Source: Anabaena sp. PCC 7108 (GTDB lineage Bacteria > Cyanobacteriota > Cyanobacteriia > Cyanobacteriales > Nostocaceae). Taken from it: a DNA stretch of 64,000 nt. Of this stretch, positions 1-64,000 are shown in pieces. Numbering within the stretch: position 1 is the stretch's first letter; each line of letters starts with the position of its first letter. The notes beneath the pieces were generated by a model. It was given only the letters and a program-made list of their open reading frames with translations, ran no database searches and was not told the origin of the DNA. A program made the position numbers and the translations under genes. Location: assembly GCF_000332135.1 (NCBI RefSeq), contig NZ_KB235896.1:124001-188000 (forward strand), read 5' to 3'.

Positions 1-945
1 ACCTTCAGAAGATTGATTAACACCCATTGACCATAAAGAAAGTACAGATTTTGATTTTCCCCAATATTTAGCAGCCGTTTCTAAATCTGCAATACTAATA
101 CCACATCGACTAGCTACAACTTCTGGAGAATAATGCCGAATTACCTCTGCATAAGCTGGAAAATTGCTGGTACATTCATCCATAAATAATGTATCAATAT
201 AATTCCAACGCATTAATAAATGAGCAATACCATTTAATAAATCAATATCTGTACCTGGACGAATAGCTAAATGTAAATCGGCTGCTTCTGCGGTAGGAGT
301 GCGACGAGGATCAACCACAACCATTTTAACATTATGATTTTTTTTATGATATTTTGCTAACCGATTAAAAATAATGGGATGACATTCCGCCGTATTTGTA
401 CCAATTAAAAAAGCACAATCAGTTAATTCTAAATCATCGTAACAGCAAGGAGGACCATCAGCACCAAAACTTTGAATATACCCAGATACCGCACTAGACA
501 TACACAACCGGGAATTAGCATCGAAATTATTAGTTCCTAAACAACCTTTGAGTAACTTTTGAGCAATATAATAATCTTCAGTTTGAAATTGTCCAGAACC
601 ATACATACAGATAGAATCTGTAGCTTGATTTAATCGTAATGTTTGAATACGTTGGATAATAATATCAAAAGCTTCATCCCAACTTACACGCCGAAATTCT
701 GCATCTAAAGAATCACGTAACATTGGATAATGCAATCTATTTTTATCTAATGATTCGGCAATTGTTGCACCTTTAACACATACCATTCCTTGACTGGAAG
801 GATGGGATTTATCACCCCTAACTCGCCAAGTTGGAGTTCCTTCACTATCTCGATTTGTGGCTTTTCCATGTTGGGCTGGTGGGGAAACTTCTAAACCGCA
901 ACCAACCCCGCAATAAGGACAAAGTGTTTTGGTAAATTCATTCAT
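1..945 (-). CDS. narB: Ferredoxin-dependent assimilatory nitrate reductase, N-terminal part
   Basis: This gene runs off the left edge; 315 codons of the N-terminal part are present. The product reduces nitrate to nitrite in the cytoplasm with electrons from ferredoxin, using a 4Fe-4S cluster and a molybdopterin-guanine-dinucleotide cofactor. The start is ATG at 943-945. The protein opens with MNEFTKTLCPYCGVGCGLEV, whose Cys-x2-Cys-x3-Cys pattern supplies the first three cluster ligands; a fourth follows in MVCVKGAT. Family-typical cofactor-binding segments such as GTNTAECHPI follow. It is the last gene of nirA-nrtP-narB, 226 bp after nrtP. Full-length NarB is about 730 residues, so more than half lies outside the window. 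Confidence is high. Confidence 0.95.
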   Translation of the reverse strand, partial: MNEFTKTLCPYCGVGCGLEVSPPAQHGKATNRDSEGTPTWRVRGDKSHPSSQGMVCVKGATIAESLDKNRLHYPMLRDSLDAEFRRVSWDEAFDIIIQRIQTLRLNQATDSICMYGSGQFQTEDYYIAQKLLKGCLGTNNFDANSRLCMSSAVSGYIQSFGADGPPCCYDDLELTDCAFLIGTNTAECHPIIFNRLAKYHKKNHNVKMVVVDPRRTPTAEAADLHLAIRPGTDIDLLNGIAHLLMRWNYIDTLFMDECTSNFPAYAEVIRHYSPEVVASRCGISIADLETAAKYWGKSKSVLSLWSMGVNQSSEG

Positions 946-1171
946 AATATTTGCAGGTTTAAAAGGTTATTTCGCGCAAAGATGCAAAGGAGCAAAGGCG
1001 CAAAGTTACGGCTAATGCTGCGTTATCAGATTCTGCATTTTTTATGATAAACGAACCGCAGAGGCACAGAGGACGCAGAGATAATTTAAGAAGAGGAGAA
1101 AGGAGAAATATTTTTAATTTCTGGTTTTTATGTTCTTACCTTTGCGTCTGGAGCGCCTCTGCGTGAGACAA
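946..1171. repeat. Intergenic spacer with dispersed CGCAGAGG-type repeats
   Basis: The spacer between nrtP and narB contains degenerate short repeats of the kind GCAAAGGCGCAAAG and GCAGAGGCACAGAGGACGCAGAG, and ends with GCGCCTCTGCGTGAGAC. Related words recur at 22678-22717 (two imperfect 22-bp copies), 31989-32030, 43842-43866 and 45226-45258. These are intergenic repeat families familiar in Nostocales, with no known function. I see no gene here and no separate NtcA site for narB. Confidence 0.6.
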
Positions 1172-2671
1172 TTATTCTTCTGTCATTAAAATTGGTTGAT
1201 GGTTAATTATTTCTGCTTCAGTTTCATTATCAGATGCAAATGAATCTTTTGGTTCTTTGAGGAAGAATCCACACATGAAGGCGCAAATCATTGCGGCTAT
1301 TCCCATTGTTGCAAATAGGGTTGATGCGTCTGTTAAACTGAAGATTGTCAGATAAACTACGCCGCCAAAGTTACCGTAAGCACCGACGTTTCCTGCTATT
1401 TGTCCTGTTGCTTCTTTTTTGATTAATGGGACTATTCCGTAAGTCGCACCACAACCAGCTTGAGCAAAGTAAGCCGCGAACATTGTCACAGCAATTGCTA
1501 AGGGGATAGGCCAATCTTTGTTAATGAAGTGCGCCATTAAATAACCAATTGCAATCCCAGCAGAAACTATTGTCATTGTCCATTTACGCGAACCAAATTT
1601 ATCGGAAATTAATCCACCACTAGGACGAGAAACTAGGTTAAGAAATGGATATACAGATGCAATCATTCCAGCGACAATATGTTCTAAACTAAAGGTTTTT
1701 TCAAAAAACGCGGGTAGCATGGAAACGGCTGCAAGTTCTGAACCAAAGCTGGTAATGTAGGTAAATTCTAAAAGTGCTACTTGACTGAATTGATAACGTT
1801 GATTTGCAGGGTAGGTTTTTTGTCTAGTTAGTAATTCTTGATTGACTTGATATGCTTGGTAACTTTGGTAAGCAAATAATCCTGCTAACGCCAACCAAGC
1901 TATATACATTTGGCTGGTGGTAAAGAAGTGAATATTTTTTTGTTCTAATCTCCAAGCTAATAAGCCTAATGCGAAAATTAACCCGAAGTTAGACACAATC
2001 ATCGCCCAAAAGCTTTTGATGGAAGTTACTTCTAATGAACCATTTTTCTTGGGCTTTTTATAAACTTTACCAATCGGTGTATCTTGAACGCTTTTAAAGT
2101 AGAATAATCCGTAAATTGCAGTGATAATTCCTGTTAATGCAATTGTTAATCTCCAGTTAGAACCACCACCATCTAAAAAGCTAGTTGCAATTGCAATTGT
2201 TGGTAAAGCAAATTCTGCTCCAAATGCGCCAAAATTGCCCCAACCGCCATAAATACCTTGCGCTATTCCCATTTCTTTGGGAGGAAACCATTCCGCTACC
2301 ATGCGGATTCCCACAACAAATCCAGAACCGACTATTCCCATTAATAAGCGACTAATAACTAATTGGTTAAAGTCTTGGGCTAATGCTGTTGCTAAACAAG
2401 GAATTACAGCAAACATTAATAATAAAGAATAGGTAATTCTTGGACCGAATTTATCCAGTAACATCCCAATAATGATGCGGGCTGGAATTGTTAAGGCTAG
2501 GTTACAAATTCCTAAAGTTTTAATTTGTTCGGGTAGTAAATGTAATTCTTTCCCAATGGTGGTAGCAAAGGGTGCAAAGTTAAACCAACAGACAAAGGTG
2601 AGAAAGAAAGCAAACCATGTCTGATGTAAAATTCGATAACGTCCTTTTAATGAAAATAATCCTTTTAACAT
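1172..2671 (-). CDS. nrtP: NrtP-type nitrate/nitrite permease (major facilitator superfamily)
   Basis: This is a twelve-helix MFS transporter of the nitrate/nitrite porter family, which brings nitrate across the plasma membrane. It replaces the NrtABCD ABC transporter found in the equivalent operon of many freshwater cyanobacteria. The family signature region FAPFATTIGKEL lies at the end of helix 1, a charged MFS loop (LDKFGPR) follows helix 2, and nitrate-signature-like glycine segments such as GIYGGWGNFGAFG and GNVGAYGNFGG sit in helices 5 and 11. I place the start at the ATG at 2669-2671 (MLKGLFSLKGRY), where the family normally begins; an upstream ATG at 2746 would add 25 unconserved residues. 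It lies between nirA and narB on the same strand. The MFS type is more common in marine and brackish strains. Confidence 0.92.
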   Translation of the reverse strand: MLKGLFSLKGRYRILHQTWFAFFLTFVCWFNFAPFATTIGKELHLLPEQIKTLGICNLALTIPARIIIGMLLDKFGPRITYSLLLMFAVIPCLATALAQDFNQLVISRLLMGIVGSGFVVGIRMVAEWFPPKEMGIAQGIYGGWGNFGAFGAEFALPTIAIATSFLDGGGSNWRLTIALTGIITAIYGLFYFKSVQDTPIGKVYKKPKKNGSLEVTSIKSFWAMIVSNFGLIFALGLLAWRLEQKNIHFFTTSQMYIAWLALAGLFAYQSYQAYQVNQELLTRQKTYPANQRYQFSQVALLEFTYITSFGSELAAVSMLPAFFEKTFSLEHIVAGMIASVYPFLNLVSRPSGGLISDKFGSRKWTMTIVSAGIAIGYLMAHFINKDWPIPLAIAVTMFAAYFAQAGCGATYGIVPLIKKEATGQIAGNVGAYGNFGGVVYLTIFSLTDASTLFATMGIAAMICAFMCGFFLKEPKDSFASDNETEAEIINHQPILMTEE

Positions 2672-2786
2672 TTCTTTTCTCGCTAAATAATTGAATTTCT
2701 GAAAAATTGGATATACAAATCCATAGACAATTATGAAATTGCCCAAGGTTTTAACTAATTAATAATCAAAGATGTCGGTAATTACT

Positions 2787-2823
2787 TATTACCAATTACC
2801 AATCACCAATCACCAATTACCAT
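2787..2823. repeat. STRR heptamer array (TTACCAA/TCACCAA), five units
   Basis: About five tandem heptanucleotides alternate between TTACCAA and TCACCAA in the nirA-nrtP spacer. The reverse complement (TTGGTAA/TTGGTGA) is the unit of the much larger array at 30259-30381. Short tandemly repeated repetitive sequences of this type are typical of heterocystous cyanobacteria. The array lies inside the presumed operon transcript. Confidence 0.8.
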
Positions 2824-2825
2824 TT

Positions 2826-4388
2826 CTAAACTATTGCTGGTTCTCGCAATTTTGCCCCAAATTGGGTAATTAGTATTTCTCTCAATATGGGTTGTAAGTC
2901 TTCACAGGGAATACTTTTTTGCACGCAAGTTCCTAAATGTGCGTCTTTCCCCACTGTTCCACCCATGTAAATATCCACACCTTCCGACATTTTGCCATTT
3001 TTACGCACTTTTGTTCCCATTAAGCCAATATCTGCTACTTGCGGTTGTCCACAGGAGTTTGGGCATCCTGTCCAATGAATTCTTACAGGACGTGATAAAG
3101 TTAGTTCAGATTCCAATGATTTAATCATTGCTAAGGCGCGGTTTTTGGTTTCTATTAATGCAAAGTTGCAAAATTGTGCGCCTGTGCAAGATACTAATGA
3201 TCGCATTAATAAACCAGGATTAACTGAGAATTTCTCTAATATCGATTCTGTGAAAAATGGTGTTAAACTGGAATCGGGAATATTCGGAATAATGATATTT
3301 TGTTCTACCGTAAACCGGATTTCTCCACTTCCATAAACTTCGGCTAACCGGGCAATTTCAAACATATCATCAGCATACAATCGCCCGACGGGAATATTTA
3401 AACCTGCGTAGTTAAATCCAGGTTGTTTTTGTTTATATATTCCCACATGATCCCGTTTTTCCCAGTCAATTTCATCTTTGGCTACTGCGGGTAATAATGA
3501 TTTTCCAAAACGGTTTTCTACTTCTGCGCGGAACTTTTCTATCCCCCATTCATCAAGTAGCCACATTAACCGGGCTTTTTGTCTATTTGTGCGTAAGCCA
3601 TGATCTCGGAAAATCTCGACAATAACTTTGGATAATAATACAACTTCGGCGGGAGATACCCACACATTGAGAGGAATGGCTGCTTCACAACGTTTTGCAG
3701 AAAATAAGCCGCCGACAATGACGTTAAAACCAAAGATTGGTACTTCATTTTCATTTCCCCAAAAAGCGGGAATAAAGGCTAAATCGTTAATTTCTGCGTG
3801 AACGGAATTATCTCTTCCGCCGGTAATTGCAATGTTAAATTTCCGGGGAAGATTGCTAAATTCTGGATTACCTTCACCGTTGTTAGTCAGCATATCTTGA
3901 ATTTGCTGCACTAATTCTCTGGTATCATAAAATTCATCTGCATCCAAACCTGCTACAGAATCACCTGTAATATTACGGACGTTATCCATCCCCGATTGGA
4001 TAGTAGTTAATCCAACTTTGTGAAATTTATTAAAGATATCGGGAATATCTTCAATGTTGATCCCGCGTAGTTGTATATTCTGTCTGGTGGTAATATCGGC
4101 GCTGCCATTTTCACCGTAACGCTGTACCACTTCTGCTAAAGCAGACATTTGATTGCTGTTGAGAATGCCGTTGGGTAGACGCATTCTCATCATGAATTTA
4201 CCGGGAGTGACTGGACGGAAAAATACACCTAACCATTTTAGGCGATGGTTGAGGTCGTTTTCGTCCATTGCTTCCCAACCGATTTGGGCAAAATTTTCTA
4301 TTTCGTTTTTAACTGCAAGTCCGTCTTTTTCAGCTTTGAATTTCTCGAATTTATTGAGTTTTTCGGTGGTAGTTGCTGTTTCTGTCAT
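2826..4388 (-). CDS. nirA: Ferredoxin-nitrite reductase
   Basis: The 520-residue product reduces nitrite to ammonium in the cytoplasm using ferredoxin, a siroheme and a coupled 4Fe-4S cluster. The nitrite/sulfite reductase ferredoxin-like half-domains are present, and the paired cluster/siroheme ligands appear near residues 404-450 as SCTGAQFC (Cys-x5-Cys) and TGCPNSCGQPQ (Cys-x3-Cys). The N-terminal part has the substrate-site arginine region TTRQNIQLRGI. Length matches the family. It is the first gene of nirA-nrtP-narB, about 120 bp downstream of the promoter predicted from the NtcA site at 4545-4558. There is an 80-bp gap to the first possible nrtP start. Confidence 0.96.
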   Translation of the reverse strand: MTETATTTEKLNKFEKFKAEKDGLAVKNEIENFAQIGWEAMDENDLNHRLKWLGVFFRPVTPGKFMMRMRLPNGILNSNQMSALAEVVQRYGENGSADITTRQNIQLRGINIEDIPDIFNKFHKVGLTTIQSGMDNVRNITGDSVAGLDADEFYDTRELVQQIQDMLTNNGEGNPEFSNLPRKFNIAITGGRDNSVHAEINDLAFIPAFWGNENEVPIFGFNVIVGGLFSAKRCEAAIPLNVWVSPAEVVLLSKVIVEIFRDHGLRTNRQKARLMWLLDEWGIEKFRAEVENRFGKSLLPAVAKDEIDWEKRDHVGIYKQKQPGFNYAGLNIPVGRLYADDMFEIARLAEVYGSGEIRFTVEQNIIIPNIPDSSLTPFFTESILEKFSVNPGLLMRSLVSCTGAQFCNFALIETKNRALAMIKSLESELTLSRPVRIHWTGCPNSCGQPQVADIGLMGTKVRKNGKMSEGVDIYMGGTVGKDAHLGTCVQKSIPCEDLQPILREILITQFGAKLREPAIV

Positions 4389-4516
4389 GGGCTTTTTTTG
4401 GGGAACAGGACTTAATTAACTGTGTATCCGTGTTCTTATCGGTTTTGTACTTGCCACTTTGGGAAAATAACTGATAGTAGTTTCCTGGTTGGTGGTGTAA
4501 CTGTTTCGATGTTGTT

Positions 4517-4558
4517 ACGTTAAGGTGAATTTTCATAACAATTCGTATAGTAGGTTAC
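4517..4558 (-). promoter_or_regulatory. NtcA-activated nirA promoter
   Basis: On the minus strand GTAACCTACTATAC (4545-4558) fits the NtcA consensus GTA-N8-TAC exactly. It is followed after 22 nt by TAACGT (4517-4522), a match to the TAN3T -10 box. This is the spacing of canonical class II NtcA-activated promoters, so transcription should start near 4510, leaving a leader of about 120 nt before nirA. NtcA is the 2-oxoglutarate-responsive global nitrogen regulator. The site is seen directly; its function is inferred from position and match. Confidence 0.8.
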
Positions 4559-4728
4559 TAAATTTGAGTAATTATGCAGAAAACGGATATTATAATTGCT
4601 GTTTTTGTATAATATAAACAACATAAAGCATTTATAAATATTTATACAATTATGGTCAAAAACGTATTGACGAAAAGCGATTAAGAATCATTACATAAGC
4701 ATTGCTTTTATGAGACTTTGTTTATTAA

Positions 4729-4853
4729 TAGGACTTACGCAAGTGTCACACCAAACATCTATTTTATGGTGCGTCAGATATCAAGTATCTGTTTATTTGC
4801 AGGATATGTCAGGTCTGACGCACCCTACCAATATGCCAGTTGCGTAAGTCCTG
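4729..4853. mobile_element. 125-bp MITE (family 1, copy A) with 5-bp target duplication ATTAA
   Basis: The element begins TAGGACTTACGCAA and ends TTGCGTAAGTCCTG, giving near-perfect terminal inverted repeats. It is flanked by ATTAA at 4724-4728 and 4854-4858. Internal arms (GGTGCGTCAGA and TCTGACGCACC) are also inverted, so the whole unit can fold into a long hairpin around a short asymmetric core. There is no coding capacity. Related copies are at 29477-29602 and 61019-61167, and a rearranged tandem form at 24762-24990. It lies between the pseudo-caspase gene and the nirA promoter. Confidence 0.9.
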
Positions 4854-4929
4854 ATTAAGATAACCGCATAAACAGAATAGCAATTTTTACAAATCTAATC
4901 TTATGCCCAGTTTTAGTTCAGACATCTTC

Positions 4930-7086
4930 TTAAACCACTTGAAAACTAAAATTAAGACTTGCCCAATTATTCACATCCAAAATGTATGAGTCTGTAGCAG
5001 TTCCATTCATATCAATTTTAACTTGACTAGCGTTGTGCAAGTCTTGTAGCACAGCCTGGGCAACTTCTAGGGAGTTAACTAATGGACTAATAGGCTGTTG
5101 GTAAGTAGTTGGAGACTTAGCAGTTATTAAAGCTTCCAGAGTTCTACTAAAAGGAGCAGTACTGAGAATTAATTGATGTTCACAAAATAGAGCGCGTATT
5201 GGTAGCATCCAGCCGATGGTAGAATTATTTTGTGGGATCTTCAGAGTCTGTCCTGGGGCAATGACTATTTCTTGCAAACGGGGTTTGGTATGGGGCGATT
5301 CTGGTTCAAGAGCGGTTTGCCAGGGGTAAAAAGCGATTACCTCAGGTGAGCTGGAGCCAAATGCATTTCTAGAGTTATTTAACCCCATTAGCATTAAATA
5401 TATAGGGCGATCGCTCAAATTTTCCACTCGATACTGCATTCGACTGCCGACGGGAACGCTAGGAATACTTTGTGCTTGAGTGCTAGATGCTTTTTTAGTA
5501 GCAGTTTCCTCAGTCTGACTGCGCCGAGTTTCCCTTTTCATGACAACACGGGGCGATATGTTGTTAATAATCTCTAAAGTCGCTTTAACTGGTAAACGAG
5601 AAGAACCTTCATTGTCTGTCAGTCGCCATAACTTTGCTGCTAACAGTGTGGAAAATTTCGGTTCTAATCGTTGTACTGCTACTTTCACTGCTTCCCCGTC
5701 TTCCCCAGTGGTATTGAGGATTAGTTCACCACCTAGAGAAAAAAGACCGTAACGACTAGGAATTTGTTGTAATTTACCAAATACAAAATTAGCTGGCTGT
5801 TCTGCTGCTATGTTGGCAGTGCGGGCAATGGCCGCAAAAGCACTAGTTGCGTCTACCCGCTCAATTCGTTCTAATTCAGAATCTAAGGCTACGGTTAAGT
5901 TGATATTTCGAGGTAATACGCGGACTGCTTCTTGGACAAGTTGTCCTACTTGTGGCATGGTAGTAGGTTCTGGAGATATTTGCGCTTTTGCAGTTAATCC
6001 AGTTCGTGACTTTAAGGTTAATTTTTCTCCAGTAGCTAGAGTTAATTTAGAGTTAACGCCGTAATATTCTAGAACCTGGGGGGGTAAGCCAGCTAACCAT
6101 AACTGAACTGTTTTACCATCTTCATCTGTGCCTGTGACAACTCCTTCGGCACCGTTACCTTTTAGGGGAAGATAATTGAGAATAAAAGCACTTTGAGGAT
6201 TTTTTTGGTCATTCAATAATTTTGGTTGCTGTTCACTACCTTGTTTGTAAATAGAACTACTCACATGAGACAGCAGAATTTGAATAGTTGTGGCTGGGGT
6301 AGCTTCCCATAAATATTGAGTCAAAGCATAAGTAAATAATCCCGCACTGAAGCCAGAAAAGAGCAATTCTCCGGCTTGCTGATTTTCATCGGAGGTGGCT
6401 TTGAGGACAATAGCATTGTTGGCGGCTAAGTTCTGAGTTTTGAGTTGTTGGAGAAACTCAAGTTCCTCGACTGCGAACTTTGCTGCTGGCAATTCTGGAC
6501 GGGAGCGAATTCGCAAACTTGATGGCTGTGATGTAGTTGGAGCATAGTAACTAGTATCTAATACTGCGGTTACTTTATCGCTGGGGAGCGATCGCAATAA
6601 TAATAAAAGTGTTTCTTCTGATAAATAGTTGACAACACGCCTATTTTGGATATTGTTTTTATCAACTGGTATCAGGGCATTCTGCACAGTCTCTGGCAAA
6701 GTCCCCAATTTCACACGACTACCATAACCACTAAAGTGGAATACAACCACATCATCGGCTTTTGCTTGCTTACTCAAATGCTCCAAAAAAGCCGCTTCAA
6801 TAAATTCTCGACTGGCTTGTTCCTCAGTCAAGGTCAAAATATCCGAAGTGGCAAAGCCAAATCGGTGAATCAAAAGTTCCCTTTGCAATTCCACGTCAGT
6901 CAGACAACCACCCAGGGGGGGACTTTGTGGATATTTATTAATCCCTATTAATAAAGCCAACTTACGAGTACTCGGTTGTGCCAAAGCTTGATAATAGCGG
7001 TTTCCCAAAGTCAACCACTCAGCCTCAGTTAATCCTAGTACCGCTAGTAAGCGGCTTATCCGTTCTAAAAACGTACGCCGTTTCAT
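4930..7086 (-). CDS. Caspase-fold protein with Tyr/Ser dyad (pseudo-orthocaspase)
   Basis: This 718-residue protein has an N-terminal Tat-like or weak signal region (MKRRTFLERISRLLAVLG) followed by a peptidase C14 caspase p20-like domain at about residues 40-310 (ALLIGINKY at 44-52). The motif normally SGHG reads SGYG, with Tyr121 in place of the catalytic His. The motif normally D-S-C-H reads D-T-S-Y, with Ser179 in place of the nucleophilic Cys. Such YS forms are known among cyanobacterial orthocaspases and are presumed proteolytically inactive. The C-terminal half (about 390-718) resembles the DUF4384-type domain attached to cyanobacterial caspases. It stands alone between sat and nirA. 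The domain assignment is firm; its role is unknown. Confidence 0.85.
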   Translation of the reverse strand: MKRRTFLERISRLLAVLGLTEAEWLTLGNRYYQALAQPSTRKLALLIGINKYPQSPPLGGCLTDVELQRELLIHRFGFATSDILTLTEEQASREFIEAAFLEHLSKQAKADDVVVFHFSGYGSRVKLGTLPETVQNALIPVDKNNIQNRRVVNYLSEETLLLLLRSLPSDKVTAVLDTSYYAPTTSQPSSLRIRSRPELPAAKFAVEELEFLQQLKTQNLAANNAIVLKATSDENQQAGELLFSGFSAGLFTYALTQYLWEATPATTIQILLSHVSSSIYKQGSEQQPKLLNDQKNPQSAFILNYLPLKGNGAEGVVTGTDEDGKTVQLWLAGLPPQVLEYYGVNSKLTLATGEKLTLKSRTGLTAKAQISPEPTTMPQVGQLVQEAVRVLPRNINLTVALDSELERIERVDATSAFAAIARTANIAAEQPANFVFGKLQQIPSRYGLFSLGGELILNTTGEDGEAVKVAVQRLEPKFSTLLAAKLWRLTDNEGSSRLPVKATLEIINNISPRVVMKRETRRSQTEETATKKASSTQAQSIPSVPVGSRMQYRVENLSDRPIYLMLMGLNNSRNAFGSSSPEVIAFYPWQTALEPESPHTKPRLQEIVIAPGQTLKIPQNNSTIGWMLPIRALFCEHQLILSTAPFSRTLEALITAKSPTTYQQPISPLVNSLEVAQAVLQDLHNASQVKIDMNGTATDSYILDVNNWASLNFSFQVV

Positions 7087-7284
7087 AATTCGCTATCAGC
7101 CATCAGCCCATCAGCATAATAGCTTAAAGGGCTGAAGTCTGTAGAGTAAAGTTTCTGATTATACTTTTTGCTAATTTCTAGTGCAGCATTGGGTAATTTA
7201 ACCGTTAAAAACTCTTGCAAAGCTTGTTTAATCTGCTTTTTGAATTTTTAATTGTTAATTCCGAGAAAGCGGTAATAGTCGGTT

Positions 7285-8466
7285 TTAAGCTAATACTGCT
7301 GGACTACTCATTGCTCGTGTCAACTCTGCTGCTACTTCAGGACGAGAGAATTCTGGTGGGGGTAATTCACCACGACGTAGCATTTCTCGGACTTTTGTCC
7401 CCGACAGGTGAACCCGTTCCTCTGGCTTGCTAGGACTAGTTTTGGTTGTCGCCATTTGTTTGGTGCGTGTGCAGTAGAAAGCGTGTTCAAACTTCATTGG
7501 CACAATGCCCAATTCTTCCGGCGCAAACTCATCGAATATATACTGAGCATCATATGTACCGTAGTAGTCACCTACACCAGCATGATCACGCCCAACTATA
7601 AAATGTGTACAGCCGTAATTCTTGCGAACTAAAGCATGGAAAATTGCTTCTCTTGGACCAGCATAACGCATTGCCGCTGGATTAATTGCCAAAATGACTC
7701 TATCTAGAGGGTAATAGTGTTCTATCAAAATTTCATAGCAACGCATCCGCACGTCTGCGGCGATGTCGTCTTCTTTAGTTGCCCCTACCAATGGGTGTAA
7801 AAATAGACCCTCTACTGTTTCCAAGGCGCACTTTTGAATATATTCATGGGCGCGGTGGATAGGGTTGCGAGTTTGGAAACCAACTATAGTTTTCCAACCC
7901 TTCTCTCTAAACATTTCCCGTGAAGCGGCAGGATCAATTTGATAGCTGGGAAAATGGGGATGGGAATCACGTTGTAATAACCAGATATCACCTGCAAGAT
8001 TAACAGAACCTTGATTATAAACTACCTGCACACCGGGGTGTTTAGCATCATCAGTGCGATAAACATTAATAGCTTCGTGTTTTTTGTCGTAGGTATACTT
8101 TTCAGTTAGTTCCAAAACCCCAATAAATTCGCCATTAGGGTTATCCAAACGGACTAAATCACCTTTTTGGAGAGGGGCTGCAACTTCTTCTGTAACAGAC
8201 AGTGTAATTGGTATTGACCAGACAAGACCGTTAGCCAGCCTCATTTCTGCTACTACTCGGTTGTAGTCTTCTTGGTTCATAAAACCAGTCAGCGGACTAA
8301 AACCTCCGATTGCAATCATTTCTAAATCAGAAACTGCTCGCTCATCCAGTGTAACTCGTGGCAAAAAGTCGGCTTTAGAGAGAAATGTTTCCTTTTGTGC
8401 GGGTGTAGCAACCCGGTTAACTAACTCTCCGCCGTGGGGGGCAATAGCATCTTGATGGTAACTCAA
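7285..8466 (-). CDS. sat: Sulfate adenylyltransferase (ATP sulfurylase)
   Basis: The 393-residue enzyme converts ATP and sulfate to adenosine 5'-phosphosulfate and pyrophosphate, the first step of assimilatory sulfate reduction. It carries the nucleotide-binding segment [12 protein letters not shown] with the HxxH motif near residues 196-208, and the conserved [13 protein letters not shown] loop near 290. The N-terminal PUA-like and central catalytic domains of the homo-oligomeric type are complete. There is no C-terminal APS-kinase domain, as expected for cyanobacteria. It has its own upstream region and is followed by the pseudo-caspase gene after 198 bp. Confidence 0.96.
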
Positions 8467-8879
8467 CGTGATTATTTCCCTATAATTGTTGCGAACTATG
8501 TATTAATTTATCAAATTGTTGGTACATATAGTACAAATTCTTAAAACTTTTTGTTAATTGCCGGTCGGGAAGGGTGAGATTGGGATAAAGGGGCAGGGCG
8601 ATGGTAATATTTCCCAGAACCGAGACGAACTGAAAGCGATACCTTCTCTTCGATACGCTCCGGGTTGGCGCAGTCTGTCCGTAGGACTTACGGTGAGCTA
8701 CGCGATCGCACTTACATTAGTTCTTACTGTTATAGGTACAGTTTTTCATCACCAAGCCTGTAGAGGCAGGGTTTCTTCGCCCTTTATTGTGTTGCATTCG
8801 ACCAATAAACGCACATATTAGTACTTGTGAAACATCCTGGATAAAGATATGATTTAATCGACTATGAAACAAAAATTTT
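8467..8879. other. 413-bp intergenic region, no gene seen
   Basis: This region separates divergent sat and the CHAT/AAA-remnant gene. Around 8640-8712 it has a GC-richer segment with small palindromes (CCGTAGGACTTACGG and a GCGATCGC site) similar to the small dispersed repeats at 13833-13861, 17358-17390 and 54778-54845. I find no plausible reading frame or RNA gene. Promoters for both flanking genes must lie here, but I cannot assign boxes with confidence. Confidence 0.5.
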
Positions 8880-9716
8880 GTGAAAAAAATTCTCATTTTA
8901 ACTGCTAACCCCACAAACACAAAACCATTACGTTTAAGTGAAGAAGTCAGGGAAATCAAAAGTGCTTGGGAGCGTTACCAAAAACGTGAACAATTTGAAA
9001 TTATTGTCGAAGAAGCAGTACGTCCTCAAGAATTTCGTCGTACTCTATTAGGATATAAACCAGATATTGTACATTTTTCAGGACATGGTGGAGGAGAACA
9101 GGGTTTAGCTTTAATGGGAGATAATGGAGAAGCCATTTTACTTAAAGTTGCTCCTTTAGCTAAATTTTTTAAAGCATTACAAGAAATATTTTTTAATGAA
9201 ACTTGGCAAAAATTGAGATTAGTTATTTCCCATTCTCAGGAAGTTTATATTTCTTTGGATGTGAATAAATCTCCTTTTAATGTCGGTTTACCCATTAATT
9301 TAAATAAGTTTAGTTTAACCCAGGTTCAAGATTTAGTTAAACGACATGGATTACAATGGTCAGACACAGAAATTAATCAATTAATGGGGATGATTGATGG
9401 TCATCCTTATTTGGTGAGAACAGCTTTATATCATATTGCTACTAACGACTTAACTTTAAAGCAATTTTTAGAAATTGCTCCCACTGAAGAAGGATTATAT
9501 GAAGACCATTTGTATCGTCATCTTCTCATTTTGGAAGAAAATCAAGAACTAAAATCAGCCATGTTAAAATTAGTTAATAGTGATGATGCAATTACATTAG
9601 AACCGATTTATGCTTTTAAATTAAAAAGTATGGGATTAGCAGAATCAAAAGGTAATAAAGTGATTCCACTATGTAATTTATATCGGCTTTATTTTAGCGA
9701 TCGTTTGCAAGATTGA
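8880..9716 (+). CDS. CHAT / AAA-like protein with the ATPase core deleted
   Basis: The start is GTG, since no ATG is available in frame. Residues 1-98 match the beginning of a cyanobacterial CHAT domain, with the catalytic-type histidine in HFSGHGGGEQG (His69) and the LKVAPLAKFFKAL segment. The later CHAT part that carries the cysteine is missing. From about residue 105 (ETWQKLRLVISHSQEVYI) the sequence matches the C-terminal end of AAA-like (PF14516-type) NTPases, including GLPINL and the GGHPYL-like motif DGHPYLVR. No Walker A or B is present. The simplest reading is an in-frame internal deletion joining the two ends of a CHAT-AAA protein. Similar STAND-type proteins act in signalling or defence. 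It may be non-functional, or persist as a regulatory remnant. Confidence 0.65.
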   Translation: MKKILILTANPTNTKPLRLSEEVREIKSAWERYQKREQFEIIVEEAVRPQEFRRTLLGYKPDIVHFSGHGGGEQGLALMGDNGEAILLKVAPLAKFFKALQEIFFNETWQKLRLVISHSQEVYISLDVNKSPFNVGLPINLNKFSLTQVQDLVKRHGLQWSDTEINQLMGMIDGHPYLVRTALYHIATNDLTLKQFLEIAPTEEGLYEDHLYRHLLILEENQELKSAMLKLVNSDDAITLEPIYAFKLKSMGLAESKGNKVIPLCNLYRLYFSDRLQD

Positions 9717-9780
9717 TTTATGTCATTTAAAATGATGACAATCGACTAAATCTAACCGAGTTATTTCATTATGGAAATAA

Positions 9781-9922
9781 CCCGCCCAGAACTGAAGTTC
9801 AGGGCTAATAACTAAAGTCCGTTAAAACGGACTATCAATTTTTCTTTAGTCGTCTTTAGACGACTTTTGCTATTAGACATGGCTACGCCACGCAAGCTAT
9901 CAGAATTCATTCTGAGGCGGGC
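9781..9922. mobile_element. MITE-like element with imperfect ends and two internal hairpins
   Basis: The left end CCCGCCCAGAACTGAAGTTC and the right end GAATTCATTCTGAGGCGGG are imperfect inverted repeats of about 20 bp. Inside are two perfect hairpins, AGTCCGTTAAAACGGACT at 9816-9833 and AGTCGTCTTTAGACGACT at 9848-9865. Repeats of this form are common in Nostocales intergenic DNA. I could not find a convincing target duplication. The second hairpin followed by TTTT might also serve as a terminator for the upstream gene. Confidence 0.6.
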
Positions 9923-9946
9923 TTTAGAAGAATCTGAAAAATAAAA

Positions 9947-12430
9947 ATGGAAAATTTAAACTCAGTTAATTATGAATATCAAGTAGGTGGTTCTCTCCCA
10001 GCTTCTGCTCCTACTTATGTTACTAGAAAAGCTGATGAGGAACTGTATCAAGCTATAAAAAAGGGAGAATTTTGTTATGTTTTAAATTCCCGACAAATGG
10101 GTAAATCTTCTTTAAGGGTTCAAACAATGAAACGGCTTAAAGAAGTAGATGGATTTGCTTGTGCTGCTATTGATTTAACTGAGATTGGTTCAGCTAATAT
10201 TACCCCTTTACAATGGTATGCAGGAATTATTATTGAATTAATTAATACCTTTGAATTAAATGAAAGATTTGATATAGATAGTTGGTGGGATAAATATGAC
10301 CAAGAATCTTTGTCTGCGGTGAATTTCTTTGGTAATTTTCTGCGAGATATTCTTTTAAAATATGTTGAATCAAACATTGTTATTTTTATTGATGAAATTG
10401 ATAGTACCCTGAGTTTAGATTTTAATGTTGATGATTTTTTCGCTTTAATTCGCTCTTTTTATAATCGTCGAGTTGATAATGTTAAATATAATCGTTTGAC
10501 TTTTGTATTATTAGGAGTAGCGACTCCCAGCGATTTAATTCAAGATAAAACTCGCACTCCTTTTAATATTGGTTATGGAGTAGAATTAACAGGTTTTACT
10601 TTTGCAGAATCTCAAGCATTAGCAAAGGGATTAAGTGTTAAAATCAATCAACCAGAAAAATTATTAGAATTAATTTTAAATTGGACTGGTGGACAACCTT
10701 TTTTAACTCAAAAAGTCTGTAATTTAGTTATAAATTCTTCTGGTTTATCTGAAGGAAATGAAAAAGAATGGTTAAAAAATTTAATTATAACTAATATTAT
10801 TGAAAATTGGACAGAACAGGATAAACCTGAACATTTACGCACCATTGAAAGACGGATTTTAATTGATGAACAAATGACAGGTGAATTATTAGATATTTAT
10901 CAAAAGATTTATCAACAGGGAGAAGTAGTTAGTCAGAATACTGGAGAGGAAGGAAAGTTACAGTTATCGGGTTTGGTGGTGAAAATAAATAATTATTTAC
11001 AGATTTATAATCCTATTTATCGAGAGGTTTTTAATCAAGAATGGATTGATAATCAATTAGCTGCTTTACGTCCCTATTCTGAAGCGTTTAGGGCGTGGTA
11101 TGGTTCAGGTTGTCAGGAAAATTCTTGGTTATTACGAGGAAATGCTTTAAGAAAAGCGGAAGAATGGGCAGAATCTAAGAATTTAAGTTTTCAGGATAAA
11201 CAATTTTTAGCCGCTTCTCGTCAGCAGGAAATTGAAGAGGAAATCAGAGAAAGGGAAAAGGAAGCGGAGTTAGAAAGGGAAAGAAAGGAGAAGGAAGCGG
11301 CAGAAAGGGCGATAATTATTGAGGAAGAAGTTAAACAAGAGGCAGAGAGGCAATTATCTATAGCTAACAAAAAAGTAACTGAAATAGAAAGAAATATTTG
11401 TAAAATCAAGGAATTATCCGCAGTAGCTTCTCAACTTCAACAAAAAGGTCACAACAACGAGGCTAACCAATTTTTAAATATTGCAGGTTTAGTCTTACAA
11501 GAAAAAATCAAAAATCAAGAACTTAAAGAGGCTTTATTAGATATTTCTTTAGTTTTAGGATATGAATATTTAGAAATAGAAGAAAAATATATTAAGGCCA
11601 AAGTAGAATTCGATAAAAGTTTTGAAAAAATATCAGAAGAAAATAAACCTGATAACAATAATTATAGTTATTTAGTTGTCTTAATCTATATTCATTATGT
11701 TAAAGGTAACGTAGAAAAAGAATTAAATAAAGTCTTATATAATTACAAGATAGCTTTTCAGAAATATAATCTTCTCAAATCTCAATTAAAATCTAATTTT
11801 GAGTTATTCACTTTAGACCTGAATATTCTCTATAATGGTAATGCAGATATTATTGGTATTCTTTATCGCAAACTTAATTATTTAGATAGATCAAATACAG
11901 TTTATTATGAATCTTTAAAAGCACATTTATTAGATGAATTGGACTATTTAATGCAGCAAAATAGATGGAAAGAAGCAGATCACAAAAATTGGCAATTTCT
12001 TCTTATTGCATCTGGAAAAGAAAAAGAAAATTATTTGCAATTAAATGATATCAAAAACTTTAATTGTGATGATTTAAAAAAACTAGATAGTTTATGGACT
12101 AGGAACTCTCAAGGACATTTTGGTTACAGTGTTCAGGAAAAAATATATCTAAGTACGGGCAATTCTTTAGAATTTGACTGGGATAAGGGCAATTTTACAA
12201 TATGGAATCAAACAAGATATGATGAGTTCGGGGAGGAATTAGGATGGAAGAAAAAGGGTGGAGAGTGGATGAAATATGATGAAATACCTTGGAAATGCGA
12301 AACTAACTTTCAAGCAGAGAGATACGGGATATTACCTCGCTACGGCGTATTATTGGGGATAGTTTCTGTTGCTGGTTGTGGTTCTGGACTTTCTCTTTTA
12401 TTACAAAGACTTGTAGATTGTAGCAGGTAA
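9947..12430 (+). CDS. AAA-like NTPase, coiled coil and C-terminal GUN4 domain
   Basis: The 827-residue protein begins with an AAA-like domain (about 10-400). Its Walker A is RQMGKSS (49-55) and its Walker B is IVIFIDEID (144-152); a GGQPFLTQ motif follows. Residues about 425-480 are an E/R/K-rich coiled coil. Residues about 665-800 match the GUN4 tetrapyrrole-binding fold: LKKLDSLW, then [12 protein letters not shown], then [13 protein letters not shown]. In cyanobacteria GUN4 domains, besides activating Mg-chelatase, are often fused to signalling proteins. AAA-like domains of this class more usually precede WD40 or TPR repeats. The gene follows a MITE and the CHAT/AAA remnant, which also derives from this ATPase class. 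Substrate and role are unknown. Confidence 0.8.
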
Positions 12431-12435
12431 GGCTT

Positions 12436-12693
12436 TCAGAGAATTTTTGAAGTTATGAGAGTAGATAAATTATTTTCATTGTATTCTGTGTATTCACCAT
12501 TTTGAAGTTGTTGAATACCTGCGGCTATATCCTGTTTTAAGGATTCAATATTTTGTGTTTTCTGGTGTTCAGTTAGTCGGGAGTGTTGAATTTTTTCTAC
12601 TAAGATTTGATATTCTTCTTGAGAAAGTGAAAGGATAATTTGAGTGAGAGAGTCAAGAAGTCGTGTATTAATTGTAGGAATGGGTTGGTTCAT
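12436..12693 (-). CDS. Small antitoxin-like hypothetical protein
   Basis: This 85-residue acidic protein has an N-terminal helical part (LLDSLTQIILSLSQEEY) and a C-terminal stretch with the pattern LKQDIAAGIQQLQNGEY, reminiscent of ParD/RelB-type antitoxins. Such proteins are common in cyanobacteria next to ParE-like toxins, but no toxin gene is adjacent here. Its stop lies 5 bp from the convergent end of the AAA-GUN4 gene. The antitoxin reading is tentative; the reading frame itself looks real. Confidence 0.5.
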   Translation of the reverse strand: MNQPIPTINTRLLDSLTQIILSLSQEEYQILVEKIQHSRLTEHQKTQNIESLKQDIAAGIQQLQNGEYTEYNENNLSTLITSKIL

Positions 12694-12740
12694 AAGGCAA
12701 TAATGTTAAGAATTAGGTAGTTAGTATTTCCTGTTCTTAA

Positions 12741-12878
12741 GTTGCTGAAGTAACTTTAGAATTTGGGGTTAATATTGCTGGAAAGACTGGAATTCCTTAT
12801 ATTGTCACAGGAGAGACTAGCAGTAATGTGAAAATTACTGTTAAATGTAAATTTAATCCTACATCAAGTGATGAATAA
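12741..12878 (+). pseudogene. Remnant of a trypsin-co-occurring (CU044_2847-type) domain
   Basis: An open stretch of 45 codons ending in TAA reads EVTLEFGVNIAGKTGIPYI, then SNVKITVKCKF. This matches the C-terminal half of the small domain found beside trypsin-like effector modules in conflict and signalling systems. An in-frame stop directly precedes it (12738-12740) and there is no start codon, so it is a 3' fragment. The upstream trypsin or effector partner is absent. It sits between the antitoxin-like gene and the Uma2 gene in an accessory patch. Confidence 0.6.
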
Positions 12879-12932
12879 TCATTTTAAAAAACAGCTTGTA
12901 ATGGTTTAGATAGTAAATTTTTCATCTAACAA

Positions 12933-13535
12933 TTACACTATCAAGACTTGTTTTGCTGTTAATTTCAAATCGGGAAAGATGGAAGAAACAAGTTGATCGT
13001 TATTTTGAAACAATCGCTTTTGATATTCATCCTCTACTAATGTACAAATAGTAATAGTTGGTTGTTTGGGTTTACCAATATATTCTCTTCCACCAATACC
13101 TAAATAATCTACAATCCAATATTCAGATATACCTAATAAAGCGTAATCTTCAACTTTGCGTGCATAGTCATTTTGCCAATTTGTACTTACAACTTCTGCA
13201 ATTAGTTTAATGGATTTTCCTGATGTAATCACAGGTTCATTTTGCCATAATGGTTCATTAATTAGTTGTGTTTGATCCAAAACAATGACATCGGGACGAA
13301 ATGCTGTTTCTGTTCCCAATAGTTTGATTAAACAGCGATGAGGAATAAAATATGGTAAGTCCTGACGATCAATTTCTACATTCAGTTTTCGCCCAATTAA
13401 AGATGATACTTGCTCATGGAGTCCTGTTGGTTCCATTTTGATTAATTCCCCATCAATGAGTTCATAATTCTCGCTGTCACCGTACTGAGTGATAAACTCA
13501 TTGACTGTGATCAGTTTTGGGGGTGATTGTACCAT
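12933..13535 (-). CDS. Uma2 family (DUF820) putative endonuclease
   Basis: The protein of about 200 residues belongs to the Uma2 family, expanded in cyanobacteria, with a PD-(D/E)xK nuclease-like fold. The conserved elements are YELIDGELIKMEP near the start, FRPDVIVLD (active-site Asp) and KLIAEVVSTN (active-site Glu), followed by KVEDYALLGISEYWIVD. I choose the ATG at 13533-13535 (MVQSPPKL) because AGGA lies 8 nt upstream; an upstream start at 13550 would add five residues. It follows mnmA after 39 bp on the same strand. Cellular function is not established for the family. Confidence 0.85.
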   Translation of the reverse strand: MVQSPPKLITVNEFITQYGDSENYELIDGELIKMEPTGLHEQVSSLIGRKLNVEIDRQDLPYFIPHRCLIKLLGTETAFRPDVIVLDQTQLINEPLWQNEPVITSGKSIKLIAEVVSTNWQNDYARKVEDYALLGISEYWIVDYLGIGGREYIGKPKQPTITICTLVEDEYQKRLFQNNDQLVSSIFPDLKLTAKQVLIV

Positions 13536-13574
13536 GATCATTTTCCTCACGATTAGGCAAATCTGGAGAATTGA

Positions 13575-14648
13575 CTAAAACTGTTCAATTATTCCCCCAC
13601 CCAATACCTTATCCCCTTTATACCAAACCGCAGCTTGTCCTGGGGTAATACTAAATTGAAATTCATCAAATACCAAACGCACACGGTCATTTTCTAAAGG
13701 AATTACTGTCACGGGTACAGGTGCGGAACGATAACGAATTTGCACTTCTGCACGAATGGGGGTTGAAGGTTCAGTAATAGAAACCCAGTTGACTCTATTT
13801 ACTGTACATTCTGATTCTGTTCCTTTGGTGCGATGCCTGCGGCGAGCTTCGCTATCGCCTACAATGACTTTATTATTAGCTGCATCTAATTCAATCACAT
13901 ACAAAGGTTCAGCCGCTGCAATTCCTAAGCCTTTTCTCTGACCGATTGTGTAATGATGAATACCATCATGTTGTCCCAAAACCTTACCAGTGGTATCGAC
14001 GATATCACCTGGTTTTGGTGCTAAATATTTATCTAAAAATGCCCGCATGGAACCGTTACTTTCCACTAAGCATAAATCTTGACTTTCTGGTTTATCGGCG
14101 GTTTTTAAGTTGTATTCAGCCGCCATGCGTCGGGTGTCGGTTTTGTTCAGTTCACCCAAAGGAAAGATAGAACAACTTAATAAATCTTGAGATAAATCGT
14201 AGAGGAAGTAAGATTGGTCTTTATTGCGGTCAACTGCGCGTAATAATTGGTAACGTCCTGTGGTTTCATCGTAGCGAATTTTGGCATAATGACCAGTAGC
14301 AATGCTGTTGCATTCCCATTGTTCACGGGCATATTTTACCATCGGACCAAATTTCACAGTCTTGTTACATTGGGAACAAGGCAACGGCGTAATTCCCACA
14401 CTATAACCAGTGACAAGAAAATCAACAATCTCTGTTTGAAAGACATCCCGAATATCGACAACTTCATGGGGAACGCCCAATTGTTCACAAATCTGAGCCG
14501 CGTCGATCATTCCTTCAGAGCAACATTGCCCTTTGCCTTTCATTAGCCAAAGAGTCAAACCAATTACATCATAGCCCTGATTGTGTAGAATAGCGGCAGC
14601 TACGGAACTGTCAACGCCACCAGAAAGACCAACGACGACTTTTTTCAT
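13575..14648 (-). CDS. mnmA: tRNA-specific 2-thiouridylase MnmA
   Basis: MnmA thiolates U34 of Lys, Glu and Gln tRNAs using ATP and a persulfide relay. The PP-loop GLSGGVDSS lies at residues 6-14. The catalytic cysteine is in [14 protein letters not shown], and the second active cysteine in ESQDLCLVE. The start is the ATG at 14646-14648 (MKKVVVGL); an upstream GTG would add three residues. Near the C-terminal domain, residues [12 protein letters not shown] interrupt an otherwise conserved stretch. The DNA for this insert (13833-13861) is a small palindromic repeat, so the gene appears to have absorbed a dispersed element in frame. Confidence 0.95.
13833..13861. repeat. Small palindromic repeat inserted in frame in mnmA
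   Basis: The segment reads GCGATGCCTGCGGCGAGC, then TTCGCTATCGCC. Its outer ends (GCGAT/ATCGC) and an inner pair (GCGA/TCGC) are inverted, giving a stem-loop. It resembles the small dispersed repeats of Nostoc-type genomes and encodes the Arg-rich insert in MnmA. Confidence 0.6.
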
Positions 14649-14791
14649 AAACCACACTTTTAGAAGTGCTAATTTTTTATTGCTAGTAGAAGTTTTTCAT
14701 CCTAGCACAGGATGGAAATTACCAAACTATCCAATTGTAGCATACACTTCTGTAAACCCTTGCTAATAAAGCACTTCTTTTTTTACACTAG

Positions 14792-15619
14792 ATGCAAGTA
14801 TTTGCAATTTTTCATGACTTGATTAAAATGATGTTTGCGAGAAAATATGTGAGACAATTGGTTGAAAAATATATGTTTAGTATGATAGCAAGTCAACTCA
14901 TTCCCCTACCCATACTTGCTTTAGTTTTTAGCGGATGCTTGGTACTAGTTTCCCAACATAACCCAGTACAAGCCCAAATATCTAAAAATGGTTGCTTAAT
15001 AGCGCAATCAGCATTACCGCAGTTGCAACCAATAGGGTTTAATCAAAATAATCAAAATTCTGATTTCTACTCAACTACCCAAATTAGTCAATATAATCAA
15101 AGCTTTGAACGCTACTTTGTTTACGTTGACAGCAGTAATATGCAAACACTACAAAAAGTTCGTCAGGTTGAAAGTAGTGCTTATATTCGGGAGTACAATG
15201 GACGTAATGTTATTCAGTCAGGGATTTTCACCCAGCAATCTAACGCTCAACAACGAGTGAGAGAACTGGAGTTAAATGGTGTTAGTGGCGCTCGTATTGT
15301 TAGTTTCTCCAATGCAGAACCAATATCCTCTTATTTTGGTGAAAAAGTCCCATTTTCCTCTGTTAATGGTGATTTGTCGATTTCTAAACCTGTGAGCGCT
15401 TACTATGTAGTCATTCCTAGCAATAAAGATAATTTACGATATATTGCTCAAGAAATTCAAAGAAATATAGGTCAGAATAGCAATGTGTTTCAAAGAAATC
15501 AACCACTGGGAGCGCATATAGCTGTGGGACCTTTTAGCGATCGCTCGACGGCAGAACAATGGAATAATTATCTAAGAAAGTCAGGTTACGGTGATGCTAG
15601 GGTTTACTACGGAAAATAA
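14792..15619 (+). CDS. Secreted protein with two SPOR-like repeats
   Basis: The 275-residue product has a hydrophobic signal segment (LPILALVFSGCLVLV) ending near an AQA-type cleavage site at about residue 61, preceded by an unusually long N-terminus. Internal starts at 14828 or 14873 are possible, and no strong Shine-Dalgarno decides the point. Two related SPOR-like modules follow. The first is RYFVYVDSSNMQTLQKVRQV to SGARIVSF; the second is AYYVVIPSNKDNLRYIAQEI to GDARVYYG. SPOR domains bind denuded peptidoglycan, often at septa, but these are divergent. The gene is divergent from mnmA and 60 bp upstream of the NAD(P)HX repair gene. Confidence 0.7.
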   Translation: MQVFAIFHDLIKMMFARKYVRQLVEKYMFSMIASQLIPLPILALVFSGCLVLVSQHNPVQAQISKNGCLIAQSALPQLQPIGFNQNNQNSDFYSTTQISQYNQSFERYFVYVDSSNMQTLQKVRQVESSAYIREYNGRNVIQSGIFTQQSNAQQRVRELELNGVSGARIVSFSNAEPISSYFGEKVPFSSVNGDLSISKPVSAYYVVIPSNKDNLRYIAQEIQRNIGQNSNVFQRNQPLGAHIAVGPFSDRSTAEQWNNYLRKSGYGDARVYYGK

Positions 15620-15679
15620 CTGACAAAATAATTCATAATTGGGAAAACTTTTCCCCTTGTTCCCTGTTCCCTATTTCCT

Positions 15680-17203
15680 ATGACTAAAGAACAAATTGTC
15701 GTCTCTGCTGCACAAATGCGAGATATTGAGGGGCGGATATTCGCCGCTGGGATGCCTGTCGCAGCTTTAATGGAAAAAGTAGCGGGATTGATTACCAAGC
15801 GGCTAAAAGCTATTATCCCAAAAGGTCGAACTATAGGAATTTTAGTTGGTCCTGGACACAATGGTGGTGATGCTTTAGTTGTAGCCCGTGAGTTACATTT
15901 TCGTGGTGATCAAGTTTGGATTTATCAACCTTTTACTAAACTCAAAGAATTAACTTCTCAACATCTCCAATATGCCCAAAGTTTGGGAATTCCTTGTTTT
16001 GAAGAACTAGGAGAATTACCAAATTGTGATTTTTTGATTGATGGTTTATTTGGTTTTGGTTTAGAAAGAGAAATTACAGGTAATATTGCTTTAGCAGTTA
16101 ATCATTTTAATGAAGGGAATCAGCCGATTTTTAGTATTGATTTACCTTCCGGTTTGCATACAGATACTGGAGAAGTTTTAGGTACTGCAATTCGTGCTAC
16201 TCATACCTTTTGTTTAGGTTTGTGGAAACAGGGCTTATTGCAAGAACAAGCATTAGAATATATTGGTAAAGCTGAATTAATTGATTTTGATATTCCCTTA
16301 GCAGATATTCATGCTATTTTAGGAAATGTACCAAAAATAAACCGTATTACCAAAACCACAGCAATTTCAACTTTACCTTTACCCCGTTCTTCAGTTACAC
16401 ATAAATATAAATCAGGACATTTACTGTTAATTTGTGGTTCAAGACGTTATGCTGGTGGAGCAATTTTAACTGGTTTGGGTGCGCGGGCTTCTGGGGTAGG
16501 AATGTTATCTATTGCTGTACCTGAATCGATTAAACCTTTATTGGTTTCCCATTTACCAGAAGCATTAATTATCGATTGTCCAGAAACAGAAATGGGAGCA
16601 ATTTCTCATCTACAATTACCAGGAAAAACGCATTTGAGTTCGTTTAATATAATTGCTTGTGGACCCGGTTTAACTCAAGATGCTATGCCGATAGTACAAC
16701 AGGTAATTGAAAGTGAAATTCCTTTAATTCTTGATGCTGATGGTTTAAATATTTTGGCAGAATTAGGGACTATTGATACTTTACAAAAACGCAAAATCAC
16801 AACAATTCTCACACCCCATACAGGTGAATTTCATCGGTTATTTCCTGATATCGATTTTAAAGATAGAATTAAATCAGTGCAAACAGCAGCATCACAAACT
16901 GGGGCTGTAGTGCTGTTAAAAGGGGCAAGAACAGCTATTTCTAACCCTAAAGGAGTCGTTTGGATAAATTCTGAAAGTACACCAGCTTTAGCCCGTGGTG
17001 GTAGCGGTGATGTGTTAACTGGTTTAATGGGAGGAATTTTGGCGCAGGTTGTTAATAAACAAGTTAATATTGAAGATGTAGTAGCAACTGCGGTTTGGTG
17101 GCATTCCCAAGCTGGTATTTTAGCAGCAAAAGAAAGAACAGAATTAGGTGTTGATGCTTTTACTTTGACGCAATATTTGATGAAAGTTTTGGTTGATAGA
17201 TAG
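15680..17203 (+). CDS. nnr: Bifunctional NAD(P)H-hydrate epimerase / ADP-dependent dehydratase
   Basis: This 507-residue enzyme repairs hydrated NADH and NADPH. The N-terminal YjeF_N epimerase domain (about 1-215) contains GPGHNGGDALVVARE and the catalytic-region IDGLFGFGL. The C-terminal ribokinase-like dehydratase domain (about 235-500) contains GAGARASGVGM-like glycine segments, ILDADGLNIL and the ADP-site motif LARGGSGDVLTG. Both domains are complete, as is usual in bacteria. It is in line with the SPOR-like gene upstream. Confidence 0.95.
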   Translation: MTKEQIVVSAAQMRDIEGRIFAAGMPVAALMEKVAGLITKRLKAIIPKGRTIGILVGPGHNGGDALVVARELHFRGDQVWIYQPFTKLKELTSQHLQYAQSLGIPCFEELGELPNCDFLIDGLFGFGLEREITGNIALAVNHFNEGNQPIFSIDLPSGLHTDTGEVLGTAIRATHTFCLGLWKQGLLQEQALEYIGKAELIDFDIPLADIHAILGNVPKINRITKTTAISTLPLPRSSVTHKYKSGHLLLICGSRRYAGGAILTGLGARASGVGMLSIAVPESIKPLLVSHLPEALIIDCPETEMGAISHLQLPGKTHLSSFNIIACGPGLTQDAMPIVQQVIESEIPLILDADGLNILAELGTIDTLQKRKITTILTPHTGEFHRLFPDIDFKDRIKSVQTAASQTGAVVLLKGARTAISNPKGVVWINSESTPALARGGSGDVLTGLMGGILAQVVNKQVNIEDVVATAVWWHSQAGILAAKERTELGVDAFTLTQYLMKVLVDR

Positions 17204-17461
17204 TTTGCTTATCATCAGCAAAAAGTACTTGATTTTTAACTGTGGGTTTTGGAATTTTTAAAGAGATTCTTAATTGTCTTTTTCCTAAAGTATAAATCAA
17301 AAGACGCAATCCCATTAACATCATCATTGTCTCTAAGTAGAAAGGCACAAAAAAACCGTAGACGCGCAGCGGCTTCTCGAAGAGTACTATGTAACGAAAA
17401 GTGGTGTTTTTGTCTTAACTCCATGTAAAATACATATTCCGGTCTGTATTTCTTCAACATC

Positions 17462-18550
17462 ATGGGCAGCACTTTTGGTCATCTTTTCCGAATTACGACT
17501 TTTGGCGAATCTCACGGCGGCGGTGTGGGCGTTATTATTGATGGTTGTCCCCCACTATTGGAAATTTCGGCTGAGGAAATTCAATTTGAGTTAGATAGAA
17601 GACGGCCGGGACAAAGTAAAATCACGACTCCTCGCAAGGAAGCGGACACCTGTGAGATTCTATCTGGGGTGTTTGAGGGTAAGACGCTGGGAACACCCAT
17701 TGCAATCTTAGTCAGAAATAAAAATACCCGTCCTGAAGATTATGATGAGATGGCGCAAAAATATCGCCCTTCCCACGCAGATGCTACCTATGATGCAAAA
17801 TATGGTTTTAGAAATTGGCAAGGTGGCGGTAGGTCGTCAGCTCGTGAGACAATAGGGAGAGTTGCAGCTGGTGCGATCGCCAAAAAAATTCTTCGTCAAG
17901 TTGCAAATGTGGAAGTTATTGCTTATGTGAAGCGAATTAAGGATTTAGAAGGCGTAGTTGATACTAATACTGTTACTTTAGAAGATGTAGAAAGCAATAT
18001 TGTCCGCTGTCCAGATAGCGAAATTGCTAACACCATGATTTCATTAATTGAACAAACCGGTCGAGATGGTAATTCCATCGGTGGTGTGGTTGAATGTGTG
18101 GTGCGGAACGTTCCCAAGGGTTTAGGTGAACCAGTTTTTGATAAATTAGAAGCAGATTTAGCAAAAGCAGTAATGTCACTTCCCGCAAGTAAAGGTTTTG
18201 AAATTGGTTCTGGTTTTGATGGAACTTTGTTAACAGGATTTGAACATAACGACGAATTTTATATTGATGAAAATGGCGAAATTAGAACAGTAACTAATCG
18301 TTCTGGTGGTATTCAAGGGGGAATTTCCAACGGAGAAAATATCATTATCCGAGTTGCATTTAAGCCGACGGCTACTATTAGAAAAGAACAAAAAACTGTA
18401 ACTAAGGAACGTGAAGAAACGGTTTTAGCCGGTAAGGGAAGGCATGATCCTTGTGTATTACCCCGTGCTGTGCCTATGGTTGATGCGATGGTTGCTTTGG
18501 TTTTATGTGACCATCTTTTACGGCATCATGGACAGTGTAAGGTGTTGTAG
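17462..18550 (+). CDS. aroC: Chorismate synthase
   Basis: The 362-residue enzyme converts 5-enolpyruvylshikimate-3-phosphate to chorismate using reduced FMN, the last common step to aromatic amino acids. The signature begins at residue 1 ([20 protein letters not shown]), with the FMN-binding [10 protein letters not shown] near residue 122 and the C-terminal [15 protein letters not shown]. Length is standard. The 258-bp upstream spacer holds a small dispersed repeat (about 17358-17390) and no gene. It is not obviously in an operon with its neighbours. Confidence 0.97.
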
Positions 18551-18652
18551 GAAGTAGGAATTTTAGACAATTTTGATGGGGTGTTGATCTGGAATGCCCC
18601 TTTTGATTGATGTAGTCATACTTAATCAAGTCTAACTGCATCAATAGTTCTT

Positions 18653-20527
18653 ATGACTACCATCAATACAAATCAAGACTACCAAAATCGTGTTAAACAT
18701 TTTACTGCTTTACAATCTAAATATCAAGCAACTCAGCATCAAGATTCATCACCTTCTAGTCTGCTGTATTTGATTTTACGAAAAGTTGATTTAGGATTAG
18801 AACTCAGTGAGTTAGAGTTAAATTGGTTACAAAAAAATGAGCTAACACAAACAATTGAAATTATTTGGGTACAGAAATTTAGAAAGGGAGAACTTAAAAG
18901 GCTAGAAGATGAATTTTCTCAATTGAAAGCTAAGTATAAAATTACTAAATCTTGGGAATCATCATTAAACAGTTTCCTATATCCCATACTTTGGAAACTT
19001 GATAAAGAAGGTCATTTAGATAATGATGAAATTCAATTACTGCAAGATAAGAATTTATCTCAAATAGTTGAAATAGCTCAAGATATAAAAAAATTTGCTG
19101 CTCTAAAACAGAAGTATCAAGCTACTAAATATCAAGATTCATTTCCTGATAAGGTACTATATTCAATTCTCAAAACATTAGACAAATCTCAAAGTTTGGA
19201 TGATTCTGAATATGAATGGTTACTAGAAAATGAATTATTTGAAACTATAGAGATTTTTGAACAACAAGAGTCAAAGAGAGAAGAAGAGTTAAATAGACAA
19301 AAAGAGTTAGAAATACAAAAGGAGTTGGAAAGACAAGAAGAGTTAGCAAAACAAGCAAAATTTACTCAACTAAAAGAAAAATACAAAGCTAATAAATACT
19401 TTGAGCCATCGGTCGCTAGTAGATTACATGAAATATTGCAAAAATTGGAGGAAAATAAAAAGCTAGCTTATTATGATGAAGATTGGTTGAAAAATAGAGG
19501 GCTAAAACAAACAATTAAGATTGCTAAAGAGCTTGAATTCAAAAGAGAATTTATTCAACTAAAAGGAAAATACAACGCAGATAAATATGCAGATTTATCA
19601 CCTGATAGTGATTTGTATATTATTCTCAAAAAACTTGAATCAGAGAACACGTTAAGTAAGGATGAGTTGGAATTTCTGCAAAAACATCAATTGACAGATA
19701 CATTAGTTATAGCTAATCAACAATATGGTGCCAGTTTAAAACACAAAGCAGAATTAGGGCAGTTTTTAAATGATTCGGAAATTGAATGGTTGCAAAATAA
19801 TAAACATGAAGATATTATTACTTTTGCGAAACAGAAGCATTTTTCAGCACTAAAAATAAAGTATGGATTAATAGATCCTACATTACCTCTAGAACCATTG
19901 TATACGATTATGGTCAAATTAGAGAAAAAAGAACGGCTAGATCCTGTGTTAGTTGTTCAGCTTATAGAAGAAAAGCTTTTATCTCGTGATGGAAAAATTA
20001 CTGTTGCACATTACAGACTAGAAGCTGAATTTTTAGAACAAGAAATTAAACGCACTGGACACAAATGGCATATCCCCACAGCGAGTAGTTATTGGCGCAA
20101 AGCCAATGAACCTGAACAGGCTTTAAAACTTACTAATTTAGATTTAGGTAAAATTAAAGAAAATAATCTCAAATCAGCTATTTCAGTCACTAGAGGTGCA
20201 GCCTTTAGAGATATTGATAAATTAGATGATGCAGAAATTTGTGCAATAAAAGCTATGGAGTATCAGCCTGATAGTCATCAACCTTACACATTAATGGGTG
20301 CTATCTGTTATGACAGATTTGACTATGAAGAAGGTAATAACTGGTTTGAACAAGCCATTAATCGTGGGGCTGATATTGAAGACATAGATTCTGAAATTAA
20401 GCGAGTAATTAAAAATACAAAAGACGAACAAAAACGACATGAAGCAGCGGAGTATCTCTTGAGAAAAGATTCATACCGTTATGCTTGGGCTAAAGATTAT
20501 CTGAAAAAACAGAAGGATAATAAATAA
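18653..20527 (+). CDS. Repeat protein: about six 60-65-residue helical repeats plus TPR-like C-terminus
   Basis: The 624-residue product has no signal peptide. From about residue 15 to 425 it is made of degenerate repeats with the pattern F-x2-LK-x-KY-x-A-x-KY-x2-S, then LY-x-ILxKL, then LxxDExEWLxxNxLxxTI. Clear copies start near residues 17, 82, 146, 239 and 301, with a shortened one near 365 and a divergent one near 398. A charged coiled-coil insert rich in Glu, Lys and Gln (about 205-235) splits the third and fourth. The last 180 residues contain a TPR-like part (WRKANEPEQALKLTN, AICAIKAMEYQPDSHQPY) typical of protein-protein scaffolds. I do not recognise a named family for the repeat. 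It stands between aroC and a SemiSWEET gene. Confidence 0.75.
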   Translation: MTTINTNQDYQNRVKHFTALQSKYQATQHQDSSPSSLLYLILRKVDLGLELSELELNWLQKNELTQTIEIIWVQKFRKGELKRLEDEFSQLKAKYKITKSWESSLNSFLYPILWKLDKEGHLDNDEIQLLQDKNLSQIVEIAQDIKKFAALKQKYQATKYQDSFPDKVLYSILKTLDKSQSLDDSEYEWLLENELFETIEIFEQQESKREEELNRQKELEIQKELERQEELAKQAKFTQLKEKYKANKYFEPSVASRLHEILQKLEENKKLAYYDEDWLKNRGLKQTIKIAKELEFKREFIQLKGKYNADKYADLSPDSDLYIILKKLESENTLSKDELEFLQKHQLTDTLVIANQQYGASLKHKAELGQFLNDSEIEWLQNNKHEDIITFAKQKHFSALKIKYGLIDPTLPLEPLYTIMVKLEKKERLDPVLVVQLIEEKLLSRDGKITVAHYRLEAEFLEQEIKRTGHKWHIPTASSYWRKANEPEQALKLTNLDLGKIKENNLKSAISVTRGAAFRDIDKLDDAEICAIKAMEYQPDSHQPYTLMGAICYDRFDYEEGNNWFEQAINRGADIEDIDSEIKRVIKNTKDEQKRHEAAEYLLRKDSYRYAWAKDYLKKQKDNK

Positions 20528-20597
20528 CTACTTTCAATTTAATTTTTGTAGAGATGTTTTATATCTCTCCAATGTGGTGTATTTAGATAAAAATCTG

Positions 20598-20627
20598 GTG
20601 GGGTGGGCATCTTGCCCGCCCTTATTT
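20598..20627 (+). terminator. GC-rich hairpin after the repeat-protein gene
   Basis: GGTGGGGTGGGCATCTTGCC followed by CGCCC can pair as a G/C-rich stem (allowing G-U pairs) with a short loop, followed by TTATTTT. It lies 71 bp after the stop codon at 20527. The same hairpin is also a common cyanobacterial dispersed repeat, so terminator function is only likely. Confidence 0.4.
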
Positions 20628-20687
20628 TGAAAATAGAGTATATTATATTAATATGTAATATTATACTCGTTTATAAAAATATCAAAC

Positions 20688-20942
20688 ATGGATTTCATCA
20701 CGCTTTTAGGATTTGCAGCCGGGTTATTAACAACAATCGCTTTCTTACCCCAGATGTTTAAAACATGGAAGACAAAATCAGCAAAAGATGTTTCATTCGT
20801 TATGCTGATTACTTTTATGTCAGGTTTATTTCTATGGTTAATCTATGGAATCATTCTTGGTGCATTACCAATTATTTTAGCTAATGGTATAACTTTATTT
20901 TTAAATTTTATTATTCTCTGGCTGAAATTAAAATACAAGTAA
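20688..20942 (+). CDS. SemiSWEET-type small transporter (PQ-loop / MtN3 family)
   Basis: This 84-residue membrane protein has three predicted helices at about 5-25, 38-58 and 62-80. The conserved TIAFLPQMFKTWKTKS (PQ-loop motif) follows helix 1 and the typical SAKDVSF linker precedes helix 2. Bacterial SemiSWEETs form dimers and carry sugars or small solutes across the plasma membrane. Substrate is not predictable from sequence. It is a single gene between the repeat-protein and radical SAM genes. Confidence 0.88.
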   Translation: MDFITLLGFAAGLLTTIAFLPQMFKTWKTKSAKDVSFVMLITFMSGLFLWLIYGIILGALPIILANGITLFLNFIILWLKLKYK

Positions 20943-21044
20943 GATTATATTGGTAGGTGTTTTGGGTTTCCTTCCTCAACCTAAACTACAAATTTATTAT
21001 TATCTAGTTTACAATTAGATATATATAACGCATTAGATAAACCT

Positions 21045-22676
21045 GTGACATCATCTGTATTTGACTCGGAACGCCTTCTATTTACCCCTGCAAACCCCCA
21101 TAATGATGCTATCCCGCTGATTTTCGCTTTTCCCAATGAGTACACTGTGGGGATAACTAGCCTTGGCTATCAGGTAGTTTGGGCGACTTTAGCTATGCGT
21201 GATGATTTGCAGGTAAGTCGCTTATTTACAGATACTCAAGAACAAATTCCTAGACAGCCGGAAATCTTAGGTTTTTCTATGTCTTGGGAATTAGATTATG
21301 TGAATATTTTCAATCTTTTGGAATCTTTAGGAATTCCCCTTCGGGCTAGTTTTCGTAATAAACAACATCCCTTAGTTTTTGGTGGTGGACCAGTTCTCAC
21401 AGCGAATCCAGAACCGTTTGCTGAGTTTTTTGATGTAATTTTATTGGGAGACGGAGAAAATCTGTTGGGTAATTTTATTGATGCTTATAAAGAAGTTAGA
21501 AATGCTGATAAAGAAACTCAATTAAAAAGATTAGCGCAAGTTCCAGGAATTTATATTCCTAGTTTATATTATGTAGAATATAAAACAAAAGATGGAGAAA
21601 TAAAATCTATTAATCCCATTGCGGCTGAAATTCCCGAAGTTGTCCAAAAGCAAACTTACCGAGGAAATACTCTCTCTGCTTCTACTGTTGTTACCGAAAA
21701 AGCAGCATGGGAAAATATTTTTATGGTAGAAGTAGTGCGAAGTTGTCCAGAAATGTGCCGCTTTTGTTTAGCGAGTTATTTAACTTTACCTTTTAGAACG
21801 GCGAGTTTAGAAAATTCTTTGATTCCTGCTATTGAACGGGGTTTAAAAGTTACAAATCGTCTGGGTTTATTAGGTGCTTCAGTTACTCAACATCCTGAAT
21901 TTACAGAGTTATTAGATTATATTAGTCAGCCAAAATATGATGATGTTCGTTTGAGTGTGGCCTCAGTCAGAACGAATACGGTAACGGTTAAATTAGCTCA
22001 AACTTTGGCGAAAAGAGACACGCGATCGCTTACCATTGCCATAGAAAGTGGTTCGGACAAATTACGCCAAATCATCAATAAAAAGTTATATAACGATGAA
22101 ATTATCCAAGCAGCTATAAATGCAAAAGCTGGTGGTTTATCGAGTTTGAAGTTATACGGAATGGCGGGAATTCCAGGAGAAGAAGCGGAAGATTTAGAAG
22201 AAACTGTAGCGATGATGCAAACTGTTAAAAAAGCTGCTCCTGGTTTGCGGTTAACACTGGGATGCAGTACCTTTGTGCCTAAATCACATACGCCTTTTCA
22301 ATGGTTTGGTGTGAATAAACAAGCCGAGAAGCGGTTACAGTTTTTACAAAAAAACCTAAAACCACAAGGGATAGATTTTCGTCCAGAAAGCTATAATTGG
22401 TCGATTATACAAGCTTTGTTGTCGAGAGGCGATCGCAGACTCTCTTCTCTGCTAGAGTTAACTCGTGACTTTGGTGATTCTTTGGGCAGCTACAAACGCG
22501 CTTTTAAACAACTTAAAGGACAAATTCCCAATTTAGATTTCTATGTTTACGCTAATTGGTCAACTGAGCAAGTTTTACCTTGGAATCACTTGCAAGGTCC
22601 GTTACCTCAGTCTACACTAATAAAGCATTTGAGTGAAGCTATGAGTCATTTTCGCTCTGGTTCGGAAGTGAAATAA
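21045..22676 (+). CDS. B12-binding-type radical SAM protein
   Basis: The 543-residue protein has an N-terminal cobalamin-binding-like Rossmann domain (about 30-160, with FGGGPVLTANPEPF and LLGDGE) and a radical SAM core. Its cluster motif is CPEMCRFC near residue 237, a C-x3-C-x2-C. Further SAM-core elements are GASVTQHPEF and AIESGSDKLRQ. This family (TIGR03960/Elp3-like, YgiQ-related) is widespread in cyanobacteria, with substrate unassigned. Start is GTG at 21045 with no obvious Shine-Dalgarno. Two small genes follow closely on the same strand. Confidence 0.9.
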   Translation: MTSSVFDSERLLFTPANPHNDAIPLIFAFPNEYTVGITSLGYQVVWATLAMRDDLQVSRLFTDTQEQIPRQPEILGFSMSWELDYVNIFNLLESLGIPLRASFRNKQHPLVFGGGPVLTANPEPFAEFFDVILLGDGENLLGNFIDAYKEVRNADKETQLKRLAQVPGIYIPSLYYVEYKTKDGEIKSINPIAAEIPEVVQKQTYRGNTLSASTVVTEKAAWENIFMVEVVRSCPEMCRFCLASYLTLPFRTASLENSLIPAIERGLKVTNRLGLLGASVTQHPEFTELLDYISQPKYDDVRLSVASVRTNTVTVKLAQTLAKRDTRSLTIAIESGSDKLRQIINKKLYNDEIIQAAINAKAGGLSSLKLYGMAGIPGEEAEDLEETVAMMQTVKKAAPGLRLTLGCSTFVPKSHTPFQWFGVNKQAEKRLQFLQKNLKPQGIDFRPESYNWSIIQALLSRGDRRLSSLLELTRDFGDSLGSYKRAFKQLKGQIPNLDFYVYANWSTEQVLPWNHLQGPLPQSTLIKHLSEAMSHFRSGSEVK

Positions 22677-22722
22677 ACGCAGAGGTTCGCTGAGGTAAAC
22701 GCAGAGGTTCACGGAGTTAGAG

Positions 22723-22911
22723 ATGCAAAACACATCTGAATTTTATTGTGCTTATTGTGGGGAACCAAATTTAACTTTTATTGATTTTAGTGCAGGAATG
22801 CAACAAAGTTATATAGAAGATTGTCAAGTTTGCTGTCGTCCTAATATTTTGTATGTCAGAATTGATGAAGATACCCTAGATATTGAAATTGATAGTGAAT
22901 ACGAAGGCTAA
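22723..22911 (+). CDS. CPXCG-motif cysteine-rich small protein
   Basis: This 62-residue acidic protein has two Cys-x2-Cys pairs, CAYCG near residue 9 and CQVCC near 34, and an acidic tail (DEDTLDIEIDSEYEG). This fits the CPXCG family, likely a zinc-binding ribbon. It lies 46 bp after the radical SAM gene, across two imperfect 22-bp CGCAGAGG repeats, and 19 bp before the SRPBCC gene. Function is unknown. Confidence 0.85.
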   Translation: MQNTSEFYCAYCGEPNLTFIDFSAGMQQSYIEDCQVCCRPNILYVRIDEDTLDIEIDSEYEG

Positions 22912-22930
22912 GTTTTAGGTTTTTATTTCT

Positions 22931-23380
22931 ATGTTGCAATTTAAACATTCTTCAATTATTGACGCACCAGTGGAAGTAGTTTGGAAATTACATGAAAGAC
23001 CAGACATACTACAACTACTCACCCCACCTTGGCAACCAATCCAAGTAATTCGTCGTGAGGGGGGACTAAATGAGGGTGCAATTACAGAATTTCGCTTGTT
23101 TCTTGGCCTGTTACCTTTGACTTGGTTAGCACGTCATACTGAATATGAACAATATAAACTGTTTACCGATGAACAGATATCTGGTCCCTTTGAATCTTGG
23201 GTACATCGCCATGAATTTGAGCTAGAAAATGGTAAAACCAAATTAACTGATAATATCACTTTTTCTATGCCTGGTGGCGATAGTGTCGAATTTCTCAGTG
23301 GTTGGTTAGTACAAGTTCAATTAGAAGCGATGTTTCGTTATCGTCATTATGTGACTAATCGGGAATGCGAATCACGATAA
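22931..23380 (+). CDS. SRPBCC-family (START-like) protein
   Basis: The 149-residue protein begins MLQFKHSSIIDAPVEVVWK, the typical first strand and helix of the SRPBCC (polyketide cyclase / coenzyme Q-binding Coq10-like) fold. It contains GPFESWVHRHEFE and ends in an amphipathic C-terminal helix. Such proteins bind hydrophobic ligands; the related cyanobacterial genes are of unknown role. It is probably co-transcribed with the CPXCG gene 19 bp upstream. Confidence 0.85.
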   Translation: MLQFKHSSIIDAPVEVVWKLHERPDILQLLTPPWQPIQVIRREGGLNEGAITEFRLFLGLLPLTWLARHTEYEQYKLFTDEQISGPFESWVHRHEFELENGKTKLTDNITFSMPGGDSVEFLSGWLVQVQLEAMFRYRHYVTNRECESR

Positions 23381-23456
23381 TCTAAAATAAAAATTTATAC
23401 TAATATTTTTGAGGCATTGGCTCAGTAAAGCCTTTAAAATACTACTATTACCAACA

Positions 23457-23660
23457 TTATAACTCTATTCGTCCAGTATAGACCTTAATTTGATTGGTTT
23501 TAATATTACCAAACCTCTTAGTAATTTCACATATATAATCTAACTTCCTAACAGAAAACAATTTTTGCTCTGGCTGTATTGTGCAATAATACTTAAAGTG
23601 TCTTAATACTTCTACATATTTTAGATTATTAACATTAGCCCCTGCGAAAACACTAATCAT
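23457..23660 (-). CDS. Hypothetical small protein (uncertain)
   Basis: An open frame of 67 codons on the minus strand encodes a basic protein (MISVFAGANVNNLKYVEVLR at the start, ending VYTGRIEL). I recognise no domain. It faces away from crtW and lies in an otherwise empty 367-bp spacer. Amino-acid composition is plausible for a protein, but no start signal is clear, so it may be spurious. Confidence 0.3.
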   Translation of the reverse strand: MISVFAGANVNNLKYVEVLRHFKYYCTIQPEQKLFSVRKLDYICEITKRFGNIKTNQIKVYTGRIEL

Positions 23661-23747
23661 TTGTAGGCTTTTATCTCGAGTGGTTGGACTATTCTGCTGT
23701 GACTATATTTTAGGGATTTTTACTGAAATTCTACCGGGTGCAAAAGC

Positions 23748-24494
23748 ATGATTCACTTCAAACGACTACTTAGGTTTCCAACCAAAAAATTAAACCCAGT
23801 AGCAGGGATGTTTATTGCTATTGTCATTATTAGCATCTGGGCTATTAGCCTGATTTTTTTAATGTCTATTGATATCTCCAATGTCAATTTTTTAATGTTA
23901 TCTCCTATTATCCTTTGGCAAACATTTTTATACACAGGATTATTTATTACAGCCCATGATGCTATGCATGGAATAGTATTTCCACAAAACCCAAAAATTA
24001 ATCATTTTATTGGTTCTTTGTGCCTATCTCTTTATGGTCTTTTACCATATCAAAAACTTTTAAAAAAGCATTGGTTGCATCACCATAACCCAGCTAGTGA
24101 AATAGATCCTGATTTCCATGATGGTAAACACAAAAATTTCTTGGCTTGGTATGTTTATTTCATGAAGAATTACTGGAATTGGTCGCAAATTATCACTTTA
24201 ATTATTATCTATAATATTCTAGTTTACATTTTCGATATGCCTCGTAATAATCTAACTTATTTTTGGGTAATTCCTTCGCTTTTAAGTTCATTACAATTAT
24301 TTTATTTTGGTACTTTCTTACCCCACAGTGAACCAAGTAATGGTTATATTGAACCTCATCGCGCCCAAACTATTAACCGTCCTATTTGGTTGTCTTTTAT
24401 GACTTGTTATCATTTTGGATATCATGAAGAACATCATAAATATCCTCATGCAGCTTGGTGGCAACTACCTAAAATTTACAAGCAATGTGAATAA
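23748..24494 (+). CDS. crtW: Beta-carotene ketolase (CrtW type)
   Basis: The 248-residue membrane enzyme adds 4-keto groups to beta-carotene, giving echinenone or canthaxanthin. It has the histidine boxes of the fatty-acid-desaturase-like di-iron family: TAHDAMH near residue 67, HWLHHH near 106 with the CrtW-typical PASEIDPDFH after it, and YHEEHHKYPH near 223. The segment YFGTFLPHSEP is also characteristic. Hydrophobic helices lie at about 18-40, 45-65, 135-155 and 175-195. Length and motif order match CrtW rather than plain desaturases. It is monocistronic. Confidence 0.92.
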   Translation: MIHFKRLLRFPTKKLNPVAGMFIAIVIISIWAISLIFLMSIDISNVNFLMLSPIILWQTFLYTGLFITAHDAMHGIVFPQNPKINHFIGSLCLSLYGLLPYQKLLKKHWLHHHNPASEIDPDFHDGKHKNFLAWYVYFMKNYWNWSQIITLIIIYNILVYIFDMPRNNLTYFWVIPSLLSSLQLFYFGTFLPHSEPSNGYIEPHRAQTINRPIWLSFMTCYHFGYHEEHHKYPHAAWWQLPKIYKQCE

Positions 24495-24761
24495 TTGGCT
24501 AGTTTTGTAGTTATAGCAGGTGACAGGTGACAGTCTGAAGAGTCTTTTGGTGTCTAGGTTTTATAAACATAAGTAGTCGTGCAAAATAAATTGTACATTT
24601 AGGAGAGGGAACAGGTAACAGATAAGCACTATAGGGATTTTTATTTGTTCCGAAAATAGTCAATTAATTTTGCTCAGGTACTTATCATGTCCGCTTAATC
24701 ACTTATCAAAAAAAATTCTCCGCGTAAGAGCGTCTCCGTGTCTTGAGTGTCAGTCTAAATC

Positions 24762-24990
24762 ATGACTTACGCAACTGGCACATTGGTAGGGTGCGTCAGA
24801 TATCAACAATCTGTTTATTTGCAGAATTTATGCAGTCTGACGCAACTGGCACATTGGTAGGGTGCGTCAGATATCAACAATCTGTTTATTTGCAGGATTT
24901 ATACAGTCTGACGCAACTGGCACATTGGTAAGGTGCGTCAGATATCAACAATCTGTTTATTTGCAGGATTTATGCAGTCTGACGCACCCT
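24762..24990. repeat. MITE-derived array: three 71-bp tandem repeats
   Basis: A family-1 MITE end (GACTTACGCAACTGGCACAT) is followed by three copies of a 71-bp unit, with the word ACTGGCACATTGGTA starting at 24774, 24845 and 24916. The array ends with TCTGACGCACCCTAC. Each unit joins an arm to the core TATCAACAATCTGTTTATTT. An 18-bp imperfect direct repeat (CTTGAGTGTCAGTCTAAA at 24742 and CTTGAGCGTCAGTATAAA at 24995, 16 of 18 identical) flanks the block. The rest of the 620-bp spacer between crtW and the DUF2834 gene shows no gene. Confidence 0.85.
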
Positions 24991-25114
24991 ACAACTTGAG
25001 CGTCAGTATAAAAGATAAGTATTCAACTGGACATGATATCAGTTGTTGTCCTAACCGCCCTGTTCGTAACTATATACAGTGCATTTACAACCAACAAGCG
25101 TGCCAGAAATAGCT

Positions 25115-25765
25115 TTAGTTTGTGGGTAAATTTTCAGGTAAAGATGGACGCACACACAAATATATTAAAGCCCCAAATAAGGGAATTGCAGCAAATAACC
25201 AAAATAATTGCTTGTGCTGCCAACCACGTCTTGTCATATCATCTCCTAGTAAAGTGGGAAATAATAGACTCAACATACAAAAATCTAAACTCATGACATG
25301 AATAAAACGGCTTGTTTGCCATTGCTGTACAAAGTTCCCCCAGTCTCCTTGTAAAGCATAGGCAAATAAAAGCCCTGCACCTAAAGTTAATAAAATCCCA
25401 TTTATCCGTGAATCTAAAAGTTTGATAATTAGACTTTTTTTACCTACAAACTCTTGATTTGATGCTCTAAAAACCAAGTATGGTAAAATAGCAAAAGCCC
25501 CAACTGCAAAAGAAGCAGTAGCAAATGGCCAAGCGGGGATTTTTTGCCCTGTACCATCAATAAATAAAACGGCGCTGTAGATGAAAGGCCATACACCCAT
25601 GATATTAAATAAGGCGATAACTAAAGGGTTAATGCCTTGCCATTCACCAGTAGAAATATTTTTAATTAACTCTAAACTTGCTGGGAAATTGTCAGGAGGA
25701 GCAAATAAAAAGGCGTAGGAAATAAATCCTAGCCATAATAAAGCAAAAGCAATTTTTCTGAACAT
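25115..25765 (-). CDS. DUF2834-like integral membrane protein
   Basis: The 216-residue product has about five to six hydrophobic helices (first at 4-22, then about 50-70, 80-100, 125-143, 155-172 and 185-205). It contains the segment NIMGVWPFIYSAVLF, seen in conserved cyanobacterial and plastid-lineage membrane proteins of the DUF2834 type. It starts 12 bp after the stop of hrcA on the same strand, so the two are probably co-transcribed. Function is unknown. Confidence 0.75.
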   Translation of the reverse strand: MFRKIAFALLWLGFISYAFLFAPPDNFPASLELIKNISTGEWQGINPLVIALFNIMGVWPFIYSAVLFIDGTGQKIPAWPFATASFAVGAFAILPYLVFRASNQEFVGKKSLIIKLLDSRINGILLTLGAGLLFAYALQGDWGNFVQQWQTSRFIHVMSLDFCMLSLLFPTLLGDDMTRRGWQHKQLFWLFAAIPLFGALIYLCVRPSLPENLPTN

Positions 25766-25777
25766 GATTTAAGTAGT

Positions 25778-26917
25778 TTAACTGAAAGCTTCTGAGAGGT
25801 AATCTGCGGCTGCGGCTACAACAGCGATCGCACTTTCATAGTCTAACCTTGTTGGACCCAAAACTCCCACACTTCCCACTGGTACAGAACCCCGACGATA
25901 GGGAGAAGAAATCAAAGTACAAGTGCGAATTGGTTCTAATGGATTTTCTGCACCAATCCGAACTGTCACCCTTGACTTACCTGCATCCTCTGTTTCTGGC
26001 TCCTCACAAATTAACCGCCATAGTTGTTCTTGTTCTTCTTCCAGCAGATGGATAATTGTTTGTACTTGATGTACTTGGGAAAACTCTGGTTGACGCAAAA
26101 CTTCTCCTACACCCCGCACCATAATTTGTGTAGTAGCTGGTGCAAAAGTGTGACGAGTTAATTCTAACAATGAATTTTTCAAGAATTCGCCATAGCGTTG
26201 AAATTCTTGATCCAATTCACTCCAGTCCAGATGAGCTAATTCCAACAGACTGCGGCCTCTTAAATGGCTATTCAAAAAATTAGATACAATCTGCAACTCA
26301 TGATCAATTACCTCTGGATCTGGTTTAGTTTCTGATGACGCTGTAAATAAATCCATCACCTTAGAATGTGTCTCATAACCATCAGTCACCACAATCAGCA
26401 TAATCTTACTTGATTCAATTTGCACTAATTGCAAATGTCGTAACTGTGCTGTACTGGTTTGCGGCATAGTAATTAAGGTAATACAGCCACTCAAAGTTGC
26501 CAAAATTTGGGCAGCTCCGTGCAGTAGGGCTTCCAAACCCCAATCTTCACCAGGCCGAAGTTGTTGTAATGCAGCTTCTACCTCTTTATTGACAGCTTCC
26601 GTACCCCTGTCTTGGGAAATACTACGCGCACGGAGAAGCCAACTACCTGTAGCATCTTGCAAAGAAGGTGTAATCAGTTGGTCAACATAAATGCGATAAC
26701 CAGAATCAGAAGGTATTCTGCCAGCAGAAGTGTGAGGTTGGTAAAGTAATCCAGATTTTTCTAAAACTCCCATCACATTGCGAATTGTAGCGGAGCTAAC
26801 ACCCAGGTCAAACTCCTCAATTAGAGCCTTGGAACCAACAGGTTCTGCGGTAGCAATATAGTGGCGTACAATTGCCCAAAGTATATGCTGTTGTCGATTG
26901 GTTAGTTGGACTTGCAT
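25778..26917 (-). CDS. hrcA: Heat-inducible transcription repressor HrcA
   Basis: HrcA represses groESL-type heat-shock genes by binding CIRCE operators. The 379-residue protein has the N-terminal winged helix (about 1-75; [20 protein letters not shown], then [18 protein letters not shown] and [14 protein letters not shown]) and the C-terminal GAF-like domain with [14 protein letters not shown]. Length is slightly above average because of a loop typical of cyanobacterial forms. I found no CIRCE sequence upstream, so autoregulation is not evident. A DUF2834 gene follows 12 bp downstream. Confidence 0.95.
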
Positions 26918-27300
26918 AGGAGATATTTTACTGAAGGCAAATTTTAAACAAAGTTTGAAAAAAAGTTGTGGCTTTTACCACTAAAAAATATTCAGTATGA
27001 ATTTGTTTAAGATAGCAGATTATATATTTATGTAATAAAAATTTCCAGCAAAACGCTACTTAAGCGTATTTACCAAGACAGTCTGCTGATTGCTACAGTG
27101 TCTATCTTGAGAAGATTATCTCATCCTTTACCGTATACTCTCACAGTAGATTAACAAAAGCAGTATTTTAAGTTACAAATATGTGATTTAGCTTTTGTCT
27201 CCTTTATCTTACCAACTCCAAAGGAATCCTCAATCATTTGTGAAAAATTTTCAGTAGTTTAAGCATTGCTCAATCTACGTATTTTTCACAAATATAATCC
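26918..27300. other. 383-bp intergenic region with a perfect 13-bp inverted repeat
   Basis: The spacer lies between rhodanese and hrcA. Next to the rhodanese stop, ATTTGTGAAAAAT (27236-27248) and ATTTTTCACAAAT (27281-27293) form a perfect inverted repeat with a 32-bp loop. It could act as a terminator-like structure for the rhodanese gene or as a protein site upstream of hrcA. The rest is AT-rich and should contain the hrcA promoter; no gene is seen. Confidence 0.55.
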
Positions 27301-27648
27301 CTAATACTGTGGAACTGAAGGATCTACTAGTATAGAGTAGGCAGCAATACCACCACCAATATTTTTAACATTTGTGAATCCTTGCGCCACTAACCATTGG
27401 CACATCTGGGCAGAACGAACACCATGATGACAGAGTACAAGGGTTTCAGCTTCCGAGTCAAAGCGAGTAGAAACCTCTTCGTTCCATTGAGCAAATTCGC
27501 TGAGGGGAAGGTTAACAAAGCCCTCAATGCTGGCTATTGCCACTTCTTGGGGTTCTCGTACATCCATCAACTGTAGTCCCGAATCACCAGCAGCTAGACG
27601 TTGTGCTAGTTCCTCTACGCTAATTTGGATAAAAGATTGACCTGTCAT
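27301..27648 (-). CDS. Single-domain rhodanese-like protein
   Basis: The 115-residue protein is a single rhodanese homology domain. The N-terminal CH2A-like segment is LQLMDVREPQE, and the active-site loop is LCHHGVRSAQM with Cys73 as the persulfide carrier. The glycine after the loop and the helix GFTNVKNIGGGI are conserved. The six-residue loop (CHHGVR) fits the sulfurtransferase type rather than Cdc25 phosphatases. It is a single gene, divergent from the DUF3352 gene. Confidence 0.92.
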   Translation of the reverse strand: MTGQSFIQISVEELAQRLAAGDSGLQLMDVREPQEVAIASIEGFVNLPLSEFAQWNEEVSTRFDSEAETLVLCHHGVRSAQMCQWLVAQGFTNVKNIGGGIAAYSILVDPSVPQY

Positions 27649-27775
27649 GCAATTACTCTAAATAATGCTCATATTATTTATGTTGACAGAAAAAATGAGA
27701 AAAATCCTGTTTTCTAATGCTTAGAAGTTGCGCTTCTATCCTAAAATCGAAAACGGAGCATTTACTAGGTCTAAT

Positions 27776-29455
27776 GTGAACAGTCAAAGCTCATTTTTTA
27801 GGTTCCTAGTAGCTGGTGCGATCGCCCTGCTACTGTTTAGTATTGCTGGTTTTTACTGGTTTTTTGCCAAAAGTCCGGTTGGCCTAGTGATTTCTCGCTC
27901 TCAACCTGGTGCGGCTGTATTCATATCAAAGCTGTCACCTGTGATGGTGTCATTACTGGTAAATCCCGAAGGTTTACCAGGATTGGAGCAAAAAGGAGAA
28001 ATTTCCCAGATTAAAGCTAATCTATTGGCTAAAACTAGCATAGATTATCAAGAAGATATTAAACCTTGGCTGGGAAATGAAATTACATTGGCTGTGACTA
28101 GCCCAGATATAGACCGCGATCCAGAAAACGGACTACAATCAGGATATCTGATGGCACTGGCAACAGATAATCCAGCCCAAAGCCGTGAGTTAATCGAGTT
28201 GTTGTTTTCCAAACGGTCTTTAGCTGGGGCTAATTTAGCTGTTGAACAATACAAAGGTGTAAAGTTACTGTATGACACCCAAGAAACATCAGCAACAGCG
28301 CCAATTCAAACTTCTTTAGCTGGTACGGTTGTTGATAAGTTTGTGTTATTTGCTAATGATGCTCAAGTGCTGCGAGAAGCTATTAATAACGTCCAAGCAC
28401 CGGATTTGAATTTAACAAGTTCTCCCGAATATCAAAAAGCTACTCAACAAATACATCAAGATGCTGTAGCTGTAACTTTCTTAAATCTGCCTGAAGTTGC
28501 CAATTGGCAAGGGTTAGAACTGGCAGAATCTACTTATAGTAGTCAAATTCTATCTTTAGTTTTAAATCCCCAAGGATTGCTGGTAGAAAGCACATTTTTG
28601 ACATCTACAGAAGTTACCTCCTCATCTCCATCACTATCTAAACCTGTGGGAGCATTAGATTATATTCCAGCATCAGCAGGTTTGGTAATTTCTGGGGCGA
28701 ATTTGAATAATTTACCTAACAGCGATTTAGCAAAACTGTGGAGACAGGGAACAGCAACAATATATGGTTCATCAGCAGAGGCTATTTCTCGCTGGTTAAA
28801 ACCTTTGGTAGATGTAGAGAAAGATTGGGGTGTAAATTTTAGTGAGGATATTTTTAGTTGGGTAGTGGGAGAATATGCGATCGCCACCCTCACTGAAGAT
28901 AGCGCAATTTTACCCAAAGAAGGAAATGCCACCCCCAATTGGGTGTTTGTGGTGGAAAAAACACCCCAGTTAGTAGAAGGTATAGCTCGTTTAGATAAAA
29001 TAGCCAGTAGCAAAGGCTTAAATGTGAGTTCCCTCAGCCTCAAACAGCAAACAGTTTATGCTTGGACAGAATTAAAAGCCATTAGTCAGGATGAATTAGC
29101 CCTTAGCGTCGAGGCCAAAATTCAGGGAGTGCATACAAACCAGGGTAATTATGAGATTTTTACCTCTGACTTAAAGACGATGGATAAAGTCTTGACTAGC
29201 AAGGAAAAATCCTTAATTGATAATCCCAAATTTCAAGATACAATCAGCGCTATTCCCCACATCAACCAAGGCTATATCTATATTGACTGGAAAAAAAGCC
29301 ACAAACTTCTGGAACGTCAGCTTCCCTTACTTAAATTCGTGGAAGTTTTAGGCAAACCACTATTTAAGAATCTGCGATCGCTTACAGTTAGTAGTTATAG
29401 CCGTGAGTCAGGGACATTAAAAGGTGGCGCATTCTTTCAGCTTCATCGCTCTTAA
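27776..29455 (+). CDS. DUF3352 domain membrane-anchored protein
   Basis: A conserved cyanobacterial protein of about 560 residues. An N-terminal membrane anchor (FLVAGAIALLLFSIAGFYWF) is followed by a large extracytoplasmic DUF3352 region, where FISKLSPVMVSLLVNPE and DYQEDIKPWLGNEITLAV are typical. I choose GTG at 27776 because AGG lies about 9 nt upstream and family members begin close to the anchor; a TTG at 27728 would add 16 residues. Function is unknown. It is divergent from rhodanese and followed after 21 bp by a MITE. Confidence 0.85.
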   Translation: MNSQSSFFRFLVAGAIALLLFSIAGFYWFFAKSPVGLVISRSQPGAAVFISKLSPVMVSLLVNPEGLPGLEQKGEISQIKANLLAKTSIDYQEDIKPWLGNEITLAVTSPDIDRDPENGLQSGYLMALATDNPAQSRELIELLFSKRSLAGANLAVEQYKGVKLLYDTQETSATAPIQTSLAGTVVDKFVLFANDAQVLREAINNVQAPDLNLTSSPEYQKATQQIHQDAVAVTFLNLPEVANWQGLELAESTYSSQILSLVLNPQGLLVESTFLTSTEVTSSSPSLSKPVGALDYIPASAGLVISGANLNNLPNSDLAKLWRQGTATIYGSSAEAISRWLKPLVDVEKDWGVNFSEDIFSWVVGEYAIATLTEDSAILPKEGNATPNWVFVVEKTPQLVEGIARLDKIASSKGLNVSSLSLKQQTVYAWTELKAISQDELALSVEAKIQGVHTNQGNYEIFTSDLKTMDKVLTSKEKSLIDNPKFQDTISAIPHINQGYIYIDWKKSHKLLERQLPLLKFVEVLGKPLFKNLRSLTVSSYSRESGTLKGGAFFQLHRS

Positions 29456-29476
29456 TTTCTCTATTTTCATCTTCAA

Positions 29477-29602
29477 TAGGACTAAAGCTGCGTGTCACAC
29501 TCAAAATCTGTTGTAGGGTGCGTCAGATATCAATAATCTAGTTATTTGCAGGATTTATGCAGTCTGACGCACCCTACCAATGTGCCAGTTGCGTAAGTCC
29601 TG
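29477..29602. mobile_element. 126-bp MITE (family 1, copy C) with 5-bp target duplication TTCAA
   Basis: This is the same element as at 4729-4853. The left end has drifted (TAGGACTAAAGCTGCGTGTC), and the right end is TTGCGTAAGTCCTG. TTCAA flanks it at 29472-29476 and 29603-29607. The core is in the same orientation as in copy A. It lies just downstream of the DUF3352 stop codon. Confidence 0.9.
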
Positions 29603-29774
29603 TTCAACTCAAATTAGATGGGTTGAGAAGCAGAGTTTCTGAATATTTACTAAATCAAAAATGCTATTTGCATCATACGTAGAAGTGATGCAGATAGTAC
29701 CAAATTGATCTTTTGATCTTTTGTACATAAAATTAGTAGATACAGTCACAAAAAAATTATCTGGGAAGGATAGC

Positions 29775-30260
29775 ATGAAAAATTTTCGCTTCTGGCTTCA
29801 ATTTCGAGGTAGCTGGTTATTGGCTATGATGACCGCTATGATAGTTACACCCGTAGCAGCCCAGACAGCAAATTTTGGAACTATCAAACTATCACCAGGT
29901 TTTGAACCAGTAAAAGGAAAAGGAATTGGCTATACAGGGGGTTCTTATTCCTTATCTGCAATGAGCAACCGTGATCGGGATAAAAAAGTTTGTATTGGGT
30001 TTGGAGATCCAAATCCTGATCACATCCTCGTTTTAGAAAAAGACTTTGACAACCTGAAAATATTAATCAACAGTGGTGTTGATACAACGTTGTTCATTAA
30101 AGGTCGAGACGATGGGATTATCCGTTGTGGAGATGACACTGGTAGAAATAAAGATGCAAGTGTGATTGATAAGCAATGGAGAAGTGGCACTTATTTGATT
30201 TGGGTAGGTACATTTTATCCTGGACTCAAACGTAACTACACTTTGACAGTAGAGCAATAA
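29775..30260 (+). CDS. Hypothetical secreted protein
   Basis: The product of about 161 residues starts at the ATG at 29775, preceded by GGAAGGATAGC (good Shine-Dalgarno). It has a signal peptide (MKNFRFWLQFRGSWLLAMM, cleavage near VAAQ-TA). The mature part is about 120 residues, with FGTIKLSPGF, a glycine-rich GYTGGSYSL and a C-terminal beta-type segment SGTYLIWVGTFYPG. Similar small exported proteins occur in Nostocales as pre-peptidase-like beta domains. I cannot assign a function. The stop codon abuts a long STRR array. Confidence 0.7.
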   Translation: MKNFRFWLQFRGSWLLAMMTAMIVTPVAAQTANFGTIKLSPGFEPVKGKGIGYTGGSYSLSAMSNRDRDKKVCIGFGDPNPDHILVLEKDFDNLKILINSGVDTTLFIKGRDDGIIRCGDDTGRNKDASVIDKQWRSGTYLIWVGTFYPGLKRNYTLTVEQ

Positions 30261-30381
30261 TTGGTGATTGGTGATTGGTGATTGGTGATTGGTGATTGGT
30301 AATTGGTAATTGGTGATTGGTAATTGGTGATTGGTAATTGGTGATTGGTGATTGGTGATTGGTAATTGGTGATTGGTAATT
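30259..30381. repeat. STRR array: 17 heptamers (GATTGGT/AATTGGT)
   Basis: Seventeen perfect heptanucleotides (GATTGGT or AATTGGT in mixed order) plus four bases run from the stop codon of the secreted-protein gene. It is the same family as the short array at 2787-2823. Long apparent reading frames on the minus strand here are artefacts of the repeat. Confidence 0.95.
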
Positions 30382-30385
30382 AAGT

Positions 30386-30498
30386 TTTTCCCTGTCCCCG
30401 TGTCTCCGTGTCTCCCCATCTCCGCGTCTCCCTATCCCCGCGTCTCCATCTCCCCGCGTCCCCCCATCTCCCCGCGTCCCCGCGTCTTCCCATCTTCT
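30386..30498. repeat. Pyrimidine-biased low-complexity tract (CCCCGCGTCTCC-like)
   Basis: About 110 bp consist of degenerate units such as CCCCGTGTCTCC and CCCCGCGTCTCC, with almost no A on the plus strand. It directly follows the STRR array, 70 bp upstream of cysE. Such tracts are another dispersed family in Nostocales. Strong strand asymmetry might affect DNA structure, but no function is known. Confidence 0.85.
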
Positions 30499-30569
30499 TA
30501 ATTCCTTAGTTCCCAAGTAACTGTAAAATGGGAAAGTAGCTCGCTATGCTGTCCAAGGGTACTATCTCG

Positions 30570-31322
30570 ATGCTCTCTATACTACGTGCCGATTTTCGCA
30601 TCATCTTTGAACGTGACCCAGCTGCCCGGAATTGGTTGGAGGTCTTGTTTTGCTATCCAGGTTTGCAAGTCCTCATATTTCACCGCTTTGCTCACTGGTT
30701 GCGTAGTATTGGTATTCCCTTTTTTCCCCGCTTGATTTCTCACATGGCGCGGTTTTTAACCGGTATTGAAATTCACCCAGGGGCTGTAATTGGTCAAGGA
30801 GTCTTTATTGACCACGGAATGGGAGTAGTAATTGGGGAAACAGCCATTATCGGCAACTACGCGCTGATTTATCAAGGTGTCACCCTAGGGGGAACAGGTA
30901 AAGAAAGCGGCAAACGTCACCCCACATTAGGCGAAAATGTTGTCGTTGGTGCAGGTGCAAAAGTTTTAGGAAATATCGAAATTGGTGATAATGTCCGCAT
31001 TGGTGCTGGTTCAGTCGTGTTAAGAAATGTACCATCTAGCTGTACAGTTGTCGGCGTACCTGGACGTATCATCTACCGTTCGGGAGTGCGGGTTGCACCT
31101 CTAGAACACAGCAATTTACCGGATTCAGAAGCTCAAGTAATTCGTGCCTTAGTTGATCGCATTGAAGCACTAGAAGAACAAATCCAATCTCTGCAAACCC
31201 CTGCAAAAACTCCGGTTTTAGTCGGTCAATTCATTCAAGAAAATCAATTACCAAAAGAACACAACTTTTGTAATCTCAGAGATAAAAAGATTCAGGAATT
31301 CTTTGATGGTGCAGGAATATAG
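30570..31322 (+). CDS. cysE: Serine O-acetyltransferase
   Basis: CysE acetylates L-serine with acetyl-CoA, the step before cysteine synthesis. The helical N-terminal domain starts [20 protein letters not shown], followed by the left-handed beta-helix of hexapeptide repeats ([18 protein letters not shown], then [15 protein letters not shown]). The catalytic His-Asp region is [12 protein letters not shown]. The C-terminus is extended with a coiled-coil-like stretch. I favour the ATG at 30570 by family alignment; the ATG at 30546 would add eight residues. The promoter region is crowded by a C-rich repeat. Confidence 0.94.
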
Positions 31323-31395
31323 AAAAGAGACAAGGGAGTAGAGGGTACGAAAACCGTATTACATTCTACTTCCTGTTGAACACCAAAAATTAAAA

Positions 31396-31977
31396 TTACG
31401 GGTTTATGGCTTCAGTCAACCATTCTTGGTTTTCATTGCGGTGATAAACCCATCTATTTTGTGGCTCACCCCGCAATTCTAAATGATCTACTTGTACTGG
31501 TTCAAGTAATAATAAACAAAAATTTTCTCCTGGTTGAATAGTGTCTGGTGGTGGTGGTGTAAAAGCTTCTGGTGTTTGTACTCTCAGATCACCAGGAGTA
31601 GGCCAAACAAATTGTAACCTAGCGGCATCACTCAATTCTTGCCACATTTTGATTCTCGCAGGTTGTAAATCTAAGTGAGAATCAGCAGTTACCAAAGTTA
31701 ATTCTCCAGTAATCCGAAATTGTTCTCTTGTTTTAGGAAAATACCAACAAACTTCCGCTGCTGACTGTTTTGATATTTGTTCAGCTTTTGCACTACGGAT
31801 ATCGGTAATAAATTTGATCTGGTTGGTGTCGTCTAGAAAGCCCCGAAAAACAACGGTACGATTAGCAGGAAAACCATTTTCCCTAACCGTTGCTAGTTGT
31901 AAGTAACGAGCATAAACAAGGCTACGATTACGATGAAGGGCATGATTAATAATAGTTCGCCAAGGTGCGAGAGACAT
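31396..31977 (-). CDS. FMN-dependent PPOX-type flavoprotein (pyridoxamine oxidase-like)
   Basis: The 193-residue protein belongs to the pyridoxamine 5'-phosphate oxidase-like split-barrel family (Npun_F5749 type). It has ARYLQLATVRENGFPANRTV, the FMN-binding FITDIRSAKAEQI and the C-terminal NRWVYHR. It resembles PNPOx but is a separate cyanobacterial and plastid lineage clade, so PLP synthesis should not be assumed. It is convergent with cysE. Confidence 0.85.
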   Translation of the reverse strand: MSLAPWRTIINHALHRNRSLVYARYLQLATVRENGFPANRTVVFRGFLDDTNQIKFITDIRSAKAEQISKQSAAEVCWYFPKTREQFRITGELTLVTADSHLDLQPARIKMWQELSDAARLQFVWPTPGDLRVQTPEAFTPPPPDTIQPGENFCLLLLEPVQVDHLELRGEPQNRWVYHRNENQEWLTEAINP

Positions 31978-32156
31978 TTTTAATTGAGATTGAACGCGGA
32001 TGCACGCAGATAAACGCGGATAAAGACAGATAAATCAATGGATTTCAGAATTATGTGCAACCTCAGATAAAATTGGTATTAGTAGGAGTCTTATTAATTG
32101 TACGGTAATCCGCATTATTGCCAGCAATCTCCACCAAAAATCATCTCTAATATTCT

Positions 32157-35069
32157 TCATTGCGGCTGACAATTAGATATAGGCCGCCAAGAACGTTGAG
32201 AAAATTGACCTGTAGGTTCATAAGCCAAAAGTGTCACTTCTCCCTTTTCATTCATTACCCAACCCCTCGCCAGCACAACTTCAGTAGAAGGTGAGAGTAA
32301 AGAAGAATTTGCTATCATCTCTTTCTTATTTCCTTCCTCTATATTTCTTCTGTCACCTGTCACCTGTTCCCTATCACCTTCTGCCTCCACCCAAGCAAAC
32401 TGCTGATAATTACCGCTTAGAGCATCATTAGGACTTGGTGGTACTCCTCCCCTTCCAGTAATAGAAAATTCGCTTCCTGCCCCTCTTGTGCAGGGATTAG
32501 CAGCAATTAAAGTATTAGGATCAACGACATTTTGGGGGATTTCTACTAATCCTTGGGCGGGATTTACCCCAGAGGTGCTAAAAGTAACAGTGCCTTGTAA
32601 AGAAGCACCTGATACTTGAGAAATAGCAGCGATGTCACTTGTAGTCAGTAGAGATGTGGGACTGACCTGTAAAGTAGCAAATTGGTCATCGGTCAGTCCT
32701 AAACGCTCTCTAACTTGTTCTCGACTAACTGCTGTAAAACCAAATATATTTGGGACATTAACCGTAACTTTACCACCTTGGGCTGTACGAGCATTGGCTG
32801 TGATGTCGCTATTTTCCTGGGGAAATGCTAAGAGGATGTCACTATTGATATTGATGTTACCGCCGTCAAAACTACCAGCATCGGTTGTGATGGTACTGGC
32901 TTGACGTAATTGTATATCTTTCGCAGTGATGTTAATGTTTCCGCCACCACCTGCTTCGGTACTACCATTAATGCTACCTTTGTGATTGAGAGCGATCGCA
33001 TCAGCAACAATATTAATACTCCCAGCTTTCCCTGTTCCTAAACCCTGCACATTAATTGTGGACTCATTCTGCACAAGTAATTGCTGAACATTGAGATCTA
33101 ATGAACCTGCATTTGCTGTAGCGTTGGCATTAGTGAAATCACCGACAATCCCCACAGAAGCTTGGATTCTACTATTTAATTCCCCTGGATTCTGAATCCC
33201 TAAAAGCTGGACACGCCCAGCATCAATGGTAATATTTCCGGCATCACCTTTACCTAAAGAAGCTGCCGAAATTATCCCCCCATTCTCAAGAGTCAGCAGA
33301 GGTGTAGAAAGGTAAATATCACCTCCGCGACTGTTAGTATAAGTGTCAGCACTGAGAAAACTAACACTCTTTCCCCCGTTAGCTAAAACCCCAGAAACAC
33401 CACTCAGTTCTACCGATTCCGTGGCTTTAATTGTTAAATTCCCTCCCAGTCCCCCCGTCGAATTCAGGAGAACATTACCGATAGCCACACCACTGGTTAA
33501 GGTAATTCCCGCACCTTCAGAAATCAGTAATCGTTTAGTATCAATAGTAATATCCCCAGCTTTGCCAGTTGCACCAAAAGAAGTTGTCCCAATTAGGGTT
33601 TGTGAAACACTTCCAGCCGGAGTACGTAATACTTCTACTGATTCAGAGGCTTGAATATTGATATTTCCTGATACCCCTTCACCACGATTTAAACTAGCCA
33701 AACTAGAACCGTCACGCACTATCAACTGTTCTGAATTAATAGAAATGTCTCCTCCTGTACCAGTACTTCCGCGTAGATTACCGCTATTAATTCCAGAACT
33801 AACTAATTCTACAACCTTGGCATGGATGTTGAGTTCTCCCCCATTTTGAGAGCTATAAGTTCCACCTCCTATGGCTACTCCATTTTCTAATAATAAATTG
33901 CCAGTATCAATTGTCATGTTTCCAGCAAGACCTGTACTAAAGGTACTACTACTCAAAACAATTGGTAAATCAAAAGTATTTATTATTCCAGTAATTAGAT
34001 ATGTAGCTATCAAGTTTTGCAGACTAGGAAACCCCACACCACTGAATTCTACAGCCTCTTTAGTGCGAATATTTAAAGCCCCTCCTGCACCCTCACCATA
34101 GGTTGTAGTGGATATTTTTGATCCTTCCTGAGCGCGAAATTTTTGAGCATTGATATTTATGCCTTTTCCAGGTAAATTTCCTAGGGTTAAGGCAAAAATT
34201 TGGGAACTATTTAAAAGAAGATTATCACCTTGTAAGTTTATTTGACCACCACCAATACCGCTGGTATTAATCAGTGAATTATTGGTTATTTGAATATTGC
34301 CAAAATTTTGAATATTATCATAATTGACAGTGACATTTTGCGGAGTAAAACTCAAATTAACTAAGCCAGAACTAGCTACACTACCCAAAATAATTTGTCC
34401 GTTATTAGCAGTTAAATTACCATTGTCAAGTTGAATATTCCCACCAAGTAATGCTAAAGTTTGACCATCATCTACAGCGAAACCAAGATGATTATCTATA
34501 GGGATAGTTTCAGGTAAGGGAGGTAAATTTAATATTCCTATAGCTTGTGATTGATTAATAATTGTCCCCGGATGATCTCTAAATCTCAACCCCACAGGAA
34601 TATTCACAGTTAATAGAGGTGTTTGAGGATTATTACTACTAAATTCAAAGCCGTTATTAAATACCACACTGTCGGCTGTAGAAGCAAAAAATGAACCCCG
34701 TAAATCTAATTGGGCATTTTTTCCAAAAACAATTCCTTGGGGATTTAATAAAAATAAATTAGCATTTCCCAAAACTCCTAATGTTCCCAAAATATTGCTA
34801 GGATTACTACCTGTCACGCGGGTAAAGATATTGGTGATATTATGAGGATTTGTGAAATAAACTGCTTTTCCTTCACCAACATTGAATTCTTGGAAACTAT
34901 GAAATAAGCTAGAACTACGAATTGCTCCCCCTGCAATATTATCAGATAGTGAATTATTGATAATCTGGGATTTTTCTGAACCTAGAGTATCATCTGGGAT
35001 GATTTGCGCTAAAGCTGGAAAGGGAATCAGGAAATAGATAAAAAATAAAAAGAAAGATTTTTTAGTCAT
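32157..35069 (-). CDS. Filamentous-haemagglutinin-type exoprotein (TpsA-like)
   Basis: The product of about 970 residues has a signal peptide (MTKKSFFLFFIYFLIPFPAL, cleavage near ALAQ) and a TPS/haemagglutination-activity domain at about 20-260 (FHSFQEFNVGEG, then NPQGIVFGKNAQLDLRGSF). A long beta-helix of loosely repeated strands (INIQASESVEV, GDITIDTKRLL) follows. The C-terminal 100 residues are a cyanobacterial end module (EVVLARGWVMNEKGEV). The start is ATG 35067-35069, while an upstream TTG is unlikely. Near the end, DNA at 32342-32388 with tandem GTGACAG words encodes the low-complexity part GDREQVTGDRRN. It follows the OmpA-like gene after 42-81 bp; its likely transporter is the TpsB gene at 42189-43898. 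Confidence 0.88.
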   Translation of the reverse strand: MTKKSFFLFFIYFLIPFPALAQIIPDDTLGSEKSQIINNSLSDNIAGGAIRSSSLFHSFQEFNVGEGKAVYFTNPHNITNIFTRVTGSNPSNILGTLGVLGNANLFLLNPQGIVFGKNAQLDLRGSFFASTADSVVFNNGFEFSSNNPQTPLLTVNIPVGLRFRDHPGTIINQSQAIGILNLPPLPETIPIDNHLGFAVDDGQTLALLGGNIQLDNGNLTANNGQIILGSVASSGLVNLSFTPQNVTVNYDNIQNFGNIQITNNSLINTSGIGGGQINLQGDNLLLNSSQIFALTLGNLPGKGININAQKFRAQEGSKISTTTYGEGAGGALNIRTKEAVEFSGVGFPSLQNLIATYLITGIINTFDLPIVLSSSTFSTGLAGNMTIDTGNLLLENGVAIGGGTYSSQNGGELNIHAKVVELVSSGINSGNLRGSTGTGGDISINSEQLIVRDGSSLASLNRGEGVSGNINIQASESVEVLRTPAGSVSQTLIGTTSFGATGKAGDITIDTKRLLISEGAGITLTSGVAIGNVLLNSTGGLGGNLTIKATESVELSGVSGVLANGGKSVSFLSADTYTNSRGGDIYLSTPLLTLENGGIISAASLGKGDAGNITIDAGRVQLLGIQNPGELNSRIQASVGIVGDFTNANATANAGSLDLNVQQLLVQNESTINVQGLGTGKAGSINIVADAIALNHKGSINGSTEAGGGGNINITAKDIQLRQASTITTDAGSFDGGNININSDILLAFPQENSDITANARTAQGGKVTVNVPNIFGFTAVSREQVRERLGLTDDQFATLQVSPTSLLTTSDIAAISQVSGASLQGTVTFSTSGVNPAQGLVEIPQNVVDPNTLIAANPCTRGAGSEFSITGRGGVPPSPNDALSGNYQQFAWVEAEGDREQVTGDRRNIEEGNKKEMIANSSLLSPSTEVVLARGWVMNEKGEVTLLAYEPTGQFSQRSWRPISNCQPQ

Positions 35070-35150
35070 TTGCTTAAGTTGTTTTAAATATTGATATATT
35101 GATATCAATTTGATTATATATATTCAATCCCAACTGTTATTTAAGGTTGT

Positions 35151-35891
35151 CTAAAATGAAGTCACATTTCCCAAGCGAGTAAAACGGATTTCAATTCTTC
35201 GTCGTTTCACATCGTCTGTACGGGCTATCCCTGCAAATTGTCCATTTGGTAATATTAACTGTGCCGCAGAATAAGCACGAAATGAGAGTCCTCGCAGTCT
35301 ACCTTCCTTTTTTTGAATATCACGCAATACCTGGACAACTGACAAAGCACGCATTAATCCTAAATCAGCATTAGAAGCTGCTTGTAGTTTACCTACTGAT
35401 AAACTACCACTAGCTACTTTTTCTAAATTTACATCTAAATTACTGACTACATTACCATTAGGTTGTCCGTCAGTGTGTCCAATTATTTCTATAACATTAA
35501 TACCATATTGTTTAGTTCTAGTTTCTATTTCTGGTACTATTTGTTGCAAGATGTAATTTGACATTTTTGGGGGCATTTCTGCGCTACCGGAAGCAAATCT
35601 ATAATCTCCTTGATCTTTTATGATTATGATTGGTGGTGTATCTGTTGATTGTTTTTTTTGCTTGATTTGGGTTTGCAAATATTTTACTTGTTGCTCTAAT
35701 TGTTTGATTTTTACAGCTAAATTAACTGAATTTTTAACAGGTTTATTTTGATCTTTAGTAATTTGTGATATGATAATAGTTAGAAATAAAAATAAAACTA
35801 ATATCATAAACGCATTAGACATCAAATCAGTAAATGCTTGCCAAACATTTAAATCTTCATTATGTTCAGTATATCGTGAACGACGAGCCAT
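35151..35891 (-). CDS. MotB/OmpA-type stator partner (ZorB-like)
   Basis: The 246-residue inner-membrane protein has one N-terminal helix (about 22-44) preceded by FTDLMSNAFMI. Asp22 sits where MotB and ZorB carry the proton-binding aspartate. A short coiled coil (60-80) is followed by an OmpA-like peptidoglycan-binding domain: RFASGSAEMPP (99-108), IGHTDGQP (137-144), NADLGLMRALSVVQVL (174-189) and DDVKRRRIEIRF (226-237). It should pair with the MotA/TolQ-like channel encoded 54 bp upstream to form a proton-driven unit anchored to the cell wall. It is the fourth gene of the VWA-tubulin-channel-stator set. Confidence 0.85.
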   Translation of the reverse strand: MARRSRYTEHNEDLNVWQAFTDLMSNAFMILVLFLFLTIIISQITKDQNKPVKNSVNLAVKIKQLEQQVKYLQTQIKQKKQSTDTPPIIIIKDQGDYRFASGSAEMPPKMSNYILQQIVPEIETRTKQYGINVIEIIGHTDGQPNGNVVSNLDVNLEKVASGSLSVGKLQAASNADLGLMRALSVVQVLRDIQKKEGRLRGLSFRAYSAAQLILPNGQFAGIARTDDVKRRRIEIRFTRLGNVTSF

Positions 35892-35945
35892 AAGTTAAAT
35901 GTGTTTGTGAATATGAATCATTTCTAATCAATCTGATTTACTTAG

Positions 35946-37574
35946 CTATTCAATTTCTTGTTTGAATCTAGCAATAGAATTTTTCGTATCATAAAGATTT
36001 TTATTACATTCCTGAAGATTAGCGATAATCCTTTGAAAACCTTGGGTATTGATACCTGTTTGTTTATCAATTCCTTTAATCATGGTATTACTAACAGTTT
36101 GGTACTCGGAAATCAGTTGAGAATTATTATTTTGTAATGATTTCATCAAATCTGATTGAAGGTTAGCAAATTCCAGGCTAAATTGGTGGACATAGGTTTC
36201 AATATTATTTACAAAAGTTTGAATTTGTTGATTATTACTATCTAATTGATTAGATACACTGGCAATGGTAAAATTAACTTCCGATATGTGTGTTTTCCCA
36301 GTTTCTAACAACTGATTGATAACGGTTATTAATTCACCCAAACTATTAACTTTATCACTCACCCTCTGCTCTAAATCATCCAGTTTTTTCACCGCTTTTT
36401 GATAACTGTTAGCTCCTTTCTGAAGTTGAGGAATAATTTCACCAAGATAATTTTGGTTAGATTGATGTAAATCTAATACTTGAATTGAACTTTGATTAAT
36501 ACTCTTGATATCATTTGCTAAAGTCATTAAAGCATAACTACAGTTCTGAACTTCAATTAAAACAGTTTGAATCAATTCTGTTGTTGTGGCTAAACTTGCA
36601 GCTGACTGGGAAAATTTTTGCTGTGTATTACTCAAATCTACTGTAGCTAATGATAATTGTAGAGGAAACTGACTTTGATTAAAAGTTTCAGCGGACTGTT
36701 TAAATATTTGAGATGTTGCATTTAATTCTGACATTGAATTTTCAAACTCATAAGCAGCACGAGATATAGTTCCAGCAGCGTCTGTAAATTTTTCATAAAC
36801 TTGTCTAGCTAAATCTGTAGTTTCTTTATTTCCGTCAGCAATTTGTTGTGCTACTTTTCCCATAGATTGTTCCACAGCTTCGCGCACTGTTTCGCCAAAA
36901 TTTGTTAAAAATTCATCCTGCTGGGATACCATTCTATTCACTATTCTATCAAGACGAGCATCACCTTGGACTTCAGGAAGATAAATATTATCTAAATAAT
37001 CTTCTAAAGAACTAATCAGCCGATATTTAGCAAGTCCAGCATTAAATATAAAATTGACTACTGTTAACAAAGCACTGAAAAATAGTCCTGTTAAACTAGT
37101 AGTAAATGCAATACTCATTCCTTCTAATGGTTTCTTTAATTCAGTAACTAAATTGCTGACATCATTAGCATTAGTTTGATTAATCGTTTGACTAAGGGTA
37201 GATAAATTAATGGTGATACCTAAAAAAGTTCCCAGTAATCCAAACGCTAACAGTAAATTTGGCAGAATCCGACATAAATAATCTATTTGTTCACAGGTAA
37301 ATCCCTTAATTTTTTCCTGACTATAAATTTGATCTATTAATGCTCCTGTATTTACCTGTTCTAATTGTTTACTAGCTTGCTGAAATCTATCTTCTAATAT
37401 TTCAACAATTTTCGGTTGTTCTCCCCTTACTCCTGTCTTGATTAATCTTTGGACTTTATTAGTTAAAACTATCAAATAGCGGTAAAGAGATATGCGAAGA
37501 ATAATAGTAACTATAGATGGGATGATAACCAGAAAAAGAGTGATAAAAATTAAGTAAGGTGGTAGTGGTGGCAT
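35946..37574 (-). CDS. MotA/TolQ/ExbB-type proton channel with long helical tail (ZorA-like)
   Basis: Counting from an upstream ATG at 37634, helices lie at about 25-50, 123-145 (LLLAFGLLGTFLGITINL, the family GLLGTFLG motif) and 174-199 (AFTTSLTGLFFSALL). About 340 residues of predicted coiled coil follow, rich in Gln, Asn, Ser and Leu, as in ZorA tails or chemoreceptor-like helices. I prefer the ATG at 37572-37574 (MPPLPPYLIF) because AAGG lies 8 nt upstream, whereas the ATG at 37634 has no Shine-Dalgarno. The first helix is kept either way. It lies just after the tubulin-like gene and before the MotB/OmpA-like gene. The channel fold is well supported; the motor role is inferred. Confidence 0.82.
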   Translation of the reverse strand: MPPLPPYLIFITLFLVIIPSIVTIILRISLYRYLIVLTNKVQRLIKTGVRGEQPKIVEILEDRFQQASKQLEQVNTGALIDQIYSQEKIKGFTCEQIDYLCRILPNLLLAFGLLGTFLGITINLSTLSQTINQTNANDVSNLVTELKKPLEGMSIAFTTSLTGLFFSALLTVVNFIFNAGLAKYRLISSLEDYLDNIYLPEVQGDARLDRIVNRMVSQQDEFLTNFGETVREAVEQSMGKVAQQIADGNKETTDLARQVYEKFTDAAGTISRAAYEFENSMSELNATSQIFKQSAETFNQSQFPLQLSLATVDLSNTQQKFSQSAASLATTTELIQTVLIEVQNCSYALMTLANDIKSINQSSIQVLDLHQSNQNYLGEIIPQLQKGANSYQKAVKKLDDLEQRVSDKVNSLGELITVINQLLETGKTHISEVNFTIASVSNQLDSNNQQIQTFVNNIETYVHQFSLEFANLQSDLMKSLQNNNSQLISEYQTVSNTMIKGIDKQTGINTQGFQRIIANLQECNKNLYDTKNSIARFKQEIE

Positions 37575-37647
37575 AAAAATTACCTTTGGTAGTGCAGGAA
37601 GATTGTGAAAAGTGGGTAGATATGAACTACCCATAAAAAAGGCTATA

Positions 37648-40600
37648 CTAGGTGAGATATTTCTCGACTATTTTTTGCATTTGTATCTCATAATATTCTT
37701 GAGGAATCAAGTTATTATCAAACAATTCTTTTAAACGTGCTAATTCTGAACGTAATTTGTCTTGATTATTGTTATTTTCTAGAGGAGAACTAGGAACTAT
37801 TTCCCCAACAATAGCTTTTTGAGTTCCTGTATTGTTTCTGGGTGGAAGTGAATTTTGATTTCTAAATCTTGCTTCCATCTTCTTCCAAAAACGATTTATT
37901 ACTCCTTCCCTAACTGTTGGTTGTATCTTGTCAGGTGACACATAGACTTTTTGGATATGGGGAAAATTAGGACTATCTTTGGGTATTTGCTTGAGCTTAT
38001 CTGGAAAATGACGCAGTTTCGGTAGATATTCATTTTCCCATAGTTTCGGATTATTTTGCATTTCCGAAATTACATCATCTAAAATCTTCTGTAAAGTATC
38101 CGCCATATTGCGATTATTTGCCAAATCTTCTAAAGATTGCATCCAGTTTGCACTCACCGCAGCAGTATAATAACTATCTTGGAACGAGTCATAATGTTGA
38201 AACTCTAATTCTTGAGTTTCGTAATTTGCTGTTAATAATTCCAATGCTAAACAAGGATAAAAAATATTCTCCACTTCTTCCATTTTTCCTGCATTAGGTG
38301 GGATAATATCAGGAAAGGAAGTGTAATAGTCATTATGCAAGAAATATTTGCCAGAATTTTGTTCTCGTAAATATGGGTTTCTCATTCTTTCCAAATTACT
38401 AATTAATCTCAAAGGAAATGCACCATACTCATTCACAAATAAAATTTCATCATCTGCTTGCATTGGTTTTAAAACAGTGTTTGAAACTCCTAAATCTTGA
38501 GTGAGTAAAGTTTTAAACTGTTTCACTTCTAATTCATCTGTATCTTTATATCCTACTAATTTACTACTTTTAGCAGGATCATCTCGGAAATAAGGATCAT
38601 TCAAATTTAAACGCAGCAAAGGTTGAGCTTCCTGCATAATTTGTGCTAAACGAGTTGAACGTGCAGCTAAGGAGTATTTTTGCATGAAGCGTTTAATCAC
38701 AGAAGTAACAATATTGCTACCTCGAAAAGCAAATAAACTATCAATTTTCAGATCAATTTCTTGTTTTAGCTGAGAGTGAGTAGTGCGTTCCATATTCAGG
38801 AAAAATGCCAAAGATGCTCCTCTGCCAGTTTCTTCGGTAAGTGCTGAACTTGCTAAGACTAATTGAGGACGAACATCATTTTCTGGTAAGATTGTTTGAT
38901 GACAAAGTTCTATATCCTCACTATCAAAAATTGCTTCTCCACTCATTTCATCAAAATTCAACTGTTTTAATTCTTGTTCCTCCTTCTCATAAGCACTTTG
39001 TAAGTCTTCTACTAAACTGCTAAAAGCAGCAACTTGTTTTTCTCTTTCTTGAACGTGCTTTTGTAACTGATTAACAATTTTCAGTGTTTCTTGTAAAACT
39101 GTTAAATTAAAATTATGCCTGATCAGTTTACAAACTTCCTGAATTACCTTTTTACATTCTTCTTGAAATTGGCTATTCTTTAAATTGCCAATCAGCATAA
39201 ATTTATTTTCCAGTTCTTCAATTATTTGATCAGTGTTATCCCACTTTCTTTCTACATCCTCTATGCGTTTCATTCCCCCAAAATCAGTTATTGATTCTTG
39301 CAAATCACGTTGATATTTATGCAATTCATGTTGCAGTGCTTCTAACCAGTTACGGCTGTTTTTAATAGAAAAGTTAGCTTCTATTGGTGTAAGTAGCTGA
39401 ATCAAATAATCATCAATGTTGGTGCTAAGTTCTTTGATAATTTTAGGAGCAGCTTGTATTAATTTGGTCAACCAATAACCGCGAATACTTTCAGTTTCTC
39501 CTGGTTGTACAGTACGGAACTGTTTATAAAATTCTGTCGCTAACTGTTGCCGTACATTTGCGCGATCATCCTTAGTTTTACATTCAGAGATTAACTTTGA
39601 TAATTTATTTTGCCAAGTTTTGATACTATTACTAAAAGTCTTATTAGATTCTTCTACAGATTCCGCTAATTTATTAATTAATCCATCTCGTTTTACTAAA
39701 TCATTATGCCAATGATTTTGAATCAAAAATTGCTCTAATAAGTTTGCAGGATCAGGGCTTTGACCTTCACCATTTAACCAAAATTTGACTAATTCTGAAC
39801 CGACTTTTGTTAAGGCTATTTGAATGATCGTATCACGAGGAAAATAAATCGCTGATAGTCCAAATGTTAAGTATCTTTGGCTATTAGGGCGTGGATGATC
39901 ATCATTCTTGATTAGATGTTCTTGCAAATTATCTCTGTTGCTTTTGACAGATGCTGCTAATTCACCAGAAAATTCTAAAGCAATTTTATGAGCAATTACA
40001 TTACATAGCTTACCTTGTGTAAGTATTGAATATTCTCCTAGTGTTTGATTACTTACTAAATAAGTATATTCAAATGGTGAACGTTGTTCTTGTACAGAAA
40101 CTAAATTTTGAGTATCATAACAAGCTTCAAATTTTGTGCCAGGAGAACTATAGTAATTGAGTTCTTTAAGGGCAGCATAAGTGTTAGAAATCATGCTCGT
40201 TGTATTACCATACAATTCTGGACTAATGACTAAATAGCCAAAAATGCAAGCGCCTTGTTCACCATAAATATTTCTCAGACTATAAGCAACATCTAAAAAC
40301 ATTCCGCTTCCTGTGCCACCACAAAGAGAACCGACCACAAAAATATTTAATCCTGCTTTTATTTCTAAACCTGATTGCAATAATAAAGATTCATGTCCTC
40401 TCGTCTTTTTTTCGGCTGTTTCAATGGCTACTTGAATTTTTTGGTAGTTGTGGAAAAAAGCCAGTCGTCCCACAGGTCTAATACCTTTTGCACCGTCTTC
40501 AATTGCTCTAACGTCTCGCAATAACTGAGGAGGAAACCAGATCCCAATATGGTCATAAGGTCCATAACTACTATATTCTGAACGCCGTTCTAGTCCTTCT

Positions 40601-40896
40601 ACAAACATGGTGACATCTTTAGATGACATGGTAGCACCGACTTTTTCAGATTCTTTAAAACTTAAATCAACGCCATGATATGTACTCCCAGTTCTAATAC
40701 CTGTGACTTGGGTTGCAGCTTTATCTGTGTCAATATGAACGAAACTAACAATTGGTAAATTATTTAAATCTCCATAGCGGTCAACAAGTAACCTTCTAAT
40801 TCGCATTAAAACATCTCTACCAGTTCCACCTAAACCGATACAAATTGTGCGATTAATTCCTCTAGATTGGGTTTCGTTTGCAGATGCTTGAGTCAT
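37648..40896 (-). CDS. Large tubulin/FtsZ-like GTPase with C-terminal SHOCT-like helix pair
   Basis: The 1082-residue protein starts with a tubulin-like (PF13809-type) GTPase domain. The nucleotide-binding first loop is GLGGTGRDVLMRIRR (21-35), an acidic segment HIDTDKAA follows at 54-61, and the tubulin signature is GGTGSGMF (193-200). Residues about 370-690 are mostly helical and coiled coil. A C-terminal part of unclear fold follows. The last 35 residues (ELARLKELFDNNLIPQEYYE) look like a SHOCT oligomerisation motif. A good AAGGA Shine-Dalgarno precedes ATG 40894-40896. It starts 16 bp after the VWA gene. Far larger than FtsZ (about 420 residues), it is not the division protein. It may form filaments or rings tied to the envelope motor. 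Confidence 0.8.
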   Translation of the reverse strand: MTQASANETQSRGINRTICIGLGGTGRDVLMRIRRLLVDRYGDLNNLPIVSFVHIDTDKAATQVTGIRTGSTYHGVDLSFKESEKVGATMSSKDVTMFVEGLERRSEYSSYGPYDHIGIWFPPQLLRDVRAIEDGAKGIRPVGRLAFFHNYQKIQVAIETAEKKTRGHESLLLQSGLEIKAGLNIFVVGSLCGGTGSGMFLDVAYSLRNIYGEQGACIFGYLVISPELYGNTTSMISNTYAALKELNYYSSPGTKFEACYDTQNLVSVQEQRSPFEYTYLVSNQTLGEYSILTQGKLCNVIAHKIALEFSGELAASVKSNRDNLQEHLIKNDDHPRPNSQRYLTFGLSAIYFPRDTIIQIALTKVGSELVKFWLNGEGQSPDPANLLEQFLIQNHWHNDLVKRDGLINKLAESVEESNKTFSNSIKTWQNKLSKLISECKTKDDRANVRQQLATEFYKQFRTVQPGETESIRGYWLTKLIQAAPKIIKELSTNIDDYLIQLLTPIEANFSIKNSRNWLEALQHELHKYQRDLQESITDFGGMKRIEDVERKWDNTDQIIEELENKFMLIGNLKNSQFQEECKKVIQEVCKLIRHNFNLTVLQETLKIVNQLQKHVQEREKQVAAFSSLVEDLQSAYEKEEQELKQLNFDEMSGEAIFDSEDIELCHQTILPENDVRPQLVLASSALTEETGRGASLAFFLNMERTTHSQLKQEIDLKIDSLFAFRGSNIVTSVIKRFMQKYSLAARSTRLAQIMQEAQPLLRLNLNDPYFRDDPAKSSKLVGYKDTDELEVKQFKTLLTQDLGVSNTVLKPMQADDEILFVNEYGAFPLRLISNLERMRNPYLREQNSGKYFLHNDYYTSFPDIIPPNAGKMEEVENIFYPCLALELLTANYETQELEFQHYDSFQDSYYTAAVSANWMQSLEDLANNRNMADTLQKILDDVISEMQNNPKLWENEYLPKLRHFPDKLKQIPKDSPNFPHIQKVYVSPDKIQPTVREGVINRFWKKMEARFRNQNSLPPRNNTGTQKAIVGEIVPSSPLENNNNQDKLRSELARLKELFDNNLIPQEYYEIQMQKIVEKYLT

Positions 40897-40912
40897 GGTT
40901 TTTCCTTGAATA

Positions 40913-42061
40913 CTATTTTTTAATTTTGATAGAAATCTCGTGATCGCGTTGGCGTTTATCTGGACAATTTAGTGTAAAATTAGAACTAGAGATAAGAGTC
41001 CGTGATGTAATTTTTTTGTTGTTAAGTTCAATTTTTGCATCTTCCTTTGGCACTAAATAAAGCTTTTCTCCTTTACGTTCTAAATATGCTTTAATGTCTC
41101 CACCTCTAAAGTCAATAGAATGTATACAGCTAGAATCATCTTCACCAATTGCGATTTTTTTATGATTTGCTAATCTACATATTTTTTCTTCATCTTCTCC
41201 ATCATCTTCTAACTTGATTCGCACTTCCCATTTTTTTTGTAGTCTGGCAAATCTGAATATACTCCAAATTCCGGATACCAATATTAATAATAAAATGAAA
41301 CTGGGAAGCCATAGCTGTTTAATTAAATAAGGATTAACTAAACAAGTTTCTTGATTTCCTGGTGCTGGTGTACAAAATTCTTGAACTGTAGAGTTAATGT
41401 CTATTACAGATAGTTTATAATCTTTATTATCTTGGTTTTTAATAATAAGCGATCGCTCTTTTAAATGTAAAGATTGAATCCAATTTTGTCGCTCTTGACT
41501 TTCCGTAGATTCTGCTATTCTAAAAGGACTATTAGCAGGAGTTTCTATCCAAATTTGGGAAGTAATTCCTGGTTTAGTCAATAATGGTGCATCAGTAATC
41601 CAAACAACTGACTGCGGCTTAATTGGTTGATTTTTTGAGAGGCGATTTTGATTAATCTGTGCTATGGCTTGATAAACAGTTAATTCTGCTCTTTGAATAT
41701 CTGTTCCGTAGCGGTTAGGATCATAGTTAAAAGGAATTTTTGCTAAGACTTTATCAATATTTTCTATATTTTTATTACTAAAATATATTGGCGTTCCTAA
41801 TGGATTTTCTAGAGATATAACTTCATCAAAAACTAAATCTTGAGCAAAAGGAACAATGTAAACAGAATCTCCAGGTTTGAGGCTGTCTTCAACTATCTGA
41901 CGTAAGCGAATACGTCCTTGGTCATTTAAACCCACACTTTCCGTTACATCAATGGCTAAAACAACATCACGTTTACCCCCACCCAAGAGGGATACTAACT
42001 GTAAGCCATTTTTTTGTGTGTCAGTCAGTGGTTGTCCAGGGAGAATTTTTGTTATATTCAC
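40913..42061 (-). CDS. VWA-domain membrane protein
   Basis: The 382-residue protein has an N-terminal von Willebrand A domain (about 30-215) with MIDAS residues D38-V-T40-E-S42 (DxTxS variant), a TD pair at 120-121 and Asp157 in VVWITDAP. A pair of cysteines (230, 240) precedes a single transmembrane helix at about 247-270. A basic segment (RFARLQKKWEVR) and a 110-residue C-terminal domain follow. The start is GTG at 42061, with an in-frame stop two codons upstream, so no signal peptide can be added. The positive-inside rule would place the tail in the cytoplasm and the VWA outside, but topology is uncertain. It is the first of the four tightly packed genes. Confidence 0.8.
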   Translation of the reverse strand: MNITKILPGQPLTDTQKNGLQLVSLLGGGKRDVVLAIDVTESVGLNDQGRIRLRQIVEDSLKPGDSVYIVPFAQDLVFDEVISLENPLGTPIYFSNKNIENIDKVLAKIPFNYDPNRYGTDIQRAELTVYQAIAQINQNRLSKNQPIKPQSVVWITDAPLLTKPGITSQIWIETPANSPFRIAESTESQERQNWIQSLHLKERSLIIKNQDNKDYKLSVIDINSTVQEFCTPAPGNQETCLVNPYLIKQLWLPSFILLLILVSGIWSIFRFARLQKKWEVRIKLEDDGEDEEKICRLANHKKIAIGEDDSSCIHSIDFRGGDIKAYLERKGEKLYLVPKEDAKIELNNKKITSRTLISSSNFTLNCPDKRQRDHEISIKIKK

Positions 42062-42188
42062 AAATTATATATACGGTTTATTCTGTATTTTATCTGACAA
42101 TTGCCATTGATGAAAGCGCATTGTGTCAAAAAAATAATATTTACGATTAAAAATTCTTTTATGTTTTTTTATTTCTTTCTTGCCTTAC

Positions 42189-43898
42189 TTAAAATAGAAA
42201 ATAGTTAATAGTGAGGTAAAAACCTTGATCTTGTAAGGTTTCATCACTTGCTTTCACATCGATGAGGGGGATACCATAATCTAAACGCGCATTTAACTTA
42301 TCGCTCATTTGCCAGATTAACCCTAAACCTGTACCTAATAAATTATTTGATTGGGAATTTGCTTTTTCTCCCGCATAGTTCCACCCTACCCCAAAATCAA
42401 GGAAGGGTGCTACCTGTAAAACTCCTTTTGCTTCTGGTATACGCAGAATAGGAATACGTAATTCTGCTGAGGCGATCGCACCGTTATCTGTTAAGATTAA
42501 GTCTTGACGATAGCCTCGCACGCTTCTAACTCCACCAATTCCGATCTGTTCTAGAGATAGTAATGAATCTGTGGATATCTGAATATCGGAACGCAGAATT
42601 AACAAGGTTTCTGGTGCTAATGAACGCACATATTGCCCTTGTCCTCTCCAGGCAAAAAAGCGGCTATCTGGTGCATTATTATTTACTGTAGCACCAAAAA
42701 TATCTGTACCTAAAGAAAATTGCGATCGCGCTGCTAAAACTTGACGAGGACTCCTTTGCACATATTCTTGAAAAAACCGCAAACTGGAAACGCTGGTTTC
42801 TCCCTGATTATTCGCTCCTGGAGATAGGGGAAATCCCTCTTTTAACAGGGAAGTTTGGCTTTCTTGTCGGGAAAAAGTTAACCCTAATGCTATTTCTTGA
42901 TTTGGTTTTTGAATAATGGGTTGACGATATGTGAGTTCATAAGTGCGTGATTTTCCCGCAATATCTAGGCGATTAAATGGCTGTTCAATCACGTTAGTAT
43001 TAGTTACACCTGCTGTAAATTCAATTGTGCCATTGTGGGCATTGATGGGTAAAGTATAATTAGCATCAAAGGCATTACTCCCATCACTGTTTGTATAAGA
43101 TAACTCTAATCCATCACCCCAACCAAGTAAATTGCCTTGATTAATTTTAATACCCCGTCGTAAACTACCCACGCTGGGAGAACGATTGTTATCCATAAAT
43201 ATTTCACTAGTAAGTGTATCTGCTTCTTTGACTCGCACTTGTAACCGACTTTGTTGGGGACGACTTCCGGCTTGGAGTTCAGCAGAAATATTCGCAATTA
43301 GGGGGTTGAGTTGCAGTATTTGTAAGGCTTCTAATAATTTGTTGCGGTTGAGGGGTTTTTTAGTGGCAATTTCTAAACGCGATCGCAGATAATTAGCATT
43401 GAGGCGACGATTACCGATAATCTGAATTTCTATTAATTCCCCTTCGATAATCCGAATTTTTACCACTCCTCCAGTTCTAGGAAAGCTTTGATTAGCCAAA
43501 ATCACCGCACCAGAATTGATATATCCAGCTTCGACATATTTTTGCGTTACTGCTGTCTCTACTGCTATGAGTTCCGCAAAGGTAATTTCCCTGTCTGTAA
43601 AGGGCTTGGTGACTTCTGCAAGTTGGCGATTGCTAAAAGCAGTATTTCCCTCAAATTCAAAGCCTTCTACGCGAATTGTACCGGGAATCTGTGGCAATAT
43701 GTTCCCAGGTTGCAGAGTGGGTGGATTGGTTTCTAGAGGAGTAGGTAGAGATTTTTTAGGCTGAATTGGGCTGAATTCGCGGTTTTTTGGGATAACAGGG
43801 TCAGGTCTTTGAACGATATAATCGGTAATTTCCATATTTTTTGTCTCACGCAGAGGCGCAGAGGCGCAAAGAGGAATCAATAGTATGTCTAAGTACAT
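42189..43898 (-). CDS. ShlB/FhaC/HecB-type outer-membrane transporter (TpsB-like)
   Basis: The protein of about 550-570 residues has a proline-rich linker (30-70), two POTRA domains (about 72-225; IRVEGFEFEGNTAFSNRQL, then GELIEIQIIGNRRL) and a 16-strand barrel. The barrel carries the RGYRQD motif (VRGYRQ, needed for secretion) and ends in Phe (YLTINYFLF). It would export the TpsA-like exoprotein encoded 7 kb downstream on the same strand. The N-terminus is odd: no normal signal peptide is seen. The frame from 43898 begins MYLDILLIPLCASAPLRETK, partly encoded by a CGCAGAGG intergenic repeat; an internal ATG at 43835 has no signal at all. Export may be impaired. Confidence 0.82.
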   Translation of the reverse strand: MYLDILLIPLCASAPLRETKNMEITDYIVQRPDPVIPKNREFSPIQPKKSLPTPLETNPPTLQPGNILPQIPGTIRVEGFEFEGNTAFSNRQLAEVTKPFTDREITFAELIAVETAVTQKYVEAGYINSGAVILANQSFPRTGGVVKIRIIEGELIEIQIIGNRRLNANYLRSRLEIATKKPLNRNKLLEALQILQLNPLIANISAELQAGSRPQQSRLQVRVKEADTLTSEIFMDNNRSPSVGSLRRGIKINQGNLLGWGDGLELSYTNSDGSNAFDANYTLPINAHNGTIEFTAGVTNTNVIEQPFNRLDIAGKSRTYELTYRQPIIQKPNQEIALGLTFSRQESQTSLLKEGFPLSPGANNQGETSVSSLRFFQEYVQRSPRQVLAARSQFSLGTDIFGATVNNNAPDSRFFAWRGQGQYVRSLAPETLLILRSDIQISTDSLLSLEQIGIGGVRSVRGYRQDLILTDNGAIASAELRIPILRIPEAKGVLQVAPFLDFGVGWNYAGEKANSQSNNLLGTGLGLIWQMSDKLNARLDYGIPLIDVKASDETLQDQGFYLTINYFLF

Positions 43899-44118
43899 AA
43901 AAACTGCTTTAATTTCAAAATTATTAATTCATAGGATTTAAGTTGGGTTTTAGTTCTTCGGTTTTTATCATCAGTATTAACAAGTATTTATGCTAATGTG
44001 ATGATGTAAATTAAATATCTGGATAAAAAATTAAATTAAATTTAAATTAAATTTAAATTATACAGAGAAACCCATTAAATTAGTGAAAGTAATAAATTTA
44101 TATTCAGGCTAGATCAAA

Positions 44119-45033
44119 ATGCGTCTAGAGCAGTTGCAAGCCTTTTTGGCGATCGCTAAAACTGGCAGCTTTCAACAAGCCGCAAAACAATGTGGTGTGA
44201 CTCAATCAACTATTAGTAGGCAAATTCAGGGACTAGAAGCAGATTTGGGAGTAGAATTATTTCATCGAAGCACCCATGCTAAATTGACGTTAGGGGGTGA
44301 ACGTTTACTTCCCCGTGTCCGTAAAATTTGCCAAGAATGGGAGTCCGCTACACAAGAATTAACAGATTTAATGGGGGGAAAGCAACCAGAACTATGTATT
44401 GCAGCGATTCATTCGGTCTGTGCTTATTACTTACCACCAGTGTTACAAAAGTTTGGTCATGATTATCCAGAAGTACAATTGAGGGTAACATCATTAGGAA
44501 GCGATCGCTCTCTCAAAGTTCTCAAAGATGGTTTAGTCGATTTAGCAATTGTCATGCACAATCGCTTTTTAATCTCTGGTAAAGAAATGGCCGTAGAAGT
44601 TCTATATGATGAACCCATAGAAGTCTTAACCGCAGCTAATCATCCCCTAGCTAAATATGAATCTATCCCTTGGTTGGAATTAATTCGTTATCCTCAAGTA
44701 GTATTTAAAGATGGCTATGGAATGCAACGTCTAATTCAAGATCGATTTGAACAGATGGAAGCTAAACTCCATGCAGCTTTGGAAGTAAATACTTTAGATG
44801 CTTTTCGGGGAGTAGTCCGTCAAGGAGAACTCATTGCTTTACTACCTCATTCAGCATTAATAGAAGCCAGATATGATCCTACTCTTGCAGTTCGTCCTCT
44901 AGCTAACAATAGCAATTTAGCTGATAATTCGAGTTTAACTCGGCGGGTAGTCATGGTAACAACTCAAGACCGTCTCCAGATTCCCCCAATTCAGCATTTT
45001 TGGCAACTCGTCAAGGATAATATTCATTTATAA
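44119..45033 (+). CDS. ntcB: LysR-type regulator, probably NtcB
   Basis: The 304-residue LysR protein has an N-terminal winged helix (MRLEQLQAFLAIAKTGSFQQ, then VTQSTISRQIQGLEADLG) and a C-terminal inducer-binding domain of two Rossmann-like halves (about 90-300). The opening closely resembles cyanobacterial NtcB, the nitrite-responsive co-activator of the nir operon, as far as I can judge from memory; other LysR types remain possible. It is unlinked from nirA here, about 40 kb away. Upstream, 44030-44061 is an AT-rich tandem of TTAAATTTAAAT-like words that may overlap its promoter. Confidence 0.65.
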   Translation: MRLEQLQAFLAIAKTGSFQQAAKQCGVTQSTISRQIQGLEADLGVELFHRSTHAKLTLGGERLLPRVRKICQEWESATQELTDLMGGKQPELCIAAIHSVCAYYLPPVLQKFGHDYPEVQLRVTSLGSDRSLKVLKDGLVDLAIVMHNRFLISGKEMAVEVLYDEPIEVLTAANHPLAKYESIPWLELIRYPQVVFKDGYGMQRLIQDRFEQMEAKLHAALEVNTLDAFRGVVRQGELIALLPHSALIEARYDPTLAVRPLANNSNLADNSSLTRRVVMVTTQDRLQIPPIQHFWQLVKDNIHL

Positions 45034-45373
45034 ATTCATCCAGAACTTTCTGTTTTTAAATTTGGGAGTTGGAGCAAATTTCTCAACAACTTCAATATAT
45101 TTAGGTAATATAGTAATTGAAAAGTTTGAAAGTCTATTTATGTCTAAGAGAATGTTTTAAAAGTTTTGTTTCTGTAGTAGTGAATTATAGCAATTCCCAT
45201 TTAAGTGAGGTACAAGCAGTAATAGTTAAACACAGATGGACGCAGATAAACGCAGATAATTTTGTACTCCATTAGACTAGGAAATGCTATATATTCACGA
45301 GTAAGAGCAATAATTTAGACTTTTCAAACAACCTCTAAGTTTGATCATTCAATTGATATCCTAACCATATTCT
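45034..45373. other. 340-bp intergenic region, no gene seen
   Basis: The spacer between the LysR gene and the GST gene contains the dispersed repeat ACGCAGATAAACGCAGATAA near 45234-45258, with relatives at 31993-32030. Otherwise it is AT-rich with no open frame or hairpin that I would call a terminator. Confidence 0.5.
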
Positions 45374-46072
45374 ATGATTGACCTTTACTATTGGACTACA
45401 CCCAACGGCCATAAAATTACCCTATTTTTGGAAGAAGTTGGAATACCCTATAACGTTATTCCGGTAAATATTGGTGCAGGAGACCAGTTTAAACCGGAGT
45501 TTCTGAAGATTTCTCCCAATAATCGTATTCCTGCAATTATTGATCACCAACCTGCTGATGGTGGTGAACCTATTTCTGTTTTTGAGTCTGGAGCAATTTT
45601 ACAGTATTTGGCAGACAAAACTGGAAAGTTGATGCCAACAGATATTCGCGGTCGTGTAGAGGTTCTGCAATGGCTGTTTTGGCAGATGGGGGGATTGGGT
45701 CCAATGGCAGGACAAAACCATCATTTCAGCCAATATGCCCCGGAAAAAATTGATTACGCCATTAATCGCTATGTCAAGGAAACTGGACGATTATACGCTG
45801 TTTTAAATAAACGATTAAGCGATCGTGAATTCATTGCTGGGGATTATTCCATTGCCGATATTGCCAGCTATCCCTGGATTGTACCTTACGAACGACAAAG
45901 TCAAAAGCTGGAAGATTTTCCTCATCTACAACGCTGGTTTGAAGCAATTAAAGCCCGTCCAGCAACTATTCGAGCTTATGAGAAAGCTGAGGCTTTCAAA
46001 AATCAGCAAATCAGTCCCGAACAATCACGAGATTTGTTATTTAATCAGTCTGCCAATACTGTTAAGCCGTAA
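45374..46072 (+). CDS. Glutathione S-transferase family protein (YfcG/YghU-like)
   Basis: The 232-residue protein has an N-terminal thioredoxin-like domain (DLYYWTTPNGHKITLFLEEV, then NNRIPAI and the glutathione-binding FESGAILQYLAD) and an all-helical C-terminal domain (WLFWQMGGLGPMAGQNHHF, then DYSIADIASYPWI). These motifs place it in the Nu-class-like disulfide oxidoreductase group including E. coli YfcG and YghU. It is probably cytoplasmic and involved in redox protection. It is monocistronic. Confidence 0.92.
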   Translation: MIDLYYWTTPNGHKITLFLEEVGIPYNVIPVNIGAGDQFKPEFLKISPNNRIPAIIDHQPADGGEPISVFESGAILQYLADKTGKLMPTDIRGRVEVLQWLFWQMGGLGPMAGQNHHFSQYAPEKIDYAINRYVKETGRLYAVLNKRLSDREFIAGDYSIADIASYPWIVPYERQSQKLEDFPHLQRWFEAIKARPATIRAYEKAEAFKNQQISPEQSRDLLFNQSANTVKP

Positions 46073-46461
46073 TCAAAAATTAAATATTGATCCCAAAGGC
46101 TTTACGTTTTAGGTAATGAGATATCGCCATTAATGTCAGGGAACTCCAAAAATAAGTAGGTGGGCGTTAAAAATTGTCGTTGGGGTCAGGCAGGGAGCAG
46201 GGGGCTTTCTAGCAGGGGGAAAGAGGGTTTCACCCCTATTTACTTTTCTTCACATACCTTTAAATTTTTCTGTTTACCTACTTAAATTATCCAATTTCAC
46301 AGCATCTTATTGCCCTAAAAGCGATGGTCTTTTATTTGGAAGTCCCTTTTTGGAGTCATCCCATTTCTTTATGAGGCTGTGCCGAATTTCCTAACCTTGT
46401 TTTTCATTATCTGTGTCGCGCCAGTTGCTACAAGTCGGGAAACCCGCACAAAAATTGACAA
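46073..46461. other. 389-bp intergenic region, no gene seen
   Basis: The spacer between the GST and TrpD2-like genes contains a G-rich stretch (CAGGGAGCAGGGGGC near 46188) and no convincing gene, tRNA or palindrome. It presumably contains the terminator of the GST gene and the promoter of the next gene. Confidence 0.5.
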
Positions 46462-47502
46462 ATGACTAATATATTTAGAGGATTTATCCAAAAAGTAGGT
46501 AGTGGCAGTCATACATCAGAAAATTTAACTCGTGCTGAAGCCGCTACTGCTACAAAAATGATGTTAATAGGTGAAGCGACACCAGTACAAATTGGTGCTT
46601 TTTTAATTGCTCACCGCATTAAACGTCCCACTGGAGAAGAGTTAGCGGGAATGTTAGATGCTTATTATCAACTTGGTCCGAAGTTGCAACCAATAGCAGA
46701 AACTGTCATTGTTTTAGGCATACCCTATGATGGCAGAACCCGCACCGCGCCAATTAATATTATTACAGCTTTATTATTAGCGGCTGCGGGAAAACCTGTG
46801 ATTATGCACGGGGGGAATCGCTTACCAACAAAATATGGTTTACCTTTAATAGATATTTGGCAAGGTTTAGGAGTCGATTGGACTGATTTACCACTCGAAC
46901 AAACCCAGCAGATTTTTGAGAAAACAGGAATTGGTTTTGTTTATACACCAAAGCATTTCCCGTTAAATCAAACTTTGTGGGAATATCGTGATCAATTGGG
47001 TAAGCGTCCACCATTAGCAACAATGGAGTTAATTTGGTCTCCATACGCTGGGGATGCTCACATCATTGCTGGCTTTGTTCACCCCCCGACAGAAGCAATG
47101 TTTCAGATAGCATTGGGCTTGCGTGGAGTAACAAAATTTACTTTTGTCAAGGGTTTAGAAGGTAGCTGTGATTTACCGCGCGATCGCACAGCAATCATCG
47201 GACTATCTTCACAAACAACATCCCCAGAATTAGAACGACTCCAACTTGTACCCCGTGAATACGGTTTTACTACCAAAAATGTCCCCCTTGGCACTACCGA
47301 AGAACTCATCAACGATATGCAAGCAGTTTTGGCTGGTAAACCAGTTGAACTCATGCAAACAGCTTTATGGAATGGCAGTTTTTACCTTTGGCGAAGTGGG
47401 ATTTGCCCAGATATTCGTGCTGGGATGGATAAAGCATCCAAGTTATTTAGCAGTGGCGCAGTAGCGGCTAAACTTCAAGAACTAAAAATTGAATTTAGGT
47501 AA
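46462..47502 (+). CDS. Anthranilate phosphoribosyltransferase-like protein (TrpD2/YbiB type)
   Basis: The 346-residue protein has the nucleoside phosphorylase/TrpD fold: an N-terminal helical domain with LTRAEAATATKMMLIGEATP and a PRPP-type domain with GIPYDGRTRTAP and MHGGNRLPTKYGLP. The anthranilate-site and PRPP-loop motifs differ from true TrpD (KHGNR appears as HGGNR), matching the TrpD2 family, some members of which bind nucleic acid rather than making tryptophan. It ends 7 bp from the convergent MBL-fold gene. Confidence 0.85.
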   Translation: MTNIFRGFIQKVGSGSHTSENLTRAEAATATKMMLIGEATPVQIGAFLIAHRIKRPTGEELAGMLDAYYQLGPKLQPIAETVIVLGIPYDGRTRTAPINIITALLLAAAGKPVIMHGGNRLPTKYGLPLIDIWQGLGVDWTDLPLEQTQQIFEKTGIGFVYTPKHFPLNQTLWEYRDQLGKRPPLATMELIWSPYAGDAHIIAGFVHPPTEAMFQIALGLRGVTKFTFVKGLEGSCDLPRDRTAIIGLSSQTTSPELERLQLVPREYGFTTKNVPLGTTEELINDMQAVLAGKPVELMQTALWNGSFYLWRSGICPDIRAGMDKASKLFSSGAVAAKLQELKIEFR

Positions 47503-47509
47503 CTTGAAG

Positions 47510-48412
47510 TTACGGAATCACTGGCAACACCATACCTTCGCAAGCTAGTAACACATTAGGAAAATTAGATTTCAGTTGGTCTTGAATTTGGTCAAGAAAA
47601 ACATCATCGTCGTCTGGATGATGGTGCGAAATTACTAACTTTTGTACACCAGCACTTTGAGCTAAATCCACCGGAGTTTTCCAGAGTAATTCAGCATACT
47701 CATGGTTTTTATTAGTTGGCGGAGTATAGGTAGCGTTAGTCACTAGTAAATCAACACCTGCTATGATTTTTAGAATCTGCTCTTGCTCTTCTAAATCAAG
47801 ATTCTGGTGTAAATCGGTCACATAGCTCATGCTATGGTTTCCCCAACTGATTCGGTAGCCAATTGACCTCTGGTTTTTATTAATTAATGCTGTTGTAATT
47901 TTGACATCACCTAATTCCACTGCATTCCCAGGAATTAAATGATGAAAAAGCAACTCCGACTGCATTACCTGTAAAGGGTAAGGAAAGTGAGGTTGGAGCA
48001 TCTGATCGCACAGGCATTGTTTGATTGATGCGCCATTTGAGGCAGCCGTACCATAAATATGAAAGCAATTATCGGTAATAAATGCAGGTGCAAAAAAGGG
48101 AAATCCTTGAATGCGATTTGATTGGGAGTTAGTAAAAAATAAATGGGCTTCTAAAGGCTCTTGTAGTTGTTGCCAAGTCTTACCTAAAACCCGTAAGCCA
48201 GTACCTCCATCAAAAATCAAGCGTTGCCCTGCTATACATATCTCTACGCAAGCAGTATTACTACCGTAGCGGCAGGTATGACTGTTTGGGGTAGCAATTA
48301 AACCGCGCACACCCCAGAATTTAACCCAAAACTCCCCAGCAAGGTTATTTAGCGTGGGAGTTAACTTTTCATTGACGTAGCTTTGGGAATCAGACAGCTC
48401 AAAATTTGACAT
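47510..48412 (-). CDS. MBL-fold protein lacking the HxHxDH metal motif
   Basis: The 300-residue protein follows the cyanobacterial metallo-beta-lactamase-fold pattern: KFWGVRGLIATPNSHTCRYG, NTACVEI, IFDGGTGLR, and late HHHPDDDD near residue 272. The key metal loop normally written THTHWDH is TNSQSNR here (residues 94-100), so all three histidines and the aspartate are replaced. YVTD near 210 keeps its aspartate. It is probably not a conventional metallo-hydrolase; it may bind a ligand or be degenerate. It starts 11 bp after panD, so the two are likely co-transcribed. Confidence 0.85.
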   Translation of the reverse strand: MSNFELSDSQSYVNEKLTPTLNNLAGEFWVKFWGVRGLIATPNSHTCRYGSNTACVEICIAGQRLIFDGGTGLRVLGKTWQQLQEPLEAHLFFTNSQSNRIQGFPFFAPAFITDNCFHIYGTAASNGASIKQCLCDQMLQPHFPYPLQVMQSELLFHHLIPGNAVELGDVKITTALINKNQRSIGYRISWGNHSMSYVTDLHQNLDLEEQEQILKIIAGVDLLVTNATYTPPTNKNHEYAELLWKTPVDLAQSAGVQKLVISHHHPDDDDVFLDQIQDQLKSNFPNVLLACEGMVLPVIP

Positions 48413-48423
48413 TTTTCTTGAAA

Positions 48424-48807
48424 TTAGAGCTTACTGAGCAGATCATCGTAGTTTCGTACTTCCAGCATCCGGTTTTTTTCGTCCACAATGACAACCGTAG
48501 GAGAGTAATGTTTTAACTCCTCTAGTGTAAACTGCCCGTAAGTCATTATAATCAAGCGATCGCCAATAATGCCTAAACGTGCGGCCGCTCCATTTAATTC
48601 AATGGCTCCTGAATTAGCGGTTGCAGGAATTGCGTAAGTAATAAAACGCTTACCATTAGCATTATTCACTACTTGTACTTGCTCATAAGGTAAAATACCA
48701 GCTTTATCTAAAAGTACTTCATCAATGCTGATACTACCCACGTAGTTGATATTCGCTGCCGTGAGGGTACAGTTATGAATCTTAGCCAAAAGGAGAGTGC
48801 GCTGCAT
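48424..48807 (-). CDS. panD: Aspartate 1-decarboxylase (pyruvoyl enzyme)
   Basis: PanD makes beta-alanine from aspartate for pantothenate and coenzyme A. The 127-residue proenzyme has the self-cleavage site in [10 protein letters not shown] (Gly-Ser, residues about 24-25), which yields the pyruvoyl group. The active-site threonine/tyrosine region is [10 protein letters not shown], and [19 protein letters not shown] completes the barrel. Length is normal. The MBL-fold gene follows 11 bp downstream. Confidence 0.95.
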
Positions 48808-48947
48808 TTCGGTTTGGTTTTTTCTGCAACAAGTGAGCGTGGTTTTAATCTGGTCAATAGGGTTGTTGGCGGTTTTTTCAGTTTTGTCATGGGCAATTGG
48901 TATTTATTATACCCATTACCCATCACTTATTACTCATTACCCAACAT

Positions 48948-49460
48948 CTATTTTTTAGCAGCTTTGATAAACTTCTCTACTAAGGGTGCAACCCTCTCTA
49001 CATCCTGCCAACCGAGTATTTCTGTCACTTTCTTTTCCAAGTTTTTATAAGTGCGAAAAAATTCGGCAATTTCATCTAGACGGTGGGGAGGTACATCCTG
49101 CAATGATTTTACATGGGCGTAGCGTGGATCTTTGTCGGGAACACAAAGAATTTTTTCATCGCGGTCGCCACCATCAATCATTTCCAAATAACCAATGGGT
49201 CTTGCAGCAATGACACAACCAGGGAAGGTCGGTTCATCCATTATTACCATACCATCTAGCGGATCGCCATCATCAGCTAATGTGTTGGGTATAAACCCGT
49301 AGTCATAAGGGTATTTTACTGAGGAAGAAAGTACCCGGTCTAAGGAAAAAGCTTGCAAGTCTTTATCAAATTCGTATTTATTTTTACTCCCGCCAGGAAT
49401 TTCAATCAGAACGTTGATCACACCCGGTTTCGGTTGGGCAGGAATAAGGGATAAATCCAC
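48948..49460 (-). CDS. ppa: Soluble inorganic pyrophosphatase (family I)
   Basis: This 170-residue Mg-dependent enzyme hydrolyses pyrophosphate to phosphate in the cytoplasm. The signature [10 protein letters not shown] and the upstream [12 protein letters not shown] segment carry the metal-binding aspartates and catalytic tyrosine; KDPRYAHVK is also conserved. Length matches bacterial family I. The 140-bp spacer before panD contains a short degenerate TTACCCA/TCACTTA heptamer run (48907-48945). Confidence 0.96.
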
Positions 49461-49653
49461 AATAAAACTCCTCTACTAAAAGTTAATCACGGGGACAATC
49501 AGTTTGGTTCCCCGTGTAGAATTTTAGAGCAATTTTGGATCTCTGCCCAAGGTATTCATTTAAATGCTATTTACTAGTATTTTTATACTAAATAAATTGA
49601 CCATCTAGTCGCTTTGTAGAGTATATATTTGTCACAATGCTTTTACATCTTGT

Positions 49654-49842
49654 TTAATCCTTACTTCTGTCCAGGTAATAGGTTAGCTGTTGCTGACTAT
49701 TCTGAACATCGGGTGAAGAATAGTGAGAAATGATAAATACAGGGAGGATCAGGGTTACCAGAGCGATCGCAGTTCCCACAATGTCTGCCAAACGTTGGGA
49801 ATATGTGTCGGAAGAATTGGCAGACTGGCTATTTGAATTCAT
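49654..49842 (-). CDS. Small single-helix membrane protein
   Basis: This 62-residue protein has a polar N-terminus (NSNSQSANSSDTYSQRLAD), one hydrophobic helix (IVGTAIALVTLILPVFIIS) and a polar tail. Similar small proteins seem conserved in filamentous cyanobacteria, but I know no function. It precedes ppa on the same strand with a 193-bp gap, so it is likely transcribed separately. Confidence 0.6.
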   Translation of the reverse strand: MNSNSQSANSSDTYSQRLADIVGTAIALVTLILPVFIISHYSSPDVQNSQQQLTYYLDRSKD

Positions 49843-50089
49843 ACAAAATTGTGGTTTGTCATATCACTTGTTAGTTTTACTCTCTATAAAGAGAGTCTCA
49901 ATATTATTCTAGCTATTTTTTTTCGTAAACTCTGTAGCTTTAAAGAATCTCATCTATTTTGAAAAGGGGCAAACCAGTTTTTTATACATGATACTTTTGT
50001 TACAAATTAAGTGTCAAACATCTGATACTTTTTTGGGTAACTAAATATTTTCAGATACTTTTTTGATCTGTGTCAGGGTTAGTTGACAT

Positions 50090-50105
50090 TGTGATCATGA
50101 TCACT
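50090..50105. promoter_or_regulatory. CRP/SyCRP1-like binding site
   Basis: TGTGATCATGATCACT matches TGTGA-N6-TCACA at nine of ten specified positions and includes a perfect 14-bp palindrome (GTGATCATGATCAC). Cyanobacterial cAMP receptor proteins recognise this consensus. The nearest start codon is that of the small membrane protein at 49842, about 250 bp away on the minus strand; no plus-strand gene follows closely. Function is inferred from sequence only. Confidence 0.5.
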
Positions 50106-50610
50106 GCATTATTGATTACCTTGTGAGTTGGAGTTGATGTTCAATAAACTAAGTTGATTAAGATGATGTCCTCAGATTATAACATCTGAAAAGGCTTTTG
50201 GTAAGAGTATTTGCGTCGATGTTATTAGGTTTGATACAGTTTACATTTAGCTAAACTTACTTAAAGCATTTTAGGTATTGTCAATTGCTCAACTGTAGAT
50301 ACACAGGAAAATCTGAGCATTCCGGAAAATCAGAGTAATGATATTCTTTCAGCAGAATCATCCCCTCGCAAAATAATAGCTGCATAGTAACTATTTCACT
50401 AGGTTTGTTCAGTGATTGTTACCAAAAGCATTTGCAAATCTAAATTTTCTGGCATGGTAATTGTTACTGTTTCTTTGTCAATCTCTATATAAGTAGATAA
50501 AAAACATCTAGATAGTAGAGATTTGCTGACAGCAAACAATTAGCAATATTACGGCAGAATTTAGGAGTCAGAAGTAGCTACAGGTTTACAGTTTCAGTAA
50601 GAGTAAGGGA

Positions 50611-50639
50611 TTAAAAAACCGCCTTTGTACAAAGGCGGT
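50611..50639 (-). terminator. Intrinsic terminator for the DUF362 gene
   Basis: A perfect 22-bp palindrome ACCGCCTTTGTACAAAGGCG+GT (50618-50639) is followed on the minus strand by TTTTTAA. It lies 143 bp beyond the DUF362 stop codon and has the GC stem plus U-run of an intrinsic terminator. Confidence 0.75.
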
Positions 50640-50781
50640 ATGCTTAAGCAATCAGAGGTAATCACAAATTACTTTGTCATTGGCTAGATGGCTGTCATAT
50701 ACTTATCGCTATTCACCATCTAGATTTCCACAAGATTAAAAAAAAATTATTTAAAGGTTAAGGAATCATCTGTCTGCACTT

Positions 50782-51753
50782 TTATCCTTTGCCATAAGCA
50801 CTCATTGGTTCTTTAATAAATCGGATGTAAAGATGCCTAAATGTGGACTTAATCACACGAGGCATAGCAAAATCAATAGGCATTAATTTTTCTGGTAATT
50901 GCCAATCTTCTATTCGTAGTAAATCTGGTGATAAATTAGGAAAGTCAATTTCACTTAATTCTGGACAAATTCCTAGTCTTTGGGAAGCGGCAACAGTGGG
51001 AACTTGTTCAGGTAAAACTTTGAGAACTTCCAGCATTGCCCTATCTAAAGCAAATACATTAGCTGATGCTGCTAAAACTTCTAAATTACGAGGTTCTCCA
51101 CCACTTGGTCCATTACCTTCATGACCAATAATACCATCTAAAATGGTTAGATTGGGGTTAATTGCCCTAGCTGTTTCTACTAACATTTCTCCAAATCTGT
51201 TAGCATCTTTGCCAGCTTCCATATGCCACCAAGCTTTCATTTTCCCAGGAACGCAACCAAAGAGATTTTTTACTCCTAAAGTTAAAGTTAATTGCATATG
51301 AGATTTAACTTTGGGGAGATTAATAATCACGTCTGCTTCCATTGCTTCTTTAGAGAGTAGTAGGTGATTAAAATTGTCGTTGACTGTTTGATAACGTTTA
51401 CCATGAAATTCAACAAGCGGTAAATTCAATTCTTCTAAAATTGGTAATAAACCATTAGCTATCGCTACACCTTTTGCACTCCCAAAAGCGGGGCTATCTC
51501 CCAAAAATGGCTTACCACCAACTGCAATTACCATTTCGGCAACAGCACGTACTAATTCTGGACGGGTGGTACATTCTTTAGTCGGACGAGAACCTGTGAG
51601 GAGGTTGGGTTTGAGTAAAACCCGGTTTCCTGGTTTAACAAAAGCAGCCATGCCCCCTAAAGGTTCTAGCAGTGTTTCCAAGGATTCTTTTAAAGCGTCT
51701 TGTGCGTAGGATTTAGCTCGAATCAGACTAACAGATGGTTGTTGTGTTTGCAT
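50782..51753 (-). CDS. DUF362 family protein
   Basis: The 323-residue protein is a DUF362 domain. It contains VLLKPNLLTGSRPTKECTTR, GDSPAFGSAKG, and INLPKVKSHMQLTLTLGVKN followed by LFGCVPGKMKAWWH. Many DUF362 proteins carry a C-terminal 2x4Fe-4S ferredoxin domain, which this one lacks. Cyanobacterial homologues are conserved but uncharacterised. A clear terminator follows at 50611-50639. Confidence 0.88.
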   Translation of the reverse strand: MQTQQPSVSLIRAKSYAQDALKESLETLLEPLGGMAAFVKPGNRVLLKPNLLTGSRPTKECTTRPELVRAVAEMVIAVGGKPFLGDSPAFGSAKGVAIANGLLPILEELNLPLVEFHGKRYQTVNDNFNHLLLSKEAMEADVIINLPKVKSHMQLTLTLGVKNLFGCVPGKMKAWWHMEAGKDANRFGEMLVETARAINPNLTILDGIIGHEGNGPSGGEPRNLEVLAASANVFALDRAMLEVLKVLPEQVPTVAASQRLGICPELSEIDFPNLSPDLLRIEDWQLPEKLMPIDFAMPRVIKSTFRHLYIRFIKEPMSAYGKG

Positions 51754-51937
51754 GGGGAATAGTTGCGTTATTATAATAATATAAACGAAATTTAGATAAA
51801 ATCAAGGTAAGTCGGTTAATACTAAGTTAATAGTAATAAATTATGCCTAAATTCCTATATACATGATTTTTAAGTTATTAGTAATTAGCAATGCAACTTA
51901 ATTAAATTAATTCTTGACTATCTTTTTATTGGGATTT

Positions 51938-52291
51938 TTACACTAATAAATTTTCTATTCCTATTGTTGTTGCTATTGTGGAAAATTGGATAACTCTGCT
52001 ATATTGCAACCGCCATTGTAAAGCGTTAGAAATCGTTAGATAGCCTATTGTTGGAGGTGATTGTAAAATTCTTTCTGCTAGTGCCTCGCGCCCAATTTCA
52101 TCCAAAGGAAAATTCCGTTCCTCTAAAAAAGCGATCACATCATCTTTATTGCCATTACGGCGGATAATTTCCATAATTCCATAAGTAGTTTGATAATCTC
52201 CAGTTCGTTCCTTTTCTACAAAAAAAACGTTATGAAATTTTAAATTAGCAGTTAGAGAAAAAGGTATCAGATGTAAAATCAAACTGATCAT
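51938..52291 (-). CDS. Unrecognised protein, probably a 3' gene fragment
   Basis: The frame of 117 codons overlaps the end of the cytosine methyltransferase by 47 bp in another frame. Its first 20 or so residues are probably not native, since they lie over the methyltransferase 3' end. The later part (RTGDYQTTYGIMEIIRRNG, then DEIGREALAERILQSPP and LTISNALQWRLQYS) looks like real protein, but I recognise no family. It may be the C-terminus of another gene joined here by deletion, possibly part of the restriction-modification locus. Confidence 0.45.
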   Translation of the reverse strand: MISLILHLIPFSLTANLKFHNVFFVEKERTGDYQTTYGIMEIIRRNGNKDDVIAFLEERNFPLDEIGREALAERILQSPPTIGYLTISNALQWRLQYSRVIQFSTIATTIGIENLLV

Positions 52292-53054
52292 CTACTATTA
52301 AATTATCTTGCAAAATATCTTTTAACCTTTGTCTTGGTTTGATATCAGGTAAAGTAGGAAGATTCAGGGTTAACATTTTATTTTTATAAGCAATTCCCCA
52401 ATTATAATTTTTACCTTCATTTACCATTATAGGTATCATATATTTATTTATTAATATTTCTGGATTGTGTAAATTTTCTAAATCTGATTCAGTCAAGAAA
52501 ACTGATGTATTTTGTAAAAGCTGAGAATTTATATTAACTGAATTTAATTTAGTTCCGAAAATAAAAATTCTGTCTCTATTTTGTGGTATACCAAAGCTAA
52601 TAGGACTAATAATTCTCCATTCAATCAAATAATCTAATTCCGATAGAGCATTTAAAATTACTCGAAAATGATAGCCATTTTCCATTGTTAACAGTCTTTT
52701 GACATTTTCTAAGAAGAAATATTTAGGTTTTTTTTCGGCTATTATTTCTACAATACGTTCAAATAAAGTTCCTCTAACACTATCTCTCACACCTAGTTTT
52801 TTACCAGCAGGGCTAAATGGTTGACAAGGAAAGCCAGCAGTCAAAATATCATGATTGGGTATATCTGATATAGTAATTTTATTAATGTCATCTAACATTA
52901 TGGAATTTTTACCAAAATTACTTTCATAAACTTGACAACTGAGTTTATTGATATCATTAGCCCATACACTTTGAATATTCGCATTTTCTAAGCCTAAGCG
53001 AAAACCGCCAATACCAGCAAATAATTCTATAGCTTTTAAATTGTTTGTTTTCAT
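52245..53054 (-). CDS. Truncated DNA (cytosine-5) methyltransferase
   Basis: The 269-residue protein has motif I (ELFAGIGGFRLGLE, about 10-23), the catalytic motif IV GFPCQPFSPAG with Cys77, motif VI ENV (116-118) and motif VIII QNRDRIF (158-164). After RQRLKDIL the chain ends, soon after the junction DDQFDFTSDTFFSNC. The usual target-recognition region with motifs IX and X is missing; full enzymes are about 320-420 residues. The reading frame of an unrelated fragment takes over downstream. It is probably inactive. No intact restriction enzyme gene is adjacent. Confidence 0.85.
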   Translation of the reverse strand: MKTNNLKAIELFAGIGGFRLGLENANIQSVWANDINKLSCQVYESNFGKNSIMLDDINKITISDIPNHDILTAGFPCQPFSPAGKKLGVRDSVRGTLFERIVEIIAEKKPKYFFLENVKRLLTMENGYHFRVILNALSELDYLIEWRIISPISFGIPQNRDRIFIFGTKLNSVNINSQLLQNTSVFLTESDLENLHNPEILINKYMIPIMVNEGKNYNWGIAYKNKMLTLNLPTLPDIKPRQRLKDILQDNLIVDDQFDFTSDTFFSNC

Positions 53055-53121
53055 ATATTAATCAGTTGACTTACCCTATCTATCAGATCCCCGAATTCTT
53101 GAGAAGTCGAGGATCTTGTAT

Positions 53122-54531
53122 TTATGTTAAAGGCACAATTGCACTCATTTGTTCTAAATCTAAAACAGTGGCTAATTCTACTTCTGTCATTAAGCCTTTT
53201 TCTAAAACAATTTGCCGCAGAGATTTACCTGTTTCTAAAGATTCTTTAGCGACAGCAGCAGCATTAAGATAACCGATGTGAGTATTCAAGGCTGTGACTA
53301 ATGCTAAACTGCCTTCAGCATAAGCTAAACAACGTTCTTTATTTGCAATAATGCCTTGAATACAGCTTGTAGTTAAAGCCGAAATTGTATTACCTAAAAT
53401 CTCAATGCTGTGAATTAAATTATAGGCAATCAGAGGCATCATCACATTTAATTCTAATTGTCCAGCTTGGGCAGCGAGTGCGATCGCACTATCATATCCC
53501 ATTACCTGAAAACAGACCATTGATGTCATCTCTGCCATAACTGGGTTATATTTTCCGGGCATAATTGAAGAACCAGGTTGGACTGGAGGTAGTTGAATTT
53601 CCTTAAACCCTGTTTTGGGTCCCGAATCCATTAAACGCAGGTCATGGGAGATTTTCACCAAGTCCTGTGCTAAATTCCGCAACGCCCCGGAAACATTCAC
53701 AAACGCCCCCATACTTTGCATAGCAGCCATTAAATGGGGTGCAGGTTCTAGGGGAAATTCCAATAATTGCGAGAGGATATCTACAACTCTTTGACGATAT
53801 TCAGGGTGAGTATTCATTCCTGTTCCCGCAGCACTACCACCTAAACCCAATACCATCAAATCCCCAGAAGCAATATAAAGACGGTTTTGGTGTTCTGAGA
53901 GGATTTGCGCCCAAGCCGCAAAATTATCACCTAATCGCACTGGTACAGCGTCTTGGAGGTGGGTTCTCCCAGATTTGACAATATCTTGAAATTCTGTAGC
54001 TTTTGCTTCTAAAGCAGAAATTGCTAATTCTAAAGCTGGGTGTAAAGTTTGGGAAAGCGCCAATAAACCACCAATGCGAATTGCTGTAGGGATGACATCG
54101 TTGGTAGACTGCCCATAGTTTACATGATCGTTAGGACTAACGCGTTTGTAGTTACCTTTTTCGTCACCAAGAATTTCTAGCGCCCGATTTGCGAGAACTT
54201 CGTTAATATTCATGTGGTGTGATGTTCCCGCACCAGCTTGATAAACATCAACGACAAATTGATCTCGTAATTTACCTGCGAGGATTTCATCAACAGCTTG
54301 GATAATCACTTCACTTATATCTGCGGGAATACAACCCAATTCACCATTGACAATTGCGGTAGCTTTTTTAATATACAAACAAGCATCAACGTAAGTAGGT
54401 AAAGGCTTTAAGCCACTAATGGGGAAGTTTTCGATAGCCCGTTGGGTTTGGATACCATAGTAAACATGATTGGGGATAGTGCGATCGCCCATCGAATCCC
54501 GTTCTATGCGAAAATCTGTATTGTCAGTCAT
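53122..54531 (-). CDS. aspA: Aspartate ammonia-lyase
   Basis: The 469-residue enzyme of the aspartase/fumarase superfamily converts L-aspartate to fumarate and ammonium. Its signature GSSIMPGKYNPV lies near residue 317. Other conserved blocks are SGRTHLQDAVPVRLG and NYGQSTNDVIPTA. The N-terminal FRIERDSMGDRTIPNHVYYG favours aspartase over class II fumarase, though the two are close. It stands between a MITE cluster and the methyltransferase. It is translated from ATG 54529-54531. Confidence 0.9.
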   Translation of the reverse strand: MTDNTDFRIERDSMGDRTIPNHVYYGIQTQRAIENFPISGLKPLPTYVDACLYIKKATAIVNGELGCIPADISEVIIQAVDEILAGKLRDQFVVDVYQAGAGTSHHMNINEVLANRALEILGDEKGNYKRVSPNDHVNYGQSTNDVIPTAIRIGGLLALSQTLHPALELAISALEAKATEFQDIVKSGRTHLQDAVPVRLGDNFAAWAQILSEHQNRLYIASGDLMVLGLGGSAAGTGMNTHPEYRQRVVDILSQLLEFPLEPAPHLMAAMQSMGAFVNVSGALRNLAQDLVKISHDLRLMDSGPKTGFKEIQLPPVQPGSSIMPGKYNPVMAEMTSMVCFQVMGYDSAIALAAQAGQLELNVMMPLIAYNLIHSIEILGNTISALTTSCIQGIIANKERCLAYAEGSLALVTALNTHIGYLNAAAVAKESLETGKSLRQIVLEKGLMTEVELATVLDLEQMSAIVPLT

Positions 54532-54648
54532 AGTATTGTTTAGCTCATCTCAAAATACAGATCATCCCATGTAGTTGTACCAAAAAACTAATTTAGAATT
54601 TTTGTAAGTAGTTTAGACAATATGAAATTAGACTTCTTAAACATTCTC

Positions 54649-54972
54649 GGCGTTGCATAATTGCGGGATGATTTGAGAATCTGCATCAATTAATCACCGC
54701 GTCTGGAGGGGAGCATCCCAATTTTGCAAAAATATACGCAACTAACCCAAAAAACCTGTTTTACCTCTTACCTATGCCTTCGGCACGCTACGCGAACGCG
54801 CTCTTCGCGTCTATCCCTACGGGACACTTCGTGAACGCGGTTCGTTTATTTTATGCTTTGTATTCAGTTGGAAGCTCAGATAAAAAATAAACTTACACAT
54901 TTGGGATGCTCCCGTCTGGAGTGTCCCCGCGTCAGCGTGTCAGCCTCAATCATCGCCTTATTCAGCAACGCC
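54649..54972. mobile_element. Outer MITE (family 2) with 8-bp target duplication ACATTCTC
   Basis: Left end GGCGTTGCATAATTGCGGGA and right end ATCGCCTTATTCAGCAACGC+C are inverted repeats of about 30 bp with a few mismatches. ACATTCTC occurs at 54641-54648 and again at 54973-54980. Without the nested insertion at 54709-54913 and one copy of its duplication the element would be 111 bp. The right duplication reaches the stop codon (54980-54982) of the UPF0182 gene, so insertion happened at the very end of that gene. Confidence 0.85.
54709..54913. mobile_element. Nested MITE (family 3) with 8-bp target duplication GTCTGGAG
   Basis: Perfect 13-bp terminal inverted repeats GGGAGCATCCCAA (54709-54721) and TTGGGATGCTCCC (54901-54913) bound a 205-bp element. 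GTCTGGAG is duplicated at 54701-54708 and 54914-54921. Its interior has small palindromes like the Nostoc dispersed repeats (about 54778-54845; CTACGCGAACGCGCTCTTCG). It has no coding capacity and sits inside the outer MITE. Confidence 0.85.
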
Positions 54973-54979
54973 ACATTCT

Positions 54980-57937
54980 CTAAGTCGGTGGTGTTCCTTC
55001 TTCTTCTACAGGACGAATAATCGCTGGTGCTGGTGTTAAGTCTGGCTGAAAAATTGCCTGCAAAGCTTGTTCCAAAGTTTGTGCCATAACAATGCGATTT
55101 TCATAAGCGACAACTACCCTTACCAACGTTGGTAAACTATTTTGTGTAGCTTCTAAATAAATTGGTTCAACGTACAATAAAGATTGCTCAATAGGAACAA
55201 TTAAAAGATTACCCTGAATTGCTCTAGAACCTTGACGATTCCATAGAGAAATTTGTTGAGAAATTACGGGATCTTGATTAATTCTTGCTTCTATTTGCTC
55301 TGGTCCATAAATCAAGCGTTCTTTAGGAAAATTATATAATAGTAATTTACCGTAGTTCTCGCCATCTGAACGTGCTGCTAACCAAGCAATTAAATTTGTT
55401 CGTTGTTTAGGTGTGTAGGGAATCAGCAAGATAAATTCTTCAAAAGCAACATTAGGAAGGCTAGTAATTAAATAGTAAGGTTCAACTTGACGGGTTTGAT
55501 TTCCATAAATTTCATTAGGGATTTGCCATTGATCTTCTCGATTGTAAAATACTTGGGGATCGGTCATATGATAAACCATTAACCGTTCCGATTGAATTTT
55601 AAAGAAATCAACCGGATAGCGAATATGACTGCGGAGATTTGCAGGCATAGCTGCCAGCGGTTGAAACATTTGAGGAAAGATTTTTGACCAGGAAACAATG
55701 ACAGGATCTTTTGGTTCAGCGATGTAAAATCTCACTGTACCATTGTAAGCATCAATTAGTATTTTAACGGAATTGCGAATATAGTTAATGCCGTTGTTAC
55801 CTGTGTCAGAATAGGGATAGTGATCGCTTGTTGTATAAGCATCTACAATCCAGTAAAGATAATTTTTTTCTCCTGAAAATTGTGGATTATTATTATTAGG
55901 ATTAGCATCAGCAGCAACTAAATAAGGTTCACTATCGAATTTTAAAAAAGGTGCAATAGCGTGAATTCTTTGGGTAATATTTCGCCGGAATAATACTTTT
56001 GTTTCTGGTAGAAAATCTCTTGTAAACACCATTTGCCAATCTTTCAAATACATAGCAAATAGCCACCGTCTCCACAGAGAATTAATTCTAATTCCACCTT
56101 TACCATCGTAGGTATTATAAACATTATCACTGCCACTGGGATAATCTAATTCTCTGACTCTCGTGCCTGTCATGACATGAGTATTAGTAATTTCTCCATA
56201 ATAAATTCGCGGTTCACCAATAGGAATACTTTTACGAATAGCTTCACTAGAAGTAGTTAATGCACTACCATTGCCACTAATATCTTTAACGAAATATTCT
56301 GGTAAACCACCAGGAGCAACTTTATTGACGGGACTCATAGTAAAGCCATAACCATGAGTGTAAATTAAATTGCGGTTTATCCATGTCTTAGCTTGTTGTG
56401 GTACAGCATTATAGTCTAATTCCCTAGCTGCAATTAACACCTGCTGTTTTTCTGTTGATTGATTTGTGATTTTGTAACGATCAATATCAGCATCAGGAAA
56501 CCGATAATAGGGACGAATTTGTTGTAATTGACGGTTAGTTTTTAATAGTGGTTCTTGATCCCAAACTCGGATATTACGAATTGTGAGATTATTAGCTTTG
56601 AGATTAGATTGAGTTAATTTTCCTTGGGGGTTAAAGGTTTGAGAATCAATTACTTCTAAATCGAAGGCTTGACGAGTTAGCGCAATAGTACGCTGTATAT
56701 AAGGCTGCTCTCGTTGTAATTCATTGGGTTGAACGATTAAATATTGAACAACAGCAGGTAAAATAAAATCACCAATAACGATTAAGCCTAGATAAAAACC
56801 TAAGCCATAAATTATCCAGCGATGATGCCGAGATTTAGGTTTCCAAAATAAAGTTTGCCATAGCAGATAAAATGCGATTGCTATAGCTAAAACACATAAG
56901 CTGGTGTCAGCTGGTAACTGTACTTGAACATCGGTATAACTAGCGCCAAAACTAACCCCACGGGGAGAATAAACGAGTTCATAACGACTCAGCCAATAAC
57001 TAAAAGCTATCACCAACATCAAACAGCCACCCAAGCCGAATAAATGATGTCTTTGTGATGGTGAAAAGCCCGGAAAAATACCTTGACTTAAGCTATCTCC
57101 AGATAAAAGATAACTGAGAAGAACGGCAATAAAGCCATATAAACATAATCCAACTAGCCAAAATGCTAATAGTTCCCAAACTGGGAGGTAGAAAATATAA
57201 AAGCCGATATCTTTATCAAATAAAGGTTCTGTACTGTTGAAGGGAGTGGAATGGAAATATAGGACTATCTTTTCCCAATTTTGAGACAGCACCCAACCAA
57301 AAATAAGACTGAGAATAATTGCGATCGCTCTCAGGCAAAATTGGGAATATACTAAAAGAGTGATCGCCATGACCACAGCTAAAATAAAATACCAGATTTG
57401 GGAAACAATCTTGCTGGCTAAATTCCAAATTGTCTCCAATTGGAATAGAGGTAGAATTACACTAACCTGATTAACTTCACTATGCCAGTAATTTAGGGTG
57501 ACTTCCCCATAATGTGCCACAATTAACCCTACCAAAAAACTTAGTCCTAAAGTTATGGGTAGTAGTAGGTACAATCTAATTTTTCTATTTATGAAATCCG
57601 GTTTAGCGGTTTCACCAAATCTGTCATACTGGTGGCTGAGAAAATGTGTTAGTTCCCTAGCAAGTCCTTTTTCTTCATTACGGACTGGTTCACTTTTCAG
57701 AAATTGGGAATATTTGAGCCGATTTGCTACTGCTAGATTACCTAAAAGATAGGCAAAACTAATACTAACAACAACTACCCATAAAGTACTTTGAGTTATT
57801 AAGTGCAGTAGAAATGTCTGCAAATAGCCAACTTCCTGAAACCAAAAAATCTCGGCTCCTAAATGGGATACTAAAACCAATATTAACAACAGAACTATCG
57901 ATACTATAAAAACTCTTAACAACCATTTCGAGAACAT
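54980..57937 (-). CDS. UPF0182 (COG1615) large membrane protein
   Basis: The 985-residue protein has about seven membrane helices in the first 390 residues (for example 6-27, 42-64, 120-141, 180-202, 245-280 and 305-325) and a large extracytoplasmic C-terminal domain. Family hallmarks are [10 protein letters not shown] at the start, [33 protein letters not shown] and [23 protein letters not shown]0182 proteins are conserved in cyanobacteria and actinobacteria; function is not known. The stop codon touches a MITE target duplication. Confidence 0.92.
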
Positions 57938-58058
57938 TCTTTTTTACCCATTAATTGGGAGTACGATATACAGCAGGGAAAAGAGAACAGGGTGGAAATT
58001 TTCTTGTTATATAGCCTCCTGCAACCTGAAATCTGCTGTAAGTCTACTTACTTAACTG

Positions 58059-59666
58059 TTAATTCCAGTTACCAACCATAGTGAAAGCAGACCAAAAATA
58101 AGGATGTGATAAGTCTATCTTACCTAAATTAGACAGTTCTGGAGGTAGAGAAATGCGCTTGTCTGGGGATAGATATAATTGTTCATTTGCTATGCGAACT
58201 TCTCCCTTCAGCATTGCTAACTGAGCTTGTCTGAGAGATTCGGAGCGCAAGGAAGTCATCTTGAGCTGCTCGTAAAATTTGGTCATCAGTGCCAAAGAAC
58301 CTTGATCACTCACATACCAGAGACTACCTAATACCGACTTTACCCCTGCCTGCACTGCTAAACCAGAAAATCCCAATTCAACTTCTTGACTACCCAACGC
58401 AGTCCTACAGGCACTCAAAACTAACATTTCTACTTTAGGATTTTTATTCCAGTTTAATTCTTGAGATAGCTTTTTCAACTGTTGCAAATTTATTTTTTCA
58501 TTCCAAAGTTGAATATAAGAGTTATTGATTTTTCCTGGCTTAAAATCACCATGAGTTGCTAAGTGAATAATTCCATAATTATTTTTAATACTGAAAGTCT
58601 TAAGATTATTTATTGTAGATGATTCATTTAAAAATATCTGAGCTTGACTTTGCCAAATTTGTTTACTTATGGTGTCTATTTCTATGGGAACAGATGGTAA
58701 AGGCTCTTGTCCTTCTGTACTTTGTGATATCCCCATAGCCAGGATATCTGAGTTGACGATAGGGATATAACGAGTATCTGTGAGGCTAAAACTAGGGATA
58801 ATACCAATACTATATTTTTCAATCAAGAACTGTTTACCATCATGTAAAGCCGCCATGGGGATAGTTCTTAAGCCATTATCCATTGAAAAGATTAAAGTAT
58901 TGATTTTATTAGCTTTTAAGGCTGGCTCCAGAGGCTCAATTATCCACTTATAGAGTTTTTGTGCGTCGTCAAGGTAATCATTGCGTCTATTATTAGTAAT
59001 TTTTACTCGAAACTCTTTAGCAACTTTTTGGATGTTACTATTTTTAGCTTCTATGACATCTTTGCGGATAATTTTAGTCTGATATGCTGGAGTTTGTGTT
59101 ATGGGTTGTAAGCTTTTTGCATTGCTGGAAATATTTTTTTGATTTTCAATTGGCGGGATTAGAATTAGGCTTAATTTATCTTTTAGGGCAGTTACGTAAA
59201 TAACTGCGGCTTTTCTATTTGTCTTTTTAGCAAGGTTAGATAAATTATTAGCAATATCTTCAGTTGAAGCAATATCTCCAAAAAAATCAGTACCTAAATA
59301 TTTCCCAAATTGAAAAGCTTGTAATTCTTCCAACTTATTCACAGCTTCTTCTGGTGTTGCTGCTGAAAAATCTCTATCAAATTCATTTCTATCTACGACA
59401 ATTACACCCGTATTTTTATTATCATTATCAGGATTAATAATTTCTTGGGTATCAGGATTAGTGATATCTGACTGATTTCCAGGTTTAACAACCTCTTGAG
59501 GGTCAGGATTAGTGATATCTGACTGATTTCCAGGGTTAACGATCTCTTGAGGGTCAGGATTAGTGATATCTGACTGATTTCCCGATTGTGCCTGCACAGA
59601 TTTCAAGAAACTAATAATTAAAATAACTGACAAAAAGATTGACAAGAATAAACGATTAATTTTCAT
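58059..59666 (-). CDS. Secreted CHAT-domain (caspase-like) protein
   Basis: Counting from ATG 59664-59666 (AGGA 8 nt upstream), the 535-residue protein has a signal peptide ending SVQAQ near residue 27. Three near-identical 17-residue repeats of the form GNQSDITNPDPQEIVNP (about 29-79) follow. The C-terminal CHAT domain (about 230-535) has its dyad intact: His372 in HLATHGDF and Cys420 in LSACRTALG. It is therefore a candidate active, exported protease. It lies 23 bp after a predicted outer-membrane barrel gene; the two probably form an operon. Confidence 0.88.
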   Translation of the reverse strand: MKINRLFLSIFLSVILIISFLKSVQAQSGNQSDITNPDPQEIVNPGNQSDITNPDPQEVVKPGNQSDITNPDTQEIINPDNDNKNTGVIVVDRNEFDRDFSAATPEEAVNKLEELQAFQFGKYLGTDFFGDIASTEDIANNLSNLAKKTNRKAAVIYVTALKDKLSLILIPPIENQKNISSNAKSLQPITQTPAYQTKIIRKDVIEAKNSNIQKVAKEFRVKITNNRRNDYLDDAQKLYKWIIEPLEPALKANKINTLIFSMDNGLRTIPMAALHDGKQFLIEKYSIGIIPSFSLTDTRYIPIVNSDILAMGISQSTEGQEPLPSVPIEIDTISKQIWQSQAQIFLNESSTINNLKTFSIKNNYGIIHLATHGDFKPGKINNSYIQLWNEKINLQQLKKLSQELNWNKNPKVEMLVLSACRTALGSQEVELGFSGLAVQAGVKSVLGSLWYVSDQGSLALMTKFYEQLKMTSLRSESLRQAQLAMLKGEVRIANEQLYLSPDKRISLPPELSNLGKIDLSHPYFWSAFTMVGNWN

Positions 59667-59698
59667 TAATTTCATCCTAAATACTCACGTAAATTCAA

Positions 59699-60703
59699 CT
59701 AAAAAGAAATACTATAACCAACGCCTAATATAAAGCGACTGCCATCACCTGCATTGCCAGTAATATCACTAATTCCTGGTGTAATTACTAAAGGAATTTT
59801 GGGAAATGGTGTGACAGATAAACCCAAACCCAAATCTTGTCCAGACCATTCAATGATTGCACTTACTGGCTTTGCAACTTGCATAGCGGCACTACCAAAC
59901 ACACCAACTGTATCAATATTTTTGTTAATATCCGATTCTGAACGAAACTGTCCACCACCGACACCAGCAGAGACATAAAGACGACTGAATGGTTTGCTAT
60001 CACTATCTTGTAAGCGAAACATTTTAGTAATTACACCATAACCAGATGTACCCCCGTCAGTATCACCAAAAGTCACAAAATTCTTCACACCAACAGCTAC
60101 AGCTAGATCATTGGGAAGTCGGCGATGTAATTTAAAACTAATGTTTCCATCTTGGAAAGAATCTAGATCAACAATACCTATATTTACATCTAAACCAACC
60201 GATTTGTTAGCATCACCTAAGCCTATACCCACACCTAAAACTCCATCTGCTTTGTCAGTAAAGCGAGCGCGAGATTGAAATCCTACCGCGATAGAAGCTC
60301 TTCCCCAAGATTTACCATAAGCTGATGGTGTGAGCATCGTAATACTGGGAGATGAAAGCAGCTGCGTTTTATTCTTCTCTAGTACTAAGGGTAACTTTTG
60401 TGGTTTAAACGGCTTTTGCTCTGGGTAGCTAGGTTCTGTTGTTAAATAATTACCATCAACTGGATTAACATTTTGATCCATATTGATTTCAGGAGCCTGG
60501 CTTAAGTAATCAGAGGATATTATAGCTTTGGTAGTGATTGACGTGACAGTTTCTGATTCTATATTTCCTAAAGTTGGAAATTCTGTGATGGTGTTTAGCG
60601 CTGCAACTTGAATAGGAGTAAATTTATCCTCATAAATCATTTGGCTATGTACATTGTGATAAATTTCTATGGGGGAATAACTCTCTAGAAAGTACATAAT
60701 CAT
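59699..60703 (-). CDS. Predicted outer-membrane beta-barrel-like protein
   Basis: The 334-residue protein has an N-terminal low-complexity region (1-130) and a C-terminal region of alternating hydrophobic strands (about 140-334; GRASIAVGFQSRARF, VLGVGIGLGD, LYVSAGVGGGQF). It ends in Phe (VGYSISF), typical of outer-membrane barrels. I see no signal peptide at the N-terminus, which is unusual for such a protein. No domain name is certain. It precedes the CHAT gene by 32 bp on the same strand. Confidence 0.55.
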   Translation of the reverse strand: MIMYFLESYSPIEIYHNVHSQMIYEDKFTPIQVAALNTITEFPTLGNIESETVTSITTKAIISSDYLSQAPEINMDQNVNPVDGNYLTTEPSYPEQKPFKPQKLPLVLEKNKTQLLSSPSITMLTPSAYGKSWGRASIAVGFQSRARFTDKADGVLGVGIGLGDANKSVGLDVNIGIVDLDSFQDGNISFKLHRRLPNDLAVAVGVKNFVTFGDTDGGTSGYGVITKMFRLQDSDSKPFSRLYVSAGVGGGQFRSESDINKNIDTVGVFGSAAMQVAKPVSAIIEWSGQDLGLGLSVTPFPKIPLVITPGISDITGNAGDGSRFILGVGYSISF

Positions 60704-61230
60704 ACCAGATGTGTGTAAGTGGAGATGCTAAAAATCCCTAAATTTTAAATGGGGATATCAATACGTTTTGTTTAAATACCCCATAGTGGTAATTATTATA
60801 TCAATACTCTAGATAGTTTTATGACTAAGGTAAAAAGAAAGTTACGTATCAATAAGTGTTTAGGGATCATTATTCTGCTAATGGTCACGACTGAAGGATA
60901 AAGTTTTCACAGAAATATGGAAGTGTTCACAATCATCACCTACTTACTAATTAACTGGTATAATATTCTCTACATTCTACATCCGCCCTAGAGAGCCTAA
61001 GTCAAAATCCTTATTAATTAGGACTTACGCAAGTGTCACACTAAAAATCTGTTGTAGGGTGCTTTACTACTGCATAAATCCTGCAAATAAACAGATTGTT
61101 GATATCTGACGTGGTTGGTGAGCTTGCCGAACCACACCCTACCAATGTGCCAGTTGCGTAAGTCCTGTTAATATGGCTAATTGCTTTCTCTCTTCAGGTT
61201 TGAGACTGTTTTTATTAATAAATAGTAATT
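60704..61230. other. 527-bp divergent intergenic region carrying a MITE
   Basis: The region separates the barrel gene (minus) from the cyclic-nucleotide-binding gene (plus). It holds MITE copy D at 61019-61167. The remaining 300 bp next to the barrel gene are AT-rich and should contain its promoter; I see no gene. Confidence 0.5.
61019..61167. mobile_element. 149-bp MITE (family 1, copy D) with 5-bp target duplication TTAAT; core inverted
   Basis: The ends TAGGACTTACGCAA and TTGCGTAAGTCCTG match copies A and C. TTAAT flanks it at 61014-61018 and 61168-61172. The central part reads CTGCATAAATCCTGCAAATA, the reverse complement of the core in the other copies, so the core is flipped relative to the ends. 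About 20 extra bases (GGTGAGCTTGCCGAACCAC) lie near the right arm. Confidence 0.9.
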
Positions 61231-61656
61231 ATGCTTACCAGCGTTGATCGGTTGTTATTTGTCCGGCGTGTCCCCATTTTTAACGAATTGCGAGATGATT
61301 TTGTGGTGCGGCTGGCTTCAGTGATGAATGAACTATCATATCCTGCTAATTACAGTATCTTTAAACAGGGCGAAGAAGGGCGCTCGCTCTATATTGTTGT
61401 ATCTGGTAAAGTCAAAGTCCATATTGGGGAAACAAAATTAGCAGAAGTTGAGCAAGGGAAATACTTCGGAGAAATGGCTGTATTTGATACTCAACCCCGT
61501 TCCGCCACCGCTACAACTGTAGATTCTTGTGAATGTTTAGAACTCACCCAAGAGCAACTTTATGATGCGATTGAAGAAACTCCAGAAATTGCGGTGAATA
61601 TCATTCGTGAACTATCGCGGATAATTCGCCGACTGAATGAAAGTATTAATCATTAG
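61231..61656 (+). CDS. Stand-alone cyclic-nucleotide-binding protein
   Basis: The 141-residue protein is a Crp/PKA-type cNMP-binding beta-roll (about 20-115). The phosphate-binding cassette is YFGEMAVFDTQPRSATAT, with the Glu and Arg that contact the cyclic nucleotide. A C-terminal helix (IIRELSRIIRRLNES) follows and there is no DNA-binding domain. Such single domains may act through protein partners. Its last 45 bp overlap the end of the convergent cobyrinate amidase gene. Confidence 0.88.
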   Translation: MLTSVDRLLFVRRVPIFNELRDDFVVRLASVMNELSYPANYSIFKQGEEGRSLYIVVSGKVKVHIGETKLAEVEQGKYFGEMAVFDTQPRSATATTVDSCECLELTQEQLYDAIEETPEIAVNIIRELSRIIRRLNESINH

Positions 61657-63027
61657 ACATTGTTGCAGAAACCTGTAGGGAATTTCTACACTTTCTCCCC
61701 AATGTTGATGAATGTATGAAGCATGAACATTAGGTAAATTCCAACCTTCAAATCCTGTATTTTCCTCACAATCATAACGATAAGTATCAAATAATGGTTG
61801 TTGAGGATTAGTAATTAAATGGGAACGATGAAACTCATGTCCATAAATATTTGTTCCTGCATCAAATAAGCAACTATTTTCTAAAACTACTGCGCGACGA
61901 TATCCTAAAGTTAGACTTTTATCCATTTGTGCCGATGTTGGTAAAATTCCCAGCATTGGCCAAGATTTACCTTCAAAATCAATAATATTTTCACATAAAT
62001 ACATCAATCCTCCGCATTCTGCAATTGTGGGAATTCCGGCTAAAATAGCTGTTTTTACTTCTTTAATAATGCTAGTATTTGCGGCTAATTGTTGTGCAAA
62101 TACTTCGGGAAATCCACCACCAAAATACAGTCCTTGGATATTTTTTGGAAATTCAGTATCTTCTAAAGGACTCCAAAAAACTAATTCTGCACCTAATTGT
62201 TTTAGTAAATCTAAATTGTCTTGATAGTAAAAATTAAAGGCTTTATCTCGTGCAACAGCAATTCTGATTTTAGATTTGAGATTGGGGATTGGGGATTTGG
62301 GAGATTGAGGATTAATAGCTGAAACTTGAGATACTTGCAGTAGTGGTAATAATTTTTGCCAATCAAAGCAATTATCGCCTAAATCTGCCAAGCGATTGAC
62401 GACATCATTCAATTCTGGTAATTCAGATGTGGGGACTAAACCCAGATGACGGTCAGGTATAGTAATATTATCTTGTCGTCTTAAAACGCCGAGAATAGGC
62501 AATTGTAGAGGTTTTAGGGAATCTTTGAGCAGGTATAAATGGCGATCGCTACCCACACGATTCAATACTAACCCAGCAACTTTAATTCTACTATCCAAAG
62601 CACAATATCCATGTGCGATCGCAGCCACTGAACCAGACAACCGACTACAATCAATTACCAAAATTACAGGTATATCTAATAACCGTGCAACGTGCGCCGT
62701 ACTCGCAAAATCAGTTGGTAATTGATGTTCTTCTCCAGTCCCCTTAACCCCATCAAATAAACCCATCACCCCTTCAACCAGAGCATATTCACACCCAGGG
62801 GAATGAAGATTAAAACATTTTTGTACATAATTTTCTGAAGTCAGTACAGAGTCTAAATTCCGACAAGGCAGACCAGTAACATACTGATGAAACATCGGGT
62901 CAATATAATCTGGCCCCACCTTAAAAGATTGCACCTTCACACCACGACGACACAAAGACGCTAAAAGGGTAAGTGTTACTGTTGTCTTACCCACCCCGCT
63001 ACGTTCTCCAGCAATAATAATAGACAT
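61612..63027 (-). CDS. cobB: Cobyrinate a,c-diamide synthase
   Basis: This 471-residue enzyme (also called CbiA) amidates cobyrinate with glutamine and ATP in cobalamin synthesis. The N-terminal dethiobiotin-synthetase-like domain has the P-loop GERSGVGKTTV (7-17) and KVGPDYIDP; the class I glutaminase-like domain has AECGGLMYL with the active Cys. Between the domains a Ser-Pro-rich stretch (NPQSPKSPIPNLKSK) is encoded by ATTGGGG-type repeat DNA at 62278-62315. The last 15 codons overlap the convergent cyclic-nucleotide-binding gene. Confidence 0.93.
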   Translation of the reverse strand: MSIIIAGERSGVGKTTVTLTLLASLCRRGVKVQSFKVGPDYIDPMFHQYVTGLPCRNLDSVLTSENYVQKCFNLHSPGCEYALVEGVMGLFDGVKGTGEEHQLPTDFASTAHVARLLDIPVILVIDCSRLSGSVAAIAHGYCALDSRIKVAGLVLNRVGSDRHLYLLKDSLKPLQLPILGVLRRQDNITIPDRHLGLVPTSELPELNDVVNRLADLGDNCFDWQKLLPLLQVSQVSAINPQSPKSPIPNLKSKIRIAVARDKAFNFYYQDNLDLLKQLGAELVFWSPLEDTEFPKNIQGLYFGGGFPEVFAQQLAANTSIIKEVKTAILAGIPTIAECGGLMYLCENIIDFEGKSWPMLGILPTSAQMDKSLTLGYRRAVVLENSCLFDAGTNIYGHEFHRSHLITNPQQPLFDTYRYDCEENTGFEGWNLPNVHASYIHQHWGESVEIPYRFLQQCLMINTFIQSANYPR

Positions 63028-63040
63028 TAGTAATTTAGTA

Positions 63041-63280
63041 GACCTCTTCCAAAATTGTTTTATGGTAGGATAAAAGGTTTTGACCTAACAAAGCAACTGT
63101 CGAATCGGAAATTTAAACACTTGCTTGGGATAGCTTGAACACGTTAACCGCAGAAACGCTTCACATAACATTGCTACTTAATTAGCAACATTTATACTTA
63201 TAACATTGAAAAAGCTAGTCAACTTATTGACCATTTATTCAATCACCTAGCTTACCACAAGACTTTTTTTGGCAGAGGTC
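63041..63280. mobile_element. 240-bp MITE with TA target, GACCTCT ends
   Basis: Ends GACCTCTTCCAAAA and TTTTTTTGGCAGAGGTC are inverted repeats, each bordered outside by TA (63039-63040 and 63281-63282). The TA duplication suits the IS630/Tc1-mariner style. The interior has an AT-rich palindromic segment around 63165-63200 (GCTACTTAATTAGCAAC) and no coding capacity. It lies between cobB and the PhnD-like gene. Confidence 0.7.
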
Positions 63281-63416
63281 TATCATAAATTTACAAAAAT
63301 CATCAAAAAATATCTAGCTTATTGACTTTTATTCCTAAAAGTTATAGAGTTTTTTTATCATGTTAATTGCAAGTAATTAGCAAAAATACTGAAAATTATT
63401 TCTATTGGAGGAAAAA

Positions 63417-64000
63417 ATGCAAGTGAGCCAAAAATACTCTTGGTATGTTAGTGCAGGGTTATTAGCGTTGACAGGAATGGTTTTCAGTAGTTTAGGATCT
63501 CCGCAAATAGCCGTTGCTAACTTTTCTGAAAATCAACTAACACCACACTTAGTTGCTCAAAAAATTAAAACTTTAACCATAGTTTTTCCTACTCGTGCAG
63601 ATTCTACTGACTTGCAAAATAAAGCTGATAATGTAGCTGTATTTTTATCTAAAGAGTTAAAAATGCCTATCAAAGCGCAAGTAGGTGATGATACAGCCGC
63701 AGTAGAATCCTTAAGAGCAAATAGAGCTGATGTAGCGTTTTTAAGCAGTCGTTCAGCTTTAAAGGCTGAACAATTAGCAAATTCTCGTTTATATTTGGCT
63801 GAAGTTCGCAAAAATTACTCTGGTAGATACACTTATAATTCTATTTTTGTTGTTCCCAGTAATAGCCAATTAAAAAGTAAAAATTCTCCAAAAGCAACTT
63901 TAGAACAACTCAGAGGAAAAACAATTGCTTTTACTTCTCCGACATCTGGTTCTGGATTTATTTTTCCAGTAAGTGAATTAGTGAAACAAGGTTTTGTTCC
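63417..64000 (+). CDS. PhnD-like phosphate/phosphonate ABC binding protein, N-terminal part
   Basis: This gene is cut by the right edge; 194 codons are present. ATG 63417-63419 has a strong Shine-Dalgarno (GGAGG, 6 nt upstream). A signal peptide (WYVSAGLLALTGMVF, cleavage near AVA-NF) is followed by the first lobe of a periplasmic phosphonate/phosphite-type binding protein. LTIVFPTRADSTDLQNKADN, AAVESLRANRADVAFLS and LRGKTIAFTSPTSGSGFIFP are typical of PhnD. It would deliver its ligand to an ABC importer encoded to the right. Ligand type cannot be told from this part. Confidence 0.85.
   Translation, partial: MQVSQKYSWYVSAGLLALTGMVFSSLGSPQIAVANFSENQLTPHLVAQKIKTLTIVFPTRADSTDLQNKADNVAVFLSKELKMPIKAQVGDDTAAVESLRANRADVAFLSSRSALKAEQLANSRLYLAEVRKNYSGRYTYNSIFVVPSNSQLKSKNSPKATLEQLRGKTIAFTSPTSGSGFIFPVSELVKQGFV

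Follow-up and report, generated by a model that had tools for sequence, protein, structure and literature searches.

The window analysed here is the 64,000-nucleotide stretch of Anabaena sp. PCC 7108 in which four open reading frames (ORFs) of 382, 1082, 562 and 246 aa follow one another between positions 35151 and 42061, all on the minus strand. These positions and the strand, taken from the ORF list, agree with an earlier note on this DNA, and the intergenic gaps given there as 16, 13-73 and 54 bp are 16, 13 and 54 bp for the start codons adopted in this analysis. The ORF list also places this cassette between two genes of the same strand, tpsB (42189-43898) and tpsA (32157-35108), at distances of 127 and 42 bases. 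Both flanking genes were identified by domain matches and are unmentioned in the earlier note. Promoter-like and terminator-like sites were found at chance level only.

Predicted folds and conserved residues of the four proteins

All features located below are on the minus strand. The gene at 40913..42061, with a GTG start, encodes the 382-aa vWA-TM-FHA-like protein. Pfam gives no vWA match in this protein at E<=1, and no match was obtained when its alignment was compared with solved structures in a profile search. The predicted structure has a pLDDT of 81.9, and its fold matches inter-alpha-inhibitor heavy chain 1 (6fpy) with an E-value of 8.1e-05. Across 23 aligned sequences the MIDAS residues D38, T40 and S42 are invariant and T120 and D157 are present in at least 90%; the DxTxS motif occurs in 88/89 strong matches. 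It should be mentioned that the motif counts were all taken over strong matches, and that some genomes belong to both sets. The probable vWA assignment rests on the predicted fold and the conserved MIDAS residues, and the domain limits (residues ~30-222, 41396..41974) and the roles of the MIDAS residues are an interpretive reading of the fold match and the conservation. The fold search, which reports no residue ranges, also returns FHA domains (5djo, 3oun, 2lc1 and others), and from the predicted structure we infer that these matches belong to the C-terminal beta-rich part (residues ~276-382, 40916..41236). In this FHA-like domain the residue after IG is Glu in 18 of the 23 sequences. FHA domains usually bind phosphothreonine through an Arg, and that Arg is therefore absent in these sequences. 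A single TM helix (residues 250-268, 41258..41314) carries an excess of K+R on its C-terminal side in 19/23 sequences, a charge bias that suggests a periplasmic vWA domain and an FHA-like domain inside. The membrane protein with a MIDAS described in the earlier note is thus borne out in its predicted vWA fold, TM helix and conserved MIDAS; the FHA-like part had been overlooked.

The second gene (37648..40896) encodes a Tubulin_2/FtsZl1-type GTPase of 1082 aa. It matches PF13809 (Tubulin_2) with an E-value of 7.5e-108 and 361.4 bits against a cut-off of 27, the domain proper covering residues 18-371 (39784..40845), whereas its match to the plain Tubulin family PF00091 (0.0029) is under the cut-off of that family. 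The GGTGSG motif is present in 113 of 114 strong matches. A profile search of solved structures with the tubulin alignment returned eight helical or unrelated chains, weak helical-bundle matches among them, and no tubulin. Membership of the tubulin superfamily, as the earlier note had it, is assigned through PF13809, and the predicted fold rests on Pfam. Makarova and Koonin did not confidently identify the T6-H7 elements in the FtsZl1 family (PMC2875224), which makes filament formation by FtsZl1 uncertain.

The third gene (35946..37634) encodes a MotA/ZorA-type channel subunit of 562 aa, in which three hydrophobic helices precede a ~330-residue helical tail. Its membrane core (residues 26-196, 37047..37559) carries the motifs GLLGTFLGIT and PLEGM-x-IAF-x-TSL in conserved columns of 23 aligned sequences, and G-x-x-GT[FV]-x-G is found in 109/114 strong matches. 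Three predicted TM helices with a conserved Gly/Thr channel motif are as in 5:2 ion motors, the model being of low confidence. The tail (residues 227-561, 35952..36956) is probably cytoplasmic by analogy with the family; the AlphaFold model has low confidence there, with ten-residue means of 41-77. The channel scores 9.6 bits against Pfam MotA_ExbB (cut-off 22.9), 9.4e-14 against PADLOC ZorA, and 52.3 bits against NCBIfam ZorA_2 (NF033915; cut-off 100). Its best solved matches in the profile search are ZorA, behind coiled-coil proteins, and the fold matches of the poor model are weak (best E 4.6e-03), with ZorA first and then ExbB and TolQ.

The last gene (35151..35891) encodes a MotB/ZorB-type partner of 246 aa, with a TM helix bearing Asp22 and an OmpA-like peptidoglycan-binding domain. 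It scores 16.9 bits against Pfam OmpA (cut-off 27.2) and 5.4e-12 against PADLOC ZorB. All 23 aligned partners, that of Anabaena sp. PCC 7108 included, have Asp22; the [TS]DLM motif is found in 102/105 strong matches and GHTD in all 105. A putative ion-site Asp together with the peptidoglycan domain are ZorB-type features, and we read this OmpA-family protein as a probable MotB/ZorB-type anchor with the channel as its partner. The pairing of a channel with an Asp22-bearing MotB/OmpA-type protein proposed in the earlier note belongs to the MotAB/ZorAB class; among solved structures, ZorA and ZorB are its closest relatives.

Co-occurrence and movement of the cassette

Sixty places from the PF13809 match table and the Anabaena sp. 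PCC 7108 locus were surveyed; G125, G072:C5, the G016 pieces, the G187 pieces neighbouring a surveyed place and weak matches in ~500-aa frames were left aside. All four genes are present at 30 of the 61 PF13809 loci examined in the phylum, and at 50/68 channel-selected loci with enough flank, drawn from the best 80 of 181 channel relatives. At every one of the 26 loci with a single match per gene, the order is vWA, tubulin, channel, partner on one strand, which is beyond chance. When the 73 rows of the channel tree are labelled by whether a tubulin gene lies alongside, the label changes three times along the tree, compared to 14.6 times when shuffled, and none of 500 shuffles was as low. No single frame in the loci scanned matches two of the four profiles. 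At 23 of the 61 tubulin loci none of the three partner genes was found by profiles, or at 25 after removal of two opposite-strand 'MotA' matches (L035 and L053) that look spurious and lie in the two-gene class, outside the 30. A PF13809 gene was not seen in 8 of 15 genomes, of unstated completeness, with a related stand-alone MotA-MotB pair. Neither half, therefore, needs the other everywhere. In several Oscillatoriales the stand-alone pair adjoins a gene that appears hisS-like from its sequence.

The set extends to distant genomes. One genome of the same phylum (L089) has vWA-like, tubulin, MotA-type and OmpA genes on one strand, and three Deinococcus plasmids, from the eight of nine plasmid matches examined, carry tubulin, MotA-type and OmpA genes in the same order as the cassette. 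The Deinococcus channels score 59.7-62.8 bits against the channel profile, with part of the score from the helical tail, and one is annotated MotA/TolQ/ExbB in its record; the partner matches are weak (E from 2.2e-05 to 0.0051, with 43 proteins searched). The four-gene set is real and conserved across bacterial genomes, in keeping with the earlier view of the four genes as one unit and with the co-occurrence check suggested for it.

A segment of the window (35040..42188, approximate ends placed where DNA similarity to the congeners stops) is missing between tpsB and tpsA in three congeners, G292, G293 and G294, where the two genes are adjacent; a fourth congener has no close tpsB. G293 and G294 carry the cassette at another site, and that site is empty in Anabaena sp. 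PCC 7108. Hence the four genes move together, and the tps secretion flanks are incidental. The channel gene is interrupted in G294, and a channel match at E<=1e-5 was found in 19 of 40 relatives. Horizontal gain of the Anabaena sp. PCC 7108 copy was considered and set aside, since relocation and transfer are indistinguishable: the channel tree groups Anabaena sp. PCC 7108 with Dolichospermum and Anabaena UHCC rows, apart from the congeners (SH-aLRT 94, below the star of the tool), but a single clade of congeners is still compatible with the vWA+tubulin tree (p-AU 0.498).

Relation to FtsZl1 systems, Zorya and other ion-driven motors

The earlier note described a new machine. However, operons of the FtsZl1 tubulin family with vWA and OmpA-family genes were published in 2010 by Makarova and Koonin (PMC2875224), with cyanobacteria as one clade of the FtsZl1 tree, an extended coiled coil after the tubulin domain and a predicted service to a membrane machine. 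The cassette shares with them the tubulin family, the adjacent vWA gene and the adjacent OmpA-family gene. In that paper the OmpA protein is treated as a barrel or peptidoglycan protein, whereas here it is probably a MotB/ZorB-type anchor, and the frequent, non-universal neighbours there are Ser/Thr kinases and P-loop GTPases, with tpsB and tpsA here instead. MotA, TolQ and ExbB are not mentioned in its main text; the channel could be an unnamed family in its Additional files 5 and 6. The tubulin part has thus been known since 2010, and no description of the motor part was found in the open-licence PMC literature. No experiments on the FtsZl1 tubulin family were met in the portion of the literature covered.

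Among solved structures, ZorAB (PDB 8VVN, 8VVI, 8QYD) gives the best matches to the cassette pair by profile and by fold, with weak fold E-values; common to both are a long-tailed channel and a partner with an ion-binding Asp and a peptidoglycan domain. MotAB, ExbBD and TolQR appear to have the same channel fold and ion-site logic; in contrast, the cassette pair is below the Pfam MotA_ExbB and OmpA cut-offs, has a long tail and is linked to a tubulin-like GTPase. As far as the available part of PMC7159879 describes them, GAP1-N2 GTPase-centric systems, whose tubulin theme is reported for Firmicutes and Actinobacteria, likewise have vWA membrane proteins next to a tubulin whose C-terminus is helical or coiled-coil, but centre on a GTPase/GAP1-N2 pair that is unseen in the cassette. 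The word 'MotA' is missing from the main text of that paper.

No ZorC, ZorD or ZorE was found in the cassette, its outer neighbours being tpsB and tpsA, and its channel is under the ZorA_2 cut-off. Membership of Zorya fails, and the resemblance to ZorA is loose. As a pointer to defence, the ZorAB likeness raised in the earlier note loses its force, since ZorA_2 matches occur below the cut-off in 171/285 phylum genomes and above it in none. The ZorA profile was likewise rejected as proof of defence: in a phylum-wide control, ~300-aa frames in ~2 Mb genomes reach up to 87.9 bits, compared to 47.0 for the channel of the window.

Possible functions of the cassette

Considering that Asp22 is invariant, that the core carries GLLGTFLG and that the nearest solved relatives are ZorA and ZorB, a motor reading of the pair is supported. 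The available part of PMC11890865 describes ZorA/ZorB as ion motors of 5:2 make-up, in which defence depends on both the tail and the peptidoglycan domain. We tentatively propose, as a possibility somewhat short of probable, that a peptidoglycan-anchored ion motor acts through the channel tail on a tubulin-family GTPase near the membrane, and that the vWA-TM-FHA-like protein serves as adaptor or sensor. What the analysis establishes is the presence of the four proteins with their families or predicted folds, the conservation of key residues, and that the genes occur and move together. The four proteins would form one complex, in which channel and partner, with Asp22 binding ions, may be an accessory motor of the 5:2 class anchored to peptidoglycan, and the vWA-TM-FHA-like protein a transmembrane adaptor or sensor. 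A disturbance of the wall or envelope would be felt by the OmpA-like domain, the vWA domain or both; the motor would then be released, and ion flow would turn or flex the channel tail. Through contact with the GTPase, tail movement might alter how the tubulin-like protein assembles or turns over GTP, and that protein would then act on the inner membrane or envelope.

A somewhat unlikely alternative is an anti-phage defence of Zorya type, built on a ZorAB-type envelope sensor whose output would come from the tubulin-like GTPase and the vWA protein instead of ZorC/ZorD or ZorE. ZorA and ZorB being the nearest solved relatives is consistent with it, as are the patchiness (19/40 relatives), movement and decay of the cassette; in addition, three Thermales plasmids have vWA and tubulin genes, one more gene and then BrxL (with a transposase before BrxL in one and an HmaC-like gene upstream in one), and the available part of PMC7159879 predicts tubulin-vWA-GTPase clusters of Firmicutes and Actinobacteria, whose tubulins may or may not be PF13809 members, to be conflict systems. 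However, the scanned Thermales genes include no MotAB pair, the ZorA_2 profile is unspecific, PADLOC matches neither the tubulin nor the vWA protein to any Zor family (in keeping with the absence of ZorC, ZorD and ZorE claimed earlier), and no match was found in phages and none confirmed in viral contigs. The flanks were sampled as 105 of 274 ORFs, hand-picked from the first listed loci, L035 (not a true cassette) to L061, omitting L053, L055 and some short ORFs, with six of the eight from the window included and tpsA and tpsB omitted. PADLOC gives 110 families in these 105 ORFs and 110 in 100 control ORFs from 20 arbitrary regions of 17 genomes. Among the 25 commonest of the 110 families, mad3 is found in 5 flank ORFs vs 2 controls, mad8 in 4 and the DEAD-box HamB models in 2 flank ORFs, the latter two not being among the 25 commonest listed for the controls, so that a weak enrichment could be missed. 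DEAD helicase and PIN are among the Pfam families of the sampled flanks, with three ORFs each, but the most frequent ones include ABC transporter and phycobilisome families. The sampled flanks show no clear defence enrichment.

It is improbable that a tubulin-like filament remodels the envelope or inner membrane, affecting shape, vesicles or septa, with the motor pair supplying force or anchorage. Makarova and Koonin predicted such remodelling for the FtsZl1 family (PMC2875224), and the stand-alone MotAB beside the hisS-like gene in several Oscillatoriales looks like a stable chromosomal place and no defence island; a patchy, mobile and locally decaying distribution, however, would be unusual if the genes served a core function in cell shape. 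One reviewer of Makarova and Koonin also objected that parts in the cytoplasm could not come together with parts in the periplasm, an objection that the putative motor pair answers in part because it would span the gap between the two compartments. A machine for surface sensing, motility or transport, akin to vWA force transducers that TolQR-like motors drive, seems very unlikely. The available part of PMC12204202 proposes vWA proteins linked to TolQ-type motors as PMF-driven force transducers, and the charge bias points to the periplasm for the vWA domain of the cassette; but the proposed transducers have a motor-binding SHLS motif or a helix with an Asp within the vWA protein, the motor partner in the cassette is a separate MotB-type protein, and cyanobacteria are unlisted there. 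That the cassette energises two-partner secretion of the neighbouring filamentous haemagglutinin-like protein is extremely unlikely. Its position between tpsB and tpsA is the point in favour, but three of four congeners have these genes adjacent without it, which rules out secretion as a general function. With profiles from the window proteins, no tpsB and one opposite-strand tpsA-like gene were found near the 60 other tubulin loci, and neither gene near 80 channel loci (the best 80 of 181). The exoprotein handling considered in the earlier note is not upheld, secretion genes flanking the cassette only in Anabaena sp. PCC 7108 among the loci examined.

The proposal of a motor acting on the tubulin-family GTPase has a bolder form, in our view fairly doubtful: a widespread family of machines, spanning Cyanobacteriota and Deinococcota at the least, would use a ZorAB/MotAB-type ion motor to drive or gate directly how a tubulin-superfamily polymer assembles, perhaps as a new class of envelope-triggered immunity. 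No link of an ion-driven motor to a tubulin-type protein was found in the open-licence PMC literature. If the 'OmpA' partner is one half of an ion-driven motor whose second half is encoded alongside, the FtsZl1 machine would gain a testable power source. If the coupling is true, an ion-driven motor would act on a tubulin-type protein, and a transmembrane ion gradient would be coupled to a cytoskeletal GTPase.

Gene layout and the four proteins

The cassette lies in the window (handle G000:C2:124001-188000) of a 5.89 Mb genome and is read from the reverse strand. In transcription order, tpsB (42189-43898, minus strand; ShlB match, 3.7e-31) comes first, followed by the genes for the vWA protein (40913-42061, minus), the tubulin-like protein (37648-40896, minus), the channel (35946-37634, minus) and the partner (35151-35891, minus), with tpsA (32157-35108, minus; TPS domain, 6.9e-56) last. 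Among the relatives listed, the nearest named ones of the cassette are from Nostocaceae and Aphanizomenonaceae cyanobacteria. The large protein had been read as tubulin-like, and its match to PF13809 (7.5e-108), the sole one in the genome, places it in that family. At its C-terminal end (37651-37770) there may be a short helical motif resembling a SHOCT domain; the sole Pfam match there is GvpG at 0.28.

The vWA protein has no vWA match in the Pfam scan, and a profile of 23 sequences gave no sequence-level match among solved structures. The structure prediction is of good quality (mean pLDDT 81.9). A fold search with this model returned many FHA domain entries (best E 3.8e-05, target-normalised TM ≤0.70) and the vWA-bearing inter-alpha-inhibitor heavy chain 1 (E 8.1e-05, rmsd 19 over 303 columns). 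We infer that the vWA match corresponds to the part before the TM helix and the FHA match to the beta-rich part after it. D38, T40 and S42 do not vary among the aligned sequences, and T120 and D157 are almost fully conserved; we take these residues to have the MIDAS roles known from the vWA family. The fold match and the conserved MIDAS residues argue for a vWA protein, as the earlier note had proposed; the putative FHA-like second domain was absent from that note. K and R are commoner after the TM helix than before it in 19 of the 23 sequences, and two invariant cysteines, C230 and C240, precede the helix; these features favour a putative topology with the vWA domain on the outer and the FHA-like domain on the inner side of the membrane. 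No signal peptide was seen on inspection of the sequence by eye. Phosphothreonine-binding FHA domains have Arg at the column after IG, which is Glu here in 18/23 sequences.

The channel has three hydrophobic helices, a conserved GLLGTFLGIT core and a helical tail of ~330 residues. When its profile was compared with solved structures, coiled-coil proteins came out on top, and the first other match was ZorA 8vvn (rank 5, 1.1e-06). For the partner, ZorB was best (8vvn, 6.1e-06; 8vvi, 3.1e-04), with PomB next; 8VVN and 8VVI are ZorAB structures (PMC11890865). This profile comparison, proposed in the earlier note, agrees with the likeness to ZorAB described there. Asp22 of the partner is invariant across the alignment, consistent with the predicted proton site. 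In the fold search with the channel model, which is poor (pLDDT 62.3), ZorA chains occupy ranks 1-6, followed by ExbB and TolQ; the best E is 4.6e-03, with no match at E 0.001. Separately, frames of ~300 aa in many family f31 genomes of roughly 2 Mb (L237-L256 and others) score up to 88 bits with ZorA_2, above the window channel.

Conservation as a unit and distant relatives

PF13809 is matched in 61/292 genomes sampled across the phylum, 57 of them over the cut-off. The locus survey, by iterated profile search, covered 60 places from the PF13809 match table plus the window. All four genes are found in 30 of these 61 loci, the tubulin alone in 23 and two or three genes in 8, several of which end at contig boundaries. 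The 26 loci with a single match per gene all have one strand and one order, with gaps mostly <110 bp (nine of 200-880). In several of the loci with the tubulin alone, another kind of vWA-like membrane protein is encoded upstream. As an independent route, the channel alignment was used to scan GTDB genomes, and 181 relatives were confirmed; every title among the best 80 kept is cyanobacterial. With 68 of these 80 loci having enough flank, all four genes are present in 50/68, so that the co-occurrence which the earlier note proposed to tabulate is observed by both routes. The remaining 18 comprise three channels near a tubulin gene but without another part, and 15 stand-alone channel-partner pairs in Oscillatoriales (Okeania, Moorena, Roseofilum, Hormoscilla and others; e.g. 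L168, L171, L199, L202), several adjoining what reads as a hisS-like gene. In the genomes of these 15, whose completeness is not given, 8 show no PF13809 match and 7 have one elsewhere. Mapped on the channel tree, the tubulin label changes state 3 times, versus 14.6 in shuffles. The motor pair can therefore exist without the tubulin, yet its tubulin-linked version is a cohesive group.

G047, a remote and possibly non-photosynthetic member of the phylum (74% complete, 5% contamination), carries on one strand a vWA-like gene and a PF13809 gene and, beyond four unrelated reading frames, genes for a channel and an OmpA protein (2.1e-18). Its secreted protein reads like vWA ('YIDASGSM') with no Pfam match. 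Its channel reaches 1.8e-61 against a profile already containing that sequence, and an independent hhalign comparison gives a probability of 95.5 over 73 columns.

A tblastn search of plasmids matched nine records, of which eight were examined. The one cyanobacterial plasmid has no channel-partner pair beside its tubulin. On three Deinococcus plasmids (L265, L267, L268) the tubulin, channel and OmpA genes follow cassette order, and the channel scores 59.7-62.8 bits and has a conserved NLLMLAGLLGTVLG-type core. The three genes are preceded by one for a membrane-anchored protein with no demonstrable vWA character; in one plasmid, an insertion sequence plus one additional gene separate tubulin from channel. 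Large genes, annotated as beta-helix, kinase or DUF2336, follow. On three Thermales plasmids (L262, L263, L269) BrxL follows a vWA gene, a tubulin gene and a third gene; a transposase lies ahead of BrxL in one, and an HmaC-like gene lies upstream in that of Meiothermus. The scanned genes of these plasmids included neither a channel nor a partner. This arrangement could be a defence cluster with a tubulin. An Azospirillum plasmid (L264) has its PF13809 gene amid OmpA-family and caspase-family genes. The phage search gave no match, and none of 22 candidate stretches in viral contigs was confirmed.

Mobility and the secretion neighbours

The cassette splits the two-partner secretion pair (42189-43898 and 32157-35108) in the window genome; in three congeners (G292-G294; L117, L118, L121) tpsB and tpsA are adjacent and the cassette is absent there. 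A fourth, G295, has a distant tpsB only. G293 and G294 carry the cassette at another site (L119, L120), which in the window genome is present with ~1.2 kb in place of the cassette (L260). The window copy may have been relocated or re-acquired. In G294 the channel gene is interrupted (L120, ~8757-10640) by ~1.9 kb bounded by inverted repeats, with opposite-strand frames, one resembling WD40 repeats. The four genes form a genuine, conserved set that moves together.

With profiles built from the TpsB and TpsA proteins of the window, tpsB was found near no other surveyed tubulin locus and a tpsA-like gene near one only (L072, opposite strand); neither occurs near the best 80 of 181 channel loci. 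The secretion neighbours are therefore incidental, which argues against two-partner secretion as a general function of the cassette and leaves the exoprotein handling suggested previously unsupported.

Relation to described systems and possible function

Makarova and Koonin (2010; PMC2875224) named this tubulin family FtsZl1, reported a cyanobacterial clade in its tree and proposed membrane remodelling as its function. Most of the operons that they predicted include a vWA gene, and they noted OmpA-family genes in several of the genomes. The terms 'MotA', 'ExbB' and 'TolQ' are absent from the main text of that paper. A 2020 survey lists tubulin-vWA-GTPase clusters as predicted conflict systems, with 'MotA' absent from its main text (PMC7159879); a 2023 phylogeny treats Tubulin_2 as a divergent family and leaves it aside (PMC9871819). 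The available text of a 2025 study of MotAB relatives does not mention tubulin (PMC12505986), nor does the main text of a 2026 BREX survey (PMC12839542). Among open-licence PMC papers, by titles and abstract starts, no published description of this pairing of an ion motor with a tubulin-like protein was recognised. In kind, the cassette belongs with the FtsZl1/vWA/OmpA system as a variant of it in which an ion motor is recognised. The 'new machine' of the earlier note is not supported as stated, since operons of FtsZl1, vWA and OmpA-family genes had been described in 2010.

The proposed action of the motor on the tubulin underlies two readings of function, phage defence and envelope remodelling. 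The ZorAB likeness of the motor pair, the patchiness, movement and decay of the cassette, and the Thermales context near BrxL all point to defence; however, the ZorA_2 profile is matched below the cut-off in 171/285 genomes and above it in 0/285, and PADLOC families show no clear enrichment in the sampled flanks relative to control regions (110 families over 105 flank ORFs, 110 over 100 control ORFs; the 25 commonest of 110 shown). The commonest Pfam families in these flanks are the ABC transporter (5 ORFs) and phycobilisome, DEAD helicase, PIN and DUF4168 (3 each), a mixed set that is not a defence island, yet includes DEAD and PIN. We regard a defence role as rather unlikely and envelope remodelling as slightly less likely still. 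The interest of the cassette is that the prediction of 2010 becomes testable.
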